Below, one piece after another: positions 1 through 37,419 of a stretch of DNA of 37,419 nucleotides. Both the position numbers and the translations under genes were made by a program. Each line of letters begins with the position of its first letter. Positions within the stretch are counted from its first letter, which is position 1. The notes beneath the pieces were generated by a model. It worked only from the letters and a program-made list of their open reading frames with translations. It did not search any database and had not been told where the DNA came from. The stretch comes from Candidatus Saccharimonadota bacterium (GTDB lineage Bacteria > Patescibacteriota > Saccharimonadia > CAILAD01 > BJGX01), in assembly GCA_014191035.1 (NCBI GenBank), contig BJGX01000008.1:1-37419 (forward strand), given 5' to 3'.

Positions 1-756
1 GATTCAGAGATAGTTTTGGCATCAGAACTAAAAAAAGACAAAGAGTGGCTCATAACGCACGATAATGACGAATTGAGCGCCAAACAGCAGTTGGTATTTA
101 ATAAATTTGTGGAGCGACGACTGGATCGTGAGCCGGTGTGATACATAACTAATAAATTAGATTTTTACGGAATTGATTTTTACGTCGATAATCGCGTTTT
201 ATCACCCCGTGTAGAGACGGAACTGATCGTCGAAGAAGCTATAAAAAATGCCCCTAAAAACTCAAAGCTAATAGACTTGGGGACCGGAAGTGGCGCGATT
301 GCGATTGCAATCGCCAAACATCGCCCAGACCTAGAAATCAATGCTACTGAAATTTCAGAAGAGGCAATGGAGGTTGCAAAGCTAAACGCCAAAAATATAC
401 TTGGTAAGGATAACAAAATAAAATATATAATGGCCGATGTTTGGGATGGTGTGGATGGTGCTTTTGATACAATCGTTACGAATTTGCCCTACGTTTCTGA
501 GGACTACAAGCCCAATATGAAGCCAGAGGTATTAAAGGAGCCAGCTGTGGCGCTTTTTGGCGGCAAAGGGGATGGGCTGGATCTGTATCGTAGGTTCTAT
601 TCAGATATCAAAAAGCATATTAAGCCAGACTCTAAGATTTATCACGAATCAGACCCATGGCAACACGAGGGCTTAAAGGTCTTGGCTAAAGCCGAAGGAC
701 TAAAGCCAATATTGGAAGAGTATTTGATTTTGGGCTTTCAAAATAAAACTAATTAG
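1..756 (+). pseudogene. prmC: PrmC, release factor glutamine methyltransferase (5' end cut by window; in-frame TGA)
   Basis: PrmC (HemK) methylates the GGQ glutamine of release factors RF1 and RF2, using SAM, in the cytoplasm. Reading frame 1 from base 1 gives the end of the PrmC N-terminal helical domain, ending in REPV. A TGA then falls at 139-141, and the same frame goes on with YITNKLDFYGIDFYVDNRVL, SPRVETE, the SAM motif LIDLGTGSGAIA and the catalytic motif as NLPY (family NPPY). It ends at TAG 754-756. Homology continues on both sides with no frameshift, so a single codon is affected. No ATG, GTG or TTG lies between the TGA and a TTG at 277, which is inside the SAM motif and too late to be a true start. 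Nonsense mutation, sequence error and readthrough all remain possible. The last 8 bases overlap the convergent protease gene. Confidence 0.8.
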
Positions 757-1885
757 TCGGTGCTTCGGCCAAGGTAAGATTTGCTTTAGCTTGTTTACCG
801 TCTCTTAAATATATAACCTCTACTTTGTCTCCAGGCTTCTTTTTGCCAATAACTGAACTTATGGAGTTAGTTTCATTAATTTCTTTTCCATCAATTTTCA
901 GAATGATATCACCCTCCTGCAAGCCTGCCTTATCGGCTGGTCCTCCGGGTATAATCGCTAGCTGACTTCCACTGCCATAAATTAGTGCTCCCGTATTTGA
1001 ACTTAAATTATTCGCTTTAGCTATTTCTTCATTTAATGAAATGTAACGAACCCCAATGTAAGGTCTAACAATCTTGCCGGTTTTCAATACAGAGCTTAAT
1101 ACATTTTTAGCATCATTTATCGGAATAGCAAAGCCAATTCCTTCAGCATTACCTGCCACTGCAGTATTAATACCAATTACTTTACCCTCTATATCAACGA
1201 GTGGCCCGCCAGAATTGCCAGGATTAATTGCTGCATCTGTTTGGAAGAGGTTAGTTAATGCCTCCGAAGATCCATTACTTCCACTTGCGGTTATTGGCCG
1301 AGATTTTCCAGATATAACTCCGGTTGTAACTGTGTTTTGAAACTGCCCCAATGCATTCCCTATAGCCACCACGCTTTGCCCGACTTCGACTTTGTCGGAA
1401 TCCCCAAGCTCTGCTGGAGTTAGGTTCTTTGCTTCGATCTTCAAAAAAGCAATGTCATTATTCGGATCGGTAGCTATAACTTTTGCATTTTTATATTCAG
1501 TGTTGTCAGACATAATCACATTAAAGCTTTGGCCGCCCTCTACAACGTGTTTGTTGGTCATTATAAGTCCTTCTTTGGTCATAACTATACCTGTTCCTGC
1601 TCCGTCCTTCATCATTGAGGCCTGGCCAGTAAAAGGGTCGACTGTACTAGAGCTGGAGATAATACTAACTACAGAGGGGCTGACCTTCTTTGCAACATTA
1701 GCAACGGCGGTCTGTTGATCTATTACAACCTGTTTGCTTTGCTGAATAGTAGTTATGGGTATTTTGCGAAGCAAAAAAGTCGACAATAAAGCTCCTAGCA
1801 ATCCAAAAACAAAAGACAAAACTACAGTTAATAATAACTGATTGCGCGAATTAGATACCTTAGTGTTTGTATTATTATTTTTCAA
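749..1885 (-). CDS. htrA: HtrA/DegP-like serine protease with PDZ domain, membrane-anchored
   Basis: This is a trypsin-like protease of the HtrA family (378 aa), expected to degrade or process misfolded proteins outside the cytoplasmic membrane. A single N-terminal membrane segment lies at about residues 17-39. The catalytic triad is intact: His113 in TNKHVVEGG, Asp144 in NNDIAFLKI and Ser225 in NPGNSGGPL. One PDZ domain (about 275-375) follows. Translation starts at a TTG, chosen because an AGGAGA Shine-Dalgarno sits 5 bases upstream and no better ATG is available. It is the last gene of an operon with the LCP protein and the membrane protein (14-base gap), which fits envelope quality control. 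Its end overlaps prmC tail to tail by 8 bases. Confidence 0.93.
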   Translation of the reverse strand: MKNNNTNTKVSNSRNQLLLTVVLSFVFGLLGALLSTFLLRKIPITTIQQSKQVVIDQQTAVANVAKKVSPSVVSIISSSSTVDPFTGQASMMKDGAGTGIVMTKEGLIMTNKHVVEGGQSFNVIMSDNTEYKNAKVIATDPNNDIAFLKIEAKNLTPAELGDSDKVEVGQSVVAIGNALGQFQNTVTTGVISGKSRPITASGSNGSSEALTNLFQTDAAINPGNSGGPLVDIEGKVIGINTAVAGNAEGIGFAIPINDAKNVLSSVLKTGKIVRPYIGVRYISLNEEIAKANNLSSNTGALIYGSGSQLAIIPGGPADKAGLQEGDIILKIDGKEINETNSISSVIGKKKPGDKVEVIYLRDGKQAKANLTLAEAPTN

Positions 1886-1899
1886 CTAAATCTCCTGTT

Positions 1900-2709
1900 T
1901 TAACCCGTACTTGTCCAGCGGTTCAAAACAATTAACGCTACAAATACAACGATTGTGACGGCCAAATACTCGGCCACAATCGCTTTTTTTAGGTTCTTGT
2001 GTTTGTAGTGGTAATATATACCGCCCCAGCCATATGCCAAAGCTGTAATTATTGCGCTATATTGAGAGATAATAAAAGGTATGGCGGGTACCTGGTAAAG
2101 CACAGCCCAGCGTGAAGCCAACCAGAATATTTCCAAAGTAACAAATCCCCAGAGAGCCGCTAGTATTTGTGGTTTATTAGTAAAGTCCAGAAGCCACCAA
2201 AGAGCAATTAAAAAGTTTACAATCCATAGAATCAGCATTACTAATGCTATTGGCCATTTCCAGAATGCAACCGAAAGACTAGCCAATGAAGTTACAATGA
2301 GTATAAAAAATATCGTTATAACATTATCTAAAATTATATTTGGCTCCGGCTGAATCTCTAAATAGCACAGCAAGCCATAAATTAAGGAGGTTAAAGCTAT
2401 ACATAAAGCAAAAATTACAATCGGGGTTTGGCTAATGACATATACGCTATAAAAATAGAAAAAGCCAGTTAGTACCCATATCATGGGCTTAAGTGATTTT
2501 GTAAAAATAGTTTTCATTTTCTTGGTTACTAAAATTCTTCTAAATAAAATGTAATTCAACAAAATTACTACCGGAAAAACAACAATCGGAAATGGTGTGT
2601 AATACAAAATAGCCATTGCTAGAAGTGCAATCGCTGAACTAATTATTACAATTAGCCTTTGACCTTGGCTGAATAAATTTACTCTTTTAATTGTTGTCTT
2701 TAAACTCAT
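1900..2709 (-). CDS. polytopic membrane protein of unknown function
   Basis: I do not recognise this 269-residue protein. It is almost wholly hydrophobic, with about eight predicted membrane segments separated by very short loops (for example around residues 19-37, 40-60, 70-90, 93-110, 123-145, 150-175, 190-215 and 240-262), a basic N-terminus, and no conserved catalytic motif I can name. Its start lies inside the 3' end of the LCP gene (23-base overlap) and the protease gene follows 14 bases later, so the three are probably translated from one mRNA. The context suggests an envelope role, but that is only inference. Confidence 0.8.
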   Translation of the reverse strand: MSLKTTIKRVNLFSQGQRLIVIISSAIALLAMAILYYTPFPIVVFPVVILLNYILFRRILVTKKMKTIFTKSLKPMIWVLTGFFYFYSVYVISQTPIVIFALCIALTSLIYGLLCYLEIQPEPNIILDNVITIFFILIVTSLASLSVAFWKWPIALVMLILWIVNFLIALWWLLDFTNKPQILAALWGFVTLEIFWLASRWAVLYQVPAIPFIISQYSAIITALAYGWGGIYYHYKHKNLKKAIVAEYLAVTIVVFVALIVLNRWTSTG

Positions 2710-4069
2710 AATTTGCCCCCAATACTATTTCTATTTCAGCACCAGATTGGCTACTGTCTGCTTTTTCTGATTTAACATTGAACCTGTTCTCGAGATACTT
2801 TAGTGTATACGGCTTTTTACCATTTGTGTAGTCCTTGATTACAGTTTTGCCATCTCCAGAAGTTTTCAAAGACGATGTTGTTATAACATTATAACCTAGT
2901 GATTTCAACACTCCAGACACCGCATAGACCTCCGAAACTGGTGCGTCTGAATTTAAAATAGAAACCTTAGCTGACTCACTCTTTAAATACCCATCGATTA
3001 ACAAGCTTTTTACGTAGGCCTGGATGGCTTTATAGTTTCCTACGCCAGCAGAAGGCACTACAACACTGGCATCACCAACAAAGCTATTTTTGACCAAGCC
3101 TTCGTTTTCGTTTTCTAAGACTTTATTTACAATCGAATTGGAGTCTATCTTTCTGGAAACATCAACCAAGCGCTTTAATTCTTCGACGCTCAAGTCCGTT
3201 TTAAGATGATCTCCTACAACCGAGATAAGCTCGCTCACCTTTGCTGGGTTCAATATATTACCTATTTGCAGCGCCTGATCGCGCATCCCCACAACGACAC
3301 CTTGCTGTCTTTTAGCCCTACCATAGTCGTCCCCACATGTTCCTTTTCTGCATCTAGCATATTTAAGAGCTAATGCGCCATCCATTTTATAGTAGCCTGA
3401 TTTAAGTTTGAATCCACAAGAGAAATTACTGTTCTTATCGCATGGATATTCTGGGTCGTTTAAATCGTCTGAGTTGTAGACATTTATTCCGCCAATTTTA
3501 TCGACAGCTACCTTGAGGCCTGTAAAATCAACTCTAGTAAAATAATGTATCGGCTGATTAATTATTTCACTTATTGTTTGCTTGATAAGTTCTGGGCCCG
3601 AACCAGGCTTGCTTTGTTCGGCCAAGGCGTGAGCGGCATTTATTTTATTCCATCCATAGCCCGGAACTCTCACATATAAGTCTCTGGGTATACCTATCAT
3701 TACAACATCGTTGGTTTTTGGATCCAAACTAGCGACTATCATTGTATCGGTTAAGTTTTCGCCGGCATGGCCATCATCACCAGTGCCAAGCAAGAGTATG
3801 TTGACCCTACCATCACCTTCACCCTTTAAGGCACTTAAATCAATTTCACCCCTTAATCCATCGGCGGTAATTGTTTTTTTAGTACTTACAACTTTGTTCA
3901 AATTTATATAGACGTTAGCCGCAAATGCACCTCCGGCAACAACAAAAAGTGCTACTACGACTAAAAATATCTTTAAGGCTAAGTGCCTTTTCTTTTTTTT
4001 AATATTTTTTGTTGCACCCTCCGTTTGAATATCGGCCTGCAAAGTATTTTTCTTTTTGGCGAATTTCAT
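2687..4069 (-). CDS. LytR-CpsA-Psr (LCP) family protein with C-terminal LytR_C domain
   Basis: LCP proteins transfer undecaprenyl-linked glycopolymers to peptidoglycan on the outer face of the membrane. The 460-residue protein has a lysine-rich cytoplasmic tail, one membrane segment (about 31-52), an LCP domain (about 88-258) and a LytR_C domain (about 360-450). LCP marks seen are TDTM (Asp108), IPRD (Arg129) and DDYGRAKRQQ (Arg251, Arg254), which bind the pyrophosphate-lipid headgroup. Four cysteines (210, 218, 240, 245) flank the substrate pocket and could form two disulfides. A TATAAT box ends 8 bases before the ATG and no Shine-Dalgarno is visible, so the mRNA is probably leaderless. It heads a three-gene envelope operon divergent from lepB. 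Confidence 0.94.
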   Translation of the reverse strand: MKFAKKKNTLQADIQTEGATKNIKKKKRHLALKIFLVVVALFVVAGGAFAANVYINLNKVVSTKKTITADGLRGEIDLSALKGEGDGRVNILLLGTGDDGHAGENLTDTMIVASLDPKTNDVVMIGIPRDLYVRVPGYGWNKINAAHALAEQSKPGSGPELIKQTISEIINQPIHYFTRVDFTGLKVAVDKIGGINVYNSDDLNDPEYPCDKNSNFSCGFKLKSGYYKMDGALALKYARCRKGTCGDDYGRAKRQQGVVVGMRDQALQIGNILNPAKVSELISVVGDHLKTDLSVEELKRLVDVSRKIDSNSIVNKVLENENEGLVKNSFVGDASVVVPSAGVGNYKAIQAYVKSLLIDGYLKSESAKVSILNSDAPVSEVYAVSGVLKSLGYNVITTSSLKTSGDGKTVIKDYTNGKKPYTLKYLENRFNVKSEKADSSQSGAEIEIVLGANYEFKDNN

Positions 4070-4077
4070 ATCTTTTC

Positions 4078-4083
4078 ATTATA
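4078..4083 (-). promoter_or_regulatory. -10 box of the LCP operon
   Basis: A perfect TATAAT on the minus strand ends 8 bases before the LCP start codon. Transcription would begin at or 1-2 bases before the ATG. It shares the 80-base divergent region with the lepB promoter. Confidence 0.6.
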
Positions 4084-4133
4084 AATGATTCGTCGTGAGC
4101 ATTAAATACTTATGTATAGCAAATAAAAAATAG

Positions 4134-4142
4134 TGCTATAAT
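4134..4142 (+). promoter_or_regulatory. extended -10 promoter of lepB (leaderless)
   Basis: TGCTATAAT, a perfect extended -10 element, ends 7 bases before the lepB ATG at 4150. The expected start site falls on or next to the A of the ATG, so the mRNA should be leaderless. No Shine-Dalgarno is present. Confidence 0.7.
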
Positions 4143-4149
4143 TAAATCA

Positions 4150-5010
4150 ATGGACAACAAAGAAAAAGAACCGGCAGACTTGTCGGCAAGATTAGATGAG
4201 TCTGAACTACTCAAGCCTGGTACTGCTATAAACCCGGGCCAAAGTCACGTTGAAAAACCCGAAATCAAGCAAAGCCAAGAGCCCAATCACGAAACTGCAA
4301 ATCAGGCAGGGCTCGAGCAACACCCACAGGCAGACATGAAGGAGGATGTAGTTGAGTTTAATAAATTTGTAGCTGCCCAAGAAGAGGCCGGCAAAGAGAT
4401 TGAGCAACCCAAAAGTGGAGCCCTTCATGTAATATGGGAAATTTCTAAGACTATACTAATTGCTGCAGCAGTAGTTATATTTATAAACACTTTTGTGTTT
4501 CAAGCCTATTATGTTAGTGGTTCTAGCATGACACCAACATACCAAGATAAAGACTACCTACTTGTAAACAAGTTTCCAACCTCGGTCCGAAACATCTTAA
4601 AAATATTTGGAAATAAGGGAGATTTGAATATAGCCAGGGGTGAGGTTTTGATATTTAGACCACCCGAAAATCCGGAGATATTCTATGTAAAAAGAGCTAT
4701 TGGGCTTCCTGGCGACAGAGTGGTTCTCAAAGATGGTGTTTTTACAATTTACAACAAAGAAAACCCCAATGGCTTAAGGCTTGATGAGAAATATATTGAT
4801 CCAGCCTTCAAAACTGAAGGTGAAATCGACGAAGTAGTTACTCCGGGCAATGTGTTTGTAGTAGGCGATAATCGAGCCCCAGGAGGTAGTTACGACTCAA
4901 GGGCCTGGGGACAGTTACCTCAAGACAAAATAATTGGCGATGCGTTTTTTAGATTAATACCCCTAAATAGTATCGGGTTTATATCGGATCCAAAATACAA
5001 TAGTAATTAA
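4150..5010 (+). CDS. lepB: signal peptidase I
   Basis: LepB cuts signal peptides from exported proteins at the outer face of the membrane. The 286-residue protein begins with a hydrophilic, Glu/Gln/Pro-rich cytoplasmic extension of about 90 residues that the family usually lacks. A membrane segment (about 97-118) follows, then the catalytic domain. The catalytic serine is Ser126 in SGSSMTPT, the general-base lysine is Lys181 in YVKRAIGLPGD, and box E reads GDNRAPGGSYDSR. The ATG directly follows an extended -10 box, so translation is probably leaderless. The stop codon overlaps the parB stop (bases 5007-5010 shared, convergent), leaving no room for a terminator between them. Confidence 0.96.
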   Translation: MDNKEKEPADLSARLDESELLKPGTAINPGQSHVEKPEIKQSQEPNHETANQAGLEQHPQADMKEDVVEFNKFVAAQEEAGKEIEQPKSGALHVIWEISKTILIAAAVVIFINTFVFQAYYVSGSSMTPTYQDKDYLLVNKFPTSVRNILKIFGNKGDLNIARGEVLIFRPPENPEIFYVKRAIGLPGDRVVLKDGVFTIYNKENPNGLRLDEKYIDPAFKTEGEIDEVVTPGNVFVVGDNRAPGGSYDSRAWGQLPQDKIIGDAFFRLIPLNSIGFISDPKYNSN

Positions 5011-5891
5011 TTTTTGATTTGCTCAATTATTCTGCCTAGTTCTTCATCAGAATAATACTCAATTACTAGCCTTCCGCCCTTTGCGGTACTCTGAATTCCC
5101 ACTTTGGTGCCTAAAAATTTACCCAGAGAATTGGTTAAGGCCATATGTTCTTTGCGAATTTCTTTAGCTTTTACGGGCTTTTTATTGATTTCACCCTTTT
5201 TAAGCCTTCGAGCAGCTTCTTCTGCCTCTCTTACAGTTAGCTTAGATTTTAATATTTCTTCCAATAGAAATGTTTGGCTGGCGTTGTCTTCTATGGAAAG
5301 AATTGCCCTGGCATGACCCTCTGTTATGCTTCCCTTCTGGAGGGCTATCTTTGCAGCATGGGGCAAATTAAGAAGTCGGATCGAATTAGATACTGTAGAG
5401 GATCCTTTGCCTACCCTTTCAGCTATTTGATCGTGGGTTAGGTTAAATTGTTCAATCAGCTTAGTGTAAGCAACCGATACCTCTAGAGGCTTGAGTTCGG
5501 CTCTTTGGATATTTTCAATAACCGCTAGTTCCAACTGCTCTTGCTCGGAAAAAGTTCTTACTATGGCAGGTACTTTCTGAAGTCCAATTAGCTTTGAGGC
5601 TCTTAGTCTTCGCTCGCCTGCAACTAACTGATACTTGCCACCAGTGATTTTGATTACAACTAATGGCTGAATAATGCCATGGACTTTAATGCTATCAGAT
5701 AAGTCCTTCAGGTCGCTTTCAGAAAATTCAGTTCTAGGTTGGTGTGGATTTGGCACCACTTTGGATATATCAACCTGGGCAATATTTTGGGAGTCTTCTT
5801 TCAGTTCCTCTGGCAAGGAATCTGATACAAAGTCATCTATATCTGTTGGAATTAGGGCATCCAGCCCTCTACCCAATCTGTTTACACTCAT
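5007..5891 (-). CDS. parB: chromosome partitioning protein ParB
   Basis: ParB is a CTP-dependent DNA clamp that loads at parS and works with ParA in chromosome segregation. The 294-residue protein has the N-terminal ParA-contact peptide RLGRGLDALI, the ParB/Srx domain with VPNPHQPR and the CTP-binding GERR (92-95), and a helix-turn-helix with LTHDQIAERVGKGSSTVSNS. A C-terminal dimerisation region (about 235-294) follows. Length and order are typical. The start codon overlaps the parA stop in an ATGA, so the two are translationally coupled. I saw no parS-like palindrome (TGTTTCACGTGAAACA type) in the window. Confidence 0.96.
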   Translation of the reverse strand: MSVNRLGRGLDALIPTDIDDFVSDSLPEELKEDSQNIAQVDISKVVPNPHQPRTEFSESDLKDLSDSIKVHGIIQPLVVIKITGGKYQLVAGERRLRASKLIGLQKVPAIVRTFSEQEQLELAVIENIQRAELKPLEVSVAYTKLIEQFNLTHDQIAERVGKGSSTVSNSIRLLNLPHAAKIALQKGSITEGHARAILSIEDNASQTFLLEEILKSKLTVREAEEAARRLKKGEINKKPVKAKEIRKEHMALTNSLGKFLGTKVGIQSTAKGGRLVIEYYSDEELGRIIEQIKN

Positions 5892-6658
5892 TTGTTCAAC
5901 CTCTTTTCTATTTCACGAGCCAGTTTTTTGTATGCCTGAGATCCTTTAGAATATTTATCATATTCAGAAATAGGCTTTCCATGGCTCGGTGCTTCTGCTA
6001 ATCGTATATTGCGTGGCACAATCGTGTCAAACATTTTAGCCGGGAAGTGCTTCTTCAATTCTGCAACCACCTGTTCACCTAAGCTCGTTCGTTTATTGTG
6101 CATTGTTACAACAACACCCAAAAGTTCCAACTTAGTATTGAGTGCCACCCTAACTCTTTTTATTGTATTTAAAAGCTCAGAAAGACCTTCCAGGGCATAA
6201 TATTCACTCTGCACTGGTATCATTACAAAATTACTTGCGCTAAAACTATTGATTGTAAGTAGACCAAGAGAGGGTGGGCAGTCGATTATCACAATTTCAT
6301 AATCTAAGTCTTTAAGGGCATGTTTAAGTATCTTTTCTCTTCTATCGAAATTGCTCATTTCTATTTCAGCAGCAGCCAAAGTACTGTTTGCGGGGAGAAT
6401 GTCGAGATTTTTAATTTTAGTGCTAATAATCACATCCTTAGAATCGGCATTGTTAACAAGAACATCGTAAATCGTGGTTTTTAGTGCATGCTTGTTTACC
6501 GAAAGGCCGCTTGTTGAGTTGCCCTGGGGGTCTAAATCAACAAGCAGGACCTTGCGACCATTCTTAGCCAAATAAGCTGCAGAATTAATAGCAGTAGTTG
6601 TCTTACCAACTCCTCCTTTTTGGTTCGCTATAGAAATAATTTTACTCACCCTGTTCAT
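5888..6658 (-). CDS. parA: chromosome partitioning ATPase ParA (Soj)
   Basis: ParA is the Walker-type ATPase that moves ParB-bound DNA over the nucleoid. The 256-residue protein carries the deviant Walker A motif NQKGGVGKTTT near residue 13, DLDPQGN (about 42-48) and IIDCPPSLG (about 123-131), all in the usual order. It ends at TGA inside an ATGA overlap with parB, which also shows that TGA is a stop in this genome. A TGTTATAAT element ends 6 bases upstream of the ATG and there is no Shine-Dalgarno, so the parAB mRNA is probably leaderless. Confidence 0.97.
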   Translation of the reverse strand: MNRVSKIISIANQKGGVGKTTTAINSAAYLAKNGRKVLLVDLDPQGNSTSGLSVNKHALKTTIYDVLVNNADSKDVIISTKIKNLDILPANSTLAAAEIEMSNFDRREKILKHALKDLDYEIVIIDCPPSLGLLTINSFSASNFVMIPVQSEYYALEGLSELLNTIKRVRVALNTKLELLGVVVTMHNKRTSLGEQVVAELKKHFPAKMFDTIVPRNIRLAEAPSHGKPISEYDKYSKGSQAYKKLAREIEKRLNK

Positions 6659-6664
6659 ACCTAA

Positions 6665-6673
6665 ATTATAACA
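6665..6673 (-). promoter_or_regulatory. extended -10 promoter of parAB (leaderless)
   Basis: TGTTATAAT on the minus strand ends 6 bases before the parA ATG. The start site is predicted at the ATG. The region between parA and rplU (6659-6764) holds this and the opposing rplU promoter. Confidence 0.7.
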
Positions 6674-6694
6674 GCTTTTAACCTTAACTTGGAC

Positions 6695-6724
6695 TTTACA
6701 AGAGTGGTATAGATATGGTACAAT
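6695..6724 (+). promoter_or_regulatory. promoter of rplU
   Basis: A -35 box TTTACA (6695-6700), an 18-base spacer and an extended -10 TGGTACAAT (6716-6724) precede rplU. The predicted leader is about 33 bases and carries an AAGGA-type Shine-Dalgarno (around 6747-6757), unlike the leaderless genes around it. Confidence 0.65.
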
Positions 6725-6764
6725 TCTTAATTGTCTTTAGAGGGCAAGGAAAGGAAATCAGTAA

Positions 6765-7076
6765 ATGATTGCAGTAATCGAAACAGGTTCAAAACAATAT
6801 ATGGTTGAAAAAGGTCACAAAATAGAGACCGAACTATTGCATGCCGACAAGGATGTTATTGAATTTCAGCCCCTATTAGTTATTGATGGAGATAAAATAC
6901 AGGTTGGTAAGCCTACAATTGAAAACGCCACCGTTAAGGCTAAAATAGTCGAAGCAGACGTCAAAGGCGATAAAGTAAAGATACTAAAGTACAAAGCCAA
7001 AAAACGCCAAAAAACCCTAACTGGGCATAGGCAACGTAAAACCATCCTAGAAATTACCGAAATCAAAACTAAATAA
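6765..7076 (+). CDS. rplU: 50S ribosomal protein bL21
   Basis: bL21 binds 23S rRNA in the large subunit. The 103-residue protein has the family pattern MIAVIETGSKQYMVEKG at the start, and the basic KYKAKKRQKTLTGHRQ motif with the lysine-rich tail at the end. It is normal in length. It has its own promoter and Shine-Dalgarno leader and is followed by a terminator, so it is a single-gene unit. In most bacteria rpmA (bL27) follows rplU directly, but it does not here, so bL27 must be elsewhere or missing. Confidence 0.96.
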   Translation: MIAVIETGSKQYMVEKGHKIETELLHADKDVIEFQPLLVIDGDKIQVGKPTIENATVKAKIVEADVKGDKVKILKYKAKKRQKTLTGHRQRKTILEITEIKTK

Positions 7077-7090
7077 ATCTAATTTATATT

Positions 7091-7117
7091 AAAAAAGCGC
7101 TTAAGGGCGCTTTTTTT
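7091..7117. terminator. bidirectional Rho-independent terminator between rplU and the lipase gene
   Basis: AAAAAAGCGC, the loop TTAAGG, then GCGC followed by seven T. The hairpin has A and T tracts on opposite sides, so it can end transcription from both rplU and the convergent lipase operon. The lipase stop codon lies at its edge. Confidence 0.85.
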
Positions 7118-8528
7118 ATTTACAGTTATTTGGGGCTTTTTGGCCAGAAATAATATTTTTCATCCAGGCTATAGTATCTTTAAAGCTGGCGTTCATGGTT
7201 TGATAATGATCCACCAAGCCGGCAGGATTATAACCCTGAATTGCATTAGGACTGGTGTCGTATTTATTAAACTTTACAACATTTCCTTTTACGCACATTC
7301 TCTCAAATCCATGTTGGCTTTGGCTAATTAGCACAACATCATCATGGACCCCGTGGTTTATTAGTTTAGGACGATCAGTTTTTACATTACCAACAATATT
7401 TTTTGCTAAATCATTCGAAAATGATTGATATATAGGATTGGCGGCAATATTTAAATTTTTGGCGACCGAACTAAACTCTGGAGTATAAACTTCGGAGGAT
7501 CTATTCTGACCCTTATTGCTAGGCCAAACTCTCGTAAATGCGTCAATACATACAGATTGAGCATCTGTCTTAAAGTTTTTGGCATACTTTGGTTGTAATA
7601 TTTTATCAACCGGATAAGTTGCCTTGTACCAATCACTATAGCTGGTCAAAACTAGAGATCCGAACCAATTAATATTTGCGCCATTGACCGCGTCATCTAG
7701 GGTTTCTTCTACACTAGTTACTGGACCAAATCCAACAGCACCCAAGAGCTTCATTTCAGGAGCGTAATCATTTTTAAGCTGATCTGCCCAATATGCTGCA
7801 TGTCCTCCTTGTGAATATCCAGCTGTAAACTGCTGCTCTTCGTTTATCTGGTCTTTGGTTAGTGCCAAATTTTTCAGGGATCTAATACTATCTAGCATTG
7901 CTTTGCCCTCGAGTTCACCCACCATATAGTGATGAAGCCTTGCAGCATCTCTCATGCCTTCATAATCTATTGTAACCACTACATAACCCTGGCTAGCGTA
8001 AGCCATCAAAAGACTATCATAATTAGACCAATCCGCTTTAGCGGGGTTCTCGAGAGATGCAGCGCAACTATCTGCTATACCGGTTGTTCCAGGCGCAAAT
8101 GCAAAAACTGGTTTCTTTTCGGCACCAGAGGGCACATAGGCTCTAGCATAAATTGGAACATCATCTACTTTGCCATCTGAGCTGTTAAATACAAAGGTCT
8201 GCTTCGTAACTTCTAAACTAACTGGGCTATCAAACTTTTTATTAGTCTGAGCAATAAGCCCCTGAACTTCAGCAGCCGTAAATTTTTTGGCGGGTTCTTC
8301 TTTTATTATTTTACCTGTTTTAACAATTGGTGCTTGTTTTATTTCCTGCTTAACTACGCCCGTGTCCGCTGGCTTCTTAGGTCTTGGAAGGACATAGTAA
8401 AAATAGAATATTAATAGACCCACCAAGACAACCTCAACAAAAAGAATGGTCCAAAGAGCTCTACTAATATTTCTTTGTTTGCGCTCTTTATTGCTTAATA
8501 TTCTAGATGGCTTGTGCTTGCGTCTCAT
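7116..8528 (-). CDS. membrane-anchored secreted alpha/beta hydrolase (secretory lipase family)
   Basis: The 470-residue protein resembles the secretory lipase (LIP) family of alpha/beta hydrolases, which split lipids or other esters outside the cell. A basic cytoplasmic tail and one membrane segment (about 26-46) precede a Lys/Pro-rich linker and the hydrolase domain (about 100-465). The nucleophile elbow is GYSQGG with Ser239, the likely acid is the Asp of HGVHDD (about 395), and the likely histidine is in LVDHYQTM near the C-terminus. FAFAPGTTG may form the oxyanion region. The start overlaps the GNAT gene by 26 bases, making it the last gene of the trxB operon. The true substrate is unknown; a host- or prey-derived lipid is a guess. 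Confidence 0.85.
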   Translation of the reverse strand: MRRKHKPSRILSNKERKQRNISRALWTILFVEVVLVGLLIFYFYYVLPRPKKPADTGVVKQEIKQAPIVKTGKIIKEEPAKKFTAAEVQGLIAQTNKKFDSPVSLEVTKQTFVFNSSDGKVDDVPIYARAYVPSGAEKKPVFAFAPGTTGIADSCAASLENPAKADWSNYDSLLMAYASQGYVVVTIDYEGMRDAARLHHYMVGELEGKAMLDSIRSLKNLALTKDQINEEQQFTAGYSQGGHAAYWADQLKNDYAPEMKLLGAVGFGPVTSVEETLDDAVNGANINWFGSLVLTSYSDWYKATYPVDKILQPKYAKNFKTDAQSVCIDAFTRVWPSNKGQNRSSEVYTPEFSSVAKNLNIAANPIYQSFSNDLAKNIVGNVKTDRPKLINHGVHDDVVLISQSQHGFERMCVKGNVVKFNKYDTSPNAIQGYNPAGLVDHYQTMNASFKDTIAWMKNIISGQKAPNNCK

Positions 8529-9006
8529 TTTTTACTTCTATTCCCATTTCATACATTATAATATCGTCAAACAGAACATCATTACTATAAATAGTATCAA
8601 ATCCTAAGGTTTTATAGAAATCTTCTAGCTGGTGCGTCATAAGGTATATATTTTTTGCACCACTTTCCTTCATAACATTTAAAGCTGAATTCATTAATTT
8701 TTTACCAAATCCCTGGCCTCTCAGCTCATGTTTTACATATAGCCAAAAAATGAAATTTTCTCTTGGGTCTTTTGTGCTAGCTATGACATAGCCAACCAAG
8801 CTTGAACCATCGAATAAGCCCATAACTAATCGTTGCTTTGAAAATAGCGCTTTCATAAGCTTGAGAGCCGTGTTCTGCTGATTAACTTGATCTAGATACT
8901 CTCCAGGAAAGTATGAAAAATCTTCGTACAAAGCTTTTTTAAATAGCTTCCTAAGCTTTATGAATTCGGTTTTTTTAATTTTTCTAATTCGAAACTTGTC
9001 CGGCAT
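8503..9006 (-). CDS. GNAT family N-acetyltransferase
   Basis: GNAT enzymes move an acetyl group from acetyl-CoA to an amine. This 167-residue protein fits one GNAT domain: the beta4 strand NFIFWLYVKHELRG leads into the pyrophosphate-binding loop RGQGFG (96-101), followed by LMNSAL and a C-terminal IYLMTHQLEDFYKTLGF, typical of the family. The substrate cannot be read from sequence. Its ATG shares one base with the trxB stop (TAATG) and its 3' end overlaps the lipase gene, so the three genes form one operon. Confidence 0.88.
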   Translation of the reverse strand: MPDKFRIRKIKKTEFIKLRKLFKKALYEDFSYFPGEYLDQVNQQNTALKLMKALFSKQRLVMGLFDGSSLVGYVIASTKDPRENFIFWLYVKHELRGQGFGKKLMNSALNVMKESGAKNIYLMTHQLEDFYKTLGFDTIYSNDVLFDDIIMYEMGIEVKNETQAQAI

Positions 9007-9923
9007 TAGATTCCCTGAATGTATCTTTCCGCCTCAAGAGCAGCCCTACAGCCATCCCCTGCTGCCGTAATGGCCTGACGGTAATGTGGGTCGGCAACGT
9101 CTCCGGCGGCATAAACCCCCTCTAAAACAGTCTTGACTCCCTCCTTAGTAATTAGATATCCCTTGGAATCAACCTCTAAAAATGATTTAAACAAATCGGT
9201 TGCAGGCGTATGTCCTATTGCCACAAAAAATCCCTTGGCACTGAGTTCGCGAGTTTTTCCGGTCTTATTGTTTTTAAGCTTAGCGCCTTCGACCATATCT
9301 TTGCCGAGCACATCAATAACTTCAGAGTTCCACTCAACTGAGATTTTTTTATTTTTCAAAACCCTATCTTGCATTATCTTACTTGCTCTGAATTCTTCAC
9401 GTCGATGCACAATCGTTACATGGCTACAAATCTTAGCAAGCGTTAAGGCCTCTTCCATAGCGCTATCGCCTCCTCCTACAACAATAACTTTTTGGTCCTT
9501 AAAAAAGAACCCGTCACAAGTAGCGCAAGATGATATCCCTTTGCCCATCAGTCTTGTTTCATTTTTTAGACCTAACCAATTTGCGCTAGCGCCAGTAGCG
9601 ATAATTACCGTCTTGGTTTCATACTCATCCTTGTTGATACTAACTTTTTTAGGCTGCCCACCCAAATCAACCTTGGTAACAAATTCTTGAATCATATCTA
9701 CGCCAAATCGCTTAGCCTGTGCTTTCATTTCATCCATTAATTCTGGACCCATTATTCCATCTTTAAAACCTGGAAAGTTTTCTACTTCACTAGTAAGCAA
9801 AAGTTGTCCACCTGGAGTTGTTCCGGTAATCATGAGTGTTTTTAAGTTAGCCCTTGCAGTATAGATGGCGGCCGTGTATCCGGCTGGACCTGCGCCAATA
9901 ATTATTACGTCATATTTTTTCAT
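9006..9923 (-). CDS. trxB: thioredoxin reductase
   Basis: TrxB passes electrons from NADPH through FAD to thioredoxin in the cytoplasm. The 305-residue protein has the FAD-binding GAGPAGYTAAIYTARA (10-25), the redox-active CATC (Cys133, Cys136), the NADPH-binding GGGDSAMEEA and HRREEFRAS, and the closing FAD motif YAAGDVADP. Length is normal. It is the first gene of an operon with a GNAT enzyme and a lipase. A TGTTATAAT element lies 6 bases before the ATG with no Shine-Dalgarno. Confidence 0.97.
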   Translation of the reverse strand: MKKYDVIIIGAGPAGYTAAIYTARANLKTLMITGTTPGGQLLLTSEVENFPGFKDGIMGPELMDEMKAQAKRFGVDMIQEFVTKVDLGGQPKKVSINKDEYETKTVIIATGASANWLGLKNETRLMGKGISSCATCDGFFFKDQKVIVVGGGDSAMEEALTLAKICSHVTIVHRREEFRASKIMQDRVLKNKKISVEWNSEVIDVLGKDMVEGAKLKNNKTGKTRELSAKGFFVAIGHTPATDLFKSFLEVDSKGYLITKEGVKTVLEGVYAAGDVADPHYRQAITAAGDGCRAALEAERYIQGI

Positions 9924-9929
9924 ACATTA

Positions 9930-9938
9930 ATTATAACA
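9930..9938 (-). promoter_or_regulatory. extended -10 promoter of trxB (leaderless)
   Basis: TGTTATAAT on the minus strand followed by 6 bases and the trxB ATG. Same arrangement as at parA and at the gene starting at 15230. Confidence 0.7.
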
Positions 9939-9957
9939 GAACAAAAATAGCATTTTA

Positions 9958-11202
9958 TTAAAACAGCCTGCGTAGTAGATTTATTGATTCGCTAGTCAAT
10001 AAAACAAGGCTAAATAACAGCCCTAGAGTAGGAATAATGATAGAAACTTTAAAAATATTTTTATCTTGGGTAGGTTTATTTTTGTTCTTTTTATTGAGCT
10101 TAATGATAATCAAAGATAAGTTAACTAATGAAAATATAAATAATATTAGATAGCTAGTAGTTGCCGCCAAAAAGGTCAGATCTAAAAATATCGCCAAAAG
10201 AGATGCAATAACTACCACAAATATTATCGCTAGAGCTGGGGTTTTTCTTTTTTCATGAACCACGGCTAAGCGCTTATTTATCCATCCAGCCTCAGCCATG
10301 CCATACAAAAGTCTAGATCCACTTAAGACATGTGCTAGCACTCCACCCGCGGTAGCTGTTAACGCAACGATGGTGATAATCCAGGCTGGGGAATTGGCAA
10401 CTTTTGAAAATACTAAACTTAGCGGAGCATTAGAGCTACTTAGTTGATCAATTGGAATTGAAAATACAGCCACCACCGAAATTAAAATATAAAGTACTGT
10501 TGAAATAACTATCGATAATACTATTGCTCGGGGCATAGTTACTCTGGTTTTTTTAGTTTCCTCAGACAGGTGAACCGCGTCTTCGATGCCGATATATGCG
10601 TAAAAAGCCAAAAAAGCCCCTGTCATAACTCCACCGATTCCAACAGAAGACAAATCAAATATTTGACCTAACTTTGTTGGTAGATCACTAAATACTGCCC
10701 TGCCAAACCACACAATAGCCAAAAGACCAATTATCTCAATTATGGTATGGCCAGCCGAAAATTTTAACGACTCTTCAATTCCTATAAAAGCTAAGATACC
10801 AAAGGCTGCAATTACCAATGTCGAGGCAATTGGTATAGCAAGCCCTGTAGCCGAGTTTAAGTAGCCCCCAAAAGCTCTTGCTAAAGTTGCGGCCGATACG
10901 ATTGTCGCAGCCGACATTAATAATCCTACAATTAATGAAGCCCACTTTCTTTTAAAAGCAGAGTGCACATATGCTGAAACGCCCTCACTATAGGGCCTGC
11001 GGCTGGTTAGCTCGGCAAATGAAAGGGCGCTAAATGATGCAATAAACATGGCTATTATAAAGGCCAGTGGGGTGCTGAGTCCGGATTCGCCCGCCACCTT
11101 GCCGATTAACGAATAAATTCCAGCACCAACTATGTTTCCTAGCGCAAAAAGAGTTATTAAAAATAATCCTAAATTTCTTTTTAGTTTGTGGGTTCTAGCC
11201 AT
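9958..11202 (-). CDS. APC superfamily amino acid permease
   Basis: This is a secondary transporter with about 12 membrane segments in 414 residues, of the amino acid-polyamine-organocation superfamily. The first helix has the substrate-binding signature ALGNIVGAGIYSLIG (about 20-34), and the sixth region reads AFLAFYAYIGIEDAVHLSEETK, close to the usual F.A..G.E......E pattern of the family. Uptake of an amino acid is likely, which suits an organism that must import its amino acids, but the substrate is not identifiable. It is a single-gene unit, divergent from the RND gene, with a TGTTAAAAT element 7 bases before the ATG. Confidence 0.93.
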   Translation of the reverse strand: MARTHKLKRNLGLFLITLFALGNIVGAGIYSLIGKVAGESGLSTPLAFIIAMFIASFSALSFAELTSRRPYSEGVSAYVHSAFKRKWASLIVGLLMSAATIVSAATLARAFGGYLNSATGLAIPIASTLVIAAFGILAFIGIEESLKFSAGHTIIEIIGLLAIVWFGRAVFSDLPTKLGQIFDLSSVGIGGVMTGAFLAFYAYIGIEDAVHLSEETKKTRVTMPRAIVLSIVISTVLYILISVVAVFSIPIDQLSSSNAPLSLVFSKVANSPAWIITIVALTATAGGVLAHVLSGSRLLYGMAEAGWINKRLAVVHEKRKTPALAIIFVVVIASLLAIFLDLTFLAATTSYLILFIFSLVNLSLIIIKLNKKNKNKPTQDKNIFKVSIIIPTLGLLFSLVLLTSESINLLRRLF

Positions 11203-11209
11203 AAGTATT

Positions 11210-11218
11210 ATTTTAACA
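11210..11218 (-). promoter_or_regulatory. extended -10 promoter of the APC permease (leaderless)
   Basis: TGTTAAAAT on the minus strand ends 7 bases before the permease ATG. Confidence 0.6.
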
Positions 11219-11261
11219 CGACTAGCTAACTCTTATGTTTGCAAAAATGCTAATAAACAGG

Positions 11262-11267
11262 TTTAAT
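11262..11267 (+). promoter_or_regulatory. -10 box of the RND transporter gene
   Basis: TTTAAT ends 7 bases before the ATG at 11275. It is a weaker match than the neighbours, but it has the same spacing and there is no Shine-Dalgarno. Confidence 0.4.
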
Positions 11268-11274
11268 TACACCA

Positions 11275-13923
11275 ATGAATAAGCAAAAATCTAGTTGGCT
11301 CAGTAAAATTTCAGTGCTATCCGCAAAGCATATTAATGCCGGATTTATTATATGGACAATTATTATTGCACTTGGACTTATTTGCTACTTGCAAGTAATG
11401 AAGCGTGAAGGGTTTCCAAATGTACAAAGCCCAATAGGCTCTGCAGTTATAGACTATCCTGTTAACAATAAGAATATTGTTGATGAAAAAATAACCAAGC
11501 CAGTTGTTGAGGAGACATTAAAAAATAGCAATGTCAAAAAAGTAACCGGTATCTCTAATGGTAACGGCTCAAACATAATTATTGAGTACAAAGAAAGTGC
11601 CGATGCCGAAGCTGAAAATAACAAAATATACAACTCTATAAAGGATAAAAACTTAATCCCTGAAGAAGTAGAGCCAATGTTTTCTAAGATTTCAGCTGGA
11701 AAATACAGAAGTAAATATGATGTTTTGTTGGCAATTCATTCGGAAAGTATAAATAATGAAGAATTATTCGATTATTCCCAAAAAATAAAAGATCAATTTA
11801 AAGATGAACTTAAAGACTCTCAAGTAGAGGTGGTCGATCAACTCTCGAGTGTAAAATTACCAAACGGCACGGAACAATCGGTTGTTCAGGGCTTTGACTG
11901 GTATGGATATAAAGACGGAAATGAAATTAAACTAGATCAGTCATTTATTCTAGGCATTCAAAAACCAGACGTTAAAGATCTGATTAGCTACAACGAAGAA
12001 ATAAACAGTCTTGTAAATAGATTCAACTCAAGCAATTCCAACATTCAAGCTTCGGTCGCAGCAGCCGAAGCGCCAGTGGTAGAATCGCAAATAGAAATGC
12101 TCCAAAAAAACCTGCTCGAAGGAATACTTATAGTCAGTTTGGTTTGTTTAGCCTTCATAAGTGTTCGAGCTGGCATAGTGGCTAGCATTTCTATGTTAGC
12201 TACCCTAACCCTCTCTATGATAATTCTTTATCTGTCGGGCATAACCTTAAATACCATTACGCTATTTTCTTTAATACTTTGTATCGGCTTAATTGTAGAC
12301 GACACAGTAATAATGATTGAAGCTATTGAAAAATATGAGGGCAAGTTTAACAACTTCATTGAAGTAGTGAGGTTCTCTGCAAACCGCGTGGCCGTAGCGA
12401 GTTTAGCCGGCACCCTAACAACCATGCTAGGTTTTGCGCCATTACTGTTTATTACTGGGGTACTCGGGAAATTTATTCGGATACTTCCTATTACTGTAAT
12501 GGTGAGCTTGGCCGTGAGCCTCCTTGTATCGGTTACATTTGTCCCATTCTTTGCGAGAGTTACCAAGCCCAAAAACCGTAAGAAAAAATCCAACTGTAAC
12601 CCCTTTGTTTGTTTAGAAAAAAATATTGGCAGATTTTTGCACGACACAATATTAAAAATAAATACTTCCAAGAAGAAATTATTGGCGATGCTTTCAAGCG
12701 TATCTCTAGGCCTAGTTATCATCGCATTTGGGGTCGTTAAATTATCGGCTCTAAAATTTGATATTTTCCCGCAAACTAAAAATACCAATAATTTAAAAGT
12801 AGTATATAGTGTCGAGCCATCGCAGGGTATAACAAACTCAAAGGAAAAATCAGCGACTATAAATAATGCCATCAACGAAAGTGTTGGTGAGTATGTAGAC
12901 AGCATAAGCTACTATTCAAGCGGAACCCCGCTCGGAGGTACTATCCAAATTAAACTAACACCATATGAAAAACGCGATCTCACCTCTTTAAAAGTTCTTG
13001 ATAAGCTAAAAACAAAGCTTGAAAAGATTGAGGGTGCTGACATTTATGCTTCGCAAGTCGATGTTGGTCCACCAAAAGATGAGTTCCCGTTTAAGGTGCA
13101 AATAAATAATGAAAATTCTCAGGCAGCTATTAGCGCCACTAATAAACTAAATGAGTATTTGAGTGGCCTAAGCCTAAAGCGACCGAACTCTTCAACAGCG
13201 AAAATAAATAAAACGGAATTTAAGATTGAATCTCCAATAGTTACAAGGGTAGATAATAATAAGGTTATAGAATTGAAAGCAGGGTTCGATTCTAATGACA
13301 CATCTACGCTTGTTAATCTTGCAAAAGCCGAAGTTGAAAAATATTTAGATAATTCAGATAACAGATTTGGGCTAGATAAATCAGACTTTAAATTTGATTT
13401 TGGGTCAGAATCTAGCAACCAGGAATCATTCAAAGGCGTGATTTATGCCCTACCTATACTCTTAATCGCGATGTATATACTTCTAGCAATTCAATTTAAG
13501 GGATTTATCCAGCCGCTGTTGATATTTATGGCTGTACCTTTTAGTTTGCCGGGAGTAGCAATTGGATTGACACTTACTAACAATCCAATTAGCTTCTTTG
13601 CTGTGGTCGGGTTCTTTGCTCTCATTGGTATAAGCGTTAACAACACAATTATGCTAGTTGATTTTGCCAATCAAAAACGCAGAGAAGGTTTTGGTCCTCG
13701 CGAGTCTATGGCTAAGGCTATAGAGGCTCGAATTCGACCATTGCTTGTAACAAGCATCACCGCCGTAGTGGCGCTTTTACCTCTAGTACTAACCGACCCG
13801 TTCTGGGAAAGCCTTGCTGTAACTCTAATGTTTGGTCTGATTAGTTCTACAATACTGGTGACAACGATATTTCCTTATTACTACTTAGCAATAGAAAAGT
13901 TGAGATCTAAGAAATACAATTAG
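11275..13923 (+). CDS. RND superfamily transporter (AcrB/HAE1-like permease)
   Basis: This 882-residue proton-driven transporter is shorter than AcrB (about 1,050). It has the two-repeat RND layout: one membrane helix (about 24-42), an external domain (about 45-275), five to six helices (about 280-485), a second external domain (about 490-715) and the last helices (about 720-875). The helix-4 signature reads GLIVDDTVIMIEAIEKY with the proton-relay pair Asp342-Asp343. The matching second-half motif is GISVNNTIMLVDFANQKRREG (about 783-803). No membrane-fusion or outer-membrane partner gene is nearby, as expected in a single-membrane cell. It could export drugs or lipids, or act as an unpartnered flippase. 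The last 4 bases overlap the heliorhodopsin stop. Confidence 0.9.
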   Translation: MNKQKSSWLSKISVLSAKHINAGFIIWTIIIALGLICYLQVMKREGFPNVQSPIGSAVIDYPVNNKNIVDEKITKPVVEETLKNSNVKKVTGISNGNGSNIIIEYKESADAEAENNKIYNSIKDKNLIPEEVEPMFSKISAGKYRSKYDVLLAIHSESINNEELFDYSQKIKDQFKDELKDSQVEVVDQLSSVKLPNGTEQSVVQGFDWYGYKDGNEIKLDQSFILGIQKPDVKDLISYNEEINSLVNRFNSSNSNIQASVAAAEAPVVESQIEMLQKNLLEGILIVSLVCLAFISVRAGIVASISMLATLTLSMIILYLSGITLNTITLFSLILCIGLIVDDTVIMIEAIEKYEGKFNNFIEVVRFSANRVAVASLAGTLTTMLGFAPLLFITGVLGKFIRILPITVMVSLAVSLLVSVTFVPFFARVTKPKNRKKKSNCNPFVCLEKNIGRFLHDTILKINTSKKKLLAMLSSVSLGLVIIAFGVVKLSALKFDIFPQTKNTNNLKVVYSVEPSQGITNSKEKSATINNAINESVGEYVDSISYYSSGTPLGGTIQIKLTPYEKRDLTSLKVLDKLKTKLEKIEGADIYASQVDVGPPKDEFPFKVQINNENSQAAISATNKLNEYLSGLSLKRPNSSTAKINKTEFKIESPIVTRVDNNKVIELKAGFDSNDTSTLVNLAKAEVEKYLDNSDNRFGLDKSDFKFDFGSESSNQESFKGVIYALPILLIAMYILLAIQFKGFIQPLLIFMAVPFSLPGVAIGLTLTNNPISFFAVVGFFALIGISVNNTIMLVDFANQKRREGFGPRESMAKAIEARIRPLLVTSITAVVALLPLVLTDPFWESLAVTLMFGLISSTILVTTIFPYYYLAIEKLRSKKYN

Positions 13924-14699
13924 GGTCTAAGTGTGCCTGCAAAAATTTGCCAAGCTAGAGCAGATTTAGCGGTTAGGCTCAATATAATATAAACTCTTTC
14001 ACCATAAAGGTAATTTTTCCACGGCCCAATCTTTTTGTATTGCAAGAACATATTAAGAGCAAAACAGTTGAAGAAGAGGAATATAGTAATATAAATCCAG
14101 TATACAAATGCTGGAATAGGAGTATCTCCTGGCGCATTTGATGCACTAGCAAAGAAGTAAATTGCTATTACCACCCAAGGAACAATACCTGCAATCCAAC
14201 CAACATTGTAGCTAAGCCAGTTGGTCTTTTCGGTGGTCTGATTATGTATTTCCATAATCATTCCCAGTAGATTCATAACAAGTATCAATGTGAATAGCAT
14301 TATCAAGCTCGCAAGGTCGTAAATACCAGATAGCAATGCAATAGCAACAATCATAGTTGAAGCAGAAAAGCTGTATTCAATCCATCTGGCTCGATTCATA
14401 CCTTTTTGCAAATCTTTTTTGTAGCCCCTATACCAAATAGTCGAGATAATAAGATGGGCCGTCAAACTTAATCCTAAAAAGATCAAAATTGGCCACACTA
14501 GAGGCAATTGATATATATTTTCTGCAGCCGAATCTAATGATCGTGTATTTGTGTTGAAGGTTAAATAATTTAAATTTATTGGGAATTTAACATCAAACTT
14601 AGCAATTAAAGCCATTAGCCCTAGCTGCACTGCGAAAACTGCAACCATTATTAGATTGAACTTTCTCAATCCTTCAATTGTGATTTTTTTATTGGCCAT
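13920..14699 (-). CDS. heliorhodopsin
   Basis: This 259-residue seven-helix retinal protein belongs to the heliorhodopsins, which have inverted topology compared with type-1 rhodopsins and act as light sensors or modulators rather than classical pumps. The helix-7 signature SLTAKSALAWQIFAGTL contains Lys245, the retinal Schiff-base lysine. The helix-3 signature RWIEYSFSASTMIV contains Glu108, matching the counterion Glu107 of heliorhodopsin 48C12. His82 appears to match 48C12 His80, while the His23 position seems to be Phe22 (alignment from memory). GERVYIILSL and FLFFNCFALN are also family hallmarks. It has a promoter and an AAGGA Shine-Dalgarno 6 bases upstream, and it lies 48 bases behind the orphan 160-residue gene. 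No retinal or carotenoid synthesis gene is in the window. Confidence 0.97.
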   Translation of the reverse strand: MANKKITIEGLRKFNLIMVAVFAVQLGLMALIAKFDVKFPINLNYLTFNTNTRSLDSAAENIYQLPLVWPILIFLGLSLTAHLIISTIWYRGYKKDLQKGMNRARWIEYSFSASTMIVAIALLSGIYDLASLIMLFTLILVMNLLGMIMEIHNQTTEKTNWLSYNVGWIAGIVPWVVIAIYFFASASNAPGDTPIPAFVYWIYITIFLFFNCFALNMFLQYKKIGPWKNYLYGERVYIILSLTAKSALAWQIFAGTLRP

Positions 14700-14731
14700 T
14701 TTTTTCCTTTTTTAATTAATACTTATGCTTA

Positions 14732-14761
14732 ATTATATACCAACTTGTCAAGATGAGGCAA
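14732..14761 (-). promoter_or_regulatory. candidate promoter of the heliorhodopsin gene
   Basis: On the minus strand, TTGCCT (14756-14761), an 18-base spacer and a perfect TATAAT (14732-14737) give a leader of about 25-30 bases with an AAGGA Shine-Dalgarno. The -35 lies in the last codons of the upstream gene, so the heliorhodopsin could be transcribed on its own. A TTGACA at 14743-14748 is too close to this -10 to act with it. Confidence 0.45.
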
Positions 14762-15230
14762 TTTTAACGTAATCTGTTTCAGTGCATATGTAGTAGGCCA
14801 AAATATTATGCTCCTCAAGTTTTGGTAAACTAAATTTTTTAGCAATCGCTACTATGTCTTCTAGGCTAGTGCTTTGCGTATCAACAATACTAAAAACCAA
14901 AACGGTTGGTAGGCTATAATGCCTTAGGTGAGTAAAAAGCTTGTTGGCAAAGAAAACTTCAATCTTATTAAGTCTTTGGTCGCGCGGTAATTTAGCCGGC
15001 AAGGATATTTGGCAAAGGTCTGGGCTATACACACATTGCACCGATGCTTGATCGTCTGAAATTATAATACTATCAAAACCAAGAAGTTCGTCGCCTTTTT
15101 TATAAACTGCATCAGGGTTTTCCATGAACTTGTCAAATTCCCATCCATTAAAATCAGGGCATATCGCAATAAACTTATCTAGGAGTTCACGCTCTCGCAT
15201 TTTCTTTTGAACATCAAGTTTACTAATCAT
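14748..15230 (-). CDS. uncharacterised 160-residue soluble protein
   Basis: I do not recognise this protein. It has no membrane segment or signal peptide, is mixed alpha/beta by composition, and starts with a charged helix (about residues 5-20). Two clusters of hydrophobic strand-like sequence follow (LLGFDSIII, about 49-57, and LPTVLVFSIV, about 107-116). Three cysteines (66, 73, 149) are not arranged as a metal site. It starts directly after TGTTATAAT plus 6 bases (leaderless), and is divergent from the P-type ATPase and upstream of the heliorhodopsin in the same direction. A functional link to either neighbour is possible but not shown. Confidence 0.78.
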   Translation of the reverse strand: MISKLDVQKKMRERELLDKFIAICPDFNGWEFDKFMENPDAVYKKGDELLGFDSIIISDDQASVQCVYSPDLCQISLPAKLPRDQRLNKIEVFFANKLFTHLRHYSLPTVLVFSIVDTQSTSLEDIVAIAKKFSLPKLEEHNILAYYICTETDYVKIASS

Positions 15231-15236
15231 AAAAAA

Positions 15237-15245
15237 ATTATAACA
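15237..15245 (-). promoter_or_regulatory. extended -10 promoter of the 160-residue protein gene (leaderless)
   Basis: TGTTATAAT on the minus strand, then six T and the ATG. It may also drive the heliorhodopsin gene downstream. Confidence 0.7.
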
Positions 15246-15271
15246 GCATTCTTTAATTCGCTCTAAGCTAG

Positions 15272-15277
15272 TAGAAT
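15272..15277 (+). promoter_or_regulatory. -10 box of the P-type ATPase gene (leaderless)
   Basis: TAGAAT ends 6 bases before the ATG at 15284. No Shine-Dalgarno is visible. Only 53 bases separate the two divergent start codons. Confidence 0.5.
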
Positions 15278-15283
15278 ATAAAT

Positions 15284-17629
15284 ATGAGAAGCAAACTCTT
15301 TAAATCATTACTTAAAGATTTAGGACCAATTGTCTTTAGAAATATCTTTTCTTTAGTAGTCATCATTATTGGTGGGCTATCTTTGGTATTAATAGTTCTG
15401 GGCGATTTAAGAGATGGTATATTTCTTGGCTCCGTAATTACTGTAAACATCATCATTGGAATTATTCAGGAGCTTCGGGCCAAATATAAGCTAGAAAAAC
15501 TTCAACTTAGTACAAAACAAAAATATGAAGTTCTCAGGCACGATAAGCCAAGGCCTGTTTTTGCCGAAGATATTGCAGTTGGCGATTTAATAAATCTGAA
15601 GCTAGGCGACCAGATACCGGTCGATTCTAAAATTATCGAAGCTGATAGTTTTGAATGTAATTTTGCATTACTCACTGGGGAATCTGAAAATGTAACCAAA
15701 AAACCAACCGACAAACTTATATCTGGCGGAATAGTAGTTGCTGGTAATGCCTTAATTAAAGCTACCGCAAAAGAAAAAGATAGCTACTTATATAAAATGA
15801 ATTTGAATTTGAAAAAATATGAGACATCTTATTCACCAATCCAGAAAGATATTTTAAGATTCATAAAATTAATGGCTTTTATTCTTTTGATATTAGGTTT
15901 AATAATAATTACAAGATCGGTAATATTGGAAGGCTCAATCTTAAGGGGCTTTGTTCAAGTAGCGGCCTTAGCATCAACGATAATCGCCGAAGGACTTCTA
16001 TTAGCAAGCACACTTTTATTTGCTTATGGAGCCATCAAGATGGCCGGTCAAAAAGTTTTGCTTCAACAAATTAACGCTATAGAAAATTTAGGTAGGGTTT
16101 CGGTGGTCTGCGTAGATAAGACTGGCACGATTACTGAAAGCAATCCAATTTATGAAAATTCAATTCTATACAGTCCTAAAGATAAATCTTACTTTGAAAA
16201 AATTATATCTAGCTATGTTTCTGCGGAAACATCCAAAACAACCACAATCGCAGCACTTGAGAAGCATTTTAAATTAAAAACTAAACTTAATATCGAGAAA
16301 GTACTAGCTTTCTCTTCATCCCGAAAATATTCAGCACTGAAACTAACTAGTGACAACAAAACTATCATAATAGGTGCTGGCGATAAGTTTATTAAATATT
16401 TAAATAAAGACGAGCAGGAATGGGCTAACGAAAATATAGCCAGATATTCTAGTCTTGCAAAAAGAATAATATTTATTGGTGAGGCCGATATGGGCAACAT
16501 AGAAAAGCCCGTGACAATAAAAAAATTGCGAGCTATTGGTTTAATTATTTTTTCAAATCCACTTAAACAAGGCTCAAAAGACACCATTAAAATGCTTCAG
16601 GCCAGAGGAATTCAGGTAATTGTAATTTCTGGCGATAACCCAGAAACAGTTAGGGCCATCGCCAATCGGGCTGGCGTGACTCACGGAGAAATTATCGTAA
16701 CTGGCGACAAGCTTGCTAAAATGCAAGAAAACGAATTGATAGCTGCTATAAATTCTAAAGCCCTTTTTGCCAGAGTTCTGCCCGAGCAAAAACAAAAAAT
16801 TATTGAAGCCATTAAAGCTTCGAATAAAAGCGTTGCCATGATTGGAGATGGCGCAAATGATGCGATGGCAATTAAGACATCGGATCTGGGAATCGCTATG
16901 TTTGACGGTGCTCCAGCAACCAGACAGATTGCCGACGCAGTACTTATTAACAATTCTTTTTCGGCAATCCCAAAAGGGATTAAGCTTTCTGACACCATTA
17001 TCACAACCCTAGAAATGATTGGCTGTCTGTTCTTTACTAGAGTTTGGTCTGGAGTGTTTTTACTTTTAATCACTTTGATAATTAATATCCAATACCCTCT
17101 TTACCCCAGAAACATAACCTTACTTAATTTGTTTATCGTAACTATACCAATCATTTTTTGGCTAGCTTATCCTAGACACAGAAAAAGAAGTCTTAACGAC
17201 CCAAGCTATCTCTCAAGGACACTGCCCTTTTCAATTTTAAACTCGCTTACGATAGCATTAGCGAGCTTAGGTGCGATTTTGATTTCCGGCTACTTTGGAA
17301 TAAGTACTAATCAAATTCCCATGATGGTGTTTATTATATTTTTTATTATGAGCATATATTCAATTGGCTTGATACCTACAGCAATAGGTGCACAAAAAGA
17401 CAAGGCTCAGCAAAGAATTATATATTCGGGGTATGTTATCGCTGCCGGGGTTTTAATTATTGTTTATTTAATAGAACCACTTGCGAGCTTCTTTAGCCTT
17501 AATCGGATAGATTTGGTCTCAATACTGATTGCAGTTGGCTTGGGTTATGTTGGCACAGCATTTCAATATTTGTTTGCGCGTTTCAAAATTGCAAATAAAC
17601 TATGGAAATCTGTCAAAAAAAATAGCTAA
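15284..17629 (+). CDS. P-type cation-transporting ATPase (CtpE-like)
   Basis: This 781-residue ATP-driven ion pump has the actuator loop TGES (131-134), the phosphorylation motif DKTGT with Asp278, and the hinge GDGAND (521-526), all intact. It has no N-terminal heavy-metal domain and no CPC motif in helix 4, so it is not a copper or zinc pump. Helix 4 reads IIAEGLLLAST, where calcium pumps and CtpE have PEGL, so the usual proline is an alanine. The size and the block QQINAIENLGRVSVVCVDKT resemble mycobacterial CtpE, a Ca2+ uptake pump. Calcium or another cation is therefore likely but unproven. It ends in a 4-base convergent overlap with the oxidoreductase gene. Confidence 0.92.
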   Translation: MRSKLFKSLLKDLGPIVFRNIFSLVVIIIGGLSLVLIVLGDLRDGIFLGSVITVNIIIGIIQELRAKYKLEKLQLSTKQKYEVLRHDKPRPVFAEDIAVGDLINLKLGDQIPVDSKIIEADSFECNFALLTGESENVTKKPTDKLISGGIVVAGNALIKATAKEKDSYLYKMNLNLKKYETSYSPIQKDILRFIKLMAFILLILGLIIITRSVILEGSILRGFVQVAALASTIIAEGLLLASTLLFAYGAIKMAGQKVLLQQINAIENLGRVSVVCVDKTGTITESNPIYENSILYSPKDKSYFEKIISSYVSAETSKTTTIAALEKHFKLKTKLNIEKVLAFSSSRKYSALKLTSDNKTIIIGAGDKFIKYLNKDEQEWANENIARYSSLAKRIIFIGEADMGNIEKPVTIKKLRAIGLIIFSNPLKQGSKDTIKMLQARGIQVIVISGDNPETVRAIANRAGVTHGEIIVTGDKLAKMQENELIAAINSKALFARVLPEQKQKIIEAIKASNKSVAMIGDGANDAMAIKTSDLGIAMFDGAPATRQIADAVLINNSFSAIPKGIKLSDTIITTLEMIGCLFFTRVWSGVFLLLITLIINIQYPLYPRNITLLNLFIVTIPIIFWLAYPRHRKRSLNDPSYLSRTLPFSILNSLTIALASLGAILISGYFGISTNQIPMMVFIIFFIMSIYSIGLIPTAIGAQKDKAQQRIIYSGYVIAAGVLIIVYLIEPLASFFSLNRIDLVSILIAVGLGYVGTAFQYLFARFKIANKLWKSVKKNS

Positions 17630-18273
17630 CAAATATTTGGTCTTGGTTCGTCTTTGATATTTTTAGGCGCAGTCGCCGATTCATCTCTTGTGCGCTTAAG
17701 CTCAAAAAAATGATTGTAACTAGCCAGCTTAGAAACTCCCTCCCAAACATTTATTGCGTCTTTGCCGATTGGAACTTGACTTAGTACTGGACCAAAGTAG
17801 CCAAGCTTTTTATTGCCGTCCTCAAAAACAATTATTGGTATTCCAACATCTTTTCCTACCACATCAAAAGCTGACGACATTGAGTGCCTAATTCTTTTAT
17901 CTAGCTCATCATTATTTTTAGCTTCAAGCAACTCATCATAATCTATGGAGCAAACATTCTTTAGCACCTCGCTTATTGCTGCATCTGAAAAATCTTTATC
18001 ATTATGAATTTTTATTCCAAATTCGGTATAGAGAGCATCGGTCAATTTTCCGTTGTACTTCTCTTTTGCCGCCTCGATTATCCGCAGCATCTCCTGAGAC
18101 TTTTTGAATTTCTCCAAATAATCCTTGTTCATTCTGTCACCATTTTTCATAGAAAGACTAAAGCTCATCCATTCTACATCTACTTTTTGAGTCTTCTGAA
18201 CTTCTTTTATCCAACGCGATGCGTTCCAGCACCATGGACAGCCGGGGTCAAAATAAAACTGTATTTTTGTCAT
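17626..18273 (-). CDS. DsbA-fold thiol oxidoreductase (Rv2466c-like)
   Basis: The 215-residue protein has a thioredoxin-fold start with FDPGCPWCWNASRWI; the active-site pair is Cys12 and Cys15. It also has an all-helical insert and a C-terminal cis-Pro region VGIPIIVF. The pattern resembles the mycobacterial Rv2466c (mycothiol-dependent nitroreductase) branch of the DsbA family, including the LTDALYTEFGIKIH stretch. It lacks a signal peptide, so it is probably cytoplasmic. Whether this organism makes mycothiol is unknown, so the thiol partner is open; TrxB from the same window is one option. A TGCTATAAT element lies 6 bases before the ATG. Confidence 0.88.
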   Translation of the reverse strand: MTKIQFYFDPGCPWCWNASRWIKEVQKTQKVDVEWMSFSLSMKNGDRMNKDYLEKFKKSQEMLRIIEAAKEKYNGKLTDALYTEFGIKIHNDKDFSDAAISEVLKNVCSIDYDELLEAKNNDELDKRIRHSMSSAFDVVGKDVGIPIIVFEDGNKKLGYFGPVLSQVPIGKDAINVWEGVSKLASYNHFFELKRTRDESATAPKNIKDEPRPNIC

Positions 18274-18279
18274 AATAAA

Positions 18280-18288
18280 ATTATAGCA
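18280..18288 (-). promoter_or_regulatory. extended -10 promoter of the DsbA-fold gene (leaderless)
   Basis: TGCTATAAT on the minus strand ends 6 bases before the ATG. It directly follows the nuclease stop codon, so any -35 would lie in the nuclease coding sequence. Confidence 0.65.
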
Positions 18289-18289
18289 C

Positions 18290-18811
18290 TTACTTTGTCT
18301 TGCCGTTGCAAGTTTGTGGCGACCACAACCCTATAGAACTTTCTTTTGCCGCCGTCTGGGCATTTTTAAATTCATTTTGATACTTATAACTTTGACTTCT
18401 ATAGGTATATTCGTTGGCATAACCTTCTTTAATAAGCTTTAAGTTAACTAGTTCATTATTGCTCCACACATATGCAAGTAAGCGGTTATACTTGTCCTTT
18501 TCGCCAACAATCGGATCAAACTCTAATCTCACTCGCCCGCCAGATAATAAATCTTTACTTCTATCAGATGCTTCCTTTCCAAAGCACTGCACAGGTTTTC
18601 TTGGATCGAGAGTCTCTGGAGTATCAATACCAATCATTCTTACCTTTTCAGCTTTACCATACCTCTCAATTTCAATAGTATCTCCGTCTATTACTTTTTT
18701 GACACTATAGGTGTCTTTTGGCTGATTGTTTTGAGTTTCTCGAATAGACACAAGGGCTGCTACAAAAAATAGTAAAAGGCCTATAATAATCAGCTTAATT
18801 GGCTTGCTCAT
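18290..18811 (-). CDS. staphylococcal nuclease-like (SNase) endonuclease, membrane-anchored or secreted
   Basis: SNase-fold enzymes cut DNA and RNA with Ca2+. The 173-residue protein has an N-terminal hydrophobic segment (about 6-23) acting as anchor or signal, then the nuclease domain. Key residues are present: DGDT (42-45), Arg58 in VRMIGIDTPE with Asp63 and Glu66, and Arg110 in DKYNRLLAYV, matching the catalytic Arg35, Glu43 and Arg87 of the S. aureus enzyme. An external nuclease fits a cell that must scavenge nucleotides. The start overlaps the rodA stop (ATGA), so it belongs to the ileS-rodA operon. Confidence 0.93.
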   Translation of the reverse strand: MSKPIKLIIIGLLLFFVAALVSIRETQNNQPKDTYSVKKVIDGDTIEIERYGKAEKVRMIGIDTPETLDPRKPVQCFGKEASDRSKDLLSGGRVRLEFDPIVGEKDKYNRLLAYVWSNNELVNLKLIKEGYANEYTYRSQSYKYQNEFKNAQTAAKESSIGLWSPQTCNGKTK

Positions 18812-19935
18812 ACTAGCTCAGTATCTTTTAGCTCTCTACCCCTTCGTCTAGAATATACGCTTTCCACTATTCCAACCGCAAACAAACTTACCATTAAGCT
18901 GGTTCCGCCTGCAGAAATAAAAGGCAAAGGTATGCCAGTAACGGGCATAATTCCCAAATTCATTCCGATATTTACAAATACATGCACCACAAACATCGTA
19001 GCGATTCCAACACACAACAAACTTCCAAATCTATCTTGAGCCATACTTGCGTCAATTATCATTCTAATAATTACTGTTACAAAAAGTAGTATTACAATTA
19101 ATGCGCCTACGAAGCCAAGCTTTTCAGCTAAAACCGCAAAAATAAAGTCTGTTGGTGAACTTGGCAAAAAATTACCTTGACTCTGAGCGCCTCCGCCCAA
19201 GCCTTGGCCCGATACACCACCAGAACCAACTGCTATAATTGCCTGCTTTACATTATATCCAGTCCCGGATGGATCGGCTGTGGGTTGCAGAAAAGTACTT
19301 ACCCTTTGCTTCTGATAGTCTTTTAGGAATGGATAAGTTAATGGCATCGTAACTAGTAAGAGCAAGATTAATCCAATCATATATTTTTTATCAACCCTTG
19401 TAGCCAAGGTCATAACAAACCAAATTGAGCCGAGCACAATTGCCGTTCCCAGATCGGGCTGAACCAAAACCAAAAATATTGCCGGCAATGAGTAAGCTAA
19501 AGATTTAACAAGAACTCTAAACTGATTTGAGAAATCATAGTTTTGCGAATAAAATTTCGCAAGCACAATAATTAAGATAAGCTTGGAAACCTCCGATGGC
19601 TGAAACTGAAATGGACCAATAGCTATCCAGCGAGTAGCTCCAAGCCTTGTAACACCTAAAAATTCTACAGCCAGTAGAAGAACAATCATTATTACGTACA
19701 GTGCCCCACTGTATGATTTGAGAATCTTATAGTCATTTCTGGCAGCCACAACCATCAGAACAAGGCCTATCAAGGCGTAAACGATCTGTCTGGTTGTGTC
19801 CAGCTGGTTTGAAACTGCCTTTGCCTTTATTCCAAGGGAGTAGAGAACAATTAAGCCAAGAACTACCAGCAAAGTGGAGGCTGCTAGTAGCAAGTTATCT
19901 AAATTACCAAATTGCCAAAATGACTTACGTCTCAT
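18808..19935 (-). CDS. rodA: SEDS family peptidoglycan glycosyltransferase RodA/FtsW
   Basis: SEDS proteins polymerise lipid II into glycan strands in the membrane, working with a class B penicillin-binding protein. The 375-residue protein has about ten membrane segments and the family signature RLGATRWIAIGPFQFQPSEVSKL, plus the C-terminal PVTGIPLPFISAGGTSL loop. RodA (elongation) is favoured over FtsW because RodA proteins typically carry the short N-terminus seen here, but the distinction is not certain. No penicillin-binding protein is adjacent. It lies between ileS (4-base overlap) and the nuclease gene (4-base overlap). Confidence 0.93.
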   Translation of the reverse strand: MRRKSFWQFGNLDNLLLAASTLLVVLGLIVLYSLGIKAKAVSNQLDTTRQIVYALIGLVLMVVAARNDYKILKSYSGALYVIMIVLLLAVEFLGVTRLGATRWIAIGPFQFQPSEVSKLILIIVLAKFYSQNYDFSNQFRVLVKSLAYSLPAIFLVLVQPDLGTAIVLGSIWFVMTLATRVDKKYMIGLILLLLVTMPLTYPFLKDYQKQRVSTFLQPTADPSGTGYNVKQAIIAVGSGGVSGQGLGGGAQSQGNFLPSSPTDFIFAVLAEKLGFVGALIVILLFVTVIIRMIIDASMAQDRFGSLLCVGIATMFVVHVFVNIGMNLGIMPVTGIPLPFISAGGTSLMVSLFAVGIVESVYSRRRGRELKDTELV

Positions 19936-22826
19936 TTTTTCTCAAGTTCAATAGTCAAATGAGCGCCATCGACAGAAACTTGCTTAGTAAAATCTAAGCC
20001 CTTTTCGGACCGCATAAATTGCTCAGTAAGTGTCTCTTGAATAATCATGTTTTTAAACTCATCTACTGCAGTATTGAGCACTTCTGATTCACTATAAAGA
20101 CACAGTTTTATCCTATTCTCAACCTGTAGACCTGCCTCCTTGCGAGCTGACTGGATATTTCTTACTATATCTCTAGCGATGCCCTCGTTATGCAGTGATT
20201 GAGTAATTTCTGTATTCAATTCAACAGATAATTTGTCGTCTTGTTTGTAAGTTAACTCTTTTACATTTAGCTCTTCTGCGATGATTTCTTTGAGCCCTTT
20301 TTGAAGATCATTGGGGCCTCCAAGCTCTGCAGAAGCCAATGGTTGGCGTACTTTAATTTTAGCTTCGGCCCGTATAGACAAGCCATCATTAACATATTGC
20401 CTTACCATTTCCATATCTGAGAGTATACCACTATTCAACTCGGATGCTTCAGGCCAATCACAAAGGTGGACTGATTTAGGTGCGCTCATGATATCGGTAG
20501 TTATATTTCTGTATAGCCAGTCACTCATAAATGGCGACCAAGGAGCCAATAGTTTGCATGTAGTAACTAATGACCAGTGAAGCGTCTTATAAGCCTCTAG
20601 CTTATCGCTGTCATCCTCTGATTTCCAAAATCTACGTCGGCTTCTGCGCACATACCAGTTAGACATGTCGTCCACTAGTTTATATATTGGCCAAGTAGCC
20701 TTGCTTAGCTCAAAATTATCTGCTGCTTTAGTTACTTCATCTATGGTTTCATTTACTCTAGCTAACAGCCAATTGTCTAATGGGTTAGAAACATCTATTG
20801 GCATATCCATGCTATCTGGCGCCCAATCATCAATTTCGGTATACATAGTTAAGAAAGATGCGGTGTTATAAAGCGTCATAAATAGATTACGATTAATATC
20901 CTTCATAGCATCTCTATCAAAATTCATATAATCAGCCGTGACCGCAGGTGCACTAGATAAAAGATAATATCTCAGTGTATCGGCACCCTCATTTTCGAAA
21001 ACGTCCTCTATAGGTGGGTAGTTTTTTAATCTTTTACTGAGTTTTTGACCATCAGCAGCCATAATCATGCCGTTTACCAATACATTTTTATAGGCAGGCT
21101 TATCAAACACAATCGTTGATATTATATGCAAGACATAAAACCATAATCTAGTCTGATCAAGTCCTTCGCCAATATAGTCGGCCGGAAAACTGGCATCAAA
21201 TTGAGTTTTATTATCGTAAGGAAAATGCTGCTGGGCAATAGGCATTGAGCCAGACTCGAACCAACAATCGATTACTTCCTCTACCCTTCTGTAGGTTTTG
21301 CCTTCTCTTTCAATAACAACTTCGTCGATAAAAGGGCGGTGTAAATCATTTAGATCTTTGGCATTTGGACTTAACTTTTTAAGCTCTTCGATACTCTCAA
21401 CAACTATATAATCGCTGTCGTCTTTTTCATTAACCCAGATTGGAATTGGCGCTCCCCAGTAGCGGTTGCGCGATATAGCCCAGTCTCGAGCCCCTTCCAG
21501 CCATTTACCGAAGCGGCCAGTTTTAATATGTGATGGGTTCCAATTAATTTCAGAGGCTGTTGATAGCAACTGCTTTTTTATTTTTGAAACCGCCACAAAC
21601 CAAGTGTCAATTGAATAATATAGCAGCGGAGTGTCACATCGATAGCAGAATGGGTAAGTATGTCTAAAGGTTTCAGCTGAGAAAATTTTATTTTGCTCGG
21701 TCAGCTGCTCAATTATTAATTTATCGGCAGATTTGAAAAACTTACCCTCAAAGCTATCAAGACCAAAGCCCTGCTTAACCTTACCATCTGTGTCGATGGT
21801 GTTTATTACGGGGATATCGTTATCTTGCCCAAGTTTAAGATCGTCTTCGCCAAATGCTGGAGCGACATGCAAAACACCAGTACCGTCTTCGGTGCTCACA
21901 AAATCTGCTGACCATACTTTGTAAAGGTTTTCATGCTCTACGCCCACTTTAAAAATTGGCTCATATGAAAGCCCGACCAAATCTGTGCCCTTAATTTCTT
22001 CAATTATTTTGTAGTCGTCAGTCTTTAGTACCTCAAGTCTTTCTTTTGCTAAAACCAGAACCTCTTCATTATCCAGTTCGTCTTTTAATGCAATCTTCAA
22101 ATAGACTGCGTCCTGCTTTACTGCCAATGCAGCATTGCCCGGCAAACTCCACGGAGTAGTTGTCCAGGCCAGCATAAATGATTCTTCATCTTTAAGTTTA
22201 AACTTAACATAAACGCTTGGGTCTGGAGTGTCGTCCTTATAGCCCTCATTTACTTCAAAGTTACTTAGGGGAGTTGCACAACGTGGACAATACGGCATGC
22301 ATTTGAATCCTTTATAGATTAGGCCTTTGTCATGAATCTGCTTAAAAGTCCACCACACAGACTCTGTATACTCGCTATCTATTGTTGCATAAGAGTTCTC
22401 TTTGTCAGTCCAGCGTCCAATTCTATCAAAATAACCCTCCCACTCATTTTTGTAGGAAAATACCGAATCTCGACAGGCCTGATTAAATTTTTCCAAGCCA
22501 AGTTCCATAATTTGTTTTTTACCCGAAACATTAAATTCCTTTTCAATAGCAAACTCAACAGGCAAGCCATGACAATCCCATCCATTACGACGCTCAACAT
22601 AACGGCCCTTCATGGTTTGGTAACGGCCAATTGAATCCTTAATACTCTGAACTAAGCTGTGACCAAAATGTGGCAATCCATTTGCAAATGGTGGCCCGTC
22701 ATAAAAACTAAATGGCTCTCCATTCTTAGTTTTTTCTAAACTGGCCCTGAAAGTGTCTTCTTTTTCCCAGATAGATAAAATTTCTTCTTCGACTTGGTTT
22801 GGTTTGTACTGAGGTATTTTTTTCAT
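19932..22826 (-). CDS. ileS: isoleucyl-tRNA synthetase (IleS2, eukaryote-like type)
   Basis: IleRS charges tRNA-Ile. The 964-residue form starts at the ATG (MKKIPQYKPN) with an AGGAG Shine-Dalgarno 5 bases upstream. A longer reading back to 22898 would run into the T-box terminator and is rejected. The class I motifs are HFGH (53-56, in PPFANGLPHFGH) and KLSKR (595-599, in ADGQKLSKRLKNYP). The forms GLPH.GH and K.SKR.KNYP are those of the IleS2/eukaryotic type, which is often tolerant of mupirocin, not bacterial IleS1. A CP1 editing domain (about 190-400) with WTTTPWSLPGN and CxxC pairs at 177-183 and 394-397 is present. It is controlled by the upstream T-box and heads ileS-rodA-nuclease. Confidence 0.97.
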   Translation of the reverse strand: MKKIPQYKPNQVEEEILSIWEKEDTFRASLEKTKNGEPFSFYDGPPFANGLPHFGHSLVQSIKDSIGRYQTMKGRYVERRNGWDCHGLPVEFAIEKEFNVSGKKQIMELGLEKFNQACRDSVFSYKNEWEGYFDRIGRWTDKENSYATIDSEYTESVWWTFKQIHDKGLIYKGFKCMPYCPRCATPLSNFEVNEGYKDDTPDPSVYVKFKLKDEESFMLAWTTTPWSLPGNAALAVKQDAVYLKIALKDELDNEEVLVLAKERLEVLKTDDYKIIEEIKGTDLVGLSYEPIFKVGVEHENLYKVWSADFVSTEDGTGVLHVAPAFGEDDLKLGQDNDIPVINTIDTDGKVKQGFGLDSFEGKFFKSADKLIIEQLTEQNKIFSAETFRHTYPFCYRCDTPLLYYSIDTWFVAVSKIKKQLLSTASEINWNPSHIKTGRFGKWLEGARDWAISRNRYWGAPIPIWVNEKDDSDYIVVESIEELKKLSPNAKDLNDLHRPFIDEVVIEREGKTYRRVEEVIDCWFESGSMPIAQQHFPYDNKTQFDASFPADYIGEGLDQTRLWFYVLHIISTIVFDKPAYKNVLVNGMIMAADGQKLSKRLKNYPPIEDVFENEGADTLRYYLLSSAPAVTADYMNFDRDAMKDINRNLFMTLYNTASFLTMYTEIDDWAPDSMDMPIDVSNPLDNWLLARVNETIDEVTKAADNFELSKATWPIYKLVDDMSNWYVRRSRRRFWKSEDDSDKLEAYKTLHWSLVTTCKLLAPWSPFMSDWLYRNITTDIMSAPKSVHLCDWPEASELNSGILSDMEMVRQYVNDGLSIRAEAKIKVRQPLASAELGGPNDLQKGLKEIIAEELNVKELTYKQDDKLSVELNTEITQSLHNEGIARDIVRNIQSARKEAGLQVENRIKLCLYSESEVLNTAVDEFKNMIIQETLTEQFMRSEKGLDFTKQVSVDGAHLTIELEKK

Positions 22827-22843
22827 AAATCTCCTAATATAAC

Positions 22844-22872
22844 AAAAGACACCGCAAAAAATATGCGGTGTC
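22844..22872 (-). terminator. T-box-controlled terminator of ileS
   Basis: On the minus strand, GACACCGCA pairs with TGCGGTGTC (9 base pairs) and is followed by TTTT. Its first three bases (GAC) are also the last three of the antiterminator stem, so the two hairpins exclude each other. Confidence 0.9.
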
Positions 22873-23039
22873 AGGGTCCAAATTATGGACGGTACCACCT
22901 GACTTTCCTAATGGACACTTAATTTTGGCTCTTACATGGCCCTACGACGGGTTCTACTTTCAATACATTAGATTTCTTCCCGTGACGCTGCTTTGAACAC
23001 TTTCGGTTGATAGCCGATCGCTAAATTTATAGACGCCTT
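22844..23039 (-). promoter_or_regulatory. T-box riboswitch (tRNA-Ile) in the ileS leader
   Basis: A T-box senses uncharged tRNA and lets transcription pass. On the minus strand the antiterminator is GTCAGG (22903-22898), the bulge TGGTACC (22897-22891), GTCC, a 7-base loop, GGAC and CCTGAC (22875-22870). The bulge holds TGGT, which pairs with the ACCA end of tRNA-Ile. The terminator (22872-22844) follows. Upstream, CGG-CTATCAA-CCG (23016-23004) presents ATC, an Ile codon, followed by the usual purine, so it is a good specifier candidate. A stem ACGGG/CCCGT lies between. The specifier hairpin looks much shorter than a canonical stem I, recalling the ultrashort stem I of actinobacterial ileS T-boxes, but that part is my folding by eye. 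Confidence 0.92.
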
Positions 23040-23048
23040 AATAAACTA

Positions 23049-23054
23049 ATTATA
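23049..23054 (-). promoter_or_regulatory. -10 box of the ileS leader
   Basis: TATAAT (preceded by TG) on the minus strand puts the start site near 23042, just before the T-box. The full leader is then about 215 bases. No strong -35 was seen. Confidence 0.6.
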
Positions 23055-23074
23055 CATTGTAAGTGTATTTTTTT

Positions 23075-23341
23075 CTAGATATGTCCAACAGACTGGCTAA
23101 TAAATGAGTAATCAGGGAGCTCACCCTGCCAAATATTTACTACCGCGCCATCTTCTCTAATAAGAGCCAAGGATGGAAAGCTTACCACATCATAGCTTTC
23201 TGCCCTCTCTGCACCCCTTGCCGAATCAATATCAACTTTTTCTAGCTGAATATTATTTATTTTCAAATTTTTTATTAAATCATCAACAGAGCTTCTTCTG
23301 GAGTTGGTGCTTTTTTCAGACAAAAATAGTAATGCTTTCAT
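23075..23341 (-). CDS. small thioredoxin-like protein without CxxC
   Basis: The 88-residue protein looks like a minimal thioredoxin fold: MKALLFLSEKSTNS (strand and first helix), VDIDSARGAERAESYDVVSFPSLALI with the cis-proline (SFPS) and the closing strands DGAVVNIWQG. Where thioredoxins have CGPC it reads STNSRR, and there is no cysteine at all in the protein, so it cannot do thiol redox chemistry. It may act as a structural or binding protein. It lies 19 bases after nrdR and has its own TGCTAAAAT element 6 bases before the ATG. Function is unknown. Confidence 0.75.
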   Translation of the reverse strand: MKALLFLSEKSTNSRRSSVDDLIKNLKINNIQLEKVDIDSARGAERAESYDVVSFPSLALIREDGAVVNIWQGELPDYSFISQSVGHI

Positions 23342-23347
23342 ATTTAT

Positions 23348-23356
23348 ATTTTAGCA
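23348..23356 (-). promoter_or_regulatory. extended -10 promoter of the thioredoxin-like gene (leaderless)
   Basis: TGCTAAAAT on the minus strand ends 6 bases before the ATG, in the short gap behind nrdR. Confidence 0.55.
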
Positions 23357-23360
23357 TAAG

Positions 23361-23819
23361 CTAATTATGTAATTTTTTTATCTTCTTAAGTTCTTTTTCA
23401 AACCTGTCTAGAGTTGCGAAGCTCCTATAGACACTGGCGAATCTTACATAAGCTACATCATCAACCGATAATAATTCTTCCATAACCAAACTACCTATTT
23501 TACGAGAATTTAGTTCGGCCTGGTCATAACCGCGAGCCTTTCTCTCTACCTCAGATATAATTAATTCAATTTTATCTGCTGAAACGGGACGTTTTTCGAA
23601 AGCACGATATATTCCGCGAGATAGCTTTTCTCTATCAAATAGCTCTCGCTCACCACTCTTTTTAATTATCATTAAGTTTGGTACCTCGAGCCGTTCATAA
23701 GTAGTAAAACGGTGGCTGCACTTGATACACTCGCGTCTTCTGCGAATTGAAACTCCATCCTCTACTTCCCTAGATTCGAGAACCCGACTAACCTGAGCGT
23801 TACAAACCGGGCAGCGCAT
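23361..23819 (-). CDS. nrdR: transcriptional repressor NrdR
   Basis: NrdR senses ATP/dATP and represses ribonucleotide reductase genes. The 152-residue protein has the zinc ribbon (Cys3, Cys6, Cys31, Cys34) with the basic RRRRECIKCSHRFTTYE, followed by the ATP-cone (about 48-138, starting LMIIKKSGERELFDREKL). Length is normal. It begins 3 bases after the ftsZ stop, so it is part of the ftsZ transcript. No ribonucleotide reductase gene or clear NrdR-box pair was seen in the window. Confidence 0.96.
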   Translation of the reverse strand: MRCPVCNAQVSRVLESREVEDGVSIRRRRECIKCSHRFTTYERLEVPNLMIIKKSGERELFDREKLSRGIYRAFEKRPVSADKIELIISEVERKARGYDQAELNSRKIGSLVMEELLSVDDVAYVRFASVYRSFATLDRFEKELKKIKKLHN

Positions 23820-23822
23820 GAC

Positions 23823-25226
23823 TTATAACTTCTTTTTTACAAAGCTAGGGATATCATCATCGTCTTCATTATCATCCCCCAGCTTAAGACCTTCCCTGAG
23901 AAAAGCTGGCTTATCGTAATCATCATCGTCCTCAAAATCAGAGGAGATTGTTTCAACAATTGGCTCGTCAGGTATTTTTTTATCTTTAGCTTCTTTATCT
24001 AAATCTTCATCAAAATCAAACTCAACAATTTCCTCATCTAAAGGTGCCGTAATAGGCTCAAAATCATATTCATTTTTTGGCTTAGCTGTAACCATAGGCT
24101 CAGGATCTTCATCAAAAACTGGTCTTGAACCATTGGCGTCCAAAAACGGTATTGTAGGTTCAGCTTCGCGCTCAGCTTCATCGTCTTCCAGGCTGGTAAG
24201 GTCAGTCTCTGGCTTAGTAAATAAGTCGCTGGACTTTGAGGCAGGATTCATAAAATGATTTCTTTGCATTCTTTCGGCATCAAAACCAGTAGCTACCAAG
24301 GTCACTCTTATCTCTCCAGTCATGTTTTCGTCCAAGACAGTACCCCAAATAATATTAGCTTCTGGATCAACGGAATCATGAATAAGCTTGGCGGCTTCTT
24401 CTATTTCGTGCATACCCATATCTCTACCACCCGTAAAGTTTATAAGCACACCTTTTGCTCCCTGAATAGAAACTTCTAGCAGTGGTGAATCCATCGCATA
24501 CTTGACTGCATCGATTGCACGAGTATCGCCACCACCCTGACCAATACCCATTAGGGCTGAGCCAGCATTGCTCATAATCGATTTAACATCTGCAAAGTCT
24601 AGGTTAACCAGGCCATTAACGGTAATTAAGTCAGCAATACCCTGAACGCCCTGCTTTAATACATCATCTACAGTACCAAATGCATCTAGTAGGCTTGTTT
24701 TCCTATCTACCAGCTGTAAAATTCGATCATTTGGAATTGTAATTAAAGTATCAACCTTGTCTTTAAGCTCTTCTATACCAGCTTCAGCAATTTTTCTTCG
24801 TCTATCACCCTCAAAGGTAAAAGGCTTAGTCACTATAGCTACAGTAAGAGCTCCTATTTCTTTTGCTATTCTTGCTACCACCGGAGCAGCACCCGAACCT
24901 GTGCCACCACCATAACCAGCAGTTATAAATACCATTTCGGAGTGCTTTAGAGCATTATATATGTCTTCTTCGCTCTCTTCAGCAGCCTGACGGCCCACAT
25001 CAGGATTAGCACCAGCACCAAGGCCACGAGTAGCTTCTTTGCCGATATGAACCTTGTTATTGGCCTGAGAGTAATGCAGGGCTTGGGCGTCAGTATTTAT
25101 CGCAACAAAATCAATACCACGAAGTTTCGATTGAACCATTCTATTTAAAGCATTACCCCCACCACCGCCGATACCAACGACTTTGATGCGCGCGAATGTT
25201 TCAATTTCAGGTAAGATTTCTGCCAT
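23823..25226 (-). CDS. ftsZ: cell division protein FtsZ
   Basis: FtsZ is the tubulin-like GTPase that forms the division ring. The 467-residue protein has [14 protein letters not shown] at the start, the tubulin signature [10 protein letters not shown] (near 105-115), and a GTPase/polymerisation core to about residue 318. A long acidic linker of about 135 residues follows, rich in Asp and Glu. The extreme C-terminus [10 protein letters not shown] matches the conserved peptide that binds FtsA. The start has a GAGGTGA Shine-Dalgarno 9 bases upstream. It is separated from ftsA by 219 bases that hold a separate promoter and a hairpin. nrdR follows 3 bases on. Confidence 0.98.
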
Positions 25227-25261
25227 ATTTTTTGTTCACCTCATAATTTGATAATTGCTTG

Positions 25262-25278
25262 GGGAGGGTGTCCCTCCC
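25262..25278 (-). promoter_or_regulatory. GC-rich hairpin in the ftsZ 5' leader
   Basis: GGGAGGG, a 3-base loop, then CCCTCCC: seven perfect G-C-rich pairs in an AT-rich region, about 20 bases upstream of the ftsZ Shine-Dalgarno. No T-run follows on either strand, so it is not a normal terminator. It may protect the mRNA 5' end or influence translation. Confidence 0.5.
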
Positions 25279-25329
25279 AGATATAAAATCCCTTACCACA
25301 TACCCTCTTTAATATAAAAGGATAATCTA

Positions 25330-25358
25330 AGTATATATAAATCACCCAGCATATGCAA
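25330..25358 (-). promoter_or_regulatory. promoter of ftsZ
   Basis: On the minus strand, TTGCAT (25353-25358), a 17-base spacer and TATACT (25330-25335). The predicted leader is about 100 bases, including the GC-rich hairpin and the Shine-Dalgarno (25236-25242). The rest of 25227-25445 is AT-rich with no gene seen. Confidence 0.55.
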
Positions 25359-25445
25359 TATATTTATTCAACTATTTTAGCTAATTTATAGATATAAAAA
25401 ATGTGTTCAAGCGATTTATAAAAGTATTCAGTTGCGAGTATTTAT

Positions 25446-26681
25446 CTATGGAAGTATTTTTTTGAATACTGACTTAAATTTAGTTCCTACTTCGCCAAAT
25501 AAAGATTCAAAACGACTAGTCTTGTTTTCTCTAGGAATTTCCATATCCTCGAGCATCAAACCTATTGCCGATGTGTAGCTTGGGTCAGAAATCTTATCTG
25601 ATACACCAGTGTATTTCTGAGAAGAGCCTATGCTGGCGGGTAATTTTAATGTTTCGGATACAAAATCCGTGACCCCCTTAAGATTTGCTCCTCCTCCGGT
25701 CAAAACTATACCTGCTGCCAGTTGTCTACTAGGATCCGCTTTGTCTATTTCTTTTGAAATTATATTAAATATTTCATTGCATCTTGCAAAAACTATCTTA
25801 TCTATATCATTTTTAGAAAAGGAGCCTTTTCCACCCAGGTTTTCTAGATCTATCTTTTTTGTATCTCTTGGGTTTGGCCTTTTTGCTTCGGCATATTTGA
25901 TTTTTACCTTTTCGGCTATTTCAATATTTGTTTTAAGACCATAAACAAGGTCTTTTGTAATGTTGTTTGATCCTAGTGGCAATATACTGCTATAAATTAA
26001 CTTACCCTCTCTATATATAACAATCCCTGTCGTTTCTGATCCGAAATTAATTAGCACCGCACCAAGCTCCATCTGCTTTTTTGTGAGTACAGTTTTTGCT
26101 GCCGCGACTGGCACAATAAGTTGGCTATTGATTTGAATGCCTGATCTAAAAACAGCATTATCTAGGTTTTTTACTGCTGGTGTGGAGGCCGAAATTATAT
26201 GTGTCTCCGCCTCAAGTTTTATCCCATTCATACCAACAGGATCAGCAATTCCATTTTGGCCATCAACGGAGTATGAGTTTGTTAGTACCTGGATAATTTG
26301 TCGATTTGAATCCAGCTGAACAGAAGTCGCAGCCTTCTCAACCCTAATTAGTTCTTCTTTGGTAATTTCTCTATCAGCCCTTGATACCGCTATTACACCT
26401 CTAGAGTTCATACTTCTAATATGGCTTCCATCAATAGAAATAGTAGCGCGTTCAATAGCAATTCCACTCATTCTTTCAGCATCTTCAAGTGCAGCAGTTA
26501 TTGAGCTGACAGTTTCTTCAACGTCCACAACCACACCGCGCCTTAAGCCAGATGTCGGAGAAACGCCTAAGCCAATAATACTGGGGGTAGGAGAATCCTG
26601 TTGGTGCAAACCAACCACACAAACTACCTTACTGGTGCCGATGTCTAAACCGACGTATGTTTCTTCATTTTTTGGCGCCAT
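25446..26681 (-). CDS. ftsA: cell division protein FtsA
   Basis: FtsA is the actin-like ATPase that ties the FtsZ ring to the membrane. The 411-residue protein has the phosphate-1 motif VGLDIGTSKVVCVVG, the SHS2/1C region (about 85-165), the phosphate-2 strand VLINFGSETTGIVIY and the adenosine motif IVLTGGGANLKGV. The C-terminal FESLFGEVGTKFKSVFKKIL can form an amphipathic membrane-binding helix. It has its own promoter with a leader of only about 5 bases and no Shine-Dalgarno. It is upstream of ftsZ, the usual order. Confidence 0.97.
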   Translation of the reverse strand: MAPKNEETYVGLDIGTSKVVCVVGLHQQDSPTPSIIGLGVSPTSGLRRGVVVDVEETVSSITAALEDAERMSGIAIERATISIDGSHIRSMNSRGVIAVSRADREITKEELIRVEKAATSVQLDSNRQIIQVLTNSYSVDGQNGIADPVGMNGIKLEAETHIISASTPAVKNLDNAVFRSGIQINSQLIVPVAAAKTVLTKKQMELGAVLINFGSETTGIVIYREGKLIYSSILPLGSNNITKDLVYGLKTNIEIAEKVKIKYAEAKRPNPRDTKKIDLENLGGKGSFSKNDIDKIVFARCNEIFNIISKEIDKADPSRQLAAGIVLTGGGANLKGVTDFVSETLKLPASIGSSQKYTGVSDKISDPSYTSAIGLMLEDMEIPRENKTSRFESLFGEVGTKFKSVFKKILP

Positions 26682-26692
26682 AACTAAATGAC

Positions 26693-26721
26693 ATTATCGC
26701 ACCCATAGGTGTAAGTTGCAA
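26693..26721 (-). promoter_or_regulatory. promoter of ftsA
   Basis: On the minus strand, TTGCAA (26716-26721), a 17-base spacer ending in TGC, and GATAAT (26693-26698). The start site is predicted about 4-5 bases before the ATG, so the mRNA is nearly leaderless. Confidence 0.6.
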
Positions 26722-26724
26722 ATA

Positions 26725-27474
26725 CTAGCCTGCAATTACTTCGCAGCCTTCTTTTGTTACCAAAATGGTGTTTTCAAATTGGGCACTTAATGATCCGTCT
26801 CTGGTCATATAAGTCCAGCCATCTTCTGCTAAATACAAATCATTGGTGCTTACAGACGCAATTGGCTCAACAGCAATTGTCATTCCGGCCTTCAGCTCCT
26901 GACCAACTCCAGCCCTGCCATAGTTTGGTATCACTGGATCTTCGTGCAATTCATGCCCAACACCATGGCCAGTAAGGCTATAAATCGGCTTAAGATCGAA
27001 TTTGCGAAGAGTTTTTTCGATTGCTTCACTTACATCACCAACCCTTACGCCATCTTTGATTATTGCTATTGCTTCCTGTAAAGCCTCATAGCAGCCTTCC
27101 AGTAGCTTCTCTCCATCACGAGTGGGTTTGCCAAGGCTAATCGTTCTGGCTGCATCTGTGATCATGCCGCCATAGCTAACCCCATAGTCAATGCCGACCA
27201 AATCACCTTTTTGTAGCTTTTTAGATGAAGGAATAGCATGAACTATCTCGTTATTGACCGAAACGCAAACCCGTCCTGGAAAACCTTGGTAGCCCAAGAA
27301 AGCTGGCTCGCCTCCTAGCTTTCTTGTTTCTTCATCTGCAATTTTATCTAATTCCAAACTAGTGACGCCAGGCTTGGCTTTTTCTACCAAAATATCTAAA
27401 ACGCTACTTAAAATTTCTCCGCTCTTTTTTATATTTTCTATTTCCTCAGGAGTTTTGATGCGAGTATTTACCAT
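26725..27474 (-). CDS. map: methionine aminopeptidase, type I
   Basis: MetAP removes the initiator methionine from new proteins. The 249-residue protein carries His79 in NNEIVHAIP and the five metal ligands Asp96 (GIDYG), Asp107 (TDAART), His170 (TGHGVGHELHE), Glu203 (AVEPIA) and Glu234 (QFENTI). Length is typical of the short type Ia form with no zinc-finger extension. It is the last gene of the rpsU-to-map operon and overlaps the adk 3' end by 7 bases. The adk-map pairing is a common bacterial arrangement next to ribosomal protein genes. Confidence 0.97.
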   Translation of the reverse strand: MVNTRIKTPEEIENIKKSGEILSSVLDILVEKAKPGVTSLELDKIADEETRKLGGEPAFLGYQGFPGRVCVSVNNEIVHAIPSSKKLQKGDLVGIDYGVSYGGMITDAARTISLGKPTRDGEKLLEGCYEALQEAIAIIKDGVRVGDVSEAIEKTLRKFDLKPIYSLTGHGVGHELHEDPVIPNYGRAGVGQELKAGMTIAVEPIASVSTNDLYLAEDGWTYMTRDGSLSAQFENTILVTKEGCEVIAG

Positions 27475-28013
27475 TTTAAGGCCTCCTTCATTCTTTCATG
27501 GATATCTTCCACACTTCCCATGCCATCGACAATACTGAGCAAGCCCTTGTCTTTATAGTAATCAATAACATCTTTAGTATCATCATGAAAAATAGCTATT
27601 CTATGCTCAATAACCTCTTTTTTATCGTCAGCTCTACCTCTTTTTAAAAGTCTTTTCATAGACTCTTCGTCTGTAATATTAAGAAGAATGTATCTAGAAA
27701 TTTCAATATCATTACTTTTTGCAAAATCATCAAGCCATTTTGCCTGAGATAGTCTTCTTGGAAAACCATCTGAAATTATCACACTTTCGCTACTGAAACT
27801 CTTCAACTTTTCACTCACCAAGGAATTAACCATGTCATTATCTACCAGGTCCCCCTGTTCAACTTCAGCCTTTATCTCTGGATCAGATTCAGCCTTTTTT
27901 CGTATCAAGTCCCCAGCCTCTATAACATTTACTTTTCGAATTTTTGAAAGTAATTCTATTTGAGTGTCTTTTCCAGAACCAGGCAAACCGATTACCACAA
28001 TTAATTTGTTCAT
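27468..28013 (-). CDS. adk: adenylate kinase (short form)
   Basis: Adenylate kinase converts ATP and AMP to two ADP. The 181-residue protein has the P-loop GLPGSGKDT (9-17, Lys15), where the usual GGPGSGKGT glycine before Thr is Asp. It also has the AMP-site DGFPRRLSQA and the LID arginines KRGRADDKKEVIEHRI. The LID is the short type without the zinc-binding insert, which explains the length. It sits between dgkA (ATGA overlap) and map (7-base overlap). UMP/CMP kinase activity cannot be excluded, but the motif set and the map neighbour favour Adk. Confidence 0.93.
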   Translation of the reverse strand: MNKLIVVIGLPGSGKDTQIELLSKIRKVNVIEAGDLIRKKAESDPEIKAEVEQGDLVDNDMVNSLVSEKLKSFSSESVIISDGFPRRLSQAKWLDDFAKSNDIEISRYILLNITDEESMKRLLKRGRADDKKEVIEHRIAIFHDDTKDVIDYYKDKGLLSIVDGMGSVEDIHERMKEALKW

Positions 28014-28378
28014 TTAACAAATGGCCTAATTATTTCGATTATTCTAGGTATAAATACGATTCCTGCAACGACTATCGCACCTATCGCCGTTAAAAGTACC
28101 GCTGCAGCCATCATGTCTTTAGTAATTTGGATGGCATGATTGTTTTCTTGACTTATCAAATCTAGAGTTTTTTCAATTGCAGTATTGACTATCTCTGCAA
28201 AAATAACCAAAACTATCGACAGAAAAACAAAAAGAAATTCTAGTACACCGACCCTAAGAATGATTGAAGATACTATCGCTAAAAAAGCCAAAAATAGATG
28301 AATTTTTGCATTTCTTTCAGATTTAATAACCTCTTTTAAACCTCTAATTGCGTACTTAAAACTGCTTAGTGCGACCAT
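28010..28378 (-). CDS. dgkA: diacylglycerol/undecaprenol kinase
   Basis: This small integral membrane kinase family phosphorylates diacylglycerol or, in Gram-positive-like bacteria, undecaprenol, to recycle the lipid carrier for cell-wall synthesis. The 122-residue protein has a short amphipathic start (SFKYAIRGLKEVIKSERNAKIHL), three membrane helices (about 28-45, 48-66, 92-112) and the catalytic signature IFAEIVNTAIEKTLDLI. The last part is extended and includes KDMMAAAVLL. It ends at TGA in an ATGA overlap with adk, and its start overlaps ybeY by 13 bases. The undecaprenol substrate is favoured by the organism type. Confidence 0.95.
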   Translation of the reverse strand: MVALSSFKYAIRGLKEVIKSERNAKIHLFLAFLAIVSSIILRVGVLEFLFVFLSIVLVIFAEIVNTAIEKTLDLISQENNHAIQITKDMMAAAVLLTAIGAIVVAGIVFIPRIIEIIRPFVK

Positions 28379-28809
28379 TTGAAATCCCTATATTCATAAT
28401 TTAACTTTTTCATAATATCACTTTGAATAGCATCTAAGCTAGCTGCTTGTTTATGATCTTGATGGTCATAACCCAATATATGCAATATTCCATGGGCAAC
28501 TAATAGACTCAACTCGGCTTCAAGACTAATTTTATTTTCTTTAGCCTGAGACTCGGCTATTTTTGTACAGACTACAATATCGCCATCGCTATCTTGGGCA
28601 GAATCGTTGTATTCAAAGCTTAAAACATCGGTTGGGTAATTATTACCCGCATATTTTTCATTAAGCTCCTGAATAGTTTTGGGGTCAACAAAAGAAAGCC
28701 CTATATTATAAGCCTTGCTTGATACCACCGAATCATTAACACATTCTGCAATTGATTGAAGCTGAGTCGATGTTAGTGGACTTTTGCCTTCAAGATATAA
28801 ATTAATCAT
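28366..28809 (-). CDS. ybeY: endoribonuclease YbeY
   Basis: YbeY is a metal-dependent endoribonuclease that takes part in 16S rRNA 3'-end maturation and ribosome quality control. The 147-residue protein has the zinc motif HGILHILGYDH (His106, His110, His116), preceded by the conserved NYPTDVLSFEY strand and GDIVVC. Length is normal. It follows yqeY by 4 bases and overlaps dgkA. The ybeY-dgkA pairing is common in Gram-positive bacteria. Confidence 0.97.
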   Translation of the reverse strand: MINLYLEGKSPLTSTQLQSIAECVNDSVVSSKAYNIGLSFVDPKTIQELNEKYAGNNYPTDVLSFEYNDSAQDSDGDIVVCTKIAESQAKENKISLEAELSLLVAHGILHILGYDHQDHKQAASLDAIQSDIMKKLNYEYRDFKWSH

Positions 28810-28813
28810 TGAC

Positions 28814-29260
28814 TTACTTGGATAATTTTTGCTTTGCTAATTCCGCAATCATTGAGCCGTCGGCTTGGCCTTCAGTCTTCTGTCGTACTAGCCCAATCAC
28901 CTTGCCCATGTCGGCCGGTCCTGAAGCTCCTAGTTCAGCGATAGCAGAATCAACGGCCTTTTCAACTTCGTCTTGGCTCATTTGCTCTGGAAGATACTTT
29001 TCGATTACATCTAGCTCGGCTTTTTCTTCATTAGCCAAATCTTCTCTTTTTGCGTCTTCGTACTGCTTAATTGAGTCCTGGTGTTTTTTAGCTTCCTTTT
29101 GAAGCACAGACAAAGCTTCTTGCATAGTCAAATCATGCCCAAGCTCTATCTGGTAATTTTTTAAAGCACTTTTTAACAATCTTAAAGTTGTGGTGCGAAC
29201 TTCGTCGCGCAATTTCATTGCTTCAGCTAGATCACTCTCTAGTTGATCAATCAAATCCAT
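28814..29260 (-). CDS. yqeY: GatB/YqeY domain protein
   Basis: YqeY-like proteins share the C-terminal helical domain of GatB, the amidotransferase subunit that acts on misacylated tRNA; their own role is not settled. The 148-residue protein has the typical start LIDQLESDLAEAMKLRDEVRTTTLRLLKSALKN (paraphrased in position 4-36), the centre EKYLPEQMSQDEVEKAV and the tail GKVIGLVRQKTEGQADG. Its ATG shares one base with the rpsU stop (TAATG), the conserved rpsU-yqeY pairing seen in many bacteria. Confidence 0.95.
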   Translation of the reverse strand: MDLIDQLESDLAEAMKLRDEVRTTTLRLLKSALKNYQIELGHDLTMQEALSVLQKEAKKHQDSIKQYEDAKREDLANEEKAELDVIEKYLPEQMSQDEVEKAVDSAIAELGASGPADMGKVIGLVRQKTEGQADGSMIAELAKQKLSK

Positions 29261-29469
29261 TATCTTGATCCGAGCATTTCGCGCATCTTTTGCTCTTTGC
29301 GAACACGCTTGCGAATTGCAACTTCCCTTGCTTCAGTTTTAGATATAGGCTTTTGGAAGTATTTCTTCTGACGAGCAGTAGTCAAAATTCCTGACTGGAT
29401 AACTTTCTTATTAAAGCGTCTAATCATATTTTCTACTGATTCATCTTCTTTTCTGGTAACCTGTAACAA
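29260..29469 (-). CDS. rpsU: 30S ribosomal protein bS21
   Basis: bS21 binds near the anti-Shine-Dalgarno region of 16S rRNA and helps initiation. The 69-residue basic protein has the family pattern ESVENMIRRFNKKV followed by a long arginine/lysine-rich helix. Translation starts at a TTG, supported by an AAGGAG Shine-Dalgarno 6 bases upstream and by the correct bS21 N-terminal length. It leads the operon rpsU-yqeY-ybeY-dgkA-adk-map. bS21 is of interest because it favours Shine-Dalgarno initiation in a genome where many mRNAs appear to be leaderless. Confidence 0.95.
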   Translation of the reverse strand: MLQVTRKEDESVENMIRRFNKKVIQSGILTTARQKKYFQKPISKTEAREVAIRKRVRKEQKMREMLGSR

Positions 29470-29496
29470 ATTATTCTCCTTTTTTACGATTGTTGA

Positions 29497-29519
29497 ATTA
29501 TAAAATCTGAATAATTATA
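29497..29519 (-). promoter_or_regulatory. candidate -10 boxes of the rpsU operon
   Basis: Two TATAAT hexamers on the minus strand (29497-29502 and 29514-29519) lie 27 and 44 bases before the rpsU TTG. Either gives a short leader with the AAGGAG Shine-Dalgarno. Confidence 0.5.
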
Positions 29520-29538
29520 CCTGAAAACAACAAAAAAC

Positions 29539-30804
29539 TCAATAGCCTAGGCTTTTTTTGATATTTTCAATTAACTTGTTTTGCTTATCAACTTGCTGAT
29601 TTCCCGAAGCCATATCCTTTATTATCGCTTCTTTTTGTTGAGCTTCTCTGTCGCCTATAATTACGGCATGCTTTACTCCCAATTTGGCCGCAATAGATAA
29701 TTGATCGCCCATTGATTTTTTCGAAAAATTCGATTGGGCCGAAATACCCTCATTAAGCAGTCTCTCAAGCACTACTTCGGCGTCTAGGGCGGCATCCTTT
29801 CCTATTGCAACCACGAATACATCTGGGTTTTTAAGCTCTGGGCTAAAATTCATTTCTTCTAATTCGATTTTTATTCTATCTACACCCAAGCCAAAGCCAA
29901 CTGCAGGAGTCTTTGGGCCACCCATCAACTCAACTAGTCCATCATATCTTCCGCCTCCCCCAACACTAAAGCTCGCGCCTTCTCTTGAAGCAACATATTC
30001 AAAAACAATATCATTATAGTAATCTAATCCCCTTACAAGCCGAGTATTTAGTTCGTACTCAATTCCACAGCCCTCTAACATTTCTAGAATTGCCTGGAAT
30101 CTTTCAGAAGATTCTTTTCCTAAATAATCAATAATATGAGGCGCCTCTTCTACCAATTGTTTTACACTATCATCTTTAGTATCGAGTATCCTTAAGGGAT
30201 TTTTGTCTAACTGAAGCTGGTTTATCTCTGGAAGCTTATCCTTGTGTCTTTCAAAATATTCTCGCAAGACCTCTATATACTTTTGACGATCTTCGGGTGT
30301 ACCAATACTGTTTATTAAAACCTTATGTTTTAAACCAAGCTTATTTAATAATCTCGAACCTAGCGCGATGACATGCACGTCCGATGTAACCGTAGAGTCT
30401 CCAAATACCTCAAAGCCTAGCTGTGTATGCTGTCTATATCTCCCTAGCTGGGGCCTTTCATACCTAAAATGAGACTCAATATAATAGAGGCTAATAGGCT
30501 TAGGGAGGCTTGCCATTCCGTTCTCGATGTAGGCACGAACCACACCAGCAGTACTTTCTGGTTTCAAAGTAAGGCTATTTCCGGAACGATCCTCAAAACT
30601 ATACATTTCCTTACTTACCACTTCTGTGCCCTCGCCGACCGCTCTAGTGAACAGCTCTGTACTTTCAAGAGCTGGAGTCGATATGCGCTCACCTCCTGCT
30701 TGTTTGCAAATATCCACAAATGATTCAGTAATAAAGCTCCAGATTTTCTGATCCTCTGGTAGTAAATCCTGCATGCCTCTAGGTCTTTGATATTTAATTG
30801 CCAT
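29539..30804 (-). CDS. hisS: histidyl-tRNA synthetase
   Basis: HisRS charges tRNA-His. The 421-residue class II enzyme has motif 1 (around PALESTELFTRAVGE), motif 2 (SHFRYERPQLGRYRQ), the histidine-binding signature LVRGLDYYNDIVFEY and motif 3 (GFGLGVDRI). The C-terminal anticodon-binding domain spans about 330-421. Length is normal. It is a single-gene unit. A TAAAAT box ends 6 bases before the ATG and there is no Shine-Dalgarno. Confidence 0.97.
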   Translation of the reverse strand: MAIKYQRPRGMQDLLPEDQKIWSFITESFVDICKQAGGERISTPALESTELFTRAVGEGTEVVSKEMYSFEDRSGNSLTLKPESTAGVVRAYIENGMASLPKPISLYYIESHFRYERPQLGRYRQHTQLGFEVFGDSTVTSDVHVIALGSRLLNKLGLKHKVLINSIGTPEDRQKYIEVLREYFERHKDKLPEINQLQLDKNPLRILDTKDDSVKQLVEEAPHIIDYLGKESSERFQAILEMLEGCGIEYELNTRLVRGLDYYNDIVFEYVASREGASFSVGGGGRYDGLVELMGGPKTPAVGFGLGVDRIKIELEEMNFSPELKNPDVFVVAIGKDAALDAEVVLERLLNEGISAQSNFSKKSMGDQLSIAAKLGVKHAVIIGDREAQQKEAIIKDMASGNQQVDKQNKLIENIKKSLGY

Positions 30805-30810
30805 AAAGCA

Positions 30811-30816
30811 ATTTTA
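30811..30816 (-). promoter_or_regulatory. -10 box of hisS (leaderless)
   Basis: TAAAAT on the minus strand ends 6 bases before the hisS ATG. The remaining gap up to recJ (30817-31006) is very AT-rich; I saw no gene, terminator or clear structure there beyond two copies of TATGCAT. Confidence 0.5.
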
Positions 30817-31006
30817 ACTCTTAATACCTATCTCCACAAATATGAACAATGGTAATGAGTAATTATTTTAAAGAGTTTTCATTAATATAGTTTTGATCAA
30901 AAAATATGCATGATATTTCGGATACATTTTTTTATGCATATAATCATTATCATATCTGTAAATATAATTTATACTTAAAATAATATTAATTAATTGTATA
31001 AATAAT

Positions 31007-32680
31007 TTATTCTTTTGTTACTATATCTACAATCTCTATTTGATGAGTTCTTTTGTCCATCCAAATATTTTCGCCAAGTTCAAATGCAATTTCAATTTCT
31101 TGGCCAACTTCTAATTCACTAAATTCATCTGCCTTACCAAAACCAATAGCCACATGCTCCGCACCATCATTGGACTTAAGCTTAAGTCTTAAATGAGAAG
31201 CATCACTTCCTACAAGCCTAATTTCGGAAACTTTATAGGAGCCCCTCATATACGGCTTTCTGTTGCTATTACCAAAAGGCGCTAATTGTGCGACATCATC
31301 ATATATTGAAAGACTAGGTGAGTTTGTGCCCAAATCCAGCCCAATATCAATTATTTTAAAGTTGTTTTTAGCGTCCATGTTCTCAATAGTGTAGCGATTA
31401 ATTCTGTACCTGAATTCATCCAATCTATCGGTCCTAAGTTTTAGTCCCGCTGCAAAATTATGTCCACCAAAAGTATCAATTAAATCTGATGAGTCCCTTA
31501 TAGCATCTATAATGCTAAATGAGCCATAACTTCTGGCAGATCCCTTGGAATACTCACCAAGCTCTTGTAATAGTATTACTGGCTTGTGCCATTTCTCAGA
31601 TATTCTACTGGCAACTATCCCAATGACTCCATGCGACCAGTCGGCACTACTTAGTACCAAAATAGGATCCTTTTTGTATTTTTTTGCAATTTTGTTGGCT
31701 TCAACAAAAATATCCTTAGTGCTTTCTTGTCTTTTAGTATTTAGCTCATTCAGGACCTGACTATGTTCATCGGCCTGAGCCCTTGATCTTGCGATAAGCA
31801 CATCTAGTGCATTCTGTGCATGTGTCAACCTGCCGGCTGCATTTAATCTTGGTCCTATCTTAAATCCTAAATCATCTTCAGATATTTTAGCGATATCTAC
31901 AGATGACTTTTCGGCCAAAGAAACTAGACCAGCTCGCTTAGTTTTCTTCATGACCTTCAAACCAAAAGATGTCAAAATTCGATTGTCCCCCGTAAGCGGT
32001 ACTACGTCGCATACAGTTCCAAGTGCCACCAAATCTAGCAGCCATTTTTCTTGCCCGGGCTTTATTAGCTCGTATTTCTGCTGAAGGGCCCGAATCAAAT
32101 AAAACGCCACGCCAACGCCCGCTAAATCATTAAGCTGATTATCAATCTCTAGTTTTGGGTTGACGCATGCGACTGCGCCAGCAGGTGCATTACCATCTGG
32201 TTCGTGATGATCCGTCACTACTATATCTAGGCCGATATTGCGAGCCAAATCTAATTGCTCGTGAGCAGTTGTTCCGCAATCAACCGTAATAACTAAATCG
32301 TAGCCGTCTTTTTTTAACTTCTTAATAGCCTGAGAGTTCAGTCCATAGCCCTCTTCGAATCTATCGGGAATGTATAGATCAACCTCTGTTCCCATCATAA
32401 TGAATGCGTCCTTCATCAGCGCCGAAGAGCTGAGCCCATCTATATCATAATCACCATAGATCACAATTTTCTCGTTTTTATTAATGGCCTTTTTTATTCT
32501 CTCAACAGCAATTTTCATATTAGGAATAATGAATGGGTCATTGAGGGAATCGTAGTTGGGATTTAAAAAACTTTCCAGCTCCTTAGGGCTAAGGCCTCTT
32601 TTTTGCAAAATCAAAGAAGACACATTGTCATTCAATGAATAATTAACTGCGTTTGAATCTTCCCAAATAATTTTAGGCAT
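31007..32680 (-). CDS. recJ: single-stranded-DNA exonuclease RecJ
   Basis: RecJ degrades single-stranded DNA 5' to 3' in recombination and mismatch repair. The 557-residue protein has the DHH phosphoesterase motifs DYDIDG (77-82), VDCGT (about 133-137) and DHH (157-159), the DHHA1 domain with GGHNFAAGL (about 413-421) and a C-terminal OB-fold domain (about 440-557). Length is at the short end of the normal range. A TACACT box lies 6 bases before the ATG, so it probably has its own leaderless mRNA. The 57-codon small ORF is just upstream. Confidence 0.96.
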   Translation of the reverse strand: MPKIIWEDSNAVNYSLNDNVSSLILQKRGLSPKELESFLNPNYDSLNDPFIIPNMKIAVERIKKAINKNEKIVIYGDYDIDGLSSSALMKDAFIMMGTEVDLYIPDRFEEGYGLNSQAIKKLKKDGYDLVITVDCGTTAHEQLDLARNIGLDIVVTDHHEPDGNAPAGAVACVNPKLEIDNQLNDLAGVGVAFYLIRALQQKYELIKPGQEKWLLDLVALGTVCDVVPLTGDNRILTSFGLKVMKKTKRAGLVSLAEKSSVDIAKISEDDLGFKIGPRLNAAGRLTHAQNALDVLIARSRAQADEHSQVLNELNTKRQESTKDIFVEANKIAKKYKKDPILVLSSADWSHGVIGIVASRISEKWHKPVILLQELGEYSKGSARSYGSFSIIDAIRDSSDLIDTFGGHNFAAGLKLRTDRLDEFRYRINRYTIENMDAKNNFKIIDIGLDLGTNSPSLSIYDDVAQLAPFGNSNRKPYMRGSYKVSEIRLVGSDASHLRLKLKSNDGAEHVAIGFGKADEFSELEVGQEIEIAFELGENIWMDKRTHQIEIVDIVTKE

Positions 32681-32686
32681 ACTAAT

Positions 32687-32692
32687 AGTGTA
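32687..32692 (-). promoter_or_regulatory. -10 box of recJ (leaderless)
   Basis: TACACT on the minus strand ends 6 bases before the recJ ATG. It lies behind the small ORF stop. Confidence 0.4.
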
Positions 32693-32717
32693 GCCGATAA
32701 TTTACTAGTTTTGATGA

Positions 32718-32891
32718 TTACTGCAGAAAAAAGTCTGAACCGGATCTAGATTTAAAACCAACTGGAGCAGAAGCCACATATTGCCTTCTGTTATTTTCTA
32801 AGTATTTACGTGTTTTATCGATGTTATTTTTTTTATTTACTACACCTTCTGAATATCGTAAAGTCTTTATTATTTTTTGTATTTGTTTCAT
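32718..32891 (-). CDS. small ORF, 57-residue basic protein
   Basis: Read directly from the minus strand: ATG at 32891-32889, 57 codons, TAA at 32720-32718. The start is preceded by GAGGTGA, one of the best Shine-Dalgarno matches in the window, 4 bases upstream. The product begins MKQIQKIIKTLRYSEGV and ends FKSRSGSDFFLQ. It is rich in Lys, Arg and Asn, with a predicted first helix and no membrane segment. It follows the winged-helix gene by 36 bases in the same direction, so it is probably cotranscribed. No family is recognised. Confidence 0.6.
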   Translation of the reverse strand: MKQIQKIIKTLRYSEGVVNKKNNIDKTRKYLENNRRQYVASAPVGFKSRSGSDFFLQ

Positions 32892-32927
32892 TTCACCTCA
32901 CTTTTTATTTTTTAATTAATACTCACA

Positions 32928-33200
32928 TCATTTCCTCTTATGGCTTGTTTTGAGAACCATGTTTTGGAGCTCCTTAAATATTATAAAGTTCTGATTAACC
33001 CCATAAACTTTAGTGTTAGCTTCCTTGAAGGCTTTTACGTAGCCAATTTTTTCTAAACGAACTAGTTCACGGCTCACATTGCCAGGATCTTCTTTGGTGA
33101 TTTTAGCAAGGCCACGGATATGCACCCTATAGTCAGGATATTTACTAAACATAGTAATAATCTTTCTTCGGGTTTTGGAAGTTATGAAATACTGTAACAT
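32928..33200 (-). CDS. winged helix-turn-helix DNA-binding protein
   Basis: The 90-residue protein is one winged-helix domain: SKTRRKIITMFSKYPDYRVHIRGLAKITKEDPGNVSRELVRLEKIGYVKAF followed by the wing NTKVYGVN (positions about 8-70). It resembles the HTH part found in front of minimal nucleotidyltransferases in archaea and CPR bacteria, but the enzyme domain is absent and the protein ends in a basic tail. It has a GAGGT Shine-Dalgarno and its own promoter. It is followed by the 57-codon ORF, so it may regulate a two-gene unit including itself. Confidence 0.82.
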   Translation of the reverse strand: MLQYFITSKTRRKIITMFSKYPDYRVHIRGLAKITKEDPGNVSRELVRLEKIGYVKAFKEANTKVYGVNQNFIIFKELQNMVLKTSHKRK

Positions 33201-33223
33201 TTGTTTTATACCTCGTTTTTTAT

Positions 33224-33252
33224 AGTATAACCAACAACAGTCAAAATAACAA
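33224..33252 (-). promoter_or_regulatory. candidate promoter of the winged-helix gene
   Basis: On the minus strand, TTGTTA (33247-33252), a 17-base spacer and TATACT (33224-33229). The leader is about 17 bases with GAGGT before the ATG. Confidence 0.45.
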
Positions 33253-33276
33253 CACCTTTTTAATGCTTATGTTCTG

Positions 33277-33285
33277 TGTTAGAAT
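33277..33285 (+). promoter_or_regulatory. extended -10 promoter of the zinc-ribbon gene
   Basis: TGTTAGAAT ends 23 bases before the ATG at 33309. The predicted leader is about 17 bases and has no Shine-Dalgarno. Confidence 0.5.
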
Positions 33286-33308
33286 AGCTTTAGATAAGCA
33301 AAACAAAT

Positions 33309-33911
33309 ATGGATAGATACTGCCCAGAATGCAATTCAAATATGACGCCAAGCTTGGTGGGCTATTTATGTCCAGATTGCGGAAATGTTCAACGCTTCTA
33401 CACAATGACAGGAACGCAGCTTAAGTCAACTGCCATACCCGCTACTAAGTCATCTCTTGATTCAGACGAGACCTCAGAGAAGACCGTAACTGCAGAAAAT
33501 TCAATCAATACCCAAGAATTTGATGATGAATCCGGAAATAAGGTACGCTCTACATTGAAGCGTCTAATGATACCAGAGCTTGCTCCGCCCCACGATCATG
33601 GTGAGCCAGCAAAAATAGCTAGTGCTGGTATCAACAAAAATTATTCAGTAAAGAGCTCAAATATTTTTGAAAACTATGACGACCTTTTGGACACAACTGT
33701 AAATAAAAGTGACGCTGAATCCGCGCCCGTTCATCCAGAAGTAGATCTGGCTTTAGCTCCAAATCTTGAAGAAAAAATACAAAAAGCTGAAATTCAAACT
33801 AAAGAAAATACCGAAACGCCGAAAAAGTTACCGATTTGGGTTTGGCTAGTGTCGGCTCTAGTAATATTCTTATCTACAGCCGTAGTTCTACTTCTTATTA
33901 TTGTTCTTTAG
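33309..33911 (+). CDS. zinc-ribbon protein with C-terminal membrane anchor, unknown function
   Basis: The 200-residue protein starts with a zinc ribbon (Cys5, Cys8, Cys21, Cys24 in CPEC and CPDCG). It continues with a long acidic, Ser/Thr/Glu-rich and probably disordered middle (about 40-170), and ends with one membrane helix (about 176-198) at the extreme C-terminus. A tail-anchored layout with the ribbon in the cytoplasm is likely. I do not recognise the family. The last 24 bases overlap secF tail to tail, the longest convergent overlap in the window. Confidence 0.8.
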   Translation: MDRYCPECNSNMTPSLVGYLCPDCGNVQRFYTMTGTQLKSTAIPATKSSLDSDETSEKTVTAENSINTQEFDDESGNKVRSTLKRLMIPELAPPHDHGEPAKIASAGINKNYSVKSSNIFENYDDLLDTTVNKSDAESAPVHPEVDLALAPNLEEKIQKAEIQTKENTETPKKLPIWVWLVSALVIFLSTAVVLLLIIVL

Positions 33912-34820
33912 TTTCAAGGGCTTCTTAGGTTGTTTAGACTTTTTAATTTTCCAATTATTGTAAACTACCAAGAGTGGCGAGGCATTAAATATCGATGAAT
34001 ATGTTCCCGATATTATTCCAATAAGAAGTGCTAAAACAAAATACTTAATCGACTCTCCGCCAAACATATAAAATGCCGATAGTACGAGCACGACAGTTAC
34101 AGATGTATTTAGTGATCTAGCCAGTGTTTCATTAATAGAAATATTCACTACTTCTTCAAAAGGCTTATTGAGTTTTCGTAGATTTTCGCGAATTCTGTCA
34201 TACACAACAATCGTGTCATGCACCGAAAAACCAATCACGGTTAAAATTGCGGTAACGAACAATGCATCCACTTGTACCCCAAAGAAATGACCAAGTATTG
34301 CAAAAATTCCCAGTAGAAAGAGAGCGTCATGCAAAAGAGCGATAATTGCTGTAGCACCAAAACTCCATGGGCTTACAGGCGGGGGTGTATTGCGAAATGC
34401 GAAAGCAATATATAAAAGAATTGCTATCGAAGCCAAGCCAACGCCAAAAAGAGCATTCCTGGTGATATCCCTGCTGACAGATGGTCCTACAGAGCTGTAA
34501 GCAGTTTCTGTTAAGTTCTTTTCGGCAAGAAGCGTTTTTATGTTTTGTCTGACATTTTCAGGGTTCTCGACTTCTTTATCGCTAAACCTGGCAACGAGCC
34601 TATCGCTACCGCTAGTTGTAACAGTAATTTCTTTGACTCCTGTTTTAGAAATAATATCGCTCAGCTCCGACTGGCTAACCTCACCCGCCACTTCAATCTC
34701 CTGACCACCCGTAAAGTCTATTCCGGGCTTCAAACCCCACAAAATAAGTGCAATTGTTCCTGGAAGAATCAAAAAAATCGATATAACAAACCAAATCTTA
34801 CGTTTTCCTACTATGTTCAC
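33888..34820 (-). CDS. secF: protein translocase subunit SecF
   Basis: SecF with SecD uses the proton gradient to help preprotein export through SecYEG. The 310-residue protein has the first helix, the conserved GIDFTGG motif (about 33-39), a short external P1 region, and five more helices with the RND-like AFRNTPPPVS, DTIVVYDRIREN and SLNTSVTVVLVL motifs. It starts at GTG inside a 4-base GTGA overlap with secD. A basic tail (KSKQPKKPLKLKNNNKK) ends the protein. Confidence 0.97.
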   Translation of the reverse strand: MNIVGKRKIWFVISIFLILPGTIALILWGLKPGIDFTGGQEIEVAGEVSQSELSDIISKTGVKEITVTTSGSDRLVARFSDKEVENPENVRQNIKTLLAEKNLTETAYSSVGPSVSRDITRNALFGVGLASIAILLYIAFAFRNTPPPVSPWSFGATAIIALLHDALFLLGIFAILGHFFGVQVDALFVTAILTVIGFSVHDTIVVYDRIRENLRKLNKPFEEVVNISINETLARSLNTSVTVVLVLSAFYMFGGESIKYFVLALLIGIISGTYSSIFNASPLLVVYNNWKIKKSKQPKKPLKLKNNNKK

Positions 34821-36115
34821 TTTTCTACCTCCTGATCTTTGATTCGATATGAACTAGGCCTTGAACCAATCTTTGTCTGAACAATTGCCTGCATGAATGT
34901 TTTTGAAATGGTTATTGCAGTAAACATACTAACAACCACACCAATCGCCAAAGTCACGGCAAAGCCCTTAATGATAGGAATGCCCGATATATATAAGATC
35001 AAGCAGGTAATAAGAGTTGAGACATTAGAATCGCGTATGCTCGACCAAGCTCTTTTAAAGCCAGAGTCAACAGCTGCAGAAACCGAACTTCCTTCACGCA
35101 CTTCTTCTTTCATTCTTTCAAAAATAAGAATATTGGCATCTACAGCCATACCTATGCTTAATACAAAACCAGCAATTCCGGCTAGAGTTAGAACTATTGG
35201 AGACTGAGTTATGCCTGATATTTTGAATATATCAAGAATCAAAAGGGTGTATATCAAAAGCGCAGCCCCAGCAACTAATCCAGCCAACCTATAATAAACA
35301 ATCATAAATACCAATACGGCTATCAGGCCAATTGCACCAGCAACTAAACTTTTTTCGATAGACTCTTGACCCAATGTTGCACCAACGGTTCTTTGCTCGA
35401 CCAATTCTATCGGGACAGGCAAAGCCCCAGCATTCAAAAGCACTGCTGTTTGTTGAGCATCCTTTATATCCTTAAAGCCCTGCATCTGCCCTTTGCCATC
35501 TGTAATAGGCGTTGACACCGTTCCGTTAAATAGAGGTTCATTATCTAAAATTATTAGCAGTCGCCCATTTTCTTGATTAATCTTTTTAGTTAAATCTGCA
35601 AATTTCTGAACTGCCCCACCCTTCATTTGAAACGATACTATTGGCTGACCGGTCTGAGTGTCTATATCGGCATTGGCACTTTCAAGATCATTACCACCCA
35701 AATCAGTAGTCTGAGGTATATTATCAGGGCCTACCGATAAAAAGGTTAACTGTGCGGTCTTTCCAATAGTGCCGATGGCCTGATCGATATCCTTAACTCC
35801 TGGCAGCTGAACCGTTACCCTATCAGAACCCGAAGTCTGAACCACCACTTCAGAAGTACCGCTCGGATTTACACGTTTATTAATAACATTAATCACTCCG
35901 TCCAAAGCCTTTGCTTTGTCTTCTTGTGGAATTTTCGACAAATCAGCCTGATAAGTTAAGCTTGCACCCCCCTGTAAATCCAAGCCTAACCTTACCTTCA
36001 AAGCGGAATTATTAATACCTAGAGCAGATAATATCTTATCTTCTCTTGGTAAAGCAATCAAAATCAAGACCACTACCAATGCAAGTATTAAATACAGCTT
36101 TGTTTTTAGCTTCAT
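34817..36115 (-). CDS. secD: protein translocase subunit SecD
   Basis: SecD pairs with SecF. The 432-residue protein has an N-terminal helix, LGLDLQGGASLTYQ (about 43-56), the P1 external domain (about 60-250), and five C-terminal helices with GMAVDANILIFERMKEE and the SNVSTLITCLILY motif. It is shorter than the proteobacterial form (about 600) and in line with Gram-positive-like ones. A TATAAT box ends 6 bases before the ATG, so the secDF mRNA is probably leaderless. It is divergent from priA. Confidence 0.97.
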   Translation of the reverse strand: MKLKTKLYLILALVVVLILIALPREDKILSALGINNSALKVRLGLDLQGGASLTYQADLSKIPQEDKAKALDGVINVINKRVNPSGTSEVVVQTSGSDRVTVQLPGVKDIDQAIGTIGKTAQLTFLSVGPDNIPQTTDLGGNDLESANADIDTQTGQPIVSFQMKGGAVQKFADLTKKINQENGRLLIILDNEPLFNGTVSTPITDGKGQMQGFKDIKDAQQTAVLLNAGALPVPIELVEQRTVGATLGQESIEKSLVAGAIGLIAVLVFMIVYYRLAGLVAGAALLIYTLLILDIFKISGITQSPIVLTLAGIAGFVLSIGMAVDANILIFERMKEEVREGSSVSAAVDSGFKRAWSSIRDSNVSTLITCLILYISGIPIIKGFAVTLAIGVVVSMFTAITISKTFMQAIVQTKIGSRPSSYRIKDQEVEK

Positions 36116-36121
36116 ATAATT

Positions 36122-36127
36122 ATTATA
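36122..36127 (-). promoter_or_regulatory. -10 box of secDF (leaderless)
   Basis: A perfect TATAAT on the minus strand ends 6 bases before the secD ATG. Confidence 0.65.
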
Positions 36128-36168
36128 AACTAATCTATAGGTTTAGCGTCAATATAATTTAACTAATG

Positions 36169-36174
36169 TACAAT
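36169..36174 (+). promoter_or_regulatory. -10 box of priA (leaderless)
   Basis: TACAAT (preceded by TG) ends 6 bases before the priA ATG at 36181. Only 65 bases separate the secD and priA start codons. Confidence 0.6.
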
Positions 36175-36180
36175 ATCTAT

Positions 36181-37419
36181 ATGTTTGCAGACATTAACGT
36201 GAGTGGTTTTAACGGTAAAGATGCCAGGTCTTTTAGCTATAAATACGAAGGCCTTGATTTAAGCGTTGGCAATTTAGTTAAGTTAAAGTTTGCGGGGCGA
36301 AACAGCACAGGAATAGTTGTAAACCCAGATGCCAAAAGGCCCTCAAAAGACATAAAACTTCAGACCATACAAGAAAAACTACCTATTGATCCTGTGCCAC
36401 AACATCTTCTATTTTTAGGTAATTGGATGATTGATTATTACTCAGCCAGCGCTGCTAGTGTCTGGCAACTATTTTTACCGAAGAATTTGACGACCAAAAA
36501 ACCCCGAAACAATTTCTCAAAAATCGAAAGCAAAACATTGCCTCTTGCTAAATTAACTTCAGCGCAGTCTAGGGCTTTAAAAGACATAACAAACTCGAAC
36601 AAGCCAGTTTTATTAGAGGGTGCAATGGGATCAGGAAAAACTGAAATTTATTTCCATTTAATAAATGAGGCTATCAAAAAAAATAAATCATCAATACTTA
36701 TGATGCCAGAAATTTTTCTAACTAAGCAGATGATTTTGCGAGCTCAAAAACACTTTGGGAATAAATTAATAATTACACACTCTTCTATGACCCCCGCAGA
36801 AAGAAGATCGGTCTGGGAGCAATGCAATAGCAGATCAAAATCAGAGGGCTTAATTGTATTGGGCCCTAGATCTTCGATGTTTTCTCCACTACACAATCTT
36901 GGGCTTATACTAATCGATGAGTTTCATGAACAAAGCTACAAACAAGATTCATCACCACGCTATCAGACCGAGATTGTTGCAGCCAAGCTCGCAAGCCTAA
37001 CCAATTCCAAACTAGTTATTGGTAGTGCAACACCATCAATTACGGCTCGGTTTTTGGCGGATAATAAAAAGCTCGAGCATGTTGTCTTAAAAGAGCGGGC
37101 TCTAAATTCGGTTCACCCCAAAATTCAGCTAGTCAAAATAAGTTCAGGCGAAATTATTTCAAAAGAGCTAAAGGATAAAATTGATGCAGCATTAAATAAT
37201 AAAAAGATGTCTTTAATTTATATTAATCGCCGAGGCACGGCTCCAGTTTATAAATGCAACGACTGTGGACACGGCTTCGAATGCCCTAACTGCGGTATAA
37301 ATCTACATTTTCATGCCGACAGCATGAAGCTAGTGTGCCATGTTTGCGATTATAAAATTCAGCCTCCAGCCAAGTGCCCTCCATGTAAGGGTAGTAATTT
37401 ACGCGGTGTAGGCGTTGGT
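36181..37419 (+). CDS. priA: primosomal protein N' (replication restart helicase PriA), 3' end cut by window
   Basis: PriA recognises stalled forks and reloads the replicative helicase. The visible 413 residues contain a short N-terminal DNA-binding part (about 1-110), then the helicase core with Walker A EGAMGSGKTEIY (family GVTGSGKTEVY), the Walker B box as DEFHEQSYKQ (family DEEHDSSYKQ) and GSATPS. The zinc-binding region has CNDC, CPNC, CHVC and CPPC pairs. The second box Glu is thus Phe, while the catalytic DE pair is kept. The frame is open to the end of the window. A TACAAT box 6 bases upstream predicts a leaderless mRNA. Confidence 0.96.
   Translation, partial: MFADINVSGFNGKDARSFSYKYEGLDLSVGNLVKLKFAGRNSTGIVVNPDAKRPSKDIKLQTIQEKLPIDPVPQHLLFLGNWMIDYYSASAASVWQLFLPKNLTTKKPRNNFSKIESKTLPLAKLTSAQSRALKDITNSNKPVLLEGAMGSGKTEIYFHLINEAIKKNKSSILMMPEIFLTKQMILRAQKHFGNKLIITHSSMTPAERRSVWEQCNSRSKSEGLIVLGPRSSMFSPLHNLGLILIDEFHEQSYKQDSSPRYQTEIVAAKLASLTNSKLVIGSATPSITARFLADNKKLEHVVLKERALNSVHPKIQLVKISSGEIISKELKDKIDAALNNKKMSLIYINRRGTAPVYKCNDCGHGFECPNCGINLHFHADSMKLVCHVCDYKIQPPAKCPPCKGSNLRGVGVG

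Follow-up and report, generated by a model that had tools for sequence, protein, structure and literature searches.

We found a complete T-box leader on the minus strand of the 37,419-nucleotide stretch of DNA analysed here (the window), at positions 22848-23017 and 5' of ileS (ATG at 22826), as judged by direct reading and by comparison. The leader consists of an AUC specifier hairpin, a stem II with an S-turn, a IIA/B pseudoknot, a stem III with a purine string, an antiterminator with the bulge UGGUACC and an overlapping intrinsic terminator. Taken together, these sequence features make it very likely that the leader is a tRNA-Ile-sensing riboswitch that controls the transcription of ileS and probably also that of the overlapping rodA gene. 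The host is an ultrasmall Saccharibacterium of the Patescibacteria (CPR). An earlier note on this DNA had described a transcriptional T-box with a 7-base bulge and TGGT in the antiterminator, an overlapping terminator with a T-run and an ATC-bearing hairpin in place of a long stem I, placed upstream of ileS in a CPR-like bacterium, and all of these elements were recovered in the analyses presented below.

The transcript is expected to start at about position 23042, downstream of an exact -10 promoter element, TATAAT, at 23049-23054 (minus strand, like all other features of the window given here). The -35 element located 17 nt before it, TAGAAA, is weak, and one such promoter site is also expected by chance; an exact -10 element was present in 30% of 87 leaders as compared to 8.8% in shuffled sequences. 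With the -10 element in this position, about 32 nt upstream of the specifier hairpin, a long stem I would not fit into the transcript. An ORF of 88 amino acids at 23075-23341, thioredoxin-like by eye, lies further upstream, about 20 nt separating its end from the -10 element. Stem I is ultrashort and is made up of the 15-nt specifier hairpin, UCGG-CUAUCAA-CCGA (23003-23017), with the AUC codon at 23009-23011. The interval between stem I and stem II contains a small extra hairpin, UGUUCAAAGCA (22989-22999), which was identified by direct reading and is present in the close relatives of the window; it is longer with the pairing preserved in L035 and L040, and missing from other families.

Stem II with its S-turn, ACGGG-AAGAA...AGUAGAA-CCCGU, spans positions 22947-22983, the pseudoknot region of stem IIA/B (GGC/GCC and CGU/AUG) 22927-22946, and stem III with its flanking purines, AAGUG-UCCauuaGGA-AA, 22904-22920. 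The latter corresponds to the RRRxG-stem III-AA motif (PMC7583486), and the S-turn, the pseudoknot and the purine string are all as expected for a T-box. The same is true of the antiterminator, GUCAGG-UGGUACC-GUCC-auaauuu-GGAC-CCUGAC (22870-22903), in which helices A1 (GUCAGG/CCUGAC) and A2 (GUCC/GGAC) are located on either side of a 7-nt bulge that starts with UGGN (UGGUACC, 22891-22897). The intrinsic terminator, GACACCGC-loop-GCGGUGUC, covers positions 22848-22872 and is followed by UUUUGUUAUA, and its GAC at 22870-22872 is also part of helix A1. The Shine-Dalgarno sequence AGGAG (22831-22835) lies outside the terminator stem and is therefore not sequestered.

The downstream gene (19932-22826) encodes an isoleucyl-tRNA synthetase of 964 amino acids that matches TIGR00392 with 907 bits, against a cut-off of 621. 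The stop codon of ileS is overlapped by 4 nt by rodA (18808-19935; TIGR02210, 375.7 bits), which in turn overlaps a nuclease-like ORF (18290-18811). Six relatives (L032, L033, L035, L039, L040 and L082) have the same gene order, ileS-rodA-nuclease, which together with the 4-nt overlap points to control of rodA by the switch as well. Thus, rodA is probably co-transcribed, and so co-controlled, with ileS, and the T-box may couple the charging of tRNA-Ile to a gene for cell shape.

A search of the window with Rfam at the gathering cut-off gave no match. Using E-values instead, the T-box model RF00230 aligned end to end with positions 22869-23030 yet scored only 26.6 bits (E = 5.5e-4), as compared to a gathering score of 93, so automatic annotation at the cut-off would miss the leader. 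The match was the only one to RF00230 in the 685-kb genome. The cut-off is a detection threshold rather than a functional feature, and a long stem I forms part of the model. A single-sequence fold of the leader was no better than those of shuffled sequences (z = -0.61) and is uninformative, for which reason the evidence rests on comparison. We built an independent covariance model exclusively from other families, leaving out the family of the window, and with its own RNAalifold structure. This model matched the window with 81.9 bits (E = 5.6e-21), the next match being at 5.8 bits, whereas canonical long-stem T-boxes scored at most 31.7 bits.

The proteins most similar to IleS, with identities of up to 80%, are from genomes of Candidatus Saccharibacteria and Patescibacteria UBA4664, consistent with a CPR host, and the same leader is present 5' of ileS in those genomes. 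The name Saccharibacteria is given to the host's class on the basis of these named relatives. In an alignment of 11 leaders, 95.7% of the pair cells were standard, and two-sided changes were observed in 61 cells as compared to 18.4 in shuffles (0 of 500 reaching the observed number) and no more than 11 when the register was slid; the IIA/B pseudoknot pairs were formed in 93.9% and covaried. Among 88 distinct leaders, in an alignment that was fitted to the structure and hence is biased towards it, 97.5% of the pairs were formed and two-sided changes numbered 628, as compared to 164 after shuffling (0 of 500). The specifier stem was paired in 100% with two-sided changes at 4 of 4 pairs, the lower helix of stem II in 93.6% (5 of 5 pairs), stem III in 98.5%, helix A1 in 100% (5 of 6 pairs) and helix A2 in 99.1%. 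The loop motifs of stem II (GAAGAA ... AGUAGAA) are nearly invariant among the relatives, and the bulge starts with UGG, and more generally UGGN, in all 88 leaders. Both of the checks named in the earlier note, a covariance-model search and covariation among ileS leaders, thus speak for the T-box identity: the match is weak with Rfam and strong with the independent model, and the specifier stem, A1 and A2 covary strongly.

The codon in the loop of the specifier hairpin is AUC in 88 of 88 leaders and matches the amino acid of the downstream synthetase. A single gene for tRNA-Ile(GAU) was present among the tRNA genes found in the host, with an encoded end of CCC-A-CCA, and hence AUC is complementary to the anticodon and the UGGU of the bulge to the ACCA at the 3' end, as in other T-boxes. 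Another AUC, located in stem II (GAAAUCUA), was ruled out as specifier because it is not conserved in the relatives. AUC is replaced by GUC in short-stem-I leaders located 5' of valS in two genomes of other Patescibacteria classes (L224:1501-1646 and L231:1501-1654), which, from the sequences, reads as a natural swap of specifier between ileS and valS. The ileS gene was located downstream of 72 of the 88 leaders, and the remaining ones had either a short flank in the data or a small intervening ORF. Such ORFs were seen in L145, L150, L154, L159, L164 and L190, and resemble by eye acetyltransferase, methyladenine-glycosylase and CYTH proteins. The IleS tree contains two deep clades within one class, separated by branches of more than one change per column and both with the same leader, which hints at either a replacement of the synthetase under a kept riboswitch or an old duplication.

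One terminator-like site was found, against 0.2 expected in shuffles. It competes with the antiterminator, although the overlap with helix A1 amounts to only 3 nt (GAC), and the U-tract is interrupted (UUUUGUUAUA). The modelled folds have energies of -25.3 kcal/mol for the ON state and -27.9 kcal/mol for the OFF state, a gap that could be small enough for a bound tRNA to bridge. In the modelled ON fold a 6-bp hairpin persists 3 nt from the U-tract and, in view of this residual hairpin and the short overlap, full read-through is only assumed. A hairpin with a U-tract was identified by script in 85 of the 88 leaders and by eye also in L032 and L035, the terminators of which (ACACCGC/GCGGUGU) had been passed over by the U-tract filter of the script.

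In most of the relatives the terminator is built differently. In 66 of the 88 leaders, the 3' arm of the best terminator identified by the script is paired with stem III, which lies 5' of the T-box sequence, and in a separate comparison of energies the stem III arm was better by at least 2 kcal/mol in 68 leaders and the canonical arm in 15. Stem III paired with the terminator of its own leader at a mean of -15.3 kcal/mol, as compared to -8.0 kcal/mol when terminators were swapped between leaders; none of 10,000 permutations reached the observed pairing, a result that is supportive rather than exact since related sequences are not independent. With the 5' arm of the terminator in stem III, the terminator is compatible with the antiterminator hairpin and mutually exclusive with stem III only; in the modelled OFF fold of L136 the whole antiterminator hairpin is retained atop the terminator. 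In controls consisting of clostridial ileS leaders and long-stem T-boxes from Patescibacteria, the 5' arm lay at the 3' side of the antiterminator, in most cases with an overlap with the 3' strand of A1, and never upstream; two of the controls yielded no terminator by the same method.

When the leaders were placed on a tree built from the N-terminal part of IleS, with 17 rows of the canonical and 54 of the stem III type, at least 7 changes between the two types were counted. Most of the window's family, in which L034, L174 and L183 are of the stem III type, and one other group are canonical. L156, scored as A1-type by the script, reads as a bulged version of the stem III type and probably carries the wrong label in the tree count. 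Based on these patterns, we consider it probable that the Saccharibacteria have a new expression platform, in which stem III provides the 5' arm of the terminator, the antiterminator hairpin persists in the OFF state and uncharged tRNA locks stem III against termination, and that repeated exchanges between this platform and the canonical one, among them that in the window's family, have taken place while the short-stem-I aptamer stayed the same. Such an off-switch in most leaders is unlike those of the described T-boxes, as far as a non-exhaustive search of the literature for stem III terminators goes.

By analogy with the known family, the leader should bind tRNA-Ile, sense its charging and respond in the direction typical of T-boxes. 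The AUC of the short specifier hairpin would pair with the GAU anticodon of tRNA-Ile, and stem II and the pseudoknot would brace the contact between codon and anticodon, replacing the absent long stem I. When tRNA-Ile is uncharged, its ACCA would pair with the UGGU of the bulge, locking stem III, A1 and A2. In the window, the locked A1 would retain GAC and leave the terminator without its lower 3 bp beside the U-tract, allowing the RNA polymerase to read through. When tRNA-Ile is charged, the amino acid would be rejected, A1 would open and GAC would join the terminator, so that transcription stops. In most relatives we infer the same sensor, with stem III competing with the 3' arm of the terminator and a tRNA-stabilised stem III resisting invasion.

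The aptamer is compatible with a different output. A short stem I, an apical-loop specifier and a required stem II characterise the class III aptamer, which is mostly translational (PMC10482949; for the ileS leaders of Actinobacteria, PMC1262725), and a leader of this type would hide the Shine-Dalgarno sequence of ileS rather than end transcription. We regard a translational T-box as very unlikely here, since a strong hairpin with an immediate U-tract precedes the Shine-Dalgarno sequence, AGGAG lies outside that hairpin, and a hairpin with a U-tract is present in nearly all of the 88 leaders. Even less probable is that the leader is a degenerate relic, the sequence of which was kept by descent after switching was lost. 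The low Rfam score and the short overlap between A1 and the terminator would fit such a relic, as would the base of A2, where the window has a G-C pair instead of the G-U wobble that has been described as the main steric sensor (PMC7583486). The relatives have G-U at this position in 52 and G-C in 19 of 88 leaders, suggesting that the wobble is common but not obligatory in Saccharibacterial leaders. Against a relic, compensatory changes are strong in every helix, the codon and the bulge are invariant, and terminators are kept although their pairing partner changes. The location of a terminator before ileS would also be seen if the leader were a constitutive or leader-peptide attenuator that does not sense tRNA, but this is the least credible of the three: a leader peptide is unnecessary as an explanation, the specifier tracks the synthetase (AUC with ileS, GUC with valS) and UGGU matches the end of the tRNA. 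A riboswitch that senses tRNA-Ile and acts on transcription is the preferred reading, although the low Rfam score, the G-C pair at A2, the 3-nt overlap with its residual hairpin, the 7-nt apical loop, the interrupted U-tract and the unremarkable single-sequence fold count against it.

Using a first family model that included the window (E <= 1e-3), we identified the element in 259 of 393 sampled genomes of the host's class, or about two thirds. The Rfam T-box model gave matches in 127 of 380 genomes sampled across the whole phylum, 13 of which were above the cut-off. T-boxes are common in the Patescibacteria as a whole. G193, G356, G216, G309 and others have long-stem ones that score above the Rfam cut-off, and some genomes have up to five T-box matches. 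The statement in the earlier note that T-boxes are known mainly from Firmicutes, Actinobacteria and a few other phyla is refined by these numbers. Likewise, the mix of features that it considered unusual is real, in that a short-stem-I aptamer is combined with a terminator and a free Shine-Dalgarno sequence, but is not restricted to a single genome.

These results place tRNA-sensing riboswitches in the CPR, and a search of the open-licence literature for T-boxes in Saccharibacteria, Patescibacteria, the candidate phyla radiation or TM7 retrieved no paper that mentions them. The stem III platform, if true, would open the role of stem III, which has been recognised only recently, to direct testing. 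Inducible expression is still to be developed for Saccharibacteria (2024 review, PMC11665869), and a switch that naturally governs an essential gene may serve as a control element in these bacteria.

T-boxes of classes I and II control transcription and have a long stem I, whereas those of classes III and IV have a short or intermediate stem I and mostly control translation (PMC10482949). The window shares with class III, as exemplified by Nocardia farcinica ileS and other leaders of Actinobacteria, a short stem I that lacks the elbow-binding double T-loop motif and an isoleucine specifier placed in the apical loop (PMC10482949, PMC1262725), as well as the S-turn in stem II, the IIA/B pseudoknot, stem III with an antiterminator-type discriminator and the target gene, a likeness that is drawn from published descriptions. 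It departs from class III, and from its mostly translational mode (PMC10482949), in having an intrinsic terminator with a U-tract and a free Shine-Dalgarno sequence, and in its Patescibacterial host. The apical loop, CUAUCAA, is 7 nt rather than 5-6 nt (PMC10482949), unless the outer C and A pair non-standardly, and at the base of stem I, where class III has a kink-turn, most relatives have UGA...GA and the window CGA...AAAG. With class I (Bacillus tyrS, Clostridium ileS) it shares transcription antitermination, the UGGN bulge, stems II, IIA/B and III, helices A1 and A2, and a terminator that overlaps the 3' strand of A1. Unlike in class I, the long stem I with its distal elbow-binding motif is replaced by a 15-nt hairpin, and most of the Saccharibacterial relatives use stem III as the 5' arm of the terminator rather than, as in the canonical scheme, the 3' strands of A1 and A2 (PMC7583486). 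Transcriptional T-boxes have been argued to need a long stem I for the fast capture of tRNA (PMC7583486); the Saccharibacterial class dispenses with it in a T-box that controls transcription.
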